Virus record (IMG/VR): IMGVR_UViG_3300044731_000819
Span: 1 to 56,699 of that record
Source of the DNA: a virus
Reading direction: 5' to 3' (one strand)
Length of the DNA: 56,699 nucleotides
Shown here in pieces: positions 1-56,699 of the stretch. The notes beneath the pieces were generated by a model, which saw only the letters and a program-made list of their open reading frames with translations, did not search any database and had not been told where the DNA came from. A program made the position numbers and the translations under genes. How positions within the stretch are numbered: the stretch's first letter is position 1; each line of letters begins with the position of its first letter.

Positions 1-731
1 ATGATTTTTGTCTCACCACAATTTCTCCAAATGTTCCATAATAATGCCCACATTTCAGCAGTCCAATATTGAATTTGTCCATTACCAATTGGAAATCTTT
101 TTTGAAAATCAAATAACTTATCGTATAATATAATTGAATCAATGTAGACCTTATTCCAAAATTCAAAGTCAGTATTTTTGATGATGTATTGTCCCCCTCC
201 AGAACTTTCCTGATATTTTTTAACACAACTTAATTCAACACCAATAACATCACACATCTCCTGAATTAATTGTTCAGGTTCCAAATCTTTATATTGTTGT
301 TCGTGTCGGTCAGCAACCGTTTTAATATACTCATATCCAATGTATCCTTTGGTATCCGACAGATAAGTTATCTCATCATCAACATACTCTGAATAGTCAG
401 GTAATTCTCTAAAGATGATATCTGCGTCGTGCAAAAAGAAAACTTTTCCAAGTTCAGGAAATTCTTCAATCCATTTACTAATTAGATATGGTTTAATACT
501 CGGAATATAATGTTTCTTAAATCTATCATCCTTATAGAAATGAACATTATATCCATAATTTCTTAATTCCAAAGCACCTTCAGATGGTTCTTTTTGACCA
601 TTACATAACCCATAAATTATGTGAATATTTTCAGGTTTAATTCCCTTACTTACGAAATTATGACCATAGATTTTTGCCTGCCAGTGAAAATACGGAACAT
701 CAGGCTGTGCTGTAACATAAATTAACTCCAT
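1..731 (-). CDS. Glycosyltransferase-like protein, partial (3' end outside window)
   Basis: Open reading frame starting at the ATG at 729-731 and still open at base 1, so only about the first 243 residues are visible. The protein looks like a GT-A-fold glycosyltransferase. It starts with a beta strand (MELIYVTAQPD), and near residue 94 there is a FLHDADIIF segment in which DAD is a plausible metal and nucleotide-sugar binding DxD motif. Around residue 175 come SGGGQYIIKN and EFWNKVY, which resemble the acceptor-side region of such enzymes. The likely role is transfer of a sugar to a phage or host macromolecule, but donor and acceptor cannot be read from the sequence. It lies downstream of a strong terminator that ends the preceding fibre transcript, so it probably has its own promoter, which I could not identify. 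Fold assignment is from motif pattern only. Confidence 0.6.
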   Translation of the reverse strand, partial: MELIYVTAQPDVPYFHWQAKIYGHNFVSKGIKPENIHIIYGLCNGQKEPSEGALELRNYGYNVHFYKDDRFKKHYIPSIKPYLISKWIEEFPELGKVFFLHDADIIFRELPDYSEYVDDEITYLSDTKGYIGYEYIKTVADRHEQQYKDLEPEQLIQEMCDVIGVELSCVKKYQESSGGGQYIIKNTDFEFWNKVYIDSIILYDKLFDFQKRFPIGNGQIQYWTAEMWALLWNIWRNCGETKI

Positions 732-772
732 AGTAAAAAATAATAATTAAATTGTCAAATTTGTATATAAAA

Positions 773-801
773 AAAAACCACCTATTATGTAGGTGGTTTT
801 T
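773..801 (-). terminator. Rho-independent terminator after the 744-residue fibre gene
   Basis: CCACCTA (778-784) pairs with TAGGTGG (790-796) around a 5-base loop, and the stem is extended by A5/T5 pairing. Read on the minus strand it is followed by a T-rich run. It lies about 20 bases after the stop codon of the gene ending at 820. Confidence 0.85.
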
Positions 802-819
802 AAGATTATTCTTATTTTA

Positions 820-3054
820 TTAGTTAGTAGTAATCCTACCGTTAAATCCTGTTGGGTAGTTGAATGATGAGTTATAATTATCCCTAACAGTAATTGCCGC
901 CCCTGTAGGTGCTGCGTTCCCTGAACCATTAACACTCGCAAATCCTCTTGAACCATCCATTTGAAATAAATTTAATGCTCCAATAAATGTTGGTCCGGCA
1001 CCTCCAGTCCAAACAAACATATTGTTTATTTGTGTGGTATTTAATCCTGAACCTTCAGTGTATAATATAAGCCAAGCAACCCCCTGACCATTGGCTAAAA
1101 CTAATGGTTGGGTTGCAACAGTCGCGTCAAAATCAATTGAATTTCCAGCACTACTGATAATTAATTGACCCATATTTTGCATAGGTGAAAATCCTGAAAC
1201 ATCACCATAAACTGTATTATTACCACCAATTATTAATTGTGCTAAAGAGGTTATTCCTGTAAATACTGATAGATTACCTGTTATTGTATTACCACTGTTA
1301 GTCACCGTCATAGCTGTTGGGGTCAGTGTGTTACCTTTTTGGAATATATTGAATGATGTTGTGGTTAATGATGGGTTCATTGTTCCTAAATCCCCGCTGA
1401 TTGTATTATTTCCAGTTATCATAAACCTGTTTGATGGTACAACTAAATTTGAAAGTGGTCCTGATATGGTATTATTACCCGCAATTAATAAACTATGCAT
1501 TCTACCTGAAACATTATTAGAAGTACCAGATAATGTTCCACTTATAGTATTAGCACCTCCAATTAAAACCCTACTTTGGTATGGTTTTAAAGTTAAATTA
1601 CCGGTGATAGTATTACCAGTGGTAATGTATGTCATATTATACGTGGATGCGTTAAATTTACCATTAAAAATGGCAATTGAGTTAATGTCCGGTAAATCAC
1701 TAAAATTACCCGATATAGTATTATTACCACCTATAATTATTTGGCCAGTATTTGGTATAGCTGTATAATCTTGGTTAACAAATCCTGTAATATTTCCAGT
1801 TAAAGTATTATTACCTCTAATATTTAAAGACCTCAAACTTGTTGGTAAATTGCTAACATTTCCACTAACCGTGTTTAAGTCTCTAATCGTAGGTAAAGAA
1901 CCTCCCGAAAGAGGTATTTCACACATTTCGTATCCAAAATCAGTATAGAGTAAAGTAGTCATGGATAATGTCTTAATAGTATTTGGTAGATTATTTACAT
2001 CTCCATAATAAGTTCCACCTGCAAGTGATAACGTTTGTAAGTTAGTACATGCTGAAAATTCGGCAATATCTCCAGTTATCCATGTATTCCAGTCATTAGC
2101 ATTTATTTCTTGAGCATTAACCATTTTACCAAGTTCCGCCGTTGTTGCCGATATTGTCCCAGTATTATTTAATAAATCATAACAGTCATTATAAGGTCGA
2201 TACAACGCTCGACGGGCAGGACTTACAAATCTAGATTGACCAATATCAACTGAGAAATTCCCTATAAAACTAGTTATAACTCCAGGTGTTAATGTTTGAG
2301 CACTGATAGTAACTGTTTTGGTTCCCGCAGTGAAAGAACCTGTATAAGTATGCATTGCAAACTGATTAGTATTTGTAGGTGTAAATGCAGTTACGTTTCC
2401 ATCCCCCCAATCAATTGACATAGGAAGTATCGAAGTTGAAAAGAAAGAGATTCCAAAATAACCATTTCCTGCAAAATCAAACTGAGCCGTTTCATATAAT
2501 GTCGCCCCACTTGATTGTGTTGGAGTTGGTGTTGGGAAATTAGAAGGAGTTGGTGTCTGTGATGGAGGTACTGGTCCTACCCATTCACCATCAATTTCTT
2601 CACATATCAATGTAGGAACGTCTTCACTCCAAGTTAAATTGGTTCCGTCTACTAATCCTTGAGCACAAATATAAAACCCAGCACTATCACCTGCTTGGGT
2701 TGTGTAACTATCCGAATTACCATAACAATCCGTATAATTAAGAACAGCACCAGCCGTCCATCCATCGGTTGGAGTAACAAACCAATAGTAACAAGTGGCT
2801 TCAAATGTCGCAGTTGGTGTTGGTAAAACACTACAAGTGTCTTGTTGAACAACAAGACATCCGTTATCTGATTGAGCACTTAACGATATCTGATTATACC
2901 CATCAAATGTTGACGGTAATGGTACAACATAGGGAAATACAGAAATATCAGTTATTTGTGTTGGGTGCGTATAACAATAATCATTTGATGGGTAAGTACA
3001 AATTGTTAATGTTGCGGGTGGCCCTGAGTAAGATGATATCCAAATATATGGCAT
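820..3054 (-). CDS. Tail-fibre/adhesin-like protein with PKD-like and beta-solenoid repeats
   Basis: A 744-residue protein, probably a distal fibre or receptor-binding component; function is inferred. Residues 1-75 resemble the first 80 residues of the neighbouring 836-residue protein (both have LP-S/T-x-FD-x-Y followed by LSA). Next comes a small Cys domain (about 88-140, from CYYWF to ICAQG), a Pro/Thr linker with TPTPS and PTPTPT, and a PKD-like stretch (DWGDG followed by MHTYTG). From about residue 390 to 640 there are roughly eleven short repeats around N-N-T-I-S-G, spaced 20-30 residues apart, suggesting a beta-solenoid or leucine-rich-like fold. The C-terminus (TTQINNMF, then GNAAPTGAAI) resembles the end modules of Bacteroidota surface repeat proteins. 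The leader before the ATG is almost entirely A and T with no Shine-Dalgarno. A terminator follows the stop. Confidence 0.75.
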   Translation of the reverse strand: MPYIWISSYSGPPATLTICTYPSNDYCYTHPTQITDISVFPYVVPLPSTFDGYNQISLSAQSDNGCLVVQQDTCSVLPTPTATFEATCYYWFVTPTDGWTAGAVLNYTDCYGNSDSYTTQAGDSAGFYICAQGLVDGTNLTWSEDVPTLICEEIDGEWVGPVPPSQTPTPSNFPTPTPTQSSGATLYETAQFDFAGNGYFGISFFSTSILPMSIDWGDGNVTAFTPTNTNQFAMHTYTGSFTAGTKTVTISAQTLTPGVITSFIGNFSVDIGQSRFVSPARRALYRPYNDCYDLLNNTGTISATTAELGKMVNAQEINANDWNTWITGDIAEFSACTNLQTLSLAGGTYYGDVNNLPNTIKTLSMTTLLYTDFGYEMCEIPLSGGSLPTIRDLNTVSGNVSNLPTSLRSLNIRGNNTLTGNITGFVNQDYTAIPNTGQIIIGGNNTISGNFSDLPDINSIAIFNGKFNASTYNMTYITTGNTITGNLTLKPYQSRVLIGGANTISGTLSGTSNNVSGRMHSLLIAGNNTISGPLSNLVVPSNRFMITGNNTISGDLGTMNPSLTTTSFNIFQKGNTLTPTAMTVTNSGNTITGNLSVFTGITSLAQLIIGGNNTVYGDVSGFSPMQNMGQLIISSAGNSIDFDATVATQPLVLANGQGVAWLILYTEGSGLNTTQINNMFVWTGGAGPTFIGALNLFQMDGSRGFASVNGSGNAAPTGAAITVRDNYNSSFNYPTGFNGRITTN
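1122..1877 (-). repeat. Coding repeats: about eleven N-x-I-S/T-G units
   Basis: Translated on the minus strand this stretch contains units such as NNTISGNFSDL, GNTITGNLTLK, ANTISGTLSGT, NNTISGPLSNL, NNTISGDLGTM and NNTVYGDVSGF. The regular Asn ladder and alternating hydrophobic residues suggest stacked beta-solenoid coils. Confidence 0.7.
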
Positions 3055-3090
3055 TTTATTTTATTTTTTATTTTTTATTTTTTTATTCTA

Positions 3091-5601
3091 TTAACACATT
3101 ACAGCATTTGTTATATAACCACCACTATCAACTTGTATTGCAATTGTTACTGGTGTATATCCATAAACGGTATACTTACAATTTGAAACTGAAATCCAAT
3201 TATTTCCACCATTAACAACGTTTTGTGTTTGGGCGTCTTGGAATCTGAATGGAATTGTCCCAAAGTTATTAACAATATAATCCAACGTATTTGATTGAGG
3301 TGCCGGATTAATCAAATAACTCTTTTGGACTGAATAATCACTACAAGAAGTCGCACTAGTTGCAGCACTGACAGTACTCACACCAGCAACCATCATATAA
3401 GTATTTGCTCCAGGTGCAGGTAATTTTATGAAACTTATTGCAGTATCACTTGGAGTCGGAAATAAAGGAACTGGTGGATTTACATATAAGTCAAAAGGTC
3501 CTTGTACAGGTATAAGTGTTGCTCCTTGTGTTGTGGCAGTTATTGAGAAGTTAATATATTCAAATCCAAAAGTACCTGAAATAAGTTTATACTCTAAAAC
3601 ATTATATCCTGACGAATCTAAGTTTGAACTGAATCCGCTAGTAGTTCCTAATGGGTAATTAGTCCAAGTAGCAGCATTTCCATCATAAATACTAAATTGC
3701 GCATTTGGTATGTCAGTTCCTATTGGGAATGGCCATTCGAATTGAATATCAACGGTATCATTTGGACTTCCAATTATTACTATTTGTTCGATAGATGAAG
3801 CTGTTGATGCGGTTGATATAAACCCTGCTGAGCTATAAACATTTGCAACTCCATTATATTTAAATTGAACTGTTAATGGTGTCTCGTTGTTTTCACAATC
3901 AAAGCAAGAACCAAACTCATTCAAAGTTGTTATTTCAGGATAAGCGGGCTGTCCATCTAATCTATATCCAGTATATTCCCAACATCCTTCAAAATCTTGT
4001 AGAGTATATATTGAACCTTCAGTAATATCTGTTGGTTCGGTAAAGGTATAAATTTTACTTCCAGATAAGATATTTGTTAAATAAGCATTTAGGTCATTTT
4101 CAACTAATGATTGTGTAAATCCTGTAATAGTCGCATCAACCGCCCAACCGAAGTTTTTCAATCCAGGTCCTACCTGATATTGTAAGGGTAAATTTTGATA
4201 AGCACTTGTGCCCGAAAATACTGTAAATTTATTAAAATAACTAAGTGGAGTAAAATCAAAATACTGACCATTAGTCGTCGCTGAATATGCATTATACCTT
4301 TGATTTGGGTATGGCCATTGTGTTCCAGTAGTATCAAACAACCCTTCACAATATTTTGATTGGAAGTAAGAAGGTGCATATGGTATTTCCGCCTCAAGTA
4401 GTTCAATTGCCTGATATAATGTACCATATCCTTGCGCTTGATAAATAGGACCAAAAGAACTTGCCGCTGTAACTACTTGTGTTGGTACGGGGAAAAGAAA
4501 AACGTTTGCAAATCCATTTAAATTAATATTAACATCTTCCCAAACTTTTAACCAAGATTCATAATCTCTTTGGATAGAGGAACCTGAATATGAGCCTGAC
4601 GAGTATCCACCAAAAGCAGGACAAAAATTAGGAACTCTAATAACAGGTTGTGGGTTATTTGGATTCAAAACGGTAGGGGGAATGTTGTTAATAGCCACAA
4701 ACGAAGCATTAGCACCTTGGTTAAATTCGAAATATGGTTGTATAAAATTTGTTCCTCCACTAGTTGCAGTTTGTGACAAACATCCACCATAACTAGGTCC
4801 TGTCCTCTCCACACAAGATTCATTCAAAACAATTATTGATATATAATTTGTATCTTGACTGCCTATGTTTGCAAGTTGACATCCTGCCAATGTGTAGTTA
4901 CTATGATTAAATGGAACCCCTTTACTATATCCAAGAGTGTTTGGTAATGGATTTCCTGTTGCCAAATCTTGACCTAACGCCATTCTCCTTACAACTTGGC
5001 TACTAGCCACATTACCATTACTACCATCAGAATACGTAACACTACCCATTTCAATTCTAACGTTTGTTGAGTCTGATAATGTTCCGCCTGTTGTAGACCC
5101 TAAATAAGGATAACATGGCCAATTGACATATCTCTCGTTAACTACAGGTATTTCATATAAATTTCCAGTATAACCACTATTTTGTACTAGATTATAATAC
5201 CAAGTCCTTATAGCGGTAGATGCTCCACTTAATGTTTCTATAGCAGGTCCTATTACCGCAACTCCATCGGGATATGAAGTCGATGTATCATAATATACAT
5301 ATATATTTTTATCAAGTTGTAGACCACAAGATTCAAATCCCCAAGTTCCGGGAGGGTCAATACCACAAAGTACTAATTGTGGAACTGTAAATAAAGTAGT
5401 ACTAGCCGATAATTGAATATAACAATATTGGTCATAATCAAAACTAGTTGGTAATGTATACCAAGCGGGTAGAGAAGTTGTTGGGGTTATTTGACCAACA
5501 TTATAACAAGTCCCAATTGTAGGTCCTGGCAAGTTAGCCTCACAAGCAATTATATCTGATGCAACTGTACCCGTATAATTTGTAATTAGTATTTGTGCCA
5601 T
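3091..5601 (-). CDS. Large tail-fibre/baseplate-associated structural protein
   Basis: An 836-residue protein with no family I can name. The first 80 residues (MAQILITNYTG, then LPTSFDYDQYCYIQLSAS) match the start of the downstream 744-residue fibre protein in spacing and key residues, suggesting a shared attachment domain. The rest is rich in Asn, Thr, Tyr and Gly, has scattered cysteines, and contains long stretches typical of beta-rich appendages. It lacks the Pro/Thr linkers of its neighbours. The C-terminal 40 residues carry an NNWISVSNCKYTVYGYTPVTIAIQ-type beta segment. A TATTTAT heptamer lies 22 bases upstream of the ATG, in the gap to the preceding gene, so it probably starts its own late transcript. 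Inferred role: virion appendage subunit, possibly competing for or sharing the same baseplate site as the 744-residue protein. Confidence 0.7.
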   Translation of the reverse strand: MAQILITNYTGTVASDIIACEANLPGPTIGTCYNVGQITPTTSLPAWYTLPTSFDYDQYCYIQLSASTTLFTVPQLVLCGIDPPGTWGFESCGLQLDKNIYVYYDTSTSYPDGVAVIGPAIETLSGASTAIRTWYYNLVQNSGYTGNLYEIPVVNERYVNWPCYPYLGSTTGGTLSDSTNVRIEMGSVTYSDGSNGNVASSQVVRRMALGQDLATGNPLPNTLGYSKGVPFNHSNYTLAGCQLANIGSQDTNYISIIVLNESCVERTGPSYGGCLSQTATSGGTNFIQPYFEFNQGANASFVAINNIPPTVLNPNNPQPVIRVPNFCPAFGGYSSGSYSGSSIQRDYESWLKVWEDVNINLNGFANVFLFPVPTQVVTAASSFGPIYQAQGYGTLYQAIELLEAEIPYAPSYFQSKYCEGLFDTTGTQWPYPNQRYNAYSATTNGQYFDFTPLSYFNKFTVFSGTSAYQNLPLQYQVGPGLKNFGWAVDATITGFTQSLVENDLNAYLTNILSGSKIYTFTEPTDITEGSIYTLQDFEGCWEYTGYRLDGQPAYPEITTLNEFGSCFDCENNETPLTVQFKYNGVANVYSSAGFISTASTASSIEQIVIIGSPNDTVDIQFEWPFPIGTDIPNAQFSIYDGNAATWTNYPLGTTSGFSSNLDSSGYNVLEYKLISGTFGFEYINFSITATTQGATLIPVQGPFDLYVNPPVPLFPTPSDTAISFIKLPAPGANTYMMVAGVSTVSAATSATSCSDYSVQKSYLINPAPQSNTLDYIVNNFGTIPFRFQDAQTQNVVNGGNNWISVSNCKYTVYGYTPVTIAIQVDSGGYITNAVMC

Positions 5602-5623
5602 AGTAAAATGTTCTTTTTATGTA

Positions 5624-5630
5624 ATAAATA
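5624..5630 (-). promoter_or_regulatory. TATTTAT late-promoter candidate (836-residue fibre gene)
   Basis: Exact heptamer on the minus strand, in the intergenic gap 22 bases before the ATG at 5601. Confidence 0.5.
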
Positions 5631-5669
5631 TATTGATTCAAGTATTTTTGTAACTAGTTTAATAATAGA

Positions 5670-8600
5670 TTATTTTTTTGTTGGGGTTGGTGTTTTAGTT
5701 TTTGTAGGCGTGGGTGTCGGTGTCGAATTACAGAATCCTCCAGTACAAGTACCTACTTTGTTATAAAATACTCTAAATGGAGGTGTTGGTGGTTTAAATC
5801 CTTTAGCACAGAAGTTAGCACTTTTTGTTAATCCAGGAACATTTAATACCACCTCTCTGTCTATACAATCAATATAATTAATGGAGATAGGTGTTGGGTT
5901 AGTGTTATCAACATTATAACACTCACAGGCCGCTTGGGTTGGTGTTATTGTTGGAGTAACAGTTGGTGTTTTTGTAACTGTAGGTGTTGGTGTTTTGGTT
6001 TTAGTAGGTGTCGGAGTCTGAGTTTTAGTATTAGTAGGTGAAGGTAAAATAATGGTTGTTTTAGTTGGTGTAGGTGTGAGTGTTGGTGTTTTTGTAACTG
6101 TAGGTGTAGGTGTTTTAGTTTTTGTAACTGTAGGTGTAGGTGTTTTAGTTTTTGTAACTGTAGGAGTTGGTGTAACAGTCATTGTATTTGTTGGTGTTGG
6201 CGTGTTACTACAATAATCAGGAGCCTTATAGGTATATAATGCACTGCAACTCACGTCGCTAAATGTTACATATATAGAACAATACTGCCCATCTGCAGGT
6301 ATATCTAAGAACGATATATTATAATCAGTACTAAATGGTGGATAATATACTATTTGAGTTCTTGTACATCCGTTAGCAATTGTTAAAGTTCCAGTTGCAG
6401 GTGGATTAGTGATATGAACAACATTTGTACCTGAAATATAATAAGTTGACGTTAATGGATTACACGCCGATGGACTAATACTATCTATTGTTATAGAACA
6501 AGGAGTCGCATCACTTGGTGATGGAGTATTTGTAGGTGTTGTAGTTATAGTATTTGTGGGAGTTACAGTCGGTGTAATACTATTTGTTGGAGTCCAAGTA
6601 GGTTGTGGTGTCAGTGTTGGAGTAACACTGACTTGTGGTGAAGGTACAGGAATTAAACCTGACGTTTCTGTTGGTGTTGGACTTGGTGTTGGTGTAATTT
6701 GAATAACTTGGTCACAAGTTACATTCATTAATATTCTAACCGATATTTTAACCGCATCGGATGGTAATAATGGATTATCACACAAACTATTGATTACAAT
6801 TCTTCCACTTTCATAATCCACAATTAAACTACCAAATACCCCCAAACTATTTAAATAGTTTTGAACAAGTTGAGCATATTGTAAATTTGTTGGTACGTCG
6901 GTTAAAGATTCTGACGTATATAAATCAATCGTTGTCGCAGTCGTCCCAACTTCTATATCAACATAAAAGTATGCTAAGTCCATCACACAATTTATTTGTC
7001 CGTCAGTCAATTCAACAAATGTTTGATTTAACATTTGTAAAAATCCAACCGTATCATCATTACCACAAACAAAATTACCGCTACCAAAATTATAACTATA
7101 TGGAGTCACTTCTCGTAATTCACATTTGATAGTTGCAGTCTTTCTTGTAAAACATCCTTGGGAATCAGTAACTGTTAATGCATAATTTCCATTATCCAAA
7201 TTATATACCGCAAATCCTGTTTGACCTGAAACATTACCTTCCCAATTTAAAGTATATGGTGGAGTTCCACTATTAATAAACGCAGTTAAAGTTCCTTTAG
7301 GTAAACATCCTGAATCCAACAAGTTAAAATCAACTCCGTTAGAACCACCAACTGTAAAGTTTTTAGTAATAGAACAACCTGAATTGTTTGTAAGTGTAAC
7401 ACCATAAGTTCCTTGTGGGACACCTTGTAATGTATAATCAGTTGTTAAATTTCTAATAGTCGCACCATTAGATAATGTTAAAGTAAATGTTTGACCAGTT
7501 ACAGTTGTGGTAATATCTACAAGACACGTTCCATTATTTATACCACAAGTTGTATTGGTCGGTATTAGTTCAAAATCAAAACCTAAATCTTGAGATAATG
7601 TAATTGTGTCGGTATAAGTACAGGCTGACGTTGAGTCAATTATACTAATTGTGTATGTACCTGCCGTTAAACTACCAAAAGTAATTGTTGAATTTGCAGG
7701 TAGATTAGATTGGGTTGAAATGAACCCATTAGTATTAGTACAAGACGCAGATATGGGCGCTCCTCCACCATTAATAGTTGTTGATATATATCCACTATTA
7801 TTTGAACAGTCCCTAAACCCATTTGTTGATGATATTATACCGAATGAGTTTGCAGTTTGTAGATTGAAAGTTTGAGAAACATTACAACTACTACTAACCC
7901 CCGTAAAACTAAAAGCCCCTGAACCTAATCCCGTAAAGGTAACTGTTCTTCCGCTAGTATATGTATCCCCATTTGAAGTATAGTAAGTAATAGGTAAAGA
8001 ACCTCCCGATAACTCAATTGAAACAATTCCATCGTTTACAAAACAAGACGGATTTGTAAAAGAAAATTCACCAATACCCAATCTATCATCTAAACCAACT
8101 ATAACACTTTCAGTAACTTCACATCCCGAACCGTCAGTAACCGTTACAATAAATGTATCATTTGTTAATGCTGTTAAATGGTAATCATTAAGTTGTAATC
8201 CAACATTGGTAGACCAAGTAACTGTGACTGGAGGTGTTTCATTATATAATGTTAAATAAATCTCCCCGTTTGGTCTTAAAGCACAGGGTGAGTTATTGAC
8301 AACATCAGTATTAATAGATAAACTACCATACGAACTATCAATAACCATAGTTCCAGTATTAGCACTACAACCTCCCCCATCTTCAATAATTACATAATAC
8401 GCATTAGGCGATAAACCAGATATCGTATATGGATTATCGTTAGTAGTTACCACAGATAATAAAGTGTCATCAACATCGTATAAACTAAATGTATTTGGTC
8501 CACCTAAATTTGGCGCTAAGGTAATTTCAATTTCCCCATTATTTAATCCACAAGTACTGTCTGTAGCAATAGTATTTGCGGAAATACCTGAAGAAATATA

Positions 8601-8864
8601 GAAATTAATTGTTGCACTATTGTTTACAGGTGTAGCATAATCGGTAACCAAAATAGTATAAGTACCGGCCGTTAATCCTGTAAAATTATATGCTTCTCTA
8701 ACTAATATCACAGAATCTCCAACATATGGAGATGTAATTTGAGCCGTGAATGGACCTGAACCCTGTAAAATGTTTAAGGTCGCAGCACCACTATTACATA
8801 AAATGTCACCACCGCAACATCCTGTTAAACTACTAATTGTTATACTAATTAAATTTTCAGCCAT
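5670..8864 (-). CDS. SprB-repeat-like adhesin fibre with Pro/Thr linkers
   Basis: A 1064-residue protein whose first ~585 residues hold six or seven repeats of 75-95 residues. Each ends in a pattern like GL-x-x-G-x-Y-x-x-x-V-x-D-x-x-G-C (for example LDNGNYALTVTDSQGC, TAGTYTISIIDSTSAC). This is the signature of SprB-type repeats from Bacteroidota gliding adhesins. A second domain (about 585-720) resembles the C-terminus of the upstream 982-residue baseplate protein. Then a Pro/Thr/Ser linker, an Ig-like Cys-containing module (about 790-885), a highly repetitive TPTPTVTKTK linker (about 890-975), and a small Cys domain (CECYNVD to NFCAKG) with a final PTPTPTKTK tail. The ATG overlaps the preceding stop by one base (TAATG), so translation is coupled. 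Likely a host-surface-binding fibre; this is inference from repeat type and position. Confidence 0.8.
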   Translation of the reverse strand: MAENLISITISSLTGCCGGDILCNSGAATLNILQGSGPFTAQITSPYVGDSVILVREAYNFTGLTAGTYTILVTDYATPVNNSATINFYISSGISANTIATDSTCGLNNGEIEITLAPNLGGPNTFSLYDVDDTLLSVVTTNDNPYTISGLSPNAYYVIIEDGGGCSANTGTMVIDSSYGSLSINTDVVNNSPCALRPNGEIYLTLYNETPPVTVTWSTNVGLQLNDYHLTALTNDTFIVTVTDGSGCEVTESVIVGLDDRLGIGEFSFTNPSCFVNDGIVSIELSGGSLPITYYTSNGDTYTSGRTVTFTGLGSGAFSFTGVSSSCNVSQTFNLQTANSFGIISSTNGFRDCSNNSGYISTTINGGGAPISASCTNTNGFISTQSNLPANSTITFGSLTAGTYTISIIDSTSACTYTDTITLSQDLGFDFELIPTNTTCGINNGTCLVDITTTVTGQTFTLTLSNGATIRNLTTDYTLQGVPQGTYGVTLTNNSGCSITKNFTVGGSNGVDFNLLDSGCLPKGTLTAFINSGTPPYTLNWEGNVSGQTGFAVYNLDNGNYALTVTDSQGCFTRKTATIKCELREVTPYSYNFGSGNFVCGNDDTVGFLQMLNQTFVELTDGQINCVMDLAYFYVDIEVGTTATTIDLYTSESLTDVPTNLQYAQLVQNYLNSLGVFGSLIVDYESGRIVINSLCDNPLLPSDAVKISVRILMNVTCDQVIQITPTPSPTPTETSGLIPVPSPQVSVTPTLTPQPTWTPTNSITPTVTPTNTITTTPTNTPSPSDATPCSITIDSISPSACNPLTSTYYISGTNVVHITNPPATGTLTIANGCTRTQIVYYPPFSTDYNISFLDIPADGQYCSIYVTFSDVSCSALYTYKAPDYCSNTPTPTNTMTVTPTPTVTKTKTPTPTVTKTKTPTPTVTKTPTLTPTPTKTTIILPSPTNTKTQTPTPTKTKTPTPTVTKTPTVTPTITPTQAACECYNVDNTNPTPISINYIDCIDREVVLNVPGLTKSANFCAKGFKPPTPPFRVFYNKVGTCTGGFCNSTPTPTPTKTKTPTPTKK
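5940..6203 (-). repeat. Low-complexity DNA repeat encoding a TPTPTVTKTK linker
   Basis: Near-identical units of about 30 bases, containing GTAGGTGTTGGTGTTTT-like plus-strand sequence, are repeated in tandem. They are in frame and encode Pro/Thr/Lys linker. Such tracts are prone to copy-number change by recombination. Confidence 0.85.
7100..8835 (-). repeat. SprB-like protein repeats (six to seven copies)
   Basis: Coding region of the degenerate adhesin repeats in the 1064-residue fibre. Copies share the Gly-Thr-Tyr and Thr-Asp-x-x-Gly-Cys landmarks but differ at DNA level, suggesting old duplications. Confidence 0.7.
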
Positions 8865-11812
8865 TAACTACAACTTATACTAAAATCTACGTTTAATTTT
8901 ATTTCAATATCACTACTTCCAAGTAATGCATTAAATCCTAAATATTTAATCAAAACATTACTGTCAATTATCTCAAAAGTATAACCATAACTACTTAAAT
9001 TCGGTAAATATTGATTCAAAGCATTTGTCCAATCAGAGTTTGCTGGAGCATCAAATGGTCCATTACCATTATAAATTATACTTGAGATTACTTCAGTTCC
9101 ATTTAATACAACAACCATTCTCCATGTCGTCGATACTGAGTTTTGATTACAAGTATACCCTTCAGATATTTTACCAGAAACATAATTAAAGATTATTTCA
9201 TTTAACAATGATTGGAAACTTGTATATGAAGTAGTTCCATTTAACCAAGGAAATATTGGGAATGTTACAACTCCTTGACATGCTCCGTGTAAAAATAAAT
9301 CACCGTCAATAATACAAGGCTTACAAAGAGCTGGTGGTATAAATGAACTACAACTTCTTGGTATTTTATATGTATGTTTCTGTCTTTGTAATGGAGCATT
9401 ATTATATTTTATACCTGTATTCCATATTGTTGAAGATGGGATTAATTGTTCCGCTAATTTTGGCCAATACGTCCCCAAATTTTTAACGTAGTCAATAAGT
9501 TTTTGATATGTAAAATTATCGTTTGGTATCCCCACTTGACTAGCCGATTCCAAATATCTCCAATAAATCAAAGACACATCATCATATCCACTTGATACTT
9601 GTCTATTAGCAACATTAACTTTGTTTTGCCAAAATGAATTAGCAAATTCAAAGAATGTTTGTTTGTTAGGCGGAACATTAGTCGTAGTCATTAATGCTTT
9701 ACCATAAACCTGTTGAGTTGTTGGTGTGTTAGGAATAGGATACCCATATTTAGAGGACATATTCCATACATCAAAAACAAGTCCTGCAGCAGGATTCATA
9801 AATAAATCAATATTTTTAACGTTCAATACTAATCTTTCGTCATCAGCATAATAAAACGCATTAAATCCTCCTTCGTTTGAAATTCTTGACTTATCTCTAA
9901 AAGACCAGCTCTTTTTATTATCACTAATCTTTTTAAGTTTAAATCCTAAATCCATATATGGGAAATTTCTAAATCTATCAAGATATTGTTGACCATATGT
10001 AAATTTCTTAAAGTCAGTCTGTACATTAGTGTTTTGACCTGTAAATACAGATTGTGTTTCACTAACATCCTGATTACTTTGGTGTGGTGGTGTTAATTCA
10101 TACCAACCCGCACCTAATTGGAAGAAGAATGAACTACTATTTGGAGGTGTTTTTGGATAACCTTCATTATCAATTGGGTAGTCCCCCTCTAACACATCTA
10201 CAGTAACCACATTAGTAGTAGCACTATACCCTGAGAATGTTTGCCCAAAGATTGAAAATGTGTCATTTGGATTAAACACAATAGTTTCTTCTAACTTTGT
10301 TCCTCCTGAAATTTTAGCCCACTCTGTGTTAAAATCACGCATGTTGATTTTTTGGTCGGCTAAATAAATTGTTTCGTTAAACTCAATCAACGCTTCAGGA
10401 GCTCCAACCAATCTCAATAAGAATTCTAATGCTCTTCTAGTTCCTTTTGACTTGAACAAGTAAGCCGAATTCAATATTAAATTCTTATAGAACTGATAAT
10501 TAATCTCACTTGGTGTCAAACTTCTTGACATACCGGGATATGGAGATTTTGTATCATTACCAAAAACAGATTTTAAAAAATCTTCTTCAGTAATAGGAGA
10601 AACGTTAATATTCCAACCTAATGTTTGCGATAGATTTTTTAATAACTCCGATGGAATATCATTCTTTGTGTTATAATTTACAGAATTCATATAAGCCAAT
10701 GCGTCTATGAATTTCTTAACTTCGTCAAAACTTCTACCATAGATGTTTAAAACTTTTTCAACCCTTTGGTCTGAAGTATCAAATTCTTTAAATGAGTCGG
10801 TAACTAAAAATCTTGATATTAGGTTTGTTTTTGACGCATCAAAACTTGTGGCAATTTGATTAAGTTTTGTTATATATGAGGTAAAATTGTTTGTTGATAT
10901 ATCTAAATTCCATACTCCCGATAAAGGCCAAGTTACTGATTCAGTTCCAACATATGTTGTTCCATCATCATTTTGTTTTGGGACTTGGAATATTGCAGTG
11001 TATTTTGGAGTAACTAATCGATTTAAAAGGTATTTTTCAATCTCATCAAATGGTTGTGTAAATGCAACCTCAGTATAATAATCATTTGGTTTAATTATTA
11101 ACACTTCATAAGAATTTAAATCTCCTGAAAATGGTTTACCAGCAACTGTTAAATTCAAATATCCTGTAGTAAAACTATTTGTAGGGGTCATATTCAATAT
11201 TGGATATTGAACATCTCTTACATAAACCGCATACTTACTATATTCTAAAGTCATGTTTCTCAAATATGAAACTTCAAATTCTTTTGTTGCGATGTTTCTT
11301 GTTGAGTTAACGGTATAATCAACCTCAAATGGATTAGATGACTTTTCTAATGGTACACTAAATGTTGTTGTGTCTTCCTCAATATCGTATTCAATATTAA
11401 CAGCAGTATACCCTGAAACGAAATTTCCACCCAAAGCGTAAACTTCAACCGCCGCAGGAAAGTAATTTAAGATTTGAGTAATAGAAGCCGCAATTCTTTT
11501 AGTTAAAGGCCCGTAAGTTGAGAATTTGGTCACATTTGAAAGGTCAAAATTTGGATATACTCCAAATTCTTTTGCAACAATCTTTTTAGTTTCCGCAACC
11601 GATTCAATCTGTAAATTATCTAGTGTGATTGGTGCGGAAAATGCCCCAATAGAAAAAGTTCTATTAACTTTCTCACTTAAACTTGAGGTGAACTCAAAAT
11701 TACCCTGTGTTAATCCCCCTCCGTCTACAACTTGGAACCCAACAATATTGTCTGAAAACGTTCCGGCTCCGCTAGATGGTCTCGGTGGATATCTATATAA
11801 CTTTCTCGCCAT
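8864..11812 (-). CDS. Baseplate/tail protein with P2 gpI-like core
   Basis: A 982-residue baseplate-region protein. The middle (about residues 350-490) has features of the P2 gpI/T4 wedge type of tail protein: a helical segment FDEVKKFIDALAYMNSVNY, then LSQTLGWNINV, and the landmark KSKGTRRALEFLLRLVGAP. In that family this segment links the wedge ring to fibres. The N-terminal ~340 residues are beta-rich with no recognised domain. The last ~145 residues (from FLHGACQG to FSISCS) resemble residues 585-720 of the next protein, a probable fibre. The ATG overlaps the previous stop by one base, and the stop overlaps the next ATG by one base (TAATG). The arrangement suggests it anchors the fibre encoded downstream. 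Core assignment by motif; fibre anchoring is inference. Confidence 0.65.
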   Translation of the reverse strand: MARKLYRYPPRPSSGAGTFSDNIVGFQVVDGGGLTQGNFEFTSSLSEKVNRTFSIGAFSAPITLDNLQIESVAETKKIVAKEFGVYPNFDLSNVTKFSTYGPLTKRIAASITQILNYFPAAVEVYALGGNFVSGYTAVNIEYDIEEDTTTFSVPLEKSSNPFEVDYTVNSTRNIATKEFEVSYLRNMTLEYSKYAVYVRDVQYPILNMTPTNSFTTGYLNLTVAGKPFSGDLNSYEVLIIKPNDYYTEVAFTQPFDEIEKYLLNRLVTPKYTAIFQVPKQNDDGTTYVGTESVTWPLSGVWNLDISTNNFTSYITKLNQIATSFDASKTNLISRFLVTDSFKEFDTSDQRVEKVLNIYGRSFDEVKKFIDALAYMNSVNYNTKNDIPSELLKNLSQTLGWNINVSPITEEDFLKSVFGNDTKSPYPGMSRSLTPSEINYQFYKNLILNSAYLFKSKGTRRALEFLLRLVGAPEALIEFNETIYLADQKINMRDFNTEWAKISGGTKLEETIVFNPNDTFSIFGQTFSGYSATTNVVTVDVLEGDYPIDNEGYPKTPPNSSSFFFQLGAGWYELTPPHQSNQDVSETQSVFTGQNTNVQTDFKKFTYGQQYLDRFRNFPYMDLGFKLKKISDNKKSWSFRDKSRISNEGGFNAFYYADDERLVLNVKNIDLFMNPAAGLVFDVWNMSSKYGYPIPNTPTTQQVYGKALMTTTNVPPNKQTFFEFANSFWQNKVNVANRQVSSGYDDVSLIYWRYLESASQVGIPNDNFTYQKLIDYVKNLGTYWPKLAEQLIPSSTIWNTGIKYNNAPLQRQKHTYKIPRSCSSFIPPALCKPCIIDGDLFLHGACQGVVTFPIFPWLNGTTSYTSFQSLLNEIIFNYVSGKISEGYTCNQNSVSTTWRMVVVLNGTEVISSIIYNGNGPFDAPANSDWTNALNQYLPNLSSYGYTFEIIDSNVLIKYLGFNALLGSSDIEIKLNVDFSISCS

Positions 11813-12720
11813 TACTGAACTATATTGTTAAAGTTTTTACTAAAGTCAATGTTATTATTTCTATCTTGTCTAACTTCAAATAGAAGTTTGTTGTATTGGT
11901 CACGAACTTCAAACAAGTTATATTGTTTGTAGATGTTATTACCACTATCATACATAGTGTAAATTCCATCATCAATAGATTTAGTCTGATTACCAAACAA
12001 TGCGATAGCTAATGTTGACGCATCGTGTTCAACCATTTCAACCTCAACTGACGTTGGGTTAAAGAATGTATTTGTAATCACAATGTTTTGACCAGGTTGT
12101 CCTATAAAAGGAGTTGCGTTAGGTTTTGATGTTGGTGCCGATGACGGAGATAAAGTACAAAACATCAAATTAGTTTTTGAGTCTGTATATCTATATCTTG
12201 TCGCTTTCTGAACTGAGTTAACCAAATTTTCAGTTACCGCCTCACAATAAAAATTTGAAGTAATTAATCTAAAGAAATTGGGTATCTTTGCACCTGAATC
12301 TCTCAAATATTCAACTCTATATCCTACCAATTCTTGTGGGACAAATTTATTTTGAAATTCAGTTGGGACATTACTAATATCAATAACAATACCTTTGATG
12401 TTTGGTAATGAGGTCAATACTCCACAATCTGTAATAGTTGTCCTAATTTGGGCAGGTCTTACATATAAAGTATAAATTCCTAATTTATTAAATTCGGACG
12501 CTGGTAAAGTTAGATTATATAACCCACCTAAAATCTCAATATTGGCATTACCACCGGTATCACCATTATTAAAATAAGGTCTGATGATAGTTCTCGCATC
12601 TAATTTCTTTAAGATGAAGTTACTTGTAACGTCTCTTGACGGAGTGTAATTCAAAATTACCTCAATATCGTCGGGTGAAACATCTGCCGGTCTAATTGTT
12701 CCATAAGAACCTACTGCCAT
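11812..12720 (-). CDS. Structural protein of baseplate cluster, unknown function
   Basis: A 302-residue protein that I do not recognise. It begins MAVGSYGTIRPADVSPDDIEV and is mostly beta-predicted, with a Tyr/Ile-rich N-terminal part (ILNYTPSRDVTSNFILKKLDARTIIRPYF) and an Asn-rich, charged end (EVRQDRNNNIDFSKNFNN). Two bases separate its start from the preceding stop, and its stop overlaps the next ATG by one base. It therefore belongs to the coupled run of baseplate/tail genes between the 1751-residue protein and the fibres, and probably forms part of the same substructure. No signal peptide or transmembrane segment is visible. Confidence 0.6.
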   Translation of the reverse strand: MAVGSYGTIRPADVSPDDIEVILNYTPSRDVTSNFILKKLDARTIIRPYFNNGDTGGNANIEILGGLYNLTLPASEFNKLGIYTLYVRPAQIRTTITDCGVLTSLPNIKGIVIDISNVPTEFQNKFVPQELVGYRVEYLRDSGAKIPNFFRLITSNFYCEAVTENLVNSVQKATRYRYTDSKTNLMFCTLSPSSAPTSKPNATPFIGQPGQNIVITNTFFNPTSVEVEMVEHDASTLAIALFGNQTKSIDDGIYTMYDSGNNIYKQYNLFEVRDQYNKLLFEVRQDRNNNIDFSKNFNNIVQ

Positions 12721-12722
12721 TT

Positions 12723-13877
12723 TTAATTAAATTTAAAAAATTTATATCCATATTTTTCCAAGTCACCAAGACTATCCACCTCATTCAACCTTTCAAGTTT
12801 CTCAAGACCCGAATTTTTTCCTCTATCAATAAATACACTCGTTTGTATTTCAGGCTCAAATGCAACGTTAATTAATTCTTCTTCTTTTGTAATTGGTTCC
12901 TGAACCATCCAAGCTTCAATTAATCCAAAAGATTCAAATACTTGAATGGTTGTTTCATCTGCAAAATCCACATAACTACTATTCTGTATAGTATATGCTG
13001 TATAATTTTCGTTGATTTCTGTTATTTGTCCGAATGGTTCCCCGTTTTGAATAATTAATGTCTGTTTATATTTTTGTGGTCCGTAACTTCTTAATTCCGA
13101 TAACCTTGATGCCGTTTGAGCGGTAATTAAAAATGGAGTATCAATATAATTGTTACTTGTCTGAGCACTTACTAAATTTACAGCATCTCCTGTAAAAATG
13201 TAGTCATAAGACACAGAAGTATTCGCCCAATTTCCATTCATAGGACTGAAATATGCAGTTCCGTTTGGATTATCCACTGTAACACCTGTAAATGGTAACT
13301 GAATATACTTAATAACCGAGGTAATCCCCCAAGGACTTGTCTGAATTAAATTCAACATATATGTTACAGGAAATCCCGGATTACCATATGTATGACTTAA
13401 ACTTTCTGAAGCAAATATGTTAATATCCTCAACATATCCATCACCCCAATCAAGTTGGAATGTTGATTGTTGAACAAAATTTGAAAAGTTATTCGATGTA
13501 TTATAAACTATAACCGTATATGGATTTGCTGAACTTGCTGAAAATATAAAATTACATACCGTATCTTTCTGATGTATTGCTCCGTCAAATACACTATAGA
13601 TTCCATAATCTACAGCACTCTCCAATAACAAAATTGGAACAGATAAGTCCGTTAGAGTTGATGTCCCATTTGTTCCGCCACTTAACAACTGAGTCATTGA
13701 CGAATAAACTGTTGCCTCTCCATAATCAACTACTGTGGTTGTTGTCGCAGTAACATCACAACAAGGGTCAACATCCAACTCATTTGCAGTTGTCCCTGAT
13801 GGATATTGAACAGTGAATATCTTATTCAATATAACTTCAGGTGAAATCTTAAAATAATATTTGTTTTGATTGTCCAT
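12723..13877 (-). CDS. Structural protein with a PKD-like segment
   Basis: A 384-residue protein of the coupled baseplate run. Around residues 140-185 it carries FQLDWGDGYV, later SHTYGNPGFPVTYMLNL, the WGDG...HTY landmarks of PKD-type Ig folds often found in surface and fibre proteins. The N-terminus (YYFKISPEVILNKIFTVQYPSG) is beta-rich. The C-terminal third is charged (EEELINVAFEPEIQ, then GLEKLERLNEVDSLGDLEKYG). No catalytic motif is seen. The start overlaps the preceding stop by one base. Likely a virion protein used as spacer or adhesin platform; the exact role is unknown. Confidence 0.6.
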   Translation of the reverse strand: MDNQNKYYFKISPEVILNKIFTVQYPSGTTANELDVDPCCDVTATTTTVVDYGEATVYSSMTQLLSGGTNGTSTLTDLSVPILLLESAVDYGIYSVFDGAIHQKDTVCNFIFSASSANPYTVIVYNTSNNFSNFVQQSTFQLDWGDGYVEDINIFASESLSHTYGNPGFPVTYMLNLIQTSPWGITSVIKYIQLPFTGVTVDNPNGTAYFSPMNGNWANTSVSYDYIFTGDAVNLVSAQTSNNYIDTPFLITAQTASRLSELRSYGPQKYKQTLIIQNGEPFGQITEINENYTAYTIQNSSYVDFADETTIQVFESFGLIEAWMVQEPITKEEELINVAFEPEIQTSVFIDRGKNSGLEKLERLNEVDSLGDLEKYGYKFFKFN

Positions 13878-14662
13878 TATGGGTTAACATATTCATACCA
13901 AGTTATCGGAGTTGTTTCACCAACCCTCACGTCATCCAAAGTGAAAACTTTATAAGTTAAAGCATCGTAATCTAATACGACTTTATAATAAAAATAATCA
14001 GATGGATTAAAATTTGAATTTCCACTACCTATAGAATTTTGAGGGGTGTTCATAAACTTAACAAAAATCCCAAGTTTGGCATCAAAAAATTTAGCACTCA
14101 TATAAAAAGTGGAAATATCTAAGTATTGTCGACTTCTTAACCAATAAATAAAAAATCCTTCCTTGTCACCTAAAAAATCTAATTTGTATTTTGGGATTTT
14201 AACATTAACATTATTTACACCGACTGTTGCAGATTCCGTCTCACCTTGTGTCGTTGGTAGAATTATTGTTATATAGTTTATTTGGTTAGTGTCTTGTGTA
14301 GTGTTATAAAAATCTAATTTAAAAAATGAATTTCTAAACGGATTTGAGAAGTAATAGATTTGTTGAGGTGTAAACCCTTCACTTACGTATGAATTCACAT
14401 ATGCAATATTACTTGGTGTAGAACCTGATGGGGTGAAAAAGAACTGATAATTGATGTCTGTTTTTTGACTCTCGTCGTGTTGAGCGTGAGAAAACCTTGA
14501 GACTTCAAAGTCTTCATTTGGATTAATGACCCTTTTAACAATTTCATCGTCATACCTGTCAATATTATTTAACTGGTCTAAATAATCCCCATTAGTTTCA
14601 ATAGGAACTACAAGTTCTCTATCATTATCATTTACTAATATTTTAAACTTATTCGCAATCAT
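13877..14662 (-). CDS. Structural protein of baseplate cluster, unknown function
   Basis: A 261-residue protein without a family I can name. It starts MIANKFKILVNDNDRELVVPIE and contains an acidic/basic segment DDEIVKRVINPNEDFEVSRFSHAQHDE, followed by beta-rich, aromatic sequence (NYQFFFTPSG, YYFSNPFRNSFFKLDFY). Its start lies 14 bases inside the upstream gene and its stop overlaps the next ATG by one base, so translation is coupled in both directions. Position within the run suggests a baseplate-peripheral or fibre-connector role. That is inference from context only. Confidence 0.6.
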   Translation of the reverse strand: MIANKFKILVNDNDRELVVPIETNGDYLDQLNNIDRYDDEIVKRVINPNEDFEVSRFSHAQHDESQKTDINYQFFFTPSGSTPSNIAYVNSYVSEGFTPQQIYYFSNPFRNSFFKLDFYNTTQDTNQINYITIILPTTQGETESATVGVNNVNVKIPKYKLDFLGDKEGFFIYWLRSRQYLDISTFYMSAKFFDAKLGIFVKFMNTPQNSIGSGNSNFNPSDYFYYKVVLDYDALTYKVFTLDDVRVGETTPITWYEYVNP

Positions 14663-16400
14663 CTATTGTTGGTAATGGAATTCCATTTACATATTCGTTT
14701 ATGTTATTTTCAGGATATATTTTAAAATCTACGTTTTGTAATGGGTAGTGAGCATCGTTCATATATGGATAATTAACCCCATTACCATTAGAATCAATGT
14801 ATCCATATGGATAAATTTCTCTCCATCTTAAAAGTCCAAGACTTTCAGAATAAAATGCGTAAGATGGTACATTTAAAATATTCAAAGAACTACTATCTTC
14901 AATATAATCAGTAAACACTCTTATTTTAACACCATTGTGGGGTTTATAATAATAACCATTTCTGTTTGTTGACGCACTAAATGTTATATCAAATAACAAA
15001 TTATTAAATTCAAACTTATGGTAAAAATCCGATATAACTGTTTCTTCTTGCAAATAACTATTATATTCGCAAAAATCACCATCCATAGTATCTCCACTTA
15101 TTAAATCTTGATTATAATAAAACTCATAATTTTCATTATTAAAAGTTTTACTATAACTTTCAGTGGGTAAATTAGTATCATTTAATAAATTATTATCGTC
15201 CCACCATTGCCCTGAATTAAAAGATATATTAAACTTATGCCCTTGTTTAAGTGCAGAGTTTGTTGTCGTATTAGGTCTTGGCCTATTAAACCAACCAAAG
15301 TATCCTCTATTAAGAACAGTTAAGTATAATTCACTTAATGGACGATTTAAATTATCAGTATACCCTGAAACAATAATATCTTTAGCAAAAGTTATATTAA
15401 AATTTTGTGTCCCATCTTGTTCTACAACTCTTGAAACGTAATTTGGCGTTAAAGCACTGGTTAAAAATTTCTTTTTACTAAAGAACCCATTTTGAGAAAA
15501 CGCAGCTTTTAATGGAATAGCATCTTTTTGATTGGTTATAATTTTGTGTCTTCTAACATAATATATTGATTTCGTATCTTCAGGATTTGTAATATCAACA
15601 ACTTTTTTAAATAACCCAATTGATGAATTAGCGAAAAATGAAGTTTCATAACCTATATCCTGAATGTTAAATATAAACTCATCACTTCCATAGGTTTCAG
15701 TACCTAACATATCAATTTGAAAATACTTGTTCCCATTAATTCCGTCCCATCCTCCCTGAAATTCAATCTCAACATAATCACCCTTTAATAAATTATGTTT
15801 CATCGGACATCTGAATGCGATGAAAATTCTACCATTCATCGCCTGTCTTGATATAATAAATGGAATACCTTCAGAACAAGTCCAAGTTATTGAATTAGTT
15901 GGTGAAAAATAATGTTGGAATGTTTTACCTGAATTATTTTCAAATGCATAACTCATATAATACGTCCAATTATAGGTCAATGCCGATTGTGTCGCAAAAT
16001 CAATATGAACACTATCAACATCGTTTCTATAAAAATTAAACTCCTTATATGGTGGGTAACCATACCAAGTACCAGGATGTGAACCACCAACTATAGAATT
16101 TTCAGCATCAGTATAAACCAAATCGTTTAAGAATGGTCCATAACTTGTCCCATTTATATTTGTTGTTCCCGTATAAGCATTATAGAATACTACTTTAGTG
16201 AAAAATGATGGTCTAAAAATAGGACAAGCTTGTCTTTCTTCATTATATAATTCGGGTAAATTAATAATAGCAGACCTATCATACTCCTCCAATTCTTGGA
16301 CCTTACCATCTAAAAATGGTGTCATTCTCATATTACGATTTGGGCTCGTAGCATATTTTGCAGAACCTAATAATATTTCTATGTTCTCATAACCACCCAT
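14649..16400 (-). CDS. Large structural protein of baseplate cluster, unknown function
   Basis: A 583-residue protein rich in Tyr, Asn and Phe, as is usual for phage appendage proteins. It begins MGGYENIEILLGSAKYATSPN. The central part has EVEF-like beta strands (GDYVEIEFQGGWDGINGNKYF) and a segment LSELYLTVLNRGYFGWFNRPRP. Four cysteines are scattered, with no obvious metal site. The ATG overlaps the stop of the 1751-residue gene by one base (TAATG) and its own end overlaps the next gene by 14 bases. No recognised enzymatic motif. Probably a virion protein assembled with the 1751-residue partner. Confidence 0.6.
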   Translation of the reverse strand: MGGYENIEILLGSAKYATSPNRNMRMTPFLDGKVQELEEYDRSAIINLPELYNEERQACPIFRPSFFTKVVFYNAYTGTTNINGTSYGPFLNDLVYTDAENSIVGGSHPGTWYGYPPYKEFNFYRNDVDSVHIDFATQSALTYNWTYYMSYAFENNSGKTFQHYFSPTNSITWTCSEGIPFIISRQAMNGRIFIAFRCPMKHNLLKGDYVEIEFQGGWDGINGNKYFQIDMLGTETYGSDEFIFNIQDIGYETSFFANSSIGLFKKVVDITNPEDTKSIYYVRRHKIITNQKDAIPLKAAFSQNGFFSKKKFLTSALTPNYVSRVVEQDGTQNFNITFAKDIIVSGYTDNLNRPLSELYLTVLNRGYFGWFNRPRPNTTTNSALKQGHKFNISFNSGQWWDDNNLLNDTNLPTESYSKTFNNENYEFYYNQDLISGDTMDGDFCEYNSYLQEETVISDFYHKFEFNNLLFDITFSASTNRNGYYYKPHNGVKIRVFTDYIEDSSSLNILNVPSYAFYSESLGLLRWREIYPYGYIDSNGNGVNYPYMNDAHYPLQNVDFKIYPENNINEYVNGIPLPTIDDCE

Positions 16401-19400
16401 TATAAATCAGTATCATTTATGTATTTAGTTTTAAACTTGTCATAAGCACTCGCACCTTTATTTAAACCAAAATAAAAGAAAAATGGATTATTAATTTGTC
16501 TCTTATCTTGGAACCCGCTTGGTATCGCGTCGGTAGCATTACCATTAGCATCTACATTATAAATAAACCCTTTCCAATATTTTGAATTGGTTGACCCAAC
16601 AATTATTGGATGAGATGCCGGTGAGATTCTATCAATAGATTGGTATTTGTACTTAAAGAATCCACTTTCATTAGTATCCCAATTATTATTTTGATTACCA
16701 AATATAGTATTTGAATTAGTAGTTTTGATGTCCCACTCATAAAATGGAACTTCCTGTGAAAATGTACTGATATACCCAAAATCAGATGGTAGAGGAGCAG
16801 TTGAAGCGTTCTCATTCCATATCTTTCTTCTTGGTGTAATATAGTCCCTGTCTTGATTATTACCTGAGAAGAATATTTCAAAATAAGCATATTCTGAATT
16901 GTCTCTCTTAACTTTAAATGATGTGTTAACATCATACCCTTCAGGTGAAAACTCAGCAATTCCAAATTCTGAATTTATTGCCGACATTTGTGAATAGTCC
17001 CCATCTATTGTTCCAGGGAATAGGATATTACCACTTGGGTTCCATCTTTTATTTTTAAAAAATCCTGCAATTGATGGGTCTGAACCATCTCCAATTCCAG
17101 GTAAAAATAAACTAATGAAGTTTTCATTAACAAACCTACTCAAAATCATCACGTTAAGTAAGTCAGATACGTTTTTAAATGATGTTGCGTCCAATTTATC
17201 TACAATATATCCATCATAATCATCACTGAATACTATTTCTTGTAAATAAGACACTTTAGGCCCTAAATCCATCATAGTGGTTGGGAATCCTAATTGTTTA
17301 ACATTTCCGTTTCCATTTGCTCTTTCATTAGTATCCCTACCAATAAATTTATTGTTGTTATCATTGTATGGTGAACTTCTATAATAGAAATTATTTGTTG
17401 GGTCGTGGAAATACAATAACTCCTTACAATAATTGTAAGTGGGTTTGTTTTGAGCATCAAAAAATGTATTCATTTGGAATGGGAATGCGTATAATGTTCC
17501 GTTAATCCAAGCGTTTCCAAATGTATGTGAAAATACGTCAAAACAAAGTGCCATGTTCAATTTAAGACGTTGTATAAATTCAACTATTAATTTAAAATCT
17601 TTAACAATTGATATAATTGGGAATGAAACTAAACTATAACATCCATATCCATAATTAAACCAAGACCTAAACCCTCCCAAACTATAATCTTTACCACAAC
17701 AAGTTCCATCACTATCATCACAAGGTTTAATTGATACTGTATTATCTGGATTAACTATGTAACATTCTAAAGGAACTGCTTTACTACAATCAGATAATGA
17801 TTCAATAACATTAGCGTACTCTGTTGGAGTGTCACCTGTTTCAATTTCAGTAAATGTGTAAACCTCAGGAGCACTTCCTAAACCAGTTGCGGCTCCGCTT
17901 TCATCAAATAAATAAATAGTAAAGTTAGGATTTTGGTAAAGTAGACGAACTCCATCACCTGTAGTATTTCCTGTCGGCACCTGAGTTGATGATGGTAATC
18001 TATCAGTCCTCATAACCAATTTTGTTGGATTAGACATATTAACAGATGTAGTATTAGGATAAATGTTTGTTGAATATGACGTAGAAACCGCAACCTCTGT
18101 TAAAACTGTTTGGCTACAGTAAACCTGTGTATTAGAAGCCGATATGTAAGCGTTACAAGAACTGCCCCCCTCAATATATTCTCCAGAAGCATATCCATAT
18201 AGACTATTATTACCATTAGTAAATCTCCAACCAGTTTTTATGTTATAGAAGGTATTACAGTCACAATCAGTGGTACTATTAATTAAGTTTGAACTTGACT
18301 GAACTGCGGTTAATAATCCCCCACTTTCAGTTACGGGACCTCCCGAACCACTTGAACCTAATCTTGAATAATATCTTAATAAATTACTAGTGTACCCTGT
18401 AAATGTGCTTTGGACATTCATTGTACTATTGAAGAATATTGTACCAAAAGTATCTGTTGAACTATTTGTCGCAAATTGGTCGTGTCTTGGTAATCTTAAT
18501 CCATTATTAGATGCTTGTATTGGTACATTTAATTTATATTCACCAGTTATTGTTAATCCTTGTTGTCCATAATTTGTCCATCCAAAAATTCTTGATAGGT
18601 CAATTTCTTGTTGAACTTTGGGGGAATGTGGGTCAACTCCTCTCTGTAAAATTATAATACCTAAACCTTCCTTACCATCCAAATAATATAAAGGTGTTTG
18701 TATATTTGAATCGGATGACACATTATATGCGGGGGAAGGGGCTAATGCAATACTTCTCCATAATTGGTTAGTACAATCAATGTCAGCACCAAGATAATCT
18801 CCGACTGTCATAAATACCCTCATTTGATTATTAAGATACCTATTTAAAAAATCCGGCTTTGAATTCCTATATAAATAATTACCGTTAATATTAGTACTAT
18901 TTTCAGTTAATGCAAAGAATGAATTTAACGTTAATCCTGTCAATACTTGGTAAAATTCCATATCCGTAGGATATGCCAAATAATTAGCAGTTTCACTAGT
19001 GTAATTTATCGTATATGTCACACTATTACTAACATTTGGGTTTGTAGGTGAAGCATAATTTAATGTCCACTGAGAACCATTTGCAATTGGGGTACCTGTA
19101 ATTGAATTTGTACCTCCTGTATTCGCAACAGAACTACCCGTTAAATTAGGGTCGCTTGATAATGATGGGTCACTAAATGAAAGTAATTGTCCGGTAGTAA
19201 AGGAACCAATTTCACCAGCGTCAACGACTAATATCATTGTGTTATCATAGTGAAATAAATTACCATTACCTGAAATAGTTCTTTTAACTTGATTTCTACC
19301 AACACCACCATTTACAGTTGTAGTGTCAAAGTATTTATCTTTTAAATTAAAACAATTTAGTCTTTCTGCAATAGTCAATGAGTTACTAAACAAAACATCA

Positions 19401-21655
19401 GGATAATCACCATTAGCATTGGTTGCAGGTGTATCAATATGTAAAGTCGTCTCTACAGGTCCTGCCCATATATATGGGTAATCTTCTTGGAAATCTCCTA
19501 CATTATATGAATCGGGACTATTAAAATCCGCCAATGGGCTTAAATTTATAGTTCCAGTTCTAGTATAATCTTGAACGTTTTGGGATAATCCATCAGCCGT
19601 TTCATTACCACTTAAATCAATATCAGAATCTTTACAATCACATCTTTCACACCCATCTTCGGTATATAATAACAAAGGTATTTTAACATTTTTAAACCAA
19701 TTATCCGCATATTTTACTCGTTTTGGTTTTTCAGGGTTATCATCACAAGGTTTACCAATCCATTTTTTTAATTTACAAATCGCCTTTCTAATACCATAAA
19801 TCAACAATTGTATTAAAAAGACAAGTTGCATTATTAAGAAAATAACCGGCCATAAAAATGCAAGTAAGTGCATAGGAATTATTATTGCCCTAAGCACAAA
19901 TTTCATAAGTGTTAAAAAGAAACTTAACAATATAAAAATTGGAACAAATCTATATTGAACATCATTAACAGGTAATTTATTAACTGACTCTTCACAATCA
20001 TCAGTATTAATATTTTTAATCTGTAATGTATTCCAAGTAAACCTTCTTGATGTATACCTATCCAATAATTGTGATACAGTATAAACTTTGTTATACTTCA
20101 TAAAGTAAAAGGTATCAACACAATCAATTGCTTCCAATGGGTCATTATAATCATACCAACTTAAACTAAATGCGTATGAACGTTCCAAACTATATTTTGC
20201 CAATGGTATTTTTTCAAATACCCAAGTTGCAGTTGCTTGGTCGTCCTCATATGTTGGTGTGATTGCAATTACGTCATTTGAATCTAACACAATGTCAGTT
20301 TTATTTCCAACATATGGATTTCCATCTAATTCAACCACATAATCAGTCACATTTGTTTTAGATTTAACACGATACACATAACCCGACTGACCGTTAATAT
20401 AGATTGTTGGGTCGTTTGTTTCAATTGTAAAAGTTTCAGTATCATATAATAATGGGTCTTCACCACTAGTCGTCCATCCATGTTCTTTAATATTTGGTAC
20501 TAAAAAATACCCTCGTCTATTTTCTTCTTCAAGACCAGCAGGTTGTTGCCACTTTATCTTAAATCTATATTTACCATTTGTTGGTATCCCTAATTTTGGG
20601 TCATCACTTAAAACTCTTTCCCCATTCTCATTAGTATACACATAATCCAAATTCATTGGGACTTCAACTACCCAAGTTCCATCAGCATCAATTAGTTTAC
20701 CATTCTGTGGTAAATCATATTTTTCTAATATAGGGTATCCATCGTCATCAATATCTATCGTTTGTCTTATCGCAATAATTTGACCAGGTCCTGATGTTAA
20801 TAAACATAATTGACCTAATTTGGATTTAACTTTACATCTTCTTCTAACTTTTTTAGTAGTCTCTGATGAGAATATAGAACCCATAAAAACCGCAGTGGGT
20901 TGAATGGTAATATTACTTGAACTATTACTTAAATCAAAGTCAGTACGAGTAATACCAACTTGACAAGTATCATCTTGTCCCCAAAATGCATTAACCTGAA
21001 CTATTTTTGTTTCATAAACAATTTGGGGTAATTCATTAAAGTTATTTGATGTTCTAAAAAAACTTCCATTAAATTGATTTTCACTTCCTCTACCAATTCT
21101 AATAAGGTCTTGGGGAGTCATTGAAAATTCTCCAATGTCTGACAAGTCAATATTCAATACAACCGTATGTGTTCCAACAGGAACCCCATAAATCATATAA
21201 TCCCCACTCTCGTTTGTAGTAACAGTATATTTGTAATATTTTTCAAATAATTCAGCGGCAATAGGGTCTTTTAAAACGTCTTCTCTTGTTGGGAATGTTC
21301 CTGTTGCAGAGTGTCCAACATATGATGGTGTATATGGTAAGAGGTTATATCTATAACCGTCTTCATTCACATCTTCAAGTGTTCTATAAGGATAGTATGA
21401 AGTTAATAAAGGATTATCCTCATCTTCAGGTTTTATTGGAATAAAAACAGAAACTTTAGCTTTAGGTAATCCGTATCCCCCGTTCACAAAAACTCTACCC
21501 GCAATAACTCCATAATTTGCACAACCAATAGGATAAACATCTTCTTGTCTAATCTTTAAAGACAATAATTCAATCTCTTCAAAATCTTGATTAATGTTTA
21601 CCGTTAAGTTTTGGTCTTTGCCAGGTGTAGTCTTAATCCTATATATTTTACTCAT
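16400..21655 (-). CDS. Giant tail/baseplate protein with carboxypeptidase-regulatory-like domain and hydrophobic hairpin
   Basis: A 1751-residue protein, first gene of the coupled run. Residues about 45-190 look like a carboxypeptidase-regulatory/CNA-B-type beta sandwich (AGRVFVNGGYGLPKAKVSVF, later TTNESGDYMIYGVPVGTHTVVL). At about 565-630 there is an unusually long hydrophobic stretch (FVPIFILLSFFLTLMKFVL, then LLAFLWPVIFLIMQLVFLI), enough for two or three membrane-spanning helices. It is followed by a basic segment and a Cys cluster (CERCDCKDSD). Further Cys pairs occur downstream (CDCN, CCGKD). The C-terminal half is Asn/Tyr/Phe-rich. A TATTTAT heptamer lies 13 bases before the ATG. A virion protein is likely from context; the hydrophobic part could be a membrane-inserting element exposed during DNA entry, or may pack against partners. 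Confidence 0.65.
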   Translation of the reverse strand: MSKIYRIKTTPGKDQNLTVNINQDFEEIELLSLKIRQEDVYPIGCANYGVIAGRVFVNGGYGLPKAKVSVFIPIKPEDEDNPLLTSYYPYRTLEDVNEDGYRYNLLPYTPSYVGHSATGTFPTREDVLKDPIAAELFEKYYKYTVTTNESGDYMIYGVPVGTHTVVLNIDLSDIGEFSMTPQDLIRIGRGSENQFNGSFFRTSNNFNELPQIVYETKIVQVNAFWGQDDTCQVGITRTDFDLSNSSSNITIQPTAVFMGSIFSSETTKKVRRRCKVKSKLGQLCLLTSGPGQIIAIRQTIDIDDDGYPILEKYDLPQNGKLIDADGTWVVEVPMNLDYVYTNENGERVLSDDPKLGIPTNGKYRFKIKWQQPAGLEEENRRGYFLVPNIKEHGWTTSGEDPLLYDTETFTIETNDPTIYINGQSGYVYRVKSKTNVTDYVVELDGNPYVGNKTDIVLDSNDVIAITPTYEDDQATATWVFEKIPLAKYSLERSYAFSLSWYDYNDPLEAIDCVDTFYFMKYNKVYTVSQLLDRYTSRRFTWNTLQIKNINTDDCEESVNKLPVNDVQYRFVPIFILLSFFLTLMKFVLRAIIIPMHLLAFLWPVIFLIMQLVFLIQLLIYGIRKAICKLKKWIGKPCDDNPEKPKRVKYADNWFKNVKIPLLLYTEDGCERCDCKDSDIDLSGNETADGLSQNVQDYTRTGTINLSPLADFNSPDSYNVGDFQEDYPYIWAGPVETTLHIDTPATNANGDYPDVLFSNSLTIAERLNCFNLKDKYFDTTTVNGGVGRNQVKRTISGNGNLFHYDNTMILVVDAGEIGSFTTGQLLSFSDPSLSSDPNLTGSSVANTGGTNSITGTPIANGSQWTLNYASPTNPNVSNSVTYTINYTSETANYLAYPTDMEFYQVLTGLTLNSFFALTENSTNINGNYLYRNSKPDFLNRYLNNQMRVFMTVGDYLGADIDCTNQLWRSIALAPSPAYNVSSDSNIQTPLYYLDGKEGLGIIILQRGVDPHSPKVQQEIDLSRIFGWTNYGQQGLTITGEYKLNVPIQASNNGLRLPRHDQFATNSSTDTFGTIFFNSTMNVQSTFTGYTSNLLRYYSRLGSSGSGGPVTESGGLLTAVQSSSNLINSTTDCDCNTFYNIKTGWRFTNGNNSLYGYASGEYIEGGSSCNAYISASNTQVYCSQTVLTEVAVSTSYSTNIYPNTTSVNMSNPTKLVMRTDRLPSSTQVPTGNTTGDGVRLLYQNPNFTIYLFDESGAATGLGSAPEVYTFTEIETGDTPTEYANVIESLSDCSKAVPLECYIVNPDNTVSIKPCDDSDGTCCGKDYSLGGFRSWFNYGYGCYSLVSFPIISIVKDFKLIVEFIQRLKLNMALCFDVFSHTFGNAWINGTLYAFPFQMNTFFDAQNKPTYNYCKELLYFHDPTNNFYYRSSPYNDNNNKFIGRDTNERANGNGNVKQLGFPTTMMDLGPKVSYLQEIVFSDDYDGYIVDKLDATSFKNVSDLLNVMILSRFVNENFISLFLPGIGDGSDPSIAGFFKNKRWNPSGNILFPGTIDGDYSQMSAINSEFGIAEFSPEGYDVNTSFKVKRDNSEYAYFEIFFSGNNQDRDYITPRRKIWNENASTAPLPSDFGYISTFSQEVPFYEWDIKTTNSNTIFGNQNNNWDTNESGFFKYKYQSIDRISPASHPIIVGSTNSKYWKGFIYNVDANGNATDAIPSGFQDKRQINNPFFFYFGLNKGASAYDKFKTKYINDTDL

Positions 21656-21668
21656 CGGATTTTATTTC

Positions 21669-21675
21669 ATAAATA
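21669..21675 (-). promoter_or_regulatory. TATTTAT late-promoter candidate (1751-residue gene and downstream run)
   Basis: Exact heptamer on the minus strand in the 83-base gap after gp6, 13 bases before the ATG at 21655. Confidence 0.5.
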
Positions 21676-21738
21676 GTTATGACGGCATTTTTCTAAACGC
21701 AATCATAGAAATAATAAGTCCGAATAAAATAAAATAAA

Positions 21739-23577
21739 TTAAGAAACTGTAACTGATTGGAAGTTTTTCACCCTTACTCTAATATCTTTGGTCGGGAACC
21801 TAACTTGATATACTTGGTTTGGTAATGCGAAAATAGTTCCATCTTGTGGTGCAATCAATTTTGTCGCAGAATCGGCATATGCCATAGAAGTCTGAGATGA
21901 TGAATATTCCCCTCCTATTTCATTGAATATGTCAATTTGTGTGACGGATATCACTCCATTCTCAGATTGTAAAATTCTATTAATCTCTGATATATTAACA
22001 TTCTGTCCCAATTCTCTATTAGCAGGACTAAAATAATTAGATATCTTATCAATAATTGATGTGATGATATTACCCTGATTTTGTGTTGATTCTAATACAA
22101 CATAAACATCTAAACTCAAATCAACCACATCAGCAGTTTCAATTGCAATGTAGTCATTAATCATTCTGAAGTTAGATAGATAAGTTGCAAGGTTATCCAA
22201 CAATGCATTTGATACAGTATTAGTCAACGCTCCACCTGTATCATATGATAAGATTTTAACTTTAATCTTATTCTCTTCTTCCATTACCGCAACTTTAGCA
22301 GGTGCCCCAAATTGACTTGGCATTTTTCTAATTAACGCCTCATAGTCATTAACTGTTACCGCTCTGTTTTGACTTGCGAAGTTAAACGCCACATAGTTTC
22401 TAACCTCTTCAAGTGTAGGTTGTCCTGCTCCACCGATTGCCGCAGTTACGTTATTACAACGTAAAGAATTAATAACCGCAGTGTTTGTAGTTTCAGATGG
22501 TCCGTTTACTACAAAGATAACAGTTCCAACCTGATTGATTGTATTAACACCAATATTACTTCCAACACCACCACCTGAACGATACTGAATAAACAATGTC
22601 GTATTTGGTTTAAGTGTTGAACCTAATGAGAAGTTATTTAAGAAATTTTGGATTGTCGGTAAAGTTCCTGAATTCGTGAATTCTCTCAATTGGTCTTCAG
22701 CCGAACCTGTTCCACCACCAAAAGTTAATTTCATAAATCCCTCAGGTGTAAATTCACTGATAAATCTATTATTAGTTTGTATCCAAGTACCAATCTTAAC
22801 ACCAGGCTTATCTGATGGTTTTGTTGAATCTTCAATGAAAACTCTATCTTGAGCTAATGCGTCCACCTCATACCATCTACCATCAACACCCAAAAATTCT
22901 TGTGGACCCGGTACGTTAGCATAATTGGTTCCGTCTTTTTGGATTACACTTGTAATACCCAAAACATTCTTACCAGGTAAGAAAATTTCATAGAATGGTC
23001 TAACATCGTTTGGTGTGATTACTTGTTTGAATACTTTAGTAACACCATTAACAACCAATTCTCTTTTAGTAATAGTATAATTAATTAAGTTACCTCTTGA
23101 GTCAAAATTAGGAATCTTTAATCTGTTTGGATATCCTTGTGAGTTATATGGTGAAGTAAAATCAATATCGTAAATTGTCTCAAATATTTGTCCCGCCCCA
23201 ACAACTTGAGAACCTCTTCTCAAAATACCTTCATATCTTTCATCATCTTTATCTCCATTAGCCGGTACTGTAATTGAAAATTCAACTAACGCAACTGAAG
23301 GTCTTTGACCAGGAATTTTCAATCCATAAGTTCTTGCCAAATTATAAACTGATGAACGTTGTTGAGCAAATTGTAAAACTGTTTCTTGAACACTTCTATC
23401 AATATGATAGTGTAAGTTATCAGAAACCGCAGCATTCAAATCCATAAACACCGAGAACACCGATGCATCATTGAAGTTATCAATTAATTCAGGGTAGTAA
23501 GCTTTTACAAAATTTACAAGTTCTGTTCTAATTCCTTGGAAGTCCCTTACGGTATACGATATTCTTTTTTCAGCCAT
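21739..23577 (-). CDS. gp6: Baseplate wedge protein gp6-like (baseplate J family)
   Basis: A 612-residue protein matching the gp6/baseplate-J type. The N-terminus has the family's pattern: an early DFQGIRTELVNFVKAYYPEL, then DASVFSVFMDLNAAVSDNLHYHID, marking the helical core that dimerises wedges. A beta domain follows (about 100-270). The centre has an RNYVAFNFASQNRAVTVNDYEALI segment, typical of where the J-like proteins read out the position of the chain. The C-terminus ends in a beta-rich NQVYQVRFPTKDIRVRV. T4 gp6 is 660 residues, so length fits. It lies 4 bases after gp25, as expected for wedge partners that assemble together around the hub and trigger sheath contraction. Confidence 0.88.
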   Translation of the reverse strand: MAEKRISYTVRDFQGIRTELVNFVKAYYPELIDNFNDASVFSVFMDLNAAVSDNLHYHIDRSVQETVLQFAQQRSSVYNLARTYGLKIPGQRPSVALVEFSITVPANGDKDDERYEGILRRGSQVVGAGQIFETIYDIDFTSPYNSQGYPNRLKIPNFDSRGNLINYTITKRELVVNGVTKVFKQVITPNDVRPFYEIFLPGKNVLGITSVIQKDGTNYANVPGPQEFLGVDGRWYEVDALAQDRVFIEDSTKPSDKPGVKIGTWIQTNNRFISEFTPEGFMKLTFGGGTGSAEDQLREFTNSGTLPTIQNFLNNFSLGSTLKPNTTLFIQYRSGGGVGSNIGVNTINQVGTVIFVVNGPSETTNTAVINSLRCNNVTAAIGGAGQPTLEEVRNYVAFNFASQNRAVTVNDYEALIRKMPSQFGAPAKVAVMEEENKIKVKILSYDTGGALTNTVSNALLDNLATYLSNFRMINDYIAIETADVVDLSLDVYVVLESTQNQGNIITSIIDKISNYFSPANRELGQNVNISEINRILQSENGVISVTQIDIFNEIGGEYSSSQTSMAYADSATKLIAPQDGTIFALPNQVYQVRFPTKDIRVRVKNFQSVTVS

Positions 23578-23581
23578 AATT

Positions 23582-24040
23582 TTATATATTAATTATTACA
23601 AAATCTTTAGAGTTAAATACGTTATCTGTAATAACATAATCAATCCTAACTTTTGCAGTATATTCTCTATTACTTAATCCCGTCATATTATAACTTCGTC
23701 CTCCTGAACTTTCTGTAGATACTGAAGAGTCAACGTCGTCATTTGATGCGTCTGTAATTGAGATATTTGAAATTTTAAGGTTAGGTATATATTTTTCACA
23801 AGATTGTCTAATTTCAGATTCAATATTATCGAAAGTCAAACTATCCATAGGTTCAAAAATATATTCATACAATCTACTTCCAAAATCAGGTAAATAATAT
23901 CTAGACCCTCTTCTTGTTAATAAGAGATGAACCAAATTATTCCTTATTTCATCTTCCGCAGTTTGTGATAAAGTTAAATATTTTCCTACCTGTGAAATTC
24001 TGAATGGAAAATCAATACCATATGTTTTACCATTTGCCAT
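23582..24040 (-). CDS. gp25: Baseplate wedge protein gp25-like
   Basis: A 152-residue protein of the gp25 (lysozyme-like fold, non-enzymatic) family. Landmarks are GIDFPFRISQ near the start, then LVHLLLTRRGSRYYLPDFGSRLYEYIFEP (positions about 36-67), where the RRGSR...PDFGS segment is the family hallmark. In contractile tails this protein sits next to the sheath initiation ring and plugs wedge to sheath. T4 gp25 is 132 residues, so this one is slightly longer. It has a TATTTAT heptamer five bases before its ATG and is followed directly by gp6, so the pair probably forms one late transcript separated from the flavoprotein by a terminator. Confidence 0.9.
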   Translation of the reverse strand: MANGKTYGIDFPFRISQVGKYLTLSQTAEDEIRNNLVHLLLTRRGSRYYLPDFGSRLYEYIFEPMDSLTFDNIESEIRQSCEKYIPNLKISNISITDASNDDVDSSVSTESSGGRSYNMTGLSNREYTAKVRIDYVITDNVFNSKDFVIINI

Positions 24041-24045
24041 ATGTT

Positions 24046-24052
24046 ATAAATA
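24046..24052 (-). promoter_or_regulatory. TATTTAT late-promoter candidate (gp25-gp6)
   Basis: Exact heptamer on the minus strand, five bases before the gp25 ATG and downstream of a terminator hairpin. If it is the promoter, the message would be almost leaderless. Confidence 0.5.
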
Positions 24053-24091
24053 TAATGTCGTGATATTTTAACTAAATAGTGTAAAAATAAA

Positions 24092-24112
24092 AATCCTAAT
24101 AGTATTAGGATT
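24092..24112 (-). terminator. Terminator hairpin after flavoprotein region
   Basis: AATCCTAAT and ATTAGGATT form a perfect 9-bp stem with a 3-base loop. On the minus strand it is followed by TTTATTTTTAC. The stop codon of the small frame ending at 24111 lies at the edge of the stem. Confidence 0.8.
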
Positions 24113-24302
24113 AAATCAAAACGATTATTTTACCATCAATTGTTTTTGGGATATTATTATCGTACTCAAATTCTATAAATTCTTGATTGAGTATATGTTC
24201 AGTTATGAAATCATTGATGGGATAATAATTCAAACAATCTACAATCGGTTTTTCTCTTGAATTATACTTATAATACCCAACCTCATAATCCCATATCGTC
24301 AA
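24111..24302 (-). CDS. Small protein or frameshifted extension of the flavoprotein
   Basis: After the stop of the flavoprotein, the +1 frame stays open and reads like real protein: DYEVGYYKYNSREKPIVDC, then NDFITEHILNQEFIEFEYDNNIPKT, ending GKIIVLI. The stop abuts a terminator, so transcription covers it. There is no good ATG: in-frame ATGs lie well inside the flavoprotein gene, where the frame looks non-coding. A TTG at 24300-24302 would give a 63-residue protein overlapping by 20 bases. Alternatively, a +1 shift at the AAAAAATTC tract near 24303-24311, or a real or sequencing indel there, would fuse it to the flavoprotein. I cannot decide between these. Confidence 0.4.
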   Translation of the reverse strand: MTIWDYEVGYYKYNSREKPIVDCLNYYPINDFITEHILNQEFIEFEYDNNIPKTIDGKIIVLI

Positions 24303-25050
24303 TGAATTTTTTGTGGGACTTTTTGTAAGAAGATTTACTTTCGTCATGAACATCTGTTGTATATTGCCAATTCCAATATAGTTTCTTATTTGGTTCAAAT
24401 CCATAGAATTTATGAACTTCCATTTGAGTTTTTGTAACATTCTCACCATTCCAATTCTGACCAACACAAATAAAACCAGTTTCAATACCTTCAACTATGT
24501 TTTTCTCACCTAAAGTACTATGTCTATTCTGAATCCAAGTTAATCTTTCAATTAGATTTTGATAATACATATTGGACTGACCCCATCTTACAGAACTGAA
24601 GAATATTACCGCATCAGACTCAAAAAGTTCTTTGGACACTTTCCAAAGTTCATCCGTTTTTTCATTTAAACTAGCCCAACATCTGTGATGTCCCGAAGGA
24701 TTTTTTTTATCATCTTTAAGTAAAGATTTCAAAATACCACAACTATTACCCTCTTTTCTTGAAACATTCCCTTCACAAGGAAAAATCTTGAGTTCTGAAA
24801 CATCCATAAAAACTGATTTATCACCAAGTTCTTCATTCAAATACATCGCAATTAATTTTGATTTAGGAACATCAATTTTTTTAGGGTCCCAGTTAAATCT
24901 ATTTGAACAACTTAACAATAAAACTTTTTTCTTCTTTTTTAAAATGTCTAAAGTTTGTTTTAATTTTTTAGCACCATCCTCTTGGACTAATTCTTCCAAA
25001 AGCATCATTTTTCTTATTTTTTCAATTTCTTCCTGAATAATATTAGACAT
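24283..25050 (-). CDS. NADPH-dependent FMN reductase-like flavoprotein
   Basis: A 255-residue protein when started at the ATG at 25050; a longer open frame to 25122 would run into the terminator of nrdA, so 25050 is preferred. The core has a flavodoxin-type order: strand plus loop LLLSCSNRFNWDPKK (phosphate-binding region), MYLNEELGDKSVFMDVSEL, a Cys-bearing segment (FPCEG, GNSCGIL, HRCWAS), then DAVIFFSSVRWGQSNMYYQNLIERL, the usual pattern of FMN reductases and iron-sulfur flavoproteins. It might supply electrons to ribonucleotide reductase encoded just upstream, but that is inference. The N-terminus (EEIEKIRKMMLLEE) looks like an added amphipathic helix with an L-x-E site. A TATTTAT heptamer lies four bases before the ATG. 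Confidence 0.7.
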   Translation of the reverse strand: MSNIIQEEIEKIRKMMLLEELVQEDGAKKLKQTLDILKKKKKVLLLSCSNRFNWDPKKIDVPKSKLIAMYLNEELGDKSVFMDVSELKIFPCEGNVSRKEGNSCGILKSLLKDDKKNPSGHHRCWASLNEKTDELWKVSKELFESDAVIFFSSVRWGQSNMYYQNLIERLTWIQNRHSTLGEKNIVEGIETGFICVGQNWNGENVTKTQMEVHKFYGFEPNKKLYWNWQYTTDVHDESKSSYKKSHKKFIDDMGL

Positions 25051-25054
25051 ATTA

Positions 25055-25061
25055 ATAAATA
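25055..25061 (-). promoter_or_regulatory. TATTTAT late-promoter candidate (flavoprotein)
   Basis: Exact heptamer on the minus strand, between the nrdA terminator and the ATG at 25050, four bases from the latter. Confidence 0.45.
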
Positions 25062-25076
25062 CTTCTTTAAATAAAA

Positions 25077-25097
25077 AAACCCGACAATGTCGGGTTT
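25077..25097 (-). terminator. Terminator after nrdA
   Basis: AAACCCGAC and GTCGGGTTT form a 9-bp stem with a 3-base loop, followed on the minus strand by TTTTTTATTTAAAG. It starts four bases beyond the nrdA stop. Confidence 0.9.
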
Positions 25098-25100
25098 CTA

Positions 25101-27533
25101 TTATGATGAACAACCAAAACAATCAAATTGACTATTATCAGGTTTTGGTGGTAAATTCATACTTGTATAATCTACCTTTGGTGGTTCAGGTGTTGGATTT
25201 GGTTTGTTAATTTTTGAGATATCAACTGCCAAGTGTTTCGCTCCTGTTGAGATTGCCTTTGTTCTTACATAATAACAAAGTGTTTTCAATCCCTTTTCCC
25301 ATCCATAAAAATGTGATGATGAAATCTTTGACAATGTTGGGTTACCCATATAGATGTTCATTGATTGTGATTGGTCAATAAATGGTGCTCTGTCGGCCGC
25401 CATTTCAATCAATGACTTTTGTGAGATTTCCCAAATTGTTTTATACTTGTTAATCAAGTGTTCAATTCTTTTAACTTTTGAATTGTATTTCTTATCTTCT
25501 TGGTCAAGATAGTTGTTGAAGTTAATGTTTTGAATTGAGCCTTCGCACATTATGATTTCATTCTTTAAGTCCTCACACCAAATTCCAATCTTTTCAAAGT
25601 CGTTAATTAAGTACTTGTTAACAATCATAATTTCGCCACCAACTACACGTCTGTTAAAGATTGCTGAGTGAGCTGGTTCAGTCATTTCGTATGAACCTGT
25701 AATCTTCGCCGAAGATGCTACAGGCATTTGAGCCGTGAATAATGAGTTACAAACACCATAATCTTTAACTTCTTCTTTTAATGAGTTCCAATCCCATCTT
25801 CCTGACAAATCACCTTCATTAAGTCCCCACATATCAAATTGGAATATTCCTTCTGACATCGGTGAACCGTTAAAGAAATCATATGGTTTATATTCTTCTG
25901 ACTTACATAAACTACAACTTTCAGTAATTGCTGCAAAATAAATTGTTTCAAATATTTCTTTATTCAACTTACGAGCTTCATCAGATGTGAAGATATAATC
26001 CATCAAATAGAATACATCTGCAAGCCCTTGTGTTCCAATTGCAATTGCTCTTTGTTCCAATCCACCCTTACGACCTTTTTCAGTTGAGTAGTTATTGATA
26101 TTAACAACTTTGTTCAATGCTCTTACAACTTTACGAGTTTCTTCATACAAACCTTTAAAATCAAACTCACCATCTTTCACATAGTTCTTCAATACCATAG
26201 ATGAAAGAGTACAGATAGCAGTTGTTTTCTCATCTGTATATTGGTAAATCTCGTTACAAAGATTTGATTGTTTGATTACACCAATATTCTGATGATTTGT
26301 CTTTTTGTTAGCATTGTCTTTAGAACAAAGATATGGTACACCCGTTTCAATTTGAGATTCAATAATCTTGTTCCAAATTTCTTGAGCCTTAACTTTCTTA
26401 CCGAGGCCTAACTCAACCGCCTTGTTATAGTTAGTTTCATACTCATCACCAAAAGACTCTTGTAATGGTTTGATACCCGATTTAACGATATCATTAGGAC
26501 AGAACAAATACCAATCGTCATTGTTCTTAACTGCGTTCATAAAGTTGTCAGGAATCCAAAGTGCGGTAAATAAATCACGAGCCCTTAATTCCTCAGCACC
26601 TGTATTCTTTTTAATATCCAATAAATCAAAGATATCTTTATGCCAAGGTTCCAAGTAAATTGCCGCAGAACCTGGTCTACGTCCTTGTTGGTTGAAGAAA
26701 CGAAGTGACTCGTTAACAATCTTCAAATACTTCAACAACCCTCCAGCGTATCCACCTGAAGATGTAATACGACTCTCCTTACTACGAATGTTAGACATTG
26801 ATAATCCGATACCCGCAGCATCTGATGAATAAGTTGAGATGTCTCTCATAGTATTCAACAAACCTTCACGAGAATCCGAATCATTATAATGAAGAACACA
26901 AGATGCTAATTGTGGAACCTTTGTTCCCGCATTAATCATAATTGGGGTCGCTGGAGATATTCTCTGACTTGACAATGCTTGATAGTATTCAACCGCTTCT
27001 TCAAATGTATTAGTAACCCAAAGAGCGACTCTCATATACATATGTTGAGGTCTTTCGACAACTTTACCACTTGGTAATTTCAACAAATACATTTCAGAAA
27101 GTGACCTCCAAGCAAAATAGTCAAAGTTATAATCATTATCGTGATTAATTACCTCGTCAATTTTACTAGGACCATAAGATTCAACAATCGCCATTAATTC
27201 ATTACTTACAATACCATCAACGTGTAAGGTATGCATTGTATTTGAAAAACTTGGGTCAGTTTCTTTGTGGTATGATGAAATTGCAACTGATGATGCCAAA
27301 CGAGAGTAATCATGGTGACTACCTGTAAAAGCTGCGGCAATTTCATAAATTAACTTATCCAAATCTTTGGTAGCGATAACCCCTTCAGTTGGTACTGAAG
27401 TAATTACCTTAATAAAGATTTCGTCAGAATTTACATTCAAACCTTTTGAGGCTCGTTTAATTCTTTGATAAATTTTCTGTGGGTTAAACGATGCGTCGTC
27501 CCCACTACGTTTTTTAATTCTAAGTGACATCAT
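25101..27533 (-). CDS. nrdA: Ribonucleoside-diphosphate reductase, class I alpha subunit
   Basis: 810 residues; converts ribonucleotides to deoxyribonucleotides for phage DNA synthesis with the beta subunit encoded upstream. An N-terminal ATP-cone (about residues 3-95, KKRSGDDASFNPQKIYQRIK) is the usual allosteric activity site. The active-site residues are visible: a cysteine in ASCVLHYND (about 210), the NLCNEI motif (Asn, Cys, Glu; about 425), a cysteine in AICTLSS (about 438), the radical-transfer Tyr pair in CYYVRTKA (about 750), and the C-terminal redox pair C805 and C808 in FDCFGCSS. All key residues are present. It follows nrdB by 19 bases and ends at a strong terminator, so nrdB-nrdA form the end of a transcript. 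The start could be either of two adjacent ATG codons. Confidence 0.97.
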   Translation of the reverse strand: MMSLRIKKRSGDDASFNPQKIYQRIKRASKGLNVNSDEIFIKVITSVPTEGVIATKDLDKLIYEIAAAFTGSHHDYSRLASSVAISSYHKETDPSFSNTMHTLHVDGIVSNELMAIVESYGPSKIDEVINHDNDYNFDYFAWRSLSEMYLLKLPSGKVVERPQHMYMRVALWVTNTFEEAVEYYQALSSQRISPATPIMINAGTKVPQLASCVLHYNDSDSREGLLNTMRDISTYSSDAAGIGLSMSNIRSKESRITSSGGYAGGLLKYLKIVNESLRFFNQQGRRPGSAAIYLEPWHKDIFDLLDIKKNTGAEELRARDLFTALWIPDNFMNAVKNNDDWYLFCPNDIVKSGIKPLQESFGDEYETNYNKAVELGLGKKVKAQEIWNKIIESQIETGVPYLCSKDNANKKTNHQNIGVIKQSNLCNEIYQYTDEKTTAICTLSSMVLKNYVKDGEFDFKGLYEETRKVVRALNKVVNINNYSTEKGRKGGLEQRAIAIGTQGLADVFYLMDYIFTSDEARKLNKEIFETIYFAAITESCSLCKSEEYKPYDFFNGSPMSEGIFQFDMWGLNEGDLSGRWDWNSLKEEVKDYGVCNSLFTAQMPVASSAKITGSYEMTEPAHSAIFNRRVVGGEIMIVNKYLINDFEKIGIWCEDLKNEIIMCEGSIQNINFNNYLDQEDKKYNSKVKRIEHLINKYKTIWEISQKSLIEMAADRAPFIDQSQSMNIYMGNPTLSKISSSHFYGWEKGLKTLCYYVRTKAISTGAKHLAVDISKINKPNPTPEPPKVDYTSMNLPPKPDNSQFDCFGCSS

Positions 27534-27552
27534 AGTTTAAAAAGATAGTAAA

Positions 27553-28500
27553 TTAAAAGTCATCAGTAAAGGAGAGAGTCTCATTTAACTTTGCTTTTTG
27601 ATATTCAACTGTTCTAGATTCAAAGAAATTACCTTTTGTTTCAACGGCAATTTGTTCCATAAATTTGAATGGTTGTTCAACATTGAATTGTTTTTTACAA
27701 CCAAACTTAACTAATAATCCATCAACCACAAACTCCAAATATTGTTTCATCAAATTTTGGTTCATTCCAATAAGAGACACTGGTAATGATTCTGTGATAA
27801 ATTCTTTTTCAATTTCAAGTGCCGACAATAAAATTTCTTTAATTCTCTTCTCACTTGGTTTGTTTTCAATGTGATTGTTCAATAAATGAATTGCAAAATC
27901 ACAATGTAGATTTTCATCTTTAAAGATTAAAGAATTAGCATTACACAAACCTTGCATAATACCACGTGACTTTAACCAAAAGATTGAACAGAATGAACCA
28001 GAAAAGAAGATACCCTCAACTGCCGCAAATGCCACCAATCTCTCTTGGAAAGACGCATTTTCAATCCAATCCAAAGCCCATTTAGCCTTCTTTTGAACTG
28101 CCGGAAGATTATCCAATGCGGTGAAACATTTGTTCTTTTCCTCTTCATTTGACACGTATGTATCAATAAGAAGAGAATACATTAATGAATGGATGTTCTC
28201 CATTGCAAGTTGCATCCCATAGAAAAATTTAGCTTCAGGGTACTGAACTTCACGATAGAAGTTTTCTGCCAAATTTTCATTAACAATCCCATCTGACGCC
28301 GCAAAAAACGACAAAATGTTCTTAATGAAATACTGTTCATTTTCTGATAAATTTTCCCAATCTCTTATATCCCCACTTAAATCAATCTCTTCCGCTGTCC
28401 AAAATGCCGCTTGATGCATTTTATAATATTCCCAAATATCATTATATTGAATCGGAAAGATTACAAATCTGTTTGGGTTTTCTACTAATATTTTTTCCAT
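27553..28500 (-). CDS. nrdB: Ribonucleoside-diphosphate reductase, class I beta subunit
   Basis: 315 residues; carries the di-iron centre and tyrosyl radical that start catalysis in NrdA. Metal ligands follow the family order: D70 (in [13 protein letters not shown]), E101 and H104 (in MENIHSLMY), E161 (in [10 protein letters not shown]), E195 and H198 (in [10 protein letters not shown]). The radical tyrosine is present as Y108 in the E-x-x-H-x-x-x-Y spacing. The [13 protein letters not shown] block resembles the eukaryote/Bacteroidota-type beta subunit more than the E. coli one. The gene follows the helicase by 25 bases and precedes nrdA by 19, so they are probably co-transcribed. Confidence 0.97.
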
Positions 28501-28525
28501 ATATTTTTTGTTTATGTTTTAATAA

Positions 28526-29899
28526 TTATCCTTGTTCTTGTTTTCTTTTCTCCAAAACTTCTTTAATTCTGTCTCTTTTTTGTTGTTCTTTATTTTCTTC
28601 CAATCCTAAGAAAGTAACAGAACTTTCAGTGTCAATTTCCATCAACTCATTGTTAAATTTACAATTCTCAAATACAATCCCGTCTTTACCGATACGTGAT
28701 TTTGTAATTGCAATTGTTGCCAAATTTAATTCTTTTTGTTGTAAACTTTTAGCAATTGTAATAATAACGTGTCCAACTTGAGCCTTTTTAATTGAACCTC
28801 CCATTTGGTCTGTAGTCACTACTTCCGATGAAATAGAACTTCTATTACCTTGTGTTGCAGTCCAACCAGCAATGTGTAACTCGTGACACATTGCTTCAAA
28901 TGCTCTCATTACCGAACCTTCAGATTTCCATTCATCTTCCAATGATTTTTCAGGGGTTACACAATCAATATAATCCAAAATGACTACATCAATATTGATA
29001 CCATCCGCAATCATTTTTCTTAATTGATTCTTAATCTGATTCATTGTCAAAGTATCTGAAGGTAATTTTTTTAAGATAAGTTTATTTTCCATCTTATCTT
29101 TAATTTCCTGCACTTTACTTAACACTTCCTCTTTGTGGTCACCCAATTTATCAGGGGCAATTCCTGTCCACATAGTGAAGTGTTTTCTTTGGATAATCTT
29201 TGGATTGTCCTCAAAAAATATCTGAAGAACATTGAATCCCATATTAAAAGCATGGTTTGCAATTTTAGAAGTCACTGTGGTTTTACCAACTCCCGTAGGA
29301 GCTAAGATAACACCAATTTCTCCTTTAGCCAAACCACCTTTTAGTAGATTATCAATTCCTGGTATTCCCATTGGGATTGGGTGTCTGTAATCGTCAGATA
29401 ATACGTCATCAAGGTTTTCAAAAACGTCTCCTGTTCCTTTGTCTATGTTACCGACTTGAAGAGCTTCTCTCACCATCTCTTCAAGTTGGTCATAGTTTTC
29501 AAATTCACCGGAGTCAATTATTTTTTGAGCCCTACCCATTACTTTCTGTAACTCTTGTTGTTTACAGAATTTTAATGCTTTTTCTTGAACAAAAGTTTTC
29601 CCTTCGTCAGGTGCAATTTTTATTTCACCTATCGTATCTAATACGATTTTTCTTGCTAATTCTTGGGAAATTTCACTTTTAGCAACTTGAGACAGAGTTT
29701 CAAAATTAGGACTTGCCTCATATTTTGAATAGTATTCTTTAATCATCTGTAGGATGATTTTATAATACTTATTTTCAAAATATCCCACTTCAAGAACCTC
29801 CACAATTGAATGTGCGAAGTCCTTATCTGTGATAATTTGGTTCAGTAACTGTAACTGAAATGTTTGTCCTAAATAATCAAAATTCTTGTCTGTACTCAT
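28526..29899 (-). CDS. gp41: Replicative DNA helicase (DnaB/gp41-like)
   Basis: 457 residues; hexameric 5'-3' helicase expected to unwind the fork in the cytoplasm. The N-terminal ~150 residues are helical with DnaB-N-like pattern. The RecA-like motor domain begins near 178 (PMGIPGIDNLLKGGLAKGE) and has a Walker A APTGVGKTT (about 200-208), a Walker B INIDVVILDYIDC (about 305-317), and downstream ATQGNRSS and DQMGGSIKKAQVGHVI elements typical of the gp41/DnaB family. The C-terminus is highly charged (EQQKRDRIKEVLEKRKQEQG). It sits between the FEN-type nuclease and nrdB with a TATTTAT heptamer in the short upstream gap. No separate primase is visible in the window. Confidence 0.92.
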   Translation of the reverse strand: MSTDKNFDYLGQTFQLQLLNQIITDKDFAHSIVEVLEVGYFENKYYKIILQMIKEYYSKYEASPNFETLSQVAKSEISQELARKIVLDTIGEIKIAPDEGKTFVQEKALKFCKQQELQKVMGRAQKIIDSGEFENYDQLEEMVREALQVGNIDKGTGDVFENLDDVLSDDYRHPIPMGIPGIDNLLKGGLAKGEIGVILAPTGVGKTTVTSKIANHAFNMGFNVLQIFFEDNPKIIQRKHFTMWTGIAPDKLGDHKEEVLSKVQEIKDKMENKLILKKLPSDTLTMNQIKNQLRKMIADGINIDVVILDYIDCVTPEKSLEDEWKSEGSVMRAFEAMCHELHIAGWTATQGNRSSISSEVVTTDQMGGSIKKAQVGHVIITIAKSLQQKELNLATIAITKSRIGKDGIVFENCKFNNELMEIDTESSVTFLGLEENKEQQKRDRIKEVLEKRKQEQG

Positions 29900-29919
29900 A
29901 GATGTCTGTTGGTTTTTTG

Positions 29920-29926
29920 ATAAATA
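29920..29926 (-). promoter_or_regulatory. TATTTAT heptamer upstream of helicase
   Basis: Exact heptamer on the minus strand 20 bases before the helicase ATG. Its presence in front of a replication gene is unlike the other late-gene sites, so it may be chance or may give added late expression. Confidence 0.3.
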
Positions 29927-30379
29927 TTAACGAGCCAAGCGAACACCCATATAATCCAAAGTTAAATTTTTAGATGAAAAAATTTCTGTTAATTCTCTTA
30001 ATAAATCCTTCAATAGGAATCTTACATCCACAGTGTATCTAACTTTTGGTGGGTAAATCTTAGCATCAAATTGTCTATGATGAACCGTATCTCCGTCAAT
30101 TTTTACAAAGATATTAAAGTTTTCGGGTCCATCAGTAAAAGAAGTTTCCAATACTTGTGGGTCTTCAGAAATTTGGTATTCATTCTCAAGCAAATAATCC
30201 ACCGACCTCATCTTCAAATACTTTTGAAGTCTTTCAGTAAAGTCATAAACTTGGTCATAAACATCCATTGAGTTTTTTGCCTTCGGGTTAAATCCACGAA
30301 CATTGTAAAAACGTTGGACAACGATGTTCTCATTTAGAGTCAACAAAAACTCCATTTTTGTCATTTCATTTTGATTCAT
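29927..30379 (-). CDS. Conserved-looking protein of replication block, unknown function
   Basis: 150 residues; not recognised. It begins MNQNEMTKMEFLLTLNENIVVQRFYNVRGFN. The alternating pattern of charged helices and beta strands (DQVYDFTERLQKYLKMR, HRQFDAKIYPPKVRYTVDVRFLLKDLLRELTEIFSS) indicates a compact globular cytoplasmic protein. Without cysteines or obvious catalytic motif it may be a small accessory or nucleic-acid-binding factor. It starts five bases after the FEN stop and ends 27 bases before the helicase start, within a tightly packed replication/recombination unit, so a replisome-associated role is plausible but only by context. Confidence 0.65.
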   Translation of the reverse strand: MNQNEMTKMEFLLTLNENIVVQRFYNVRGFNPKAKNSMDVYDQVYDFTERLQKYLKMRSVDYLLENEYQISEDPQVLETSFTDGPENFNIFVKIDGDTVHHRQFDAKIYPPKVRYTVDVRFLLKDLLRELTEIFSSKNLTLDYMGVRLAR

Positions 30380-30384
30380 TTTTT

Positions 30385-31389
30385 TTATCTATTTTTTGGT
30401 TTGTTTTTTTCTTTTCTTGTAAGTTTCATAAATGGTTTGAGGAAGTATGTCCAAGCATCGTCTCCCTTTGGTAGATACTTAAATAACCCATCTTCAACCA
30501 TATACTTAATAACGTTTCGGTAACTTCTACCGTCTTGTTCTAATGTTTCGTTAACAATTTCTGTAATTTCTTTTTTGTCCTCGTCAGTAAGGAGCGGGTT
30601 TGATAAATCAACTATCTGTTCATTTACCTGAAAAAATTCTTGCTCAAAGATACCTGATTTAGTCTTACCAGTTAAAAGATTTTTTAAAGTTTGATTATCT
30701 TTATTTTCTTTTAGTAAATCTTCAGCCTTTTTCAAAATATCGGTATAAGAAACTTCTGTTTCAAGTATCTCAGGAAAAAATTTAACTAATGTCTTTTCAC
30801 CCAAAAGATAAATCCCTTCAATATTGTCCGATTTATCACCAGTCATTATTTTCAATGTTTTAACATTATAATGTGGGAACTCAAAGTCATCAAATTTAAT
30901 CTTATCCCCGTATTTAAACGTAGATTTAAGGGATGGTGAGTATATGGACACCTTTTCAGAAATAAGTTGTGTTAAATCCCTATCTGATGAAAAAATTAGT
31001 TTATCTTCATTCTCGGAAACATGACAATAGTAAGCAATTAGGTCATCCGCTTCTCTACCACTAATCTCAAGTTGTCTGATATAAACTTCCTCAAGATATT
31101 GTTTGATACGATTTTTTTGTTTTAGGTAGGACATAAAGATTGCATCCTCCATTGTTAACTTACGATTTTGTTTGTACTTGGGGTAAAGAATTCCACGTAA
31201 ACTTGTGGAATCTTCACCATCCCAAAATACCACTACCTTGTCAAAGTTTTGTTCATCAATGAATTTACGGAGAGTATTCATAAAATGATACAACGCCCCA
31301 ATGTGTTCACCATTATGAAAGTAATCCTTCACACCGTGAAAACCAATCTTCATCAGATTATTTCCGTCAACAAGTAATGTTTTTTTCAC
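30385..31389 (-). CDS. 5'-3' exonuclease / RNase H of FEN family
   Basis: 334 residues. Acidic metal-binding landmarks of FEN-type nucleases (T4 RNase H, T5 D15) are in order: LLVDGNNLMKIG (Asp near 7), VVVFWDGEDSTSLRGILYPKYKQNRK (Asp, with the Arg/Lys gateway region), ISGREADDLIAYY (Glu, Asp pair), IFSSDRDLTQLI, and the helix-hairpin-helix entry MTGDKSDNIEGIYLLGEKT. It would remove RNA primers and flaps from Okazaki fragments. The C-terminus is strongly basic (KLTRKEKNKPKNR). It is placed 10 bases after uvsX and 5 bases before the next gene. Whether it acts mainly as RNase H or flap nuclease cannot be told. Confidence 0.92.
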   Translation of the reverse strand: MKKTLLVDGNNLMKIGFHGVKDYFHNGEHIGALYHFMNTLRKFIDEQNFDKVVVFWDGEDSTSLRGILYPKYKQNRKLTMEDAIFMSYLKQKNRIKQYLEEVYIRQLEISGREADDLIAYYCHVSENEDKLIFSSDRDLTQLISEKVSIYSPSLKSTFKYGDKIKFDDFEFPHYNVKTLKIMTGDKSDNIEGIYLLGEKTLVKFFPEILETEVSYTDILKKAEDLLKENKDNQTLKNLLTGKTKSGIFEQEFFQVNEQIVDLSNPLLTDEDKKEITEIVNETLEQDGRSYRNVIKYMVEDGLFKYLPKGDDAWTYFLKPFMKLTRKEKNKPKNR

Positions 31390-31399
31390 TGAAAACTAA

Positions 31400-32398
31400 T
31401 TAGAATTGTTCGTTTTCGTTTTCAAAAGTTTCTTCAGTTTCATCAAGGATTAACTCCCCTGTTCCTGAAAGAATTGCGTTCCAATACTGTGAATACTCTT
31501 TTTTGTATTTTTCAAGAGCATCTTTATCATCAGCAATATATCCTTGTGGTGTTGCAATAATCTTACCATCTTTATATCCCAATCCGTTAATGTGGTTCTT
31601 TAGGACAGAGATTTTTGTTCTGATAGCGTAAGATACCGTTCTACCATTTTTAGTTGCAGTAATGTGATTAATACCAGCATTTTTCTGATTACCAAACAAG
31701 AATACAAGAGCAGATGCCAACCAAAGAGCCTCACCACCTTTTGCCTTAATTGTTGGTTGTCCAAATGGATTATCAGGTAATTCAACCCAAGGTTGATTAA
31801 CCACTACCATTGTGTTTGTATATGGATAATCTTCTTTACGAGATTTGGTAATACGAGCCTGAATACCCATACCAATCTTATCTGCCAATACAGATGCGTT
31901 ATGTTGTTTACCACCTTTACCGTCAAATGTCATTTTACAAGGAACTGAACCAACTGAATCCCAAAGGAAACAAAGAGAATAAGGAATGTTACCCTTTTCT
32001 TGTTCGTCTAATAACTCGTTGATATAATCTGTAACTTGTTCAATATAGTCAAAGTTATCATTGAAGATAAATTGTCCATCCCATTCTCCTTCAGTCATTT
32101 GAGCCTCAAGACCAAGTTCTACTGCGTGGTCCCACGACCATTTCTTTTCAGTAATAATGAAAACGGGTAGATGCCCCTTCTTCTGAGCCGAAACAGCGGC
32201 TTTAACAAGTGCTGTCGTTTTGGAAGAGTTTGAATGACCCAAGAACATATTGATGTTACCCAAAGCAGGACCAGGTAAACCGCAACTGTTATGGAAAGCT
32301 TCACCGACTTCATAAAACTCGGTTTCTTTGTATTTTGTTTTTGTGGAGTATTTGTTCTTGATTGCATCAAGTGAAAATTCTTTTTTCTTTATCGCCAT
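31400..32398 (-). CDS. uvsX: RecA-like recombinase (UvsX)
   Basis: 332 residues; strand-exchange protein for recombination-dependent replication and repair. The ATP site near residues 54-62 is GHSNSSKTT: a Walker A in which the usual Gly before Lys is Ser, similar to the atypical P-loop of T4 UvsX (GPSKSFKS, from memory). Walker B is CFLWDSVGS. Loop regions follow with NTMVVVNQPWVELPDNPFG and KAKGGEALWLASALVFLFG, typical of the RecA core. The C-terminus is acidic (LDETEETFENENEQF). The gene lies after gp32, separated from it by a strong hairpin, and before FEN. Length is slightly below the T4 protein (391). Confidence 0.92.
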   Translation of the reverse strand: MAIKKKEFSLDAIKNKYSTKTKYKETEFYEVGEAFHNSCGLPGPALGNINMFLGHSNSSKTTALVKAAVSAQKKGHLPVFIITEKKWSWDHAVELGLEAQMTEGEWDGQFIFNDNFDYIEQVTDYINELLDEQEKGNIPYSLCFLWDSVGSVPCKMTFDGKGGKQHNASVLADKIGMGIQARITKSRKEDYPYTNTMVVVNQPWVELPDNPFGQPTIKAKGGEALWLASALVFLFGNQKNAGINHITATKNGRTVSYAIRTKISVLKNHINGLGYKDGKIIATPQGYIADDKDALEKYKKEYSQYWNAILSGTGELILDETEETFENENEQF

Positions 32399-32437
32399 AA
32401 ATGTCTATGCGTTTAAATTGTTTGTGTTAAAAATAGT

Positions 32438-32476
32438 AAAGGATGGACACATTGTCTATGCTCGTGTCCATCCTTT
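32438..32476 (-). terminator. Terminator or attenuator between gp32 and uvsX
   Basis: AAAGGATGGACAC (32438-32450) and GTGTCCATCCTTT (32464-32476) form a 13-bp stem with a 13-base loop, followed on the minus strand by ACTATTTTTAAC. As no promoter could be found for uvsX, partial read-through from gp32 is likely. Confidence 0.8.
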
Positions 32477-32482
32477 TATAAA

Positions 32483-33328
32483 TTAGAATGGTAAATCACC
32501 ATCTGGCTCTGACTCAGCCTGTGGGTCAGAATATGATGAAGAACCTCCACCCATACTCATTTCAGCAGATTCGCTATTACCATAAACATATCCACCCTTA
32601 TCTGAATCCCATCTTGGAGTTTCTCCACGAGCAATCGCTTCAAGATATTCGGTTGGTTTTTTAGAGTAAACGTCTCTCCAAGTCAATTCATCACTAACCC
32701 AAGATTTACCTGTTTTCTCATCTGTGTGGATTGGTGTCGCATCATCGTACATAACTGTTTGGATGATTGTATATTCTTTCCCTTTTGGAGTTTTTGCTTT
32801 GGCCAACTCAATGATAAGGTCACGTCCTTTTTCAGGGTCAGTGATATCACCTTTAGCCTTCCAAATTGGAATGATTTTGTCTAAAACACCTTCGTTTTTG
32901 TAGTTGTGTTTGAAACGCCAGAACTTTGGTCCGTCCGCTTCGTTGTCTCGGTCAATAACCTTAACGATGTAGAATTTACGTGCCTTATATTGTTTTGCAA
33001 GTTCCTTATCGGAATCTTTACCTGTACTAATAAGTGCGTCGTGAACATCTGTTAGAGGAGACGCCTCGTTGTCGTTTTTACCTGGGTCATAAAACTTGTT
33101 CCATTGTCCACCCACTTGAACTTCGTGAAACCACGCTTCAACAAATGGTGAACTTCCGTCCTTTGTAGGTAGGATACGAACTCGTTTTTGAGCCGATGAT
33201 TGATTAGCTGGAAGAATTGCCGCGAAATACTTTTTCATTCGCTCTTCCTGCGTCATTTTATTTGACGCTCCTCCTGATTGTTTTGATTTTTCGTACTGTG
33301 CCAGAACTGAATCTAAGACTGATGACAT
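32483..33328 (-). CDS. gp32: gp32-like single-stranded DNA-binding protein, zinc site lost
   Basis: 281 residues. The N-terminal basic segment, the core RVRILPTKDGSSPFVEAWFHEV and the KFYIVKVIDRDNEADGPKFWRFKHNYKNEGVLDKI block match the gp32 OB-fold family (T4: [26 protein letters not shown], from memory). The C-terminus is Ser/Gly-rich and acidic, ending EPDGDLPF, like the protein-interaction tail of bacterial SSB. T4 gp32 binds zinc through cysteines; this protein contains no cysteine at all, and the zinc loop position is occupied by YDPGKNDNEASPL. It should coat single-stranded DNA and recruit helicase/UvsX. It has its own Bacteroidota-type promoter and a following hairpin, giving high gp32 and less uvsX. 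Confidence 0.9.
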   Translation of the reverse strand: MSSVLDSVLAQYEKSKQSGGASNKMTQEERMKKYFAAILPANQSSAQKRVRILPTKDGSSPFVEAWFHEVQVGGQWNKFYDPGKNDNEASPLTDVHDALISTGKDSDKELAKQYKARKFYIVKVIDRDNEADGPKFWRFKHNYKNEGVLDKIIPIWKAKGDITDPEKGRDLIIELAKAKTPKGKEYTIIQTVMYDDATPIHTDEKTGKSWVSDELTWRDVYSKKPTEYLEAIARGETPRWDSDKGGYVYGNSESAEMSMGGGSSSYSDPQAESEPDGDLPF

Positions 33329-33361
33329 AAATTATAAGTTTTAAAAAGTTAATTATTAAAA

Positions 33362-33392
33362 CAAATATAATCTAAAATCTTCAAAAGTCAAA
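33362..33392 (-). promoter_or_regulatory. Bacteroidota housekeeping-type promoter for gp32
   Basis: On the minus strand TTTG (33389-33392), 19 bases, then TATATTTG (33362-33369) match the -33 TTTG / -7 TAnnTTTG consensus of Bacteroidota primary sigma factor. The predicted start near 33355 leaves a leader of about 27 bases before the gp32 ATG. The -33 element starts directly after the stop codon of the upstream gene. Confidence 0.7.
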
Positions 33393-34070
33393 TTACACCT
33401 TATATAAATCTTGTTGGTCAGCCGGTGGTGTGAACGTTTTTTTAATTTCAGAAGGAGAGTAATTCTCAACTTCATCTGAAGTTAAAATATATTCATTTTT
33501 ACCAGTTTTTTCTAAATCTTCTTCTTTATCTTCAAAGAAGTCAGTTAATTTTTGATTAAATGGATAAGAATCCAAACTTCTCAATTCCAATTTTTCTTCA
33601 GGAGTTTTGTTACGATACTTCTCAACTTTCATTTCAAGTTGATTAATCTTATCAACAATATTATCCATATCTGCCAATTTTGAAGTTAGTTCTTCAAGTT
33701 GTCCAAACAATTGTCCAAAATAATCATCTTGTTTTGTTTGAATTTCTTTTTGAGAATTGACCAAATCAGTTATATCCAATTCCTCAGAACCACTTTCGTC
33801 GTCACCTGTTTCTTCAGACTCTCCTGAATCATCAATTTTTTCAACCTCAGTATCTGTTTCTACATCCACAATTTGTGGTTCATCGGGGGCAGGTGGACCT
33901 GCAGGTGCTGGAGCTTCGGGAGCTGGCGGCACATCTCCTGCAGCGGGTGGTATATCACCAGCCGCTGGAATTGGTTCGTCTACAGGTGGTAAAGCGTCCT
34001 GCTCATTAAGATATTGATTTATACTTCTGTATCTCTTAATCTCGGAAATAATTTTTTTGTCAATTGCCAT
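33393..34070 (-). CDS. Acidic, Pro/Ala-rich protein with coiled coil, unknown function
   Basis: 225 residues. Order of parts: an amphipathic N-terminal helix (KIISEIKRYRSINQYLNEQD), a Pro/Ala linker (about 28-65), a very acidic stretch (VETDTEVEKIDDSGESEE and on to about 97), a coiled-coil segment (about 103-160: QLFGQLEELTSKLADM, KINQLEMKVEKYRN), and a charged C-terminal part. No enzyme motif. The N-terminal helix ending in L-N-E resembles the T4 capsid-targeting pattern (cleavage after L/I-x-E), also seen in the flavoprotein, so it may be packaged into or scaffolding the capsid; this is inference. It starts five bases after the 74-residue gene and probably belongs to its late transcript. 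Confidence 0.65.
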   Translation of the reverse strand: MAIDKKIISEIKRYRSINQYLNEQDALPPVDEPIPAAGDIPPAAGDVPPAPEAPAPAGPPAPDEPQIVDVETDTEVEKIDDSGESEETGDDESGSEELDITDLVNSQKEIQTKQDDYFGQLFGQLEELTSKLADMDNIVDKINQLEMKVEKYRNKTPEEKLELRSLDSYPFNQKLTDFFEDKEEDLEKTGKNEYILTSDEVENYSPSEIKKTFTPPADQQDLYKV

Positions 34071-34075
34071 TTTAT

Positions 34076-34300
34076 TTATCCGTTTAATAATCTTTTAATT
34101 CCGTTTGGAGTTTCTACATTAACTTTTTTGTTAACGTTCATTGTGTTGTCAACTCTTTCAATAAGTCCGTCTTTCATTCTGACAGTATAACAATCCCCAC
34201 TGTCTAAATCACAAACTTCCTTAAATCCGTTCCCAGCGTCTTTTTCAGAATATCTTGTTCTTTTACCAAGATAATTATCTAAAATTAATTGTATGCTCAT
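34076..34300 (-). CDS. Small protein, unknown function
   Basis: 74 residues, MSIQLILDNYLGKRTRYSEKD onward. It has a DLDSGDCYTVRMKDGLIERVD segment resembling a small beta barrel, with two cysteines, and a C-terminal NVETPNGIKRLLNG. It has a TATTTAT heptamer 15 bases before its ATG and is followed by the acidic Pro/Ala-rich protein, so both are likely late genes placed between the hub genes and the replication block. Confidence 0.65.
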   Translation of the reverse strand: MSIQLILDNYLGKRTRYSEKDAGNGFKEVCDLDSGDCYTVRMKDGLIERVDNTMNVNKKVNVETPNGIKRLLNG

Positions 34301-34315
34301 AACTTTATTTTATAT

Positions 34316-34322
34316 ATAAATA
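34316..34322 (-). promoter_or_regulatory. TATTTAT late-promoter candidate (small protein operon)
   Basis: Exact heptamer on the minus strand in the 38-base gap between the 2174-residue gene and the ATG at 34300. Confidence 0.5.
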
Positions 34323-34338
34323 TACTGATTATTTGAAA

Positions 34339-37300
34339 TTACAAAACTCCTGAAGATTTAGCACCTAAAACACTTGTTTTGATTGATGCTTGATAATTTT
34401 GCCAAGTATCAGGTTGACTAGTTTTAAAAGAATTAATATCATCATCCGTCATTGACAACCATAATTTAGTATAAATTAAAAATGTTTCATCAATAAATGC
34501 TTGTACATTAGTTGGGATTGTTGGACTTATCAAATCAGCTCCTGATGGTATTACTAGATTAGTACCACTATTGTTATAATATGACGCCATCATTTGTATT
34601 GATAAATCATAACTATCAAATGAAGCCATAGGTATCGTGTTTGAATTACTTTGTTGGCAGTAATATTCTTTCTTTAGATAATTTGATAAATTACCTCCCC
34701 ACTTTCTGTCCAATCTTATTTTACCTATATTATAATTAAAGGCTTTAAATGAACTTGTTGATGAAATTGAGTTTGCTTGAGTTATTGTATAATAAACTAA
34801 CCATCTAACATTCTCATTTGAAATTTGAGATAGTTTTTGTGCCAAAATTGCCGGTGTAATTTCTTCTTTCTGAGAAGCTTGTACAAAGTTATAAGTATTA
34901 AATTGTTGGTCAATACTATTACCACAATTAGGATTATCGGATGATGTATTACTTATTTCTTGAGTAATTGGTTTTGAGGAACCGTCAATTATAGTATTTG
35001 CAGTTGTAGTTGTTGTAATAATACCCTGATTACTATTTTGTGATGCCGCATTTTCTTCTTGCTTTCTTGTCTCAACAACATCTTCCAATATTTCTCTAAT
35101 TGCCCCTTGTACGTAGGAATCAATTGGAGGAATTGAAAACATAGACTGCCTACTACCACCAAATGTCGTTTTAAATGAACCAGGAGATATCTGATGTTCT
35201 ACTTTCGTAATCATATATGTCCCGTTAAACATCGGAACGTGTCTCAAATTAAAATACATCAATGGTTGGATTTGAGCATTACCTAAACAAGTAACTGAAC
35301 ACTCATAACTTCTACTTCTATAAAAGTTCCAAAGTGATGTATTTTGAGTAACTGTTTTTCTACCTGTAGCCTGATTGATTTGTTGGTCTAAAGCATCCGC
35401 GGCTTCTTTAGTCATTTTAGCAGGATTGGTACTAATACTAAATGTTGAGAATATATTTTGGTTTCTAATTCCAATATCAACATTAAACCCTACAACTCTA
35501 TTTGATTTTGCGTAATCTGTTTTTCCTTGTAAACTTTCAATAAGTGGGTTGTCGGATGCTCTTCTCAATTCAAACGTATCCGATTTGTATCTATAATCTT
35601 TATTATTACCCATATCAAGATATGTTGACTTGGTATCATTATAGAGACATAAAAATTTAGGAGAACTCTTTCGGGTATCCACAGCCATAAAAGTTCCAAA
35701 TAAAGTATTTCCAAATTCAAGAGTTGATTCGACTTTTGGGGTGACTTGGTCAGCTATTTCTTCAGCATTGTAGAAGTTAATCCACTGTGGCATCATCATA
35801 GTGTACATATTATGTTCTTCAATGATACCATTCACAAAATTAAAAGTACTAGCCGATTTGTTCATACTTTTAAACATATTTTTTAAAGAAAATGGATTTA
35901 CAATTATTTTATCACCAATATCTCGGCTAGCTCTATCTAAAAATAAGAAATCTTCAAATAATGTAGTTTCATTATAGTTAGTTCCCGCAATCCAAGTATC
36001 ATTTAATGCTTTGAAATCATCATATAACATAAATTTCATTTGGTCACCTTCATAAGCAACTTTCTGTGTTGCTTCGGTAACTTCTGTAACATTTGGTAAC
36101 TCGTTTCTCGCCTTTAAAAGATAATAATTCAAAACCACATTCATATAATTTTGAGTGTCTCTCAAGTATCCTCTTAAATCATTTAAGAAGTTAGTCCCGT
36201 TATATGTGTTAAGATTAAATTTTTGAGTGGCATACATTTTAATTAATGGTGCCAAAATTTTAATATTTTCCTCACTGAACTGAACATTATTATCAACAAA
36301 GAAATCTGTTATGAATGAACCACTATTCGTATACACCATTCCGGGTGTATTAGAAAATCCCACATAAATTTGTAACGCTTTCCAAGTTTCAGGAAATGCC
36401 GTTTGTGATTGAGCAAGTGTCGTTGTCCCATTTGAAGTTGGTAACGAATTAAGTTCGTATTGTCCAAAAGTATATGGGTCTTGTATAAAGAATTCAGTAG
36501 ATAACGCAAAACTATAAAACGTTCTTTTATTAAATTTTGAAGGATTACCAATTTTAATAAATTTCTCATAATTCATAAACCCTTGGAAGTTTGTGAAAAA
36601 TGTATTTAATTGAGTATTATAGTTCTCACTAAATTTATTTAATTTGTTAGTGTTTGTCGAACCTGAAAATCCAAATAAATCTTTAAATAGTAATTGGAAA
36701 TTTAGATATTGTTTGTTTGGGGTATTTTGTATTCTGTTAACAATTTGTCGGATAGTTACATTTTCTTCTTTTTTTAGGACTTGGAATTCCCATTCTGATT
36801 TACTAAAATTTAAAAAGTGTTGTTCAAATTGGTCTAGTTCTTCTTTTGAAAAAGTTCCAAATAAATCTTCTATCGATGAATACTGATACCCAAGTCTAAA
36901 TGACGGTTGGTCTTCAGTTTCATTATCAATCTTTTTTAACCACTCATTTGGTGCCGGTTTTGTAATTAATTCATTATCAAAATATCCATATTGCGATACC
37001 GCCCAAAACATTCTTGTGGACCCATTAAACACCGCAGGATTATTAGGTATAGTAATTTTAGATTTAGTAAATTGTTTATTTAAACAATCATATTTAGATT
37101 GATTTAATTGTGAACCAACTGAAGGAATTACATAACTTTTTTTAGTGTTAGGGTCATTATACACAACCGACCAACTATTAAATGTTAACGCTTGGTCAGG
37201 TAAATTTTCATCATAATTTTTCTCTAACGTATATGATGAATTCTCATTATTCATATATGTAACACTAAGTGTTCCTTCTTGAATTTTCTGATTAATTTCC

Positions 37301-40300
37301 TGGCTCGTATAACCTGTGAAGAAATTTAAACCTGTAGTAAACAATGCAATATCATTTATTAATTTTGGATAAAATCCAACATTCATAATTGTGGTGTTTA
37401 CACCATTAACTTCTTGAGTTGTTTGTAATTGTATATTACGTAAGTCAGTTGCAAGCTCATCATAATTAAATTGATAACTTAATTCAGGATTGTTTGTTAT
37501 TGGGTCATATAAATTATTAACATCAATGTCTTTCCATACCTCATCTAAAAAGTCTTCACCTGTTTCAATATATGTTTTATATCTATTCCAAACTGAACCT
37601 ATTTTTAATATGTAAGCATATGGGACTTTATGTAACCCACCAAATTTTGTCATTCCCGCAAAAGTGTAATCCAATGGAATTTCAACTCCATTTTCTCTTG
37701 AACGATATTTTTCTCTTAAAGTAGTTATTGGTAAGGAATTTAACAACAAATACGCCGCTGCCTTATACGGATGAGCATCTCCCAATTGCCATTTTTCAAC
37801 ACCTTTAGATATCGCATTAACAAAATACGGTGTATTAATCATTGACGTATTTTGATTACGAGATAATCTTCCTGTGTAATTAGAATAATCTACAAATCCT
37901 TGGGTTGTAAATAATTTTCTACTATCTGTAAACTGATTGTAAAATGTTCTAAAATTAGAAATGTCAGGTTGTATCGGACCTGCCTCCGTTAAATAAAGAA
38001 AATTAGTAACCGGCTTAACTTTATCTATTGACGCAAAATTTTCATTGTTGAAATTTGCAACTAAATTTTTACTATCATATAAGAATAATGTTTTTGACGT
38101 ATTCATTATTCCCTCACTACTTGAACCAATACCATACGACATCTGACTACTAAACCAACTATTCATCGCAAATGGAAATACATCCATAAGGTTCCTTTCA
38201 TTATTTTGTGTTGATTGAAGGTATAGTGAAATTTTATCTTCAGTTACAGGTGACTCAACAGAAACTTTAGTATTAAAAGAATCAAAGTCATAGATTACAA
38301 AAGGGTTATCTGTTTTTGCCTTAATATAAGGTGTATTAAAATATCCTCTAATATAATTTTGCCAACTTTCCCCAACTCCATTATTTGAAATTCCCGCTAA
38401 GAAGTTTAAATAAACATTTGAGTTAAGATTATATTCTTTAATTTTTTGTATTAAATATGGTGAGCCTGAACCTAATGATTTTTGTAGGTTTATAAATTCA
38501 GCATCACCAACAGGCATATAAGATTGTGAGGAAATGAACGACGCTTTATTGAATCTTTGATAGTAGAATGGTAACATCATTCTTTCATACATTTCATAAA
38601 AGAATTTAACTTCTTCTTTGTTTGCAAGTATTACATTAGACAACTCATATTCAATTGCGTTGTATGATGCTCTATTAATTAATTCTAAATTATTACCAAC
38701 TATTTGCGGATTATTTGGAGGACTATCAATTTGTAATCTACCTTTTAAGTATTCCTCAACAAATTCAACTTCAGGCCAATATGCATAAATGTAACCCTTG
38801 GTTTTTGATTTAACTGAAGCATCACCAGGATATTTTAACTCAAACTTTTCACCTTTATCACTATTTGTTTCAACATAATAGTGAGGCCAAGGATATACAG
38901 GGATTAAATTACCATCAGAACCTTTTACAGAATCTTTTGAGTCTGGAGATGGAGCAGTTTTATCTTCACCAATTACTGCCTCCAATCTATACTTATTTTG
39001 TCTCTGATTCCAAGCCGCTTCGTGGACATCATCCATTAATCTTATGAAACCTTCGGTACTTGCCATAATAACCGCCAACACATTTCTGATATTTGGTTGA
39101 AACCCAAGTCCTGTATCCGTTTGACTTATTTTTTCAGATAGCGCATCATTTAATGCGTTATCAATTAATTTTTTCTTTTCGTCAATCTGAGCATATATTT
39201 TTTTAATATAAGTTTCAAAAGAATTAATATTATCCCCCTCAACAACAAATAACGGTGTTGAACTTGGAGTTATACCATATCTTTGTAATTCAATAGTCAC
39301 ATCTTTTTTTCCTCCCCCACCTTGTTGTGAATTTTGTTGCTGTAATTGGTTAGTATTATTAGTTGTACCACCATTAGTAACATTTTGTAATGTAGTTAAA
39401 AAAAGAGATTTTCCTAAATTAATGATTTGAGTATTGTATTCTGTTTGTAATTTAGCAATATCATTAGCAGTTGCAACTTTACCAGTTCTCTCCTCGTATG
39501 TTTTTTGAAAATTAACCTCATTTGGATTTTTAACCACTCTCAAAAAATCATCAATACCAATTCCTTTTGGGTTAATTCCAGTGACTATAACTTTACCATT
39601 AACTAATATAGTTCCGGGTATACCAAATGTTGGGTTTTTTAACAGAGATTCTTGATGTTTTTTTAATCTTTCTTCTAAATCTTTAACAGCTTCTAAAATT
39701 CCAGCACCAAAAGCATAATCCGCCTTAAGCTGATAAACCTTAATTTCTCTGTCTTTTAAAATCCAATAAATATTTTGGTCACAGTATTTAGTGAACCAAC
39801 TATCCCCTCCGACTCTTAACTGAACATCACTTTCATATTCTTGAACTAATTTTTTATATCGGTCAGTATCAGTTAAAGGACTTAAATCTTGTTGTCCAAA
39901 TGATTTTAAAATATAAGCCTCTAATCTACTTAACCTTTCTATCATTTCTTGAATTGTAATTTCAGGAAAATCTAATGGTATTAAATTTTTAGCTTTATAT
40001 TCAGAATAAACTTCTTTTATCTTTTGTAATCCTTTCGCTTCATTTAGTGTAGTCACTGTATTACTTGTTTGAGCAACCGCACTTGAAATTGTTGGAGTTA
40101 ACTTATATTGTTTATTATACATATATGGTGTCGCAAGAGCATGAGACATCATAATACTTGTTAATATATTATACTTGAAGGCTTGGAATTCTAAATCAAT
40201 GTCGTAGTTACCCGTAGTTGAATTGAAATTACAGTTGAACTTATTTAATGTTAATTGTAACTTAACCGCTTGACCCAAATACCCTTTTATTGTTAGATAA

Positions 40301-40863
40301 AATATCGGGTATGGGAAATTAAAAAATGTTGCATATGGTGAATTTTCACCTTTCTCAAATAATGCTCTTCCTCTGATATCAACCATCTTTATTCTGACAG
40401 TTGGTTGGTTCCAGTTATTGGTAACACTTATAGTTTGTATTCCCAATAAACCTGTATCTTTATTATTTAAAGTTTGTTGTTGGAAATAGAATTCAGTGGG
40501 TTTATCTGTTGATGATATTTTTTGTCCCGTTTCAGATGGTTGGTTTAACCCTTCTCCCTTAATACTATTCTCTCCCGTAAATTCATCATAGAACTCATTG
40601 GTTAGAGAACTACCTCCACCGGGTTTCATAAAATTAATTGACGCAATGTTAACAAGTTCCCCTGTCGCAGAACCATCAAGACCTAAAGCAAGTCTTGTTC
40701 TTGGAAATAAATTACATTCTAAATTGGCATAACATACCAAGTTTTCAGGTGGTAAAAATCTTTCACCAACATTACCCTCTTCGTCAATAGTTTTGTTTGG
40801 GTCAACAAGGATAATGTTTTCATAATCAAATTCAACTAAAATATTTTTTTCGTTACCTACCAT
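34339..40863 (-). CDS. Giant baseplate-hub-like structural protein
   Basis: 2174 residues, the largest protein in the window. Position between tape measure/gp53 and the next block fits a baseplate hub component. Near residues 1830-1910 a beta-rich stretch (ECSVTCLGNAQIQPLMYFNL, then FNGTYMITKVEHQISPGSFKTTF) resembles gp27/gpD-type hub domains, where a G-x-Y-x-I-x-x-V-x-H-x-I-x-x-G pattern is typical. The last ~130 residues (ITPAILAQKLSQI, AFNYNIGKIRL, SFDSYDLSIQMMASYYN) have a weak likeness to a lysozyme/glucosaminidase-type wall-degrading domain; this is uncertain. The middle 1500 residues are unrecognised, rich in Asn, Phe and Tyr, with a Gln/Asn-rich low-complexity piece (TNQLQQQNSQQGGGGKK). 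It overlaps gp53 by 11 bases. Confidence 0.65.
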   Translation of the reverse strand: MVGNEKNILVEFDYENIILVDPNKTIDEEGNVGERFLPPENLVCYANLECNLFPRTRLALGLDGSATGELVNIASINFMKPGGGSSLTNEFYDEFTGENSIKGEGLNQPSETGQKISSTDKPTEFYFQQQTLNNKDTGLLGIQTISVTNNWNQPTVRIKMVDIRGRALFEKGENSPYATFFNFPYPIFYLTIKGYLGQAVKLQLTLNKFNCNFNSTTGNYDIDLEFQAFKYNILTSIMMSHALATPYMYNKQYKLTPTISSAVAQTSNTVTTLNEAKGLQKIKEVYSEYKAKNLIPLDFPEITIQEMIERLSRLEAYILKSFGQQDLSPLTDTDRYKKLVQEYESDVQLRVGGDSWFTKYCDQNIYWILKDREIKVYQLKADYAFGAGILEAVKDLEERLKKHQESLLKNPTFGIPGTILVNGKVIVTGINPKGIGIDDFLRVVKNPNEVNFQKTYEERTGKVATANDIAKLQTEYNTQIINLGKSLFLTTLQNVTNGGTTNNTNQLQQQNSQQGGGGKKDVTIELQRYGITPSSTPLFVVEGDNINSFETYIKKIYAQIDEKKKLIDNALNDALSEKISQTDTGLGFQPNIRNVLAVIMASTEGFIRLMDDVHEAAWNQRQNKYRLEAVIGEDKTAPSPDSKDSVKGSDGNLIPVYPWPHYYVETNSDKGEKFELKYPGDASVKSKTKGYIYAYWPEVEFVEEYLKGRLQIDSPPNNPQIVGNNLELINRASYNAIEYELSNVILANKEEVKFFYEMYERMMLPFYYQRFNKASFISSQSYMPVGDAEFINLQKSLGSGSPYLIQKIKEYNLNSNVYLNFLAGISNNGVGESWQNYIRGYFNTPYIKAKTDNPFVIYDFDSFNTKVSVESPVTEDKISLYLQSTQNNERNLMDVFPFAMNSWFSSQMSYGIGSSSEGIMNTSKTLFLYDSKNLVANFNNENFASIDKVKPVTNFLYLTEAGPIQPDISNFRTFYNQFTDSRKLFTTQGFVDYSNYTGRLSRNQNTSMINTPYFVNAISKGVEKWQLGDAHPYKAAAYLLLNSLPITTLREKYRSRENGVEIPLDYTFAGMTKFGGLHKVPYAYILKIGSVWNRYKTYIETGEDFLDEVWKDIDVNNLYDPITNNPELSYQFNYDELATDLRNIQLQTTQEVNGVNTTIMNVGFYPKLINDIALFTTGLNFFTGYTSQEINQKIQEGTLSVTYMNNENSSYTLEKNYDENLPDQALTFNSWSVVYNDPNTKKSYVIPSVGSQLNQSKYDCLNKQFTKSKITIPNNPAVFNGSTRMFWAVSQYGYFDNELITKPAPNEWLKKIDNETEDQPSFRLGYQYSSIEDLFGTFSKEELDQFEQHFLNFSKSEWEFQVLKKEENVTIRQIVNRIQNTPNKQYLNFQLLFKDLFGFSGSTNTNKLNKFSENYNTQLNTFFTNFQGFMNYEKFIKIGNPSKFNKRTFYSFALSTEFFIQDPYTFGQYELNSLPTSNGTTTLAQSQTAFPETWKALQIYVGFSNTPGMVYTNSGSFITDFFVDNNVQFSEENIKILAPLIKMYATQKFNLNTYNGTNFLNDLRGYLRDTQNYMNVVLNYYLLKARNELPNVTEVTEATQKVAYEGDQMKFMLYDDFKALNDTWIAGTNYNETTLFEDFLFLDRASRDIGDKIIVNPFSLKNMFKSMNKSASTFNFVNGIIEEHNMYTMMMPQWINFYNAEEIADQVTPKVESTLEFGNTLFGTFMAVDTRKSSPKFLCLYNDTKSTYLDMGNNKDYRYKSDTFELRRASDNPLIESLQGKTDYAKSNRVVGFNVDIGIRNQNIFSTFSISTNPAKMTKEAADALDQQINQATGRKTVTQNTSLWNFYRSRSYECSVTCLGNAQIQPLMYFNLRHVPMFNGTYMITKVEHQISPGSFKTTFGGSRQSMFSIPPIDSYVQGAIREILEDVVETRKQEENAASQNSNQGIITTTTTANTIIDGSSKPITQEISNTSSDNPNCGNSIDQQFNTYNFVQASQKEEITPAILAQKLSQISNENVRWLVYYTITQANSISSTSSFKAFNYNIGKIRLDRKWGGNLSNYLKKEYYCQQSNSNTIPMASFDSYDLSIQMMASYYNNSGTNLVIPSGADLISPTIPTNVQAFIDETFLIYTKLWLSMTDDDINSFKTSQPDTWQNYQASIKTSVLGAKSSGVL

Positions 40864-41176
40864 AATAATAGAAGTGATTGTCTAACAGGGATTTATAATC
40901 CTGTAAAGAAGGTATTAATGGGAATGGAATGGTAAGTAATGCGTTATTTGGAATGTTAATTTCCAAACCTCCAAATTGTGGATTTGCCTGTAAAATTAAC
41001 CATCCAAAAAGTGGTGAATTATAAAATTCTTGTGAGATTTTATCTAACCTTGACACATTAGTCATATAGATATATCTTTTATCAGTCCCTTTAGAAGTTA
41101 ACTTTATGCCAGGAACAACAGTTTGCTTTCCATTTATTAGAAATGTTGAGTATCTATCGTATGTACTTTCAGCCAT
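40853..41176 (-). CDS. gp53: Baseplate wedge protein gp53-like (LysM-like)
   Basis: 107 residues. The central part SRLDKISQEFYNSPLFGWLILQANPQ followed by GLEINIPNNALLTIPFP is the gp53/tail-protein-X pattern: a LysM-type motif with D-x-I-(x)n-F/Y-Y-x-S/T-P-x-x-x-W-x-I-x-x-A-N and a final IP strand. In contractile tails this protein clamps wedges to the hub. T4 gp53 is longer (196). It lies between the two giant hub-like genes, with 3 bases to the first and an 11-base overlap with the second, so all three are co-translated. Confidence 0.8.
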   Translation of the reverse strand: MAESTYDRYSTFLINGKQTVVPGIKLTSKGTDKRYIYMTNVSRLDKISQEFYNSPLFGWLILQANPQFGGLEINIPNNALLTIPFPLIPSLQDYKSLLDNHFYYYGR

Positions 41177-41179
41177 TTT

Positions 41180-44100
41180 TTAATTGAACTTGTGTTTTCC
41201 GTTAAAGGATTGTTTATCTTCGTTACTATTCCCTGTTAAATATATATTCCTTAGTTTAGTTTGTAAATCCTCACTTGGACTTGCAATCACACTATAATCA
41301 AACTTTCTTTCCAAAGTTTTATCACCTTCTATTTTTGTATATTGTTGTTCGTATTTTGTTTTCCAATCGGTAATTAAAGTATCTACGTTTTTAATGTATG
41401 GTAAAGCATATTCATAATATCTTGTTATGATATACTCAGTTAATGTTCCTTTAATAGCTTCAGGACTACTTGTGTTTTTAACTGCGGCATCTAAAAATTC
41501 TTTTTTCTTAGCATCGTCTCTAAACACAGGGTCCATCAACGTTAAAAATTTAGCGTCTGAATTTGTAAACGGGTCAGGAAACCCTAAAGTTCCGTTTATA
41601 TCAAAACTGTCCGAAGGTAATAATCCAACGTCTTTTAATGACGCATAAAATCCGTTTAAAACATTAACTAATTCTTGGTAATCATTAACTAATTGTTCGT
41701 ATGTATTTGCCGCAACCATAAATGGATTTAACAACGCCTGTGTAGTTATTGGTGTACCAGAAATATCCAAAATTTCAACAGATTGGTCAGATTTAATTTG
41801 ACCGTCGTGTTTTTCATTAACAAAATCCGCCTTTTCCATATTAACAACTAAAGCCTCCTGACTTTCACATACCCCTTGTATAATTTTAGTTATATCTGTT
41901 GTAAAATTATTTTTATAATTTTCCAAATATGTAATAATATTTTGATAAATTTTTAACCTGTCTGACCTTGAAATTCCTGTTGGTCCATTTTTAAATGCGA
42001 TTTGCCAAGATAAATCTTCTTGTTTTGTTTCTTTTATTGAGGAGTTAAACCATTCATCTAATACAATTTGTATTTGGTCAGGTTTTCCAAAAATTTCAAC
42101 ATTAACTGAGTTTTCACCTATTTTCGCAGTTCCTTTAGAATATAATCTATCTTTACCAAAAATCTGTAAAATTGTCCCATTATATGGGGTTTTGAAATCA
42201 GTAAGTCTACCGATAATTGTACTAATATAATTTTGACAAGTTGCGGATAAATTATTCATAAATTCTTTATAATTTATCGTACCTCCTGTTGATTCAGGTA
42301 AAGCCTCCCTTGTTTCTTGAACACCTATGAACGTTCCCCCATTATTTTGAACAGCATTTTGAATAATTGTAGAACCAGAAGTTTCACCTCTATCATCCAA
42401 TATCTTTTTAACCAAATCTTCATCCAATTTCTTAAATGAATCATCTGTCCATTCAGCCCTTTCATCAAATATTTCAGTATTTGCATAGTAATTAAATGAT
42501 AAAGCGTTTTGTAGAGTATCAATTGGTTCCTTTAATCCTGAACCACCAACAAAGTTGAATCCCATTTGGATTTTAGCAATCATTGGTTGGAACCCAATTC
42601 CTTCAGGATTAAAATCATATACTGGCTCATACGTAATATTAATTGAAGTCGGGATAATTCTTGTATTATAAAAATCACCAATTCTTAAAATTAATACAGG
42701 AGGAGCTCCAAATGCCGTATTAGTCGCGGCGTTATATTTTGGCTTCCCATCAGTTCCAATTGTCGGAATTGTATCACCAGGTCTTGAACATTGATTTAAG
42801 AATGTTAATCTTGAATTTAATCCTTCAGGAGTCATCGAGTGAAAAGCCGGAGTGAAGTACTTCAATTTTTGTTTAATTGAATCGTATATCATTGGGTTTT
42901 CACCTTGTATTGCGGTAAAATAATCACACTCTGACAACAAATCTCTTAAAACCTTTTTAGAAATACCGTCTTTAATTTTTTGTGTTGTAGTAATAGTTGG
43001 GGGAGTTATAATAGGATTGAATGGATTAGGAATCCTACGGCTTCCATCATATGGTACAATATCCGGTCCAGTCCCTGGAGTACCTTCACCCGGTGTCTCG
43101 CTTGGGTCTCCTCCACCAGGTTCTCCGTCTATTTCAATATTGGTAATGGCCGCTCTTCGACACCACATTGCAGGTCTTGAATAGATTTTATTGTAATTGA
43201 TACTAGTCGGTACATCCTCATCCGTACAATTAACACTTGAACTTGTTGACCCATTCTCCAAAGCTTTAACATTAACCGCTGTCTCACCTTGTGGTTCTTG
43301 TTTTATAACAATTTTTTTAGTTTCACCATTAATCCATTTATTTAAATCAGGATTTTTAGCAAGATATTGCAAAACAGAATTTATTCTTCTTTTAGATAAC
43401 CAATCATTATATGTCTTGGTTTGAGGGGCAGACGCACTACCTGCCATTGTGATTGTTATCTTATTTATTTTTGGATTTTTAGTTATTAACTCTACAATTT
43501 CTTTTTGGAAATCTTTTTCAATTTTAGCATTATACTCAATTACATTAGTAAATGTATTGGCAATTTCTTCTTTATTTGTAGCACTACCTCCATTAGCTTG
43601 GTATTGTGATTTCATACCAATATAAGCAGTGTATGTGACATCCCAAGTTTGACTTGGATTTGGATTTCCGATTTGTTTTGGTCCAGGTATATCGTTATGA
43701 AAATACCAACCTAAATTAATCCATTTATTTTTAAATTCAGGAAATCCTCCACTAGTATTAGTATTACCAGGAGTACTTGTCCCATTCCCCGCATTAGTAC
43801 CATTTGTACCTTCATTTCCGACAATTACTTTTGACGGGTCGTCTGATGTGGTAATTCCCGCCTCCCCAGCAACTTGAGCTAATTGGTCTGCATTGATTGC
43901 GGGATTTGTAATTATTTGTTGATACGTAAATAAATCTCTTGTTGGTATTGTCGTAAATCTTCTTGCCAATTCATATAAATCATACTTTAAACATCCAGCA
44001 AAGAATGAATCAACAATTGAGTTAACTCTTTCAACATTTGACTCATTTTGTAGAATTTTGTTAGTAATTGTGTTCAAAACTGATGGATGGTCAACAACCA

Positions 44101-46222
44101 TTTTCCAACTTAATGAACCTCCTCTTGATGTATTTCTATACGTGTAAATTGGTTCAGGTCTTCCTAAAATTTCAGTAGCGTCAAATCTTGGTGAAATAGT
44201 TTCACTGAAACTTAAATCATATGGTGGGAACCACATAACTCTACCTCCATTTGGACCTCTTTCACATACAGGTAAATCATCATATGTAAATCCAGGTCTG
44301 TTTGATGTTCTCCAAGCCAAATTCTCAATTGAGAACATATATTTTTTAACTTTATTATCAATAATATTTGTAGAACCCGGATTTCTTAAAGGCGCGATAT
44401 TCAAATTATATGTGTTGTCAATAATTGAATATGTAAATTTTCTTCCTGATGTTGTAATACCATCAGTCTTTTGTAAATCATTATATGTGTAGTATGGAGT
44501 GTCTTTAGCAAATACTCTACAATACTCAACCCCACCTCCGTGTTGGTTGGTCGCAGCGTCATAAGTGTAACTAACAACTCTTGAACCTTTTGTTAATTCT
44601 CTGTAACCATCGTGAAATACTTTAGATAATTGGTTGATTGCGTTACCAACGTGACCCAATCTTTCAGCACCTGCAGGTGTTGAATCCAACAATCTCTGGG
44701 TATTATCTAATATACTTCCATTTTTAAAATTAATATTTGTTGAGTTAAAACTTCCATCAAACTGACCGCTAATCTGATTAAATTCGGGGTCTTGATTTGC
44801 AGAAAAATCTCCTCCAACTTTGGCACCAAAACCAGGATTATTATAACCTTGTGATGTCCAAACAAACCCACCCGCAATACCTCCCGCATTAATTGTTGCA
44901 GTTCCATTTAAACCAAATTTAAAGTTTTGGTTTTCCCCCTCATATAACTTACCCATCGCGTCGGGTCCGATAACAGGTGATTTTACTTGTTGTCCTACTG
45001 AATTTGTCGGTAATTGTCCAGGTGGTGAAAATATATCAGAAGGTTCTGAATTATTTTGTCCAATATAAAAATCTGATACAGGTCCTTCTTCACCATCTGT
45101 TAATCTTTCAATAATTTCTAAAAGACCTCTACCAATGTTTCTTGCTAAACCTCTATTATATCTTGGTTTATATTTGTTATAATCAATGTTATTGAAAAGA
45201 GTTGACCTTTGCCCCTGTCCCGTGTTACTTAAAAATACTTGTGAATAGTTTGTACTTGTATCTAAACTTCCAAATATAGTTCTTGGGTCTCTACCACCCG
45301 CAAATGCTGAAACAATTTGATTCGCCGCAGTTGGTCTCCACTGAGCCATATCCTCATCAAAATAATCTCCAGGTATTGGCGATGCAGGGAAATATGTTCC
45401 CGATAATTTCAATAAGAAATTTGCCGCAAAATCTATTGGATTTTCGGGAACTGTAATTGAATAATTCTTTTCAATTAATGGAATTCTTCCACTTGCAACT
45501 TGAGCCAACGCAACAGGGTCACTTAACGCTTCAGATAAATTTTCTCTACCAAAAGTGTTTCTTTCTATCTCCCTATCAATCCTATATTGTAATGCGTCTT
45601 TAAGAAAAGTCGCACCCAATTGAGCTAACTGACTATCTTGAGTTATTGACCCGTCACTTCCCTGTGGATTACTATCAAATAAAATAGTATATGGAGTATA
45701 CGATGAAGGTAAAAAACTAACAGGTGTCGGATTTGCGTAAAATGAAAATGTTGGGACAAACTGTAAATTATTAATTTGTTCTAAAAATACCTCATCAAAT
45801 GAATATTTGTTTAATGCGGGTATATTTTGTTCCGCAGTTACTTGAGCGTAATTTGGCCATCCTTGTCCCACCAAACTTTGTTCAGGTAAGGAAGCGTCCA
45901 TCACATTATATTCACCAGCATTAGAGTTTTGAACTAATGGTAATGATTGTGTAATTGTTACACCATATCCACCTTCAGGACCATATTCATTAAGAACATA
46001 TAATCCATGATATTGTGGGGGAACTAAGTTTGATGGTGGGTCAGCAATTAAACTATCAGGTGAATCAATAACTGAAAAATTACTCTGAACATATTCAAAG
46101 TTTTGTTGAGCAACTGGTGGTGTATATGAACCTGCAACAGTATAAGGTTGTAGATTTCTAACAACTAAACCATTCCTAAATGTTTCAGTATTGAAAAACG
46201 ATAATGGGCTATCTATTGGCAT
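41180..46222 (-). CDS. Giant baseplate/hub protein with OmpA/MotB-like domain
   Basis: 1680 residues. The N-terminal ~650 residues are Pro/Asn/Gly-rich, with a repeating NP-x-F style and no recognised domain. About residues 655-745 have a beta module (VMWFPPYDLSFSE, then LGRPEPIYTYRNTSRGGSL, VVDHPSVL). At about 865-975 a typical OmpA/MotB peptidoglycan-binding fold is visible: helix YNAKIEKDFQKEIVELI, strand KINKITITMAGSA, helix DWLSKRRINSVLQYL, then a final strand IVIKQEP. A Pro/Gly linker (about 1030-1070) follows, and the last 600 residues resemble a further structural module. It begins the operon with gp53 and the 2174-residue protein, directly after the tape measure. A hub or central spike-surrounding role is inferred. 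Confidence 0.65.
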   Translation of the reverse strand: MPIDSPLSFFNTETFRNGLVVRNLQPYTVAGSYTPPVAQQNFEYVQSNFSVIDSPDSLIADPPSNLVPPQYHGLYVLNEYGPEGGYGVTITQSLPLVQNSNAGEYNVMDASLPEQSLVGQGWPNYAQVTAEQNIPALNKYSFDEVFLEQINNLQFVPTFSFYANPTPVSFLPSSYTPYTILFDSNPQGSDGSITQDSQLAQLGATFLKDALQYRIDREIERNTFGRENLSEALSDPVALAQVASGRIPLIEKNYSITVPENPIDFAANFLLKLSGTYFPASPIPGDYFDEDMAQWRPTAANQIVSAFAGGRDPRTIFGSLDTSTNYSQVFLSNTGQGQRSTLFNNIDYNKYKPRYNRGLARNIGRGLLEIIERLTDGEEGPVSDFYIGQNNSEPSDIFSPPGQLPTNSVGQQVKSPVIGPDAMGKLYEGENQNFKFGLNGTATINAGGIAGGFVWTSQGYNNPGFGAKVGGDFSANQDPEFNQISGQFDGSFNSTNINFKNGSILDNTQRLLDSTPAGAERLGHVGNAINQLSKVFHDGYRELTKGSRVVSYTYDAATNQHGGGVEYCRVFAKDTPYYTYNDLQKTDGITTSGRKFTYSIIDNTYNLNIAPLRNPGSTNIIDNKVKKYMFSIENLAWRTSNRPGFTYDDLPVCERGPNGGRVMWFPPYDLSFSETISPRFDATEILGRPEPIYTYRNTSRGGSLSWKMVVDHPSVLNTITNKILQNESNVERVNSIVDSFFAGCLKYDLYELARRFTTIPTRDLFTYQQIITNPAINADQLAQVAGEAGITTSDDPSKVIVGNEGTNGTNAGNGTSTPGNTNTSGGFPEFKNKWINLGWYFHNDIPGPKQIGNPNPSQTWDVTYTAYIGMKSQYQANGGSATNKEEIANTFTNVIEYNAKIEKDFQKEIVELITKNPKINKITITMAGSASAPQTKTYNDWLSKRRINSVLQYLAKNPDLNKWINGETKKIVIKQEPQGETAVNVKALENGSTSSSVNCTDEDVPTSINYNKIYSRPAMWCRRAAITNIEIDGEPGGGDPSETPGEGTPGTGPDIVPYDGSRRIPNPFNPIITPPTITTTQKIKDGISKKVLRDLLSECDYFTAIQGENPMIYDSIKQKLKYFTPAFHSMTPEGLNSRLTFLNQCSRPGDTIPTIGTDGKPKYNAATNTAFGAPPVLILRIGDFYNTRIIPTSINITYEPVYDFNPEGIGFQPMIAKIQMGFNFVGGSGLKEPIDTLQNALSFNYYANTEIFDERAEWTDDSFKKLDEDLVKKILDDRGETSGSTIIQNAVQNNGGTFIGVQETREALPESTGGTINYKEFMNNLSATCQNYISTIIGRLTDFKTPYNGTILQIFGKDRLYSKGTAKIGENSVNVEIFGKPDQIQIVLDEWFNSSIKETKQEDLSWQIAFKNGPTGISRSDRLKIYQNIITYLENYKNNFTTDITKIIQGVCESQEALVVNMEKADFVNEKHDGQIKSDQSVEILDISGTPITTQALLNPFMVAANTYEQLVNDYQELVNVLNGFYASLKDVGLLPSDSFDINGTLGFPDPFTNSDAKFLTLMDPVFRDDAKKKEFLDAAVKNTSSPEAIKGTLTEYIITRYYEYALPYIKNVDTLITDWKTKYEQQYTKIEGDKTLERKFDYSVIASPSEDLQTKLRNIYLTGNSNEDKQSFNGKHKFN

Positions 46223-46228
46223 ACATTA

Positions 46229-46235
46229 ATAAATA
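46229..46235 (-). promoter_or_regulatory. TATTTAT late-promoter candidate (hub operon)
   Basis: Exact heptamer on the minus strand in the 36-base gap after the tape measure gene, six bases before the ATG at 46222. Confidence 0.5.
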
Positions 46236-46258
46236 CTAACCATATAATTTTATACAAA

Positions 46259-48211
46259 TTATCCTTCAGTTTTAGTTAAAAACTTTTCAAGTGTCGGTAC
46301 AAAATCGGCTAAAAATCCTTGTGATAACATATAGTCTTTAAACCAACCCTCAACACCTGAAAACTTATGTTCAATTTCAACTTTACCAGCAGCAGTAACT
46401 GTACTATTTATCGGTGTTGTTATATTTTCAGGATTTGTTGGTATATTTGGTGAAGCTAAAACTTTATCGTCTTTATCTGTAAAATAACTTCCTTTTGGTC
46501 CTGAAATTAATAATCCTCCTTGGGAATCTATTAAACCATCCTGTAATTGAATTCCTGAAATAGTATTTTCTAAAAATTTAATTACAGACAAGACATTTTC
46601 TTTTGACAACTGAAGGTTATTTTCTAATGATGGATTTTGAGTAAATGCTTCTTTTTGTTTACCGGCATAAATGTCACCAAATTTTGACATTTGTTCAGAC
46701 CTTTCTTTCAGTTCCCCTTTAATCAATGAACCAAAATCGGCACTAGCCTCATCAATAGTTTTTTCTTTCTTTTTTACTTTATCAATTAAATCAGTTAAAG
46801 CGTCATTCAATAAATCAAATTCACCTCTTAATTTTTTAGTTCCCCCTTTACCAAATATCGCTTCATCAGCAGCTAAAGTCGCGGGTAAAATTGTCCCTTC
46901 GGCAAACTTTGATATTTGCCCCCCTATTTTAGATGATGCAGCTGCGAAGGCAGGTCTTCCAGCAATAAGATTTGCAACATTTGCAATATTTGTTAATGAC
47001 TTATTTGCCTGCCATAAAAGTTGTTCGGAAGTTTTTTGTCCAGCCTTTTGGGCTTCTTTCATCATATCTAAATCTGCGGGTTCTAAAGAATCAATCGCCT
47101 TTGTCACATTATCACCTAACTTTTCATCATAGACTTCAATTTCATATTTACCTGTCTTATCGTTAAATTGAGACATATTAGCTATCAATTTTCTTGTATC
47201 CTCATTTGCAAATTCGGACGCATCGGGAAATTTAATTTGACTTAATTTTCTATCTAAATCTAATGCGTTCATACCCATTTTTGCAAATTCTTCAGCTCCA
47301 ATTCCTAAAGTTTTCGCAACTTCTCTAATTTGTCTTTGAGCCCCAGGCATTACTTTAAATCTTTTTTGTTTTTCATCAAATTCAACAAATTGTTTTGATA
47401 ATTCAATAAGATTTGATTGGAGAGCTTCTGGGTCATTTTCAGCCATATTCATCAAAGAAATTGGGTCTAATAACCCTGTAATTTGTACCCCCATTCTTTG
47501 TAATCCGGCAGCCATTTCAACCGCTTGTTGTGGGTCAAATAGTTTCTCCGCAATTGCTAAGGTATCTTTAATATTTGCCTTAACCATAATGGCTTCGGTT
47601 GCCATTTTAGACATTCCCTGAACTCCATTATCAAAATTATACATATTAAGTTTAGCAGTATTAGATGAAATTTCTTTCATCACTTCGCCAGCAACAACTC
47701 CAGTTCCTAATGAAGTATCTAAAACTTTTTTAATGTTCTCAACAACCCCTTGAGACGTAAATCCTAAATTTTTAAAAGTTTCATAATTTTTAACTCCAGC
47801 CTCCGCAGCGGATTGACCCATCGCTCGGGTTAATTCCCCCGTAACTAATAATTCTTTAGATTGTTCCGCCCTTAATAAAGTACTAGTTTTTTCAAATCCT
47901 GTTATTTTTTCAGATAAATTTGCAACATCAGTAAGAGTGAATCCAAATTTTTCAGATTGTATTTTCGCATCAATTATGTTCTGTTTAGCTCTTTCTCCAT
48001 AGACATCCAAACCACCCATAATTTTATTGTAATTACTAGCAATACCTTCCAGTTGGCTAGCAATATTAGTAAAACTAGTGAGCATACTCCCATTAACAAT
48101 ATTATATGTAGTATATAAATTTTCTAATGCCGTTGTGGCATCACTTAATGGGTCTTTTAAGTTAAATTGTTTTTCTTGTTGTTCCCTTTTTTCTTCTTTT
48201 TGAAATAACAT
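46259..48211 (-). CDS. Tape measure protein
   Basis: 650 residues, predominantly helical with long Ala/Lys/Glu/Gln-rich segments, as in tape measure proteins that fill the tube and set its length. Recognisable helical stretches are TALENLYTTYNIVNGSMLTSF, GLDVYGERAKQNIIDAKIQ, and a central MAAGLQRMGVQITGLLDPISLMN. The C-terminal part holds a glycine-rich loop (QGGLLISGPKGSYFTD) and a final helix with GFLADFVPTLEKFLTKTE. At about 0.15 nm per residue it would measure roughly 97 nm of tail. It follows the gp26-like/chaperone-type genes, as is usual for tail assembly operons, and precedes the hub genes. No lytic domain seen. Confidence 0.8.
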   Translation of the reverse strand: MLFQKEEKREQQEKQFNLKDPLSDATTALENLYTTYNIVNGSMLTSFTNIASQLEGIASNYNKIMGGLDVYGERAKQNIIDAKIQSEKFGFTLTDVANLSEKITGFEKTSTLLRAEQSKELLVTGELTRAMGQSAAEAGVKNYETFKNLGFTSQGVVENIKKVLDTSLGTGVVAGEVMKEISSNTAKLNMYNFDNGVQGMSKMATEAIMVKANIKDTLAIAEKLFDPQQAVEMAAGLQRMGVQITGLLDPISLMNMAENDPEALQSNLIELSKQFVEFDEKQKRFKVMPGAQRQIREVAKTLGIGAEEFAKMGMNALDLDRKLSQIKFPDASEFANEDTRKLIANMSQFNDKTGKYEIEVYDEKLGDNVTKAIDSLEPADLDMMKEAQKAGQKTSEQLLWQANKSLTNIANVANLIAGRPAFAAASSKIGGQISKFAEGTILPATLAADEAIFGKGGTKKLRGEFDLLNDALTDLIDKVKKKEKTIDEASADFGSLIKGELKERSEQMSKFGDIYAGKQKEAFTQNPSLENNLQLSKENVLSVIKFLENTISGIQLQDGLIDSQGGLLISGPKGSYFTDKDDKVLASPNIPTNPENITTPINSTVTAAGKVEIEHKFSGVEGWFKDYMLSQGFLADFVPTLEKFLTKTEG

Positions 48212-48225
48212 ATTGAGTCTTTAAC

Positions 48226-48232
48226 ATAAATA
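48226..48232 (-). promoter_or_regulatory. TATTTAT late-promoter candidate (tape measure)
   Basis: Exact heptamer on the minus strand, 14 bases before the tape measure ATG. Confidence 0.5.
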
Positions 48233-48246
48233 TTTAATCCACTATT

Positions 48247-48429
48247 TTATTTGGTAGTAGTTTCTTCAATTAATTTGTCCAATAAAAATTTACGAGTGCT
48301 GATTGGCATCAAAAGAAAATCAGAATAGGAAACATTTAAATATTTAGCTAAATAATAAAACTCAAGTTCTCTTCCTTGTCTATACTCAGAAGAAAGGACG
48401 AAAAAACTCCACCCCAAAGAGAATATCGG
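48247..48429 (-). CDS. +1-frame extension of the gp26-like protein (tail-assembly chaperone T-type)
   Basis: Open frame overlapping the end of the gp26-like gene, without any usable start: the first ATG (48309) would leave only 20 residues. From the putative shift site it reads VLSSEYRQGRELEFYYLAKY, then LNVSYSDFLLMPISTRKFLL, and ends EETTTK. It has the look of real protein (amphipathic helices, conserved-type LNVSYSDFLLMP core) and fills the otherwise empty gap ahead of the tape measure. Expression is best explained by a +1 shift at TTTTTTC (48400-48406), giving a 295-residue fusion of 245 residues of the gp26-like protein and 50 from this frame. This layout, a short protein plus frameshifted longer form just upstream of the tape measure, is the hallmark of tail assembly chaperones (lambda G/GT, P2 E/E'). 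T4 genes 26 and 51 are also adjacent. Confidence 0.7.
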   Translation of the reverse strand, partial: PIFSLGWSFFVLSSEYRQGRELEFYYLAKYLNVSYSDFLLMPISTRKFLLDKLIEETTTK

Positions 48430-49135
48430 CTACGACCTCTTTTCCTGACGGGGCTATAATTGTCTGGGTTAATTCCAATCTTGGCTCATTTTCAAACATA
48501 AATTGTCTAATATGTTTTGAATCCATAATTGGCATAGTTTCAATATGCTTAGACATTTGTTCTCTATCTCTAATACCATCAATTTCAACTATCATTTTAG
48601 ATAATCTAATGGTTTGTCTTGGCGCAACCCTACCTGCGGGAAATGATTCAACAATTCTATCAATTTCATTATTGTCACCCAATGTTAAAGGTTTTAATTT
48701 AACAATAGAGCCACTTTTAGGTAATTTTGTTTCAAATAAACCTTCTTCATTTGGTTCGTGTAAAGTGTCTTTGTTATAAAGTTCAGTTAAAAATATTGAT
48801 GTTGAAAACTCTTTTCCTGTTTCAGGGTCAGTAGCCTTAACATTATACTCAGGACCAAATGATGTATTTCTTAAAAATATCATAATTGCCTCAACATCAC
48901 CATTTAATAAATCTTCAGGTCGTATATCTGGTTCATATATTTTACTTCTTAATAAAGAAATCATTAAATTTTCTCTGTTATTTTGAGCTAATAAAATATT
49001 TTCATCGGAAGCGGTTAAATAACCAACTTTGACACTCTTCTTTTTATTTGCATAGAATTTACCCTTTGACGGTAGTGGTACAACGTCATGAGGTAAGTTA
49101 AAGTTCATTTGCCCATATTGACTAACTTGGTCCAT
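48386..49135 (-). CDS. gp26-like baseplate/tail assembly protein (short form)
   Basis: 249 residues of the type annotated as T4 gp26/base-plate assembly protein. The N-terminus carries FNLPHDVVPLPSKGKFYANKKK and VKVGYLTASDENILLAQNN, followed by a conserved-looking helical body (LLRSKIYEPDIRPEDLLNGDVEAIMIFLRNTSFG). A second region has KPLTLGDNNEIDRIVESFPAG. The last residues GVEFFRPFF then stop, while the +1 frame continues as the extension described separately. It lies two genes before the hub and directly before the tape measure, as expected for a chaperone that coats the tape measure before tube growth. It starts 23 bases after the zinc-finger microprotein. Confidence 0.75.
   Translation of the reverse strand: MDQVSQYGQMNFNLPHDVVPLPSKGKFYANKKKSVKVGYLTASDENILLAQNNRENLMISLLRSKIYEPDIRPEDLLNGDVEAIMIFLRNTSFGPEYNVKATDPETGKEFSTSIFLTELYNKDTLHEPNEEGLFETKLPKSGSIVKLKPLTLGDNNEIDRIVESFPAGRVAPRQTIRLSKMIVEIDGIRDREQMSKHIETMPIMDSKHIRQFMFENEPRLELTQTIIAPSGKEVVADILFGVEFFRPFF
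48400..48406 (-). other. Putative +1 frameshift site TTTTTTC
   Basis: On the minus strand the end of the gp26-like gene reads GAG TTT TTT CGT. A peptidyl Phe-tRNA on the second TTT can re-pair with TTC one base downstream, its cognate codon, and continue GTC CTT TCT TCT GAG into the extension. Frame 0 ends at TGA five codons later. Confidence 0.55.
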
Positions 49136-49158
49136 AGTATTTTTTATTATAAAATAAA

Positions 49159-49293
49159 TTATTTAGAAGATAAATCAATCTTATTTTCTTTTTTGTTGTG
49201 TCTATTTTCAAATTCTTCTTGGGTTTCAAACACTTTACCACAAGTTGGACACACAAAATCTGTATTACCTGAAAAAAAAAGTTCCATACACAT
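49159..49293 (-). CDS. Zinc-finger-like microprotein
   Basis: 44 residues from the ATG at 49291-49293, or 42 residues from the in-frame ATG at 49285-49287. The middle is DFVCPTCGKVFETQEEFENRH, the CxxC-x12-H half of a C2H2 finger, but the usual second His is absent (HNKKENK follows), so zinc binding may be incomplete or use another ligand. The rest is charged, ending KIDLSSK. A TATTTAT heptamer lies 21 bases upstream of the ATG, and the gp26-like gene follows after 23 bases, so it heads the tail assembly operon. It could be a small DNA- or protein-binding regulator. Confidence 0.6.
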   Translation of the reverse strand: MCMELFFSGNTDFVCPTCGKVFETQEEFENRHNKKENKIDLSSK

Positions 49294-49314
49294 AAGTATA
49301 TGAAACCAATTTTT

Positions 49315-49325
49315 ATAAATAAATA
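49315..49325 (-). promoter_or_regulatory. TATTTAT late-promoter candidate, two overlapping copies (zinc-finger/gp26 operon)
   Basis: TATTTATTTAT on the minus strand contains two overlapping heptamers, in the gap downstream of the tail tube gene. Confidence 0.5.
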
Positions 49326-49332
49326 ATAAATT

Positions 49333-49821
49333 TTAGTATACTAAGATACAACGGTCAGGTCTTAAAGTCGCTGAGATAGTTGCAATAGCATCTTGAGAAT
49401 AACTCAAACTATCAAAATTAACATTTGTTAAGAATGTTCCTTGTAGAATCCATTTCTCAACAACAACACCTGTTGGGTCTAACAATTCCAAATCAATGTC
49501 TTTCTTATAACCCGCAGCGTATCCCATACGTCCTGTTACAGACTCTGCGTGTAAACGAACCCATTCCATCAATGCTTGAGCCGCTGAAGGTCCAATTGGG
49601 TCACGGAACTTAACATTAATTTCATTCCAAGTGAATCTACCAGCTACATAAGTTGACGTATTCAAAAATTGAATTTCAGTCGAGTTTATTTTAATATTAG
49701 GTCTGGACGTAGATTCAACGAACCATTCATTAATTCCTAATGATGAAGGAAATCTTAATATAAATCGGTTCTGTCTTTTGGGTTCGTACGGAACCGGCAT
49801 TTTCATCAGTAAATCTGCCAT
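49333..49821 (-). CDS. gp19: Tail tube protein gp19-like
   Basis: 162 residues, nearly the same length as T4 gp19 (163). The sequence MPVPYEPKRQNRFILRFPSSLGINEWFVESTSRP is the typical start of T4-like tube proteins. Then YVAGRFTWNEINVKFRDPIGPSAAQALMEWVRLHAESVTGRMGYAAGYKKDIDLELLDPTGVVVEKW gives the characteristic G/D-x-A-A-Q-x-L/I and D-P-x-G-x-V-x-E-x-W pattern. It would polymerise into the inner tube through which DNA passes. It has a TATTTAT heptamer upstream and lies after the HAD gene of the sheath operon. Confidence 0.92.
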   Translation of the reverse strand: MADLLMKMPVPYEPKRQNRFILRFPSSLGINEWFVESTSRPNIKINSTEIQFLNTSTYVAGRFTWNEINVKFRDPIGPSAAQALMEWVRLHAESVTGRMGYAAGYKKDIDLELLDPTGVVVEKWILQGTFLTNVNFDSLSYSQDAIATISATLRPDRCILVY

Positions 49822-49853
49822 TTTTTTTAATTTTTAATTTTGTTTTATTGCTT

Positions 49854-49860
49854 ATAAATA
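49854..49860 (-). promoter_or_regulatory. TATTTAT late-promoter candidate (tail tube)
   Basis: Exact heptamer on the minus strand, 32 bases upstream of the gp19 ATG. Confidence 0.5.
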
Positions 49861-49912
49861 GTCGTGTTTATATTTTTTTCTATTTACTTTCATTATTTTT
49901 AATCTAAACTTC

Positions 49913-49931
49913 TACTAGTCCAGTTCTAGTA
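49913..49931 (-). terminator. Weak hairpin after the HAD gene
   Basis: TACTAG (49913-49918) and CTAGTA (49926-49931) can pair over a 7-base loop directly after the stop at 49936. There is no T tract, so it may be a processing site or chance. Confidence 0.3.
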
Positions 49932-49935
49932 CTAA

Positions 49936-50799
49936 TTAATTAATTCTTTTTTTATCTCCTGATTGAGTAGAATAAACTTTAACTCCTGGTTCATCACCAA
50001 ATTCTTTATTAAACATTTCTACGTTCTTAGGGTCATCATCAGAAACACCTAGTTGAAATTCAGGTATAAAGGAATTAGATATATCATTTTTAATTAATGC
50101 TTTTGTACTTAATTCTATTGCTAAATCTCTGCAATATTCTAAAAAATTCCTAAATGCAATTTTCTTTAATTCCTCAGGATTGGCAGCGGAACCTTCTCCG
50201 TAAGTTACGGGGTGGAATTTACACAATCCTAAATACTCCCAAATTAATTCAATATCCTCTCTATCTTGTAAATCAAAAAGTTGTCTATATCTTTTTAAAT
50301 TACTAATACATTGGTTCATATTGATACCGTCTCTACCTGAAAGGATTAGTTCATAACAAGCTTCTTTAAGTGTGTCAGGGTTATGTCCTCTAGCAGTAAT
50401 TATTGAAAATATTGAACCTCCATTTATACATTCCACAAAATCATTCCAAGCCGGACCTGTTGGAGCCATTAATGAATCTATTAAAAATTTTTCATCACCT
50501 TCAGTTCCAAAATCACGAAACATATTTTTAGCAAAATCAACAATAGTATGTCCTTTATATGAGAAAGGTTCTTTACCTACCCTACTTCTATAACGTGCAA
50601 AATCCTTTGTAGACATTCCAATTTCTTCACCATCTTCATCTAAAACATAGATTACCGTTGGCATATACATTAGATTATCATCCCAGTCGAATGCGTAGTA
50701 TTTTAAAGAAGGAACCCCTTCCTCCGATACTGTTTCTAGTAGTCGGAGGATAAGGGTGTCCAATTGTGTTTCACTTAAATTCATATTAGATATTGTCAA
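49936..50799 (-). CDS. HAD-superfamily phosphatase-like protein
   Basis: 287 residues. HAD landmarks are in order: motif I YYAFDWDDNLMYMPT with D38 and D40, motif II SIFSIITARGHNPDTL, then a conserved Lys-bearing region, and motif IV-like LGVSDDDPKNVEMF. The protein should be a cytoplasmic phosphohydrolase; substrate unknown. It lies between sheath and tube genes, which is unusual for an enzyme, and is co-transcribed with the sheath: the long start (50799) overlaps the sheath end by 14 bases, while ATG 50784 (TAATATG) would follow the stop directly. A role in nucleotide or modified-DNA metabolism is as likely as one in tail assembly. The C-terminus is basic (QSGDKKRIN). Confidence 0.7.
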   Translation of the reverse strand: MTISNMNLSETQLDTLILRLLETVSEEGVPSLKYYAFDWDDNLMYMPTVIYVLDEDGEEIGMSTKDFARYRSRVGKEPFSYKGHTIVDFAKNMFRDFGTEGDEKFLIDSLMAPTGPAWNDFVECINGGSIFSIITARGHNPDTLKEACYELILSGRDGINMNQCISNLKRYRQLFDLQDREDIELIWEYLGLCKFHPVTYGEGSAANPEELKKIAFRNFLEYCRDLAIELSTKALIKNDISNSFIPEFQLGVSDDDPKNVEMFNKEFGDEPGVKVYSTQSGDKKRIN

Positions 50800-53700
50800 A
50801 TGATGCTCCTGTTGGAGTTATTAAGAATTCAATATCAATGAACTCTAAAGATTTAGTTGGTTTAACATAGATTTTACCTACTAATTGGTTTCTGTCTAAA
50901 TCTTCAGCTGAAGATGAAACAGTCACACGGAAATCATATAAACCTCTGTCTCTTCTGATTGAGTCCAAGATAGGGTTAACTGCGTCTAAGAAATCTTGTC
51001 TTACTTTAGCGTCGTTTTGTTCAAACAACAATCTAACTGCTACCGCTGAAATCAACTTACGAGCTTGTAATAACAATCTTCTAACGTTCAATCTGTCAAG
51101 AGCCGATTCTCTAACTTGTAAGGTCTTGTTACCCCAAATTACAGTTCCTACGTCTGAGAAAGTTGCGATTGGGTTAATTCTTCCTTTGTATAGAGTATCT
51201 CTATCTTCTTGTGTTAACTTCTTACGTGCTTTAACTGCGTTTACAATACCACGTGTGTAACCCGCTGATGCGAACCAAGGGAACGCGATGTTATCAGTCA
51301 ACGCTAAGTTTCTACAAACTTCCGCAGTTGGTGGGATATAAATTTGTGTGTTGTTAACAGTATCACGAGTTAACACCCAAGGATAGTAAGTCGCAGTGTA
51401 GTTAGAGTCAATACCTGTTTGTTCTAATGAATCAACTACGTCTTGTGGGTAGATTAAATCTTCAGCAGTGAATGTCTGAACAAATAAGTTAATATCAGGA
51501 GTAGTACACAAGTAAATTGAGTCTGCTCTGTCAAATTCAACCATTTCAATTGCTGATTCAACCAAGTTAGAGTTATTTAACCAGTCAATACCAGGTGTTG
51601 CAAATACGTTAATGTTATTAGCTTCAGGATTTGCAAATGTTCTGATACCTAACAAGTATGCGTAGTAGTCAGTATTTGCCCAATCTTGAGTATTATCACC
51701 TACTGTGATTAACTTAAACATTCCCGCACCTGATGCGTTTGGATATCTTGCAGATGCGCAAGCTCCGTATAAGAAACCTCTTTGTCCGACTTGGAATAAG
51801 TCACCATTAGTTCTTGTTTCACGATAAATGTCCCATCCGTCAAATCCTCCTTGTACTAACAATGAGAACTTACGAGAGAATAATCTGTAGTATGGACTAG
51901 CAGGATTTGTTGGTTCAGAATTGAACGATGCCGCTCCAACTTCAAACGCTGACTCACCTGATGTAGTATACCCCGAAGGAATTTGAACAACAGTTGCACC
52001 ACTATCCATATGGAAACCTTTAGAAAGGAATGACCATTCATCACCTGTTGTGTCTTCACAAGGGTCGAGTGGTCCTTGTTTTCCTTTGTATTGGAAGTAG
52101 TCCCCATCATAACCGATTGTGTCTGAAATACCTAAATAAGTTCTTCTAACATTATCACCTGAACTTGTTCTTGGGAAATCTGTTCCGTCCGCAAGTCCAA
52201 ATGGTGGGTTGAAAGTTACTTCACCTGGGAAATCGTATTTTGTCTTATAAATTGGGAATCCTGTTTTAGCACCTGCGTATTGTCTTGATTTGTAACCTTC
52301 AAATCCACAAGGTAATGCGTCAACCGGAGCATCCACATTATAATCAACCATAATGTATTTAGAGTTTAATACAAATTCTCCATCAGACGAACCAATCTTT
52401 TTTGCGATATAGTTATTTAATGATGGGTCCATTGAACAGTTTGTAAATTTCTCTAAAACTACAGGTGATTCATCACTATCGTAATAATTTCTAACTACAA
52501 CATCAAATGTACCATTTGAGAATGAAATATTCAAAATCGACAATTTAACTTGGAAGTTCGCAGAATTACCGTCCGCAATTGATACAAATCTAAATAATCG
52601 ATAAACATTATTACCACGTAATTCAGAAACAACCCAAGGTGATGTTGGGCTTTGATATCTTTCCAAATACCAAGCTATTGATGTACCTGCGTTATAATCT
52701 TGTCTGTATCCAGGTAATGAGATTAATTCTGAACTTAATCCACGAATATAACCTTTATTCCAAGCCCAAGATAATAATGTTCCGTAACTTTCTTCTATAA
52801 ACAAAGGAACTGTAGTACGAGGTTTAGTAAAGTTACCATATCCCAAAACTTTAGTAATTGATGTAGCATCAGTTTCAGATAAACTAACTTTGAAATTAAA
52901 GTTTGTATTATCAATTGTAGTACCTGTGATTGCAAATGGAGCAAATGGATTTTGTTCTACAGCAGAATAACTACCACTAAAATCTAATCCTACTGAAGTT
53001 AAACCTGTAACTTGATAAGCCGGTCCATTAGAATTTGCAGTGTAAAAAGTATTTCCTCTTGAACGCATTGTTGCAACAACTAATTCGTGATATTCAGAAT
53101 AAGTTAAACCTGACATATTGAATGCGTAACCGTGAATAGTTCCTGAATAACACACATTTGGTGTTGTTGGAGTTGAAGTCACTGTTGGTGTCGGTGTTGG
53201 TGTTACGTCACAAGGATTGTAAGTTGAAGTTACTGTAACCGTTGGACTTGGAGTTGTAGTTGTTGTAACTGGAAGTAATTCCAAGTTTTCAATTACAACT
53301 ACAAAAGAATACCCTGAGTAATTTTCCGCAGTTGTTGGGTCAAATAATCCATAGTACCAAGCGTCATTATATGGTGAAGTGAAACTACATTCGTAAGACG
53401 AACTACCACTTGTACCCATAACATTTGTTACATTAGTAAATCCTGCACCTGTGTACGTGTTATAAACATCACCAGGAATGATACCCCAAATAGCAATAGA
53501 ATCACCACTCATTGTAGTATCAGTAAGAATTGATTGAACAAACGCTTTAAGGTCGGACTCTAAATTAGAAGTACCACCATTAAACTGTGTATAATTATCA
53601 TTTAATTTCGCCTCAATTTCATCAGGGAACATTCCTTGAAATGACAATTGTGAGATGAAGTTACTACATCCTGTAAATGCTACAGATATTTCACTTGTTC

Positions 53701-54142
53701 CTGTAATAATACAGTTAGTTTCACATATTGCTGGGTCAACTGCAAAGTTAGGTGTAGTTGAACAACTATAAGTGTAACCAACAGTTGATGAATCAACGTT
53801 AGCGACTGTTTTAATAGACCAAGAAGGTCCCGCATCATAACCAGATAATCCTAATACTCTCGTTACGAATAATTGATTTGATTGTTGTAAATACGCCTTG
53901 GCGATATACGACATTTCATATTTCGGAATTTGTGTGTTCACAAATTTTTCAGGAGTTGTCCCTCCGAAATAAGTTTGGAATTCATCATAGTTAGTGATGA
54001 ATATAGGTTCAAAAGCCGGACCTTTGGTAGCTTCTCCAACTAAACCCAAAGTTGTAACACCCACGCTAGATGTTACAAAGCTCAAGTCCCTTTCTGATGT
54101 ATAAACACCAGGCGAAACGAATACTTTGTTTGCTGTTGCCAT
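50786..54142 (-). CDS. gp18: Tail sheath protein gp18-like with large Pro/Thr-linked insertion
   Basis: 1118 residues, compared with 659 in T4. The N-terminal FVSPGVYTSERDLSFVTSSVGVTTLGLVGEATKGPAFEP is the classic start of sheath proteins. The C-terminal ~380 residues (ANPEANNINVFATPGIDW, later LLLQARKLISAVAVRLLFEQND, ending EFIDIEFLITPTG) form the conserved contraction core. Between about residues 100 and 480 lies extra sequence containing a TVTVTSTYNPCDVTPTPTPTVTSTPTTP linker and beta-rich modules on both sides. In known sheaths such insertions point outward, so the surface of this sheath may be decorated. It is the first gene of a transcript starting at a TATTTAT heptamer. Confidence 0.92.
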   Translation of the reverse strand: MATANKVFVSPGVYTSERDLSFVTSSVGVTTLGLVGEATKGPAFEPIFITNYDEFQTYFGGTTPEKFVNTQIPKYEMSYIAKAYLQQSNQLFVTRVLGLSGYDAGPSWSIKTVANVDSSTVGYTYSCSTTPNFAVDPAICETNCIITGTSEISVAFTGCSNFISQLSFQGMFPDEIEAKLNDNYTQFNGGTSNLESDLKAFVQSILTDTTMSGDSIAIWGIIPGDVYNTYTGAGFTNVTNVMGTSGSSSYECSFTSPYNDAWYYGLFDPTTAENYSGYSFVVVIENLELLPVTTTTTPSPTVTVTSTYNPCDVTPTPTPTVTSTPTTPNVCYSGTIHGYAFNMSGLTYSEYHELVVATMRSRGNTFYTANSNGPAYQVTGLTSVGLDFSGSYSAVEQNPFAPFAITGTTIDNTNFNFKVSLSETDATSITKVLGYGNFTKPRTTVPLFIEESYGTLLSWAWNKGYIRGLSSELISLPGYRQDYNAGTSIAWYLERYQSPTSPWVVSELRGNNVYRLFRFVSIADGNSANFQVKLSILNISFSNGTFDVVVRNYYDSDESPVVLEKFTNCSMDPSLNNYIAKKIGSSDGEFVLNSKYIMVDYNVDAPVDALPCGFEGYKSRQYAGAKTGFPIYKTKYDFPGEVTFNPPFGLADGTDFPRTSSGDNVRRTYLGISDTIGYDGDYFQYKGKQGPLDPCEDTTGDEWSFLSKGFHMDSGATVVQIPSGYTTSGESAFEVGAASFNSEPTNPASPYYRLFSRKFSLLVQGGFDGWDIYRETRTNGDLFQVGQRGFLYGACASARYPNASGAGMFKLITVGDNTQDWANTDYYAYLLGIRTFANPEANNINVFATPGIDWLNNSNLVESAIEMVEFDRADSIYLCTTPDINLFVQTFTAEDLIYPQDVVDSLEQTGIDSNYTATYYPWVLTRDTVNNTQIYIPPTAEVCRNLALTDNIAFPWFASAGYTRGIVNAVKARKKLTQEDRDTLYKGRINPIATFSDVGTVIWGNKTLQVRESALDRLNVRRLLLQARKLISAVAVRLLFEQNDAKVRQDFLDAVNPILDSIRRDRGLYDFRVTVSSSAEDLDRNQLVGKIYVKPTKSLEFIDIEFLITPTGASFDNI

Positions 54143-54173
54143 TACTTTTTTCTTTCTTTATTTTTATTTCTCT

Positions 54174-54180
54174 ATAAATA
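54174..54180 (-). promoter_or_regulatory. TATTTAT late-promoter candidate (sheath)
   Basis: Exact heptamer on the minus strand 31 bases before the sheath ATG, in a gap shared with the divergent plus-strand gene. Confidence 0.5.
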
Positions 54181-54217
54181 TTTGTATTTTTTCCAAAAAA
54201 CTTTACTTTGTAAAACA

Positions 54218-54224
54218 TATTTAT
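54218..54224 (+). promoter_or_regulatory. TATTTAT candidate in plus orientation (ribbon-helix-helix gene)
   Basis: The heptamer here is on the plus strand, 35 bases before the ATG of the only small plus-strand gene. It supports a directional promoter function for this motif. Confidence 0.45.
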
Positions 54225-54259
54225 AAATTGGTAGACTTTATTCTGCCTTTTTTCTACCT

Positions 54260-54415
54260 ATGTCTAAAACTATCAAGAACATCAAAATATCCGAAGAAAG
54301 TCATACTTTACTCAAAAAGTATTGCAATAAAAAGGGGTATAAAGTATACCGATTTTTGGAGGAATTGATTATGAAAGAATGTAAAGAGGTACGAGACGTT
54401 TATGGTGAGAATTAA
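54260..54415 (+). CDS. Ribbon-helix-helix (Arc/MetJ-like) DNA-binding microprotein
   Basis: 51 residues on the plus strand. The pattern KTIKNIKISEESHTLLKKY followed by CNKKGYKVYRFLEELIMKECK fits a ribbon-helix-helix repressor: a short N-terminal beta strand with basic residues that enters the major groove, then helix A, a Gly turn, and helix B. It is almost the only plus-strand gene among minus-strand tail genes and stands in the 118-base divergent gap with the sheath promoter. It ends tail-to-tail with the minus-strand gene at 54412, the two stop codons sharing TTAA. It may repress the sheath or its own promoter. Too short for reliable homology, but the coding pattern is good. Confidence 0.7.
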   Translation: MSKTIKNIKISEESHTLLKKYCNKKGYKVYRFLEELIMKECKEVRDVYGEN

Positions 54416-55452
54416 ACAAGTATGTTTTCAAAACTTAACTTACCCTCTAACGTGTCATCTTTTTTTGTGATTTCAAACCTAACAGAGTCTCCTGAATTTA
54501 TTTGTATATAATTACTATTTGACCCATAATATAAATTATTAATCCAAATTTCATAGTTTGAAATATTATAACTTGAGATTAATTTTAAATTAACCTTTTC
54601 ACTAAATCTATCCGAAAGTATTGTGGTTCCTGGTTTGAATAAAATATTTTCGTAAAACTTATCTGTATTAAACGGAGGTTTTCTTGGTTGTCTTCTTGGT
54701 TTCCCACCTGTTGCTTCTAATAACTGTAAATTTCTTGTAATTCCGGGTTTTATAACGAACTCATCTTCATCAATTAAAAATCCGACCAAAGTAAATTCGT
54801 ATGAAATAATGTAATATTTTCTTTTTTCAATTTCCATTACAGACTCATCCGAAACATTATCCCATTTGATTGGAATATAATGACCTTTAACTCTCGTATA
54901 TGCTTGTCTTGACGCAAATCTTTCTAATACAACTTTATTTAATTGGTTAATCTCTCTAACACGATTACAAATGAACTTTAAAGTATATTTTATATCAATA
55001 GGAATTGGTTGTGGTATCTGATAAACATCAACGGATGTTCTTTGACCATCAAAACTCGGAACATATGCGTAAAAAAATTGTCTCCTTTCAGGGATAGTAT
55101 ACACTGTTGAAGGATAACTGCCATATTTCATGTCGTTAGACCTTATTATAGTTACAAAAGGAGGAGATGCGTTTTTATCTAAATCTTGGAATTTCCAAGT
55201 TTGTGTAAATTGAGCCCAATTCTGTGTGGTTACAATAATATCAACGACAGGGACTTGTTTACCCTCAACACTAAACCCTAACTTATCTTTAACAAAATCC
55301 AAAAATCCTCTATCTAAATCCGCATGTAATATTGATTTTGGTAAGAATGTCCCGTCCTGTTCAATTTCTTGAAGCATTTCTTTCCTTCTTGCTAACCCAA
55401 CTTTATTTGGGATTAAATCTATATTTTTTTTAACTTGTTTTGGGAATGGCAT
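54412..55452 (-). CDS. Putative tail completion / sheath stabiliser (gp15-like by position)
   Basis: 346 residues. Landmarks are VPVVDIIVTTQNWAQFTQTW in the first third, then VYQIPQPIPIDIKYTLKFICNRVREINQLNKVVLERFASRQ, and KYYIISYEFTLVGFLIDEDEFVIKP. The pattern of a P-x-P-x-D-x-x-Y-x-L entry and a Gln/Asn helix is compatible with gp15-like proteins that cap the tube and sheath. The last ~80 residues form an extra beta domain (NLKLISSYNISNYEIWINNL). Its position, directly before the sheath gene and after a neck-like gene, equals that of gp15 in T4. Similarity is weak, so this is a contextual assignment. Confidence 0.5.
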   Translation of the reverse strand: MPFPKQVKKNIDLIPNKVGLARRKEMLQEIEQDGTFLPKSILHADLDRGFLDFVKDKLGFSVEGKQVPVVDIIVTTQNWAQFTQTWKFQDLDKNASPPFVTIIRSNDMKYGSYPSTVYTIPERRQFFYAYVPSFDGQRTSVDVYQIPQPIPIDIKYTLKFICNRVREINQLNKVVLERFASRQAYTRVKGHYIPIKWDNVSDESVMEIEKRKYYIISYEFTLVGFLIDEDEFVIKPGITRNLQLLEATGGKPRRQPRKPPFNTDKFYENILFKPGTTILSDRFSEKVNLKLISSYNISNYEIWINNLYYGSNSNYIQINSGDSVRFEITKKDDTLEGKLSFENILV

Positions 55453-55453
55453 A

Positions 55454-55969
55454 TTATAATCCTCTAAATTCGTTATTAGTTACAGGGGCACACATTATTG
55501 TTCTGTAATATGGTTTATAACCTCCGTAGTTATGTTTGTTATCTGATGTAACCCTTCCGTCATTTGATACTGTGTAATATCTAATACGATTTTCTTTTTC
55601 GTAATATCCAATATAATCACCATATTCAATATCAACACCCATTTGTTCTAAATCTCTAATGTAGACACTTAATTGCATCGTTCCTGGCTCAAGTTGTTCA
55701 ATTTTAGAATTACCCAAATATTTGTTTTCAGTTCCCATAATTTTAACATAAGCCTTAAACTCAATCGGAGGATGAAACTTAATTCCATCTTGAACGGTTT
55801 CCCCATATACATCATCGGTATTGGTTCTATATCTGTCAACTTTGTAAAGAACACACGTAAAATTCATATCTCCGTGAAGCCATTCCTTACCCATCTCCAA
55901 TTCTAAATCAAAATCGGATTCTCCAAAAAATTTACCTAATCTCGTTATTGGAACTTTATTATTAGCCAT
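55454..55969 (-). CDS. Putative neck/head-completion protein
   Basis: 171 residues beginning MANNKVPITRLGKFFGESDFDLELEMGKEWL. It contains NFTCVLYKVDRYRTNTDDVYGET, an IKFHPPIEFKAYVKI strand pair, and GVDIEYGDYIGYYEKENRIRYY, a small beta-barrel look. The end NNEFRGL is well defined. Position one base from the gp15-like gene suggests a head-to-tail connector, analogous to gp13/gp14, but no direct family is recognised. A TATTTAT heptamer lies 16 bases before the ATG, so this gene starts the transcript. Confidence 0.55.
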   Translation of the reverse strand: MANNKVPITRLGKFFGESDFDLELEMGKEWLHGDMNFTCVLYKVDRYRTNTDDVYGETVQDGIKFHPPIEFKAYVKIMGTENKYLGNSKIEQLEPGTMQLSVYIRDLEQMGVDIEYGDYIGYYEKENRIRYYTVSNDGRVTSDNKHNYGGYKPYYRTIMCAPVTNNEFRGL

Positions 55970-55985
55970 AGTTATACACTTATTG

Positions 55986-55992
55986 ATAAATA
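55986..55992 (-). promoter_or_regulatory. TATTTAT late-promoter candidate (neck genes)
   Basis: Exact heptamer on the minus strand, 16 bases before the ATG at 55969. Confidence 0.5.
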
Positions 55993-55999
55993 TCTAATT

Positions 56000-56699
56000 T
56001 TGTATTATCTTTTATCAAAACTATTTACCATAGAAAATTCAATTAAAATAAAAGAGGTTGAAGCACTTGAAATTCTTCAGAATTATTCAGGTGCCAATAA
56101 CTATATTCTTAAATTGAAACAACAACAATCGGTTAATAAGAAGTTTTACCCAACAAGAGCTCAATCTGAATATATTTTAAGTTTCCATAATAAAGAACCT
56201 AAAGTTGCCAAAAAATGGGTTGAGATTGACAATTATTTTGCCAAAAAATTAGTTGAGAGTAATCCATTCATTTCTGAACCTGAAAAAATTTATGTTGAGA
56301 AGTTATTGGCTGAAAAGGATAAGTCCTACCACATTTGGGGTAAAATTTTTAGTGGTGAAACTTCACACGATTTTTGGGTTCCTAAAGTTGCAATCATAAA
56401 AGAACAAAAGGTAAATGAGGTTAATGTTGATTACTCAAAATATTCAAATAGACCTCCGTTATCACACCAAAAAGAAGCGATAGAAAAATTATTGGCTTAC
56501 GATAAGTTTATTTTAGCGGATGATATGGGATTAGGTAAAACTACTTCTACAATCATTGCGGCTTTAGAAAGTGGAGCTAAAAAAATATTAATTATTTGTC
56601 CAGCATCTTTGAAACTTAATTGGGAAAGAGAAATTAGAAACTATTCAGATAGACCAATCTATATTTGTGAAGGTAAGAAATATGAAGAAGCGGATTTTG
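56000..56699 (+). CDS. SNF2-family helicase, partial (3' end outside window)
   Basis: Open frame on the plus strand to the end of the window. From about residue 155 it reads LSHQKEAIEKLLAYDKFILADDMGLGKTT, the Q-like and Walker A (motif I) region of SNF2-type helicases, then KILIICPASLKLNWEREI (motif Ia). Only the N-terminal third is present. It has no in-frame ATG: candidates are TTG at 56000, ATA at 56030 and ATT at 56042, and the sequence is convincingly coding from about 56030 (ENSIKIKEVEALEILQ). SNF2-type proteins in phages work in replication fork remodelling, like T4 UvsW. It is divergent from the neck genes. Confidence 0.75.
   Translation, partial: MYYLLSKLFTIENSIKIKEVEALEILQNYSGANNYILKLKQQQSVNKKFYPTRAQSEYILSFHNKEPKVAKKWVEIDNYFAKKLVESNPFISEPEKIYVEKLLAEKDKSYHIWGKIFSGETSHDFWVPKVAIIKEQKVNEVNVDYSKYSNRPPLSHQKEAIEKLLAYDKFILADDMGLGKTTSTIIAALESGAKKILIICPASLKLNWEREIRNYSDRPIYICEGKKYEEADF

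Follow-up and report, generated by a model that had tools for sequence, protein, structure and literature searches.

The window analysed here is the whole stretch of 56,699 nt of the IMG/VR virus record IMGVR_UViG_3300044731_000819. The minus strand of the window carries, in this order, the genes of the tail sheath and of the tail tube, a gp26-like ORF (ORF1) and a gene of 650 aa. The features of this locus are the following:

50786 to 54142, minus strand: tail sheath protein (PF17482, E 5.7e-8; PF04984, E 5.9e-7)
49333 to 49821, minus strand: tail tube protein, encoded 5' of the chaperone (E 6e-30 to phrog_4542, tail tube)
48386 to 49135, minus strand: ORF1, T4 gp26-like/PF12322 protein of 249 aa by its profile matches, proposed as the short tail assembly chaperone (TAC-N)
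48411 to 48454, minus strand: 5' RNA stem-loop, with covariation in 29 sequences
48400 to 48406, minus strand: putative slip site TTT TTT C, conserved in 51/51 family sequences with the junction (30 distinct)
48247 to 48399, minus strand: ORF2, in the +1 frame, encoding domain 2 (VLSSEYRQGRELEFYYLAKYLNVSYSDFLLMPISTRKFLLDKLIEETTTK, 50 aa), the C-terminal part of the proposed long form (TAC-NC)
46259 to 48211, minus strand: gene directly 3' of the chaperone, tape measure candidate by position only (synteny)

Profile and phage searches with the gene at 46259 to 48211 gave no family or phage match; a tape measure protein is annotated at the equivalent place in Flavobacterium phage immuto and Listeria phage LIS04. 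With 1118 aa the sheath protein is very large; a Thr/Pro-rich insert (TTTTTPSPTVTVTS...) lies near residue 300, and the likeness of the protein to typical sheaths is found mainly in the C-terminal part, the nearest one being that of Mel-JY01. Between the tube gene and ORF1, a small ORF (49159-49293, minus strand) encodes a zinc-finger-like CPTCGKVFETQEEFENRHN stretch. The 1680-aa gene at 41180-46222 (minus strand) showed a weak OmpA-like domain (PF00691, E 7e-4, below the cut-off) at residues ~900-978. The window was also searched for tRNA genes and Rfam families, and none was found.

ORF1 starts with ATG at 49135 and stops with TGA at 48388-48386, and its 3' end reads GAG TTT TTT CGT CCT TTC TTC TGA. 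Over residues 31-233 it matched the PF12322 family (T4_baseplate) with an E value of 1.2e-10 (41.9 bits, cut-off 24.5), and it also matched the gp26-like phrog_150 (E 6e-12). This was the single PF12322 match across the record, which may be incomplete. Duplicated TAC genes of the 26/51 type were considered for the window and rejected, as there is one locus with two frames. The structures of ORF1 and of domain 2 were predicted apart. For the ORF1 model (pLDDT 87), the best structural match given by VIA-align was the HK97 tail assembly chaperone (2ob9; Z 5.4 over 94/104 residues, the next match reaching 3.9). This match is modest and such a Z may be a coincidence, yet it fell on the expected protein. 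A Foldseek search of the PDB with the same model gave no significant match, and no sequence relative was found in the PDB. In addition, 18 ORF1 proteins taken together contained no conserved stretch for a scan, the scan with the SP-15 ORF1 matched SP-15 alone, and bacterial genomes scanned with ORF1 gave no match. An earlier note on this DNA had proposed a tail-chaperone role for the locus, which its sequence supports and to which the predicted fold of ORF1 adds the modest HK97 match.

Upstream of the junction, the +1 frame has its last stop at 48432-48430, and from there it is open until the TAA at 48249-48247; the third frame contains many stops. With a shift of +1 at the second TTT, reading continues as FF-VLSSEYRQGRELEFYYLAKYLNVSYSDFLLMPISTRKFLLDKLIEETTTK and ends at 48247. 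Scanning IMG/VR with ORF1 yielded 53 relatives, 50 of which were long enough for the junction check. Along the 114 nt beyond the first stop, in 30 distinct relatives, the +1 frame was interrupted by stops in 0/30 and each of the other frames in 30/30. Of the codon differences past the first stop, 57% were synonymous in the +1 frame, the other two frames reaching 4% and 5%. Substitutions at the first, second and third +1-frame codon positions numbered 988, 489 and 2136, respectively; these counts are pairwise and the pairs are not independent, so that they are descriptive and carry no p-value. Since the +1 frame is stop-free in 30 distinct relatives and evolves as a protein does, its openness is not due to chance. 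Its product was modelled as three predicted helices forming a confident unit (pLDDT 88).

Weak TTG and ATG codons are present in the +1 frame of the window, and we judged them unused because of what the relatives show. In 14 of these (L028-L037, L043, L046, L047 and L054) the slip codon is directly preceded by a +1-frame stop, and no ATG, GTG or TTG follows in this frame until 19-31 codons further on, inside the conserved domain. As these relatives are closed before the slip and remain without a start for 19-31 codons, separate initiation of domain 2 was ruled out. The idea that domain 2 is made as a separate small protein from its own TTG or ATG is favoured by phages in which a small ORF is annotated separately at the junction (Mel-JY01, SP-15 and immuto) and by three relatives with separate, ATG-started domain 2 ORFs (L072, L078 and L097). 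However, it gives the slip codons no reason to be conserved, and precisely these are lost in two of the three: in L072 (TTC TTG TAT) and L078 (TTC CTT TGG), of the sister family, the UUU codon has disappeared, coinciding with the acquisition by domain 2 of its own ATG. For the window, we consider an own start extremely unlikely. Thus, a second, overlapping frame is under protein-level selection, and it lacks a usable start of its own, as the earlier note had stated.

TTTTTTC occupies 48406-48400 exactly, and the region contains no second site of this kind. The UUU in the P site (48403-48401) would re-pair with UUC (48402-48400), and the A-site codon before the shift is CGT (48400-48398). Both frames and the motif GA[G/C/A]-UUU-UUU-CGN-CCU-UUC-UU are kept, in the same frame, in 51/51 family sequences with the junction (30 distinct). 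The coordinates given in the earlier note (gp26-like frame ending at 48386, +1 frame reaching 48247, TTTTTTC at 48400-48406) were exact, and its crossing from UUU to UUC at this heptamer agrees with the conservation found. The alignment of homologues that it had proposed showed both frames and TTTTTTC to be conserved in the 30 distinct sequences. In-frame fusions, which would speak against a frameshift, were sought among the homologues of the window family and none was found. This bears also on whether a sequencing or assembly error has split an in-frame gene; there is a homopolymer at the break, but the same split recurs in 30 distinct sequences coming from many metagenomes, plus several GenBank isolates, and the chance of such an error is practically nil.

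All four CGN codons occur at the slip site, and UUU_CGN followed by a +1 continuation was present in 30/30 distinct sequences. A Phe-CGN pair elsewhere upstream in ORF1 was present in 0/30. CGN accounts for 93 of the 541 Arg codons of the window, and CGC and CGG appear once each in ~17,800 codons. Likewise, the flanks of 11 distinct loci with CGC at the slip site contain 11 CGC in 17,696 codons, and those of five loci with CGG contain 7 CGG in 9,175 codons. Being so scarce in the flanks, CGC and CGG are nearly private to the slip site. The presence of CGN in the A site fits a slowly read codon, as has been proposed at UUU_CGN for influenza A PA-X (PMC3498833) and amalgaviruses (PMC5052127). 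The base preceding UUU-UUU was T in 0/56 distinct sites, T making up 39% of third positions and GAT 69% of Asp codons. A T there would create the -1 heptamer U_UUU_UUY, which is thus avoided.

The six-T run admits two other explanations of how the second frame is reached. In the first one, a -2 shift as in phage Mu would lead to the same frame, since TTTTTT permits the P-site tRNA to re-pair two bases back, giving a product with one extra Phe. However, the second frame is kept in relatives where this re-pairing is impossible (L058, UUC-UUU-CGU; L061 and L094, UUC-UUU-CCC; L055, AAC-UUU-CUA; L063-L077, UUC-UUU-UGG), and UUC-UUU-C sites exclude a -2 shift in those distant relatives. Moreover, the rare CGN codons in the A site fit a +1 shift instead. 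A -2 shift in the window is consequently very unlikely, and the +1 direction stated in the earlier note holds by sequence. In the second explanation, the RNA polymerase would slip on the T run, adding or removing a base. The six consecutive T at the site are a short run for transcriptional slippage, many relatives (L055, L085 and the UUU_CUU family) have only UUU-C, and the UUC-UUU sites offer no long T run on which to slip, which makes this improbable in the extreme.

Upstream of the slip site there is an RNA stem that stops 7 nt short of the P-site codon. It is formed by an outer helix (RCCCCG/UGGGGU), in which 48454-48449 pairs with 48416-48411, and by an inner helix of 9 pairs whose register is variable. 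Over the 66 nt that end at the slip codon, 29 sequences (23 distinct) were aligned without gaps; in this alignment, paired cells amounted to 86.4% versus at most 52.5% in slid controls, the covariation score was 0.364 versus at most 0.123, and there were 28 double-change cells versus at most 9. Two outer pairs are swapped compensatorily in L010 and L014 (C-G to G-C and C-G to U-A), and the stem is kept with further compatible changes in L153-L156 and L114, outside the alignment. The window's own stem is weakly stable (z -0.94), and the close group of the window has a different inner register. The mean folding z of the window family was -1.80 upstream and -0.43 downstream of the site, whereas in nine relatives with a -1 second frame it was -0.03 upstream and -2.69 downstream. 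The UUU_CUU family, with an upstream z of +0.5, is without a 5' stem, indicating that this stem is not required in general. Strong hairpins were also observed in the 63 nt directly upstream of the +1 site of PhiXhv-16 (L096, z -4.7) and phiXF1 (L094, z -3.3), and they are possibly an independent 5' element. Likewise, the 80 nt downstream of the -1 site of the jumbo-phage chaperones L060, L087 and L089 showed strong RNA structure (z -5.3, -4.4 and -7.0, respectively).

The conserved 5' element might also be explained without any stem, the frameshift being real and stimulated, as in prfB, by a Shine-Dalgarno-like sequence (GGGGUGGAG) that lies 3 nt upstream of the P-site codon. At column -4, Gly is encoded by GGG in 28/30 sequences, though GGG represents only ~5-13% of Gly codons. 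However, L010 and L014 carry GGACCG with the opposite arm, GUCC, changed to match it through the two compensatory pairs, and Asp (GAC) variants break GGAG in 11/30. We consider this stem-less alternative unlikely; the upstream GGGG could act in a Shine-Dalgarno-like manner besides the stem arm or instead of it.

The two-frame +1 arrangement was found in more than 100 related phage sequences besides the window. Among 94 further loci, a few of which are earlier contigs again, 91 had a +1 second frame, 3 were ambiguous (two of these being cut off) and none had only a -1 second frame. Distant relatives, among them the cultured SP-15, GXN1, immuto and Mel-JY01, had the +1 frame in other sequence surroundings, their sites being UUU_CAC (Bacillus phage SP-15), UUC-UUU_CGU (Streptococcus phage GXN1), UUC-UUU_CCC (QdP_Psa3 and phiXF1), UUU_CUU (Flavobacterium phage immuto), UUU_CUA (LR756508), UUU-UUU_UGG (Mel-JY01) and UUC-UUU_UGG (L063-L077). 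The site of LIS04 is UUU-UUU_AGU, where the slip may take place at the first UUU, and at UUU_CUU sites an alternative CUU_U slip as in prfB is possible. A very large immuto-related family (L162-L241), with at least 599 confirmed, has UUU_CUU or UUU-UUU_UGG as +1 sites. A -1 second frame at U_UUU_UUY was found in XacN1, RAS14, Phosso, PA5oct, Atu_ph07, PBECO4, GAP32, Vibrio 2.275 and RaK2, and in 9/9 of these a T precedes UUU-UUU. The description of +1 shifts as rare in the earlier note is right for tail chaperones generally, but not in this family, where +1 is the common state. That note had not foreseen the rare CGN codon in the A site, the 5' RNA stem, or the relatives with -1 shifts or separate genes.

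Comparison of profiles revealed that domain 2 is one homologous family, shared by the window and by distant relatives of the +1, -1 and separate-gene types. The E values were 1e-10 between the window family and the sister +1 family, 5e-10 between the sister family and the -1 group, 2e-5 between the window family and the -1 group, and 4e-7 between the window family and the SP-15 group. Domain 2 of the QdP_Psa3/phiXF1/RHph group is weakly related to that of the window (E 4e-4), for which reason this group was scored as +1 by frame and site rather than by homology. ORF2 is missing from the annotations of GXN1, LIS04, QdP_Psa3 and phiXF1. As existing tools cover few forward motifs (PMC10885494), +1 chaperone genes are annotated as two ORFs or missed.

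Homology to T4 was found in both parts of the locus. The earlier note had likened the second domain to the product of T4 gene 51, and domain 2 indeed matched the C-terminus of the gp51 family (six-member alignment) with an E value of 2e-4 versus 0.84 for the reversed control; against a single gp51 sequence there was no significant match. The gp51 family, in turn, matched T4 gp26 (E 2e-10). From these matches, the short form of the chaperone seems to be encoded in T4 by gene 26 and the long form by a second gene, 51. Vladimirov, Gautam and Davidson, in a 2022 work on the T4-like TAC (doi 10.1016/j.virol.2021.11.003), reportedly argue in its title for a non-frameshift mechanism. PMC10885494 summarises this work, and our reading of genes 26 and 51 fits the summary, which, as far as it goes, attributes to some T4-like phages one short gene and one longer fusion gene, without gene names.

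Both frames, the purifying selection, the conservation of site and codon, the covarying stem and the homology of domain 2 across expression modes were computed, and they point with high probability to a T4-type TAC pair made by +1 frameshifting at UUU_CGN. The occurrence and efficiency of the shift, the role of the stem and the function in assembly are what we infer from them, as follows. The short form would come from the majority of ribosomes, which finish ORF1 at its stop at 48386. Some others would pause while tRNA-Phe occupies the P-site UUU and the A site contains the rare CGN; the tRNA-Phe would then slip from UUU to UUC, and reading on through domain 2 would produce the long form. The RNA stem, re-forming behind the ribosome, probably aids the shift by exerting a pull on the mRNA. 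The assembly role of the pair is taken from lambda gpG/gpGT (PMC5009743); on this analogy, the tape measure protein would be bound by the N domain, and the tail tube protein would be brought in by the C domain.

Taken across the relatives, there is about an even chance that a single chaperone family has switched the direction of the ribosome during evolution by means of mirror-image signals, namely +1 at UUU_C (with a rare A-site codon and a 5' RNA stem in the window clade) and -1 at U_UUU_UUY with 3' structure, or has resorted to gene splitting or duplication. If this is true, the 5' stem would push forward as the counterpart of the usual 3' pseudoknot, and bacterial and eukaryotic ribosomes would have UUU_CGN in common as a slip motif. 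With its +1, -1, split and duplicated forms, this protein family provides a natural series in which to test what sets the direction of frameshifting.

Frameshifting of tail chaperones was described in a 2016 review as widespread with the exception of T4, and the same review named HSTV-2 as a very likely +1 case (PMC5009743); Listeria phages and SPP1 have been named as +1 cases in another gene (PMC3498833). The sequences compared here point to frameshifting in many phages whose chaperones are of the T4 type, the shift being forward in most of the set examined. In the literature searched, UUU_CGN appeared in eukaryotic contexts only, and a +1 tail chaperone of the window type was not found; Vladimirov 2022 may contain one. 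The data suggest that UUU_CGN, so far described for influenza and the amalgaviruses, is also functional with bacterial ribosomes.

Finally, the locus was compared with known systems. In the lambda gpG/gpGT type (Xu, Hendrix and Duda 2004; PMC5009743) the shift is -1 in lambda and most others and -2 in Mu, whereas the window has a predicted +1 shift at UUU_CGN, a 5' element and an N domain of the PF12322 type. T4 resembles the window in its gp26-like N domain and in the alignment of the gp51 C-terminus with domain 2, but has two separate genes and no frameshift where the window has a single locus with two frames. The Vandenendeviridae and Andersonviridae (PMC12846349) share with the window a myovirus TAC with a frameshift at a T-rich site, but theirs is -1 at GTTTTT and that predicted for the window +1. 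The closest likeness in the site itself is to influenza A PA-X and the amalgaviruses (PMC3498833, PMC5052127), in which UUU also re-pairs as UUC in the P site and CGN is preferred in the A site, all four CGN codons occurring. These are, however, eukaryotic RNA viruses, and stimulatory signals are not evident in PA-X (PMC5009743), whereas the window belongs to a bacterial virus with a covarying upstream stem.
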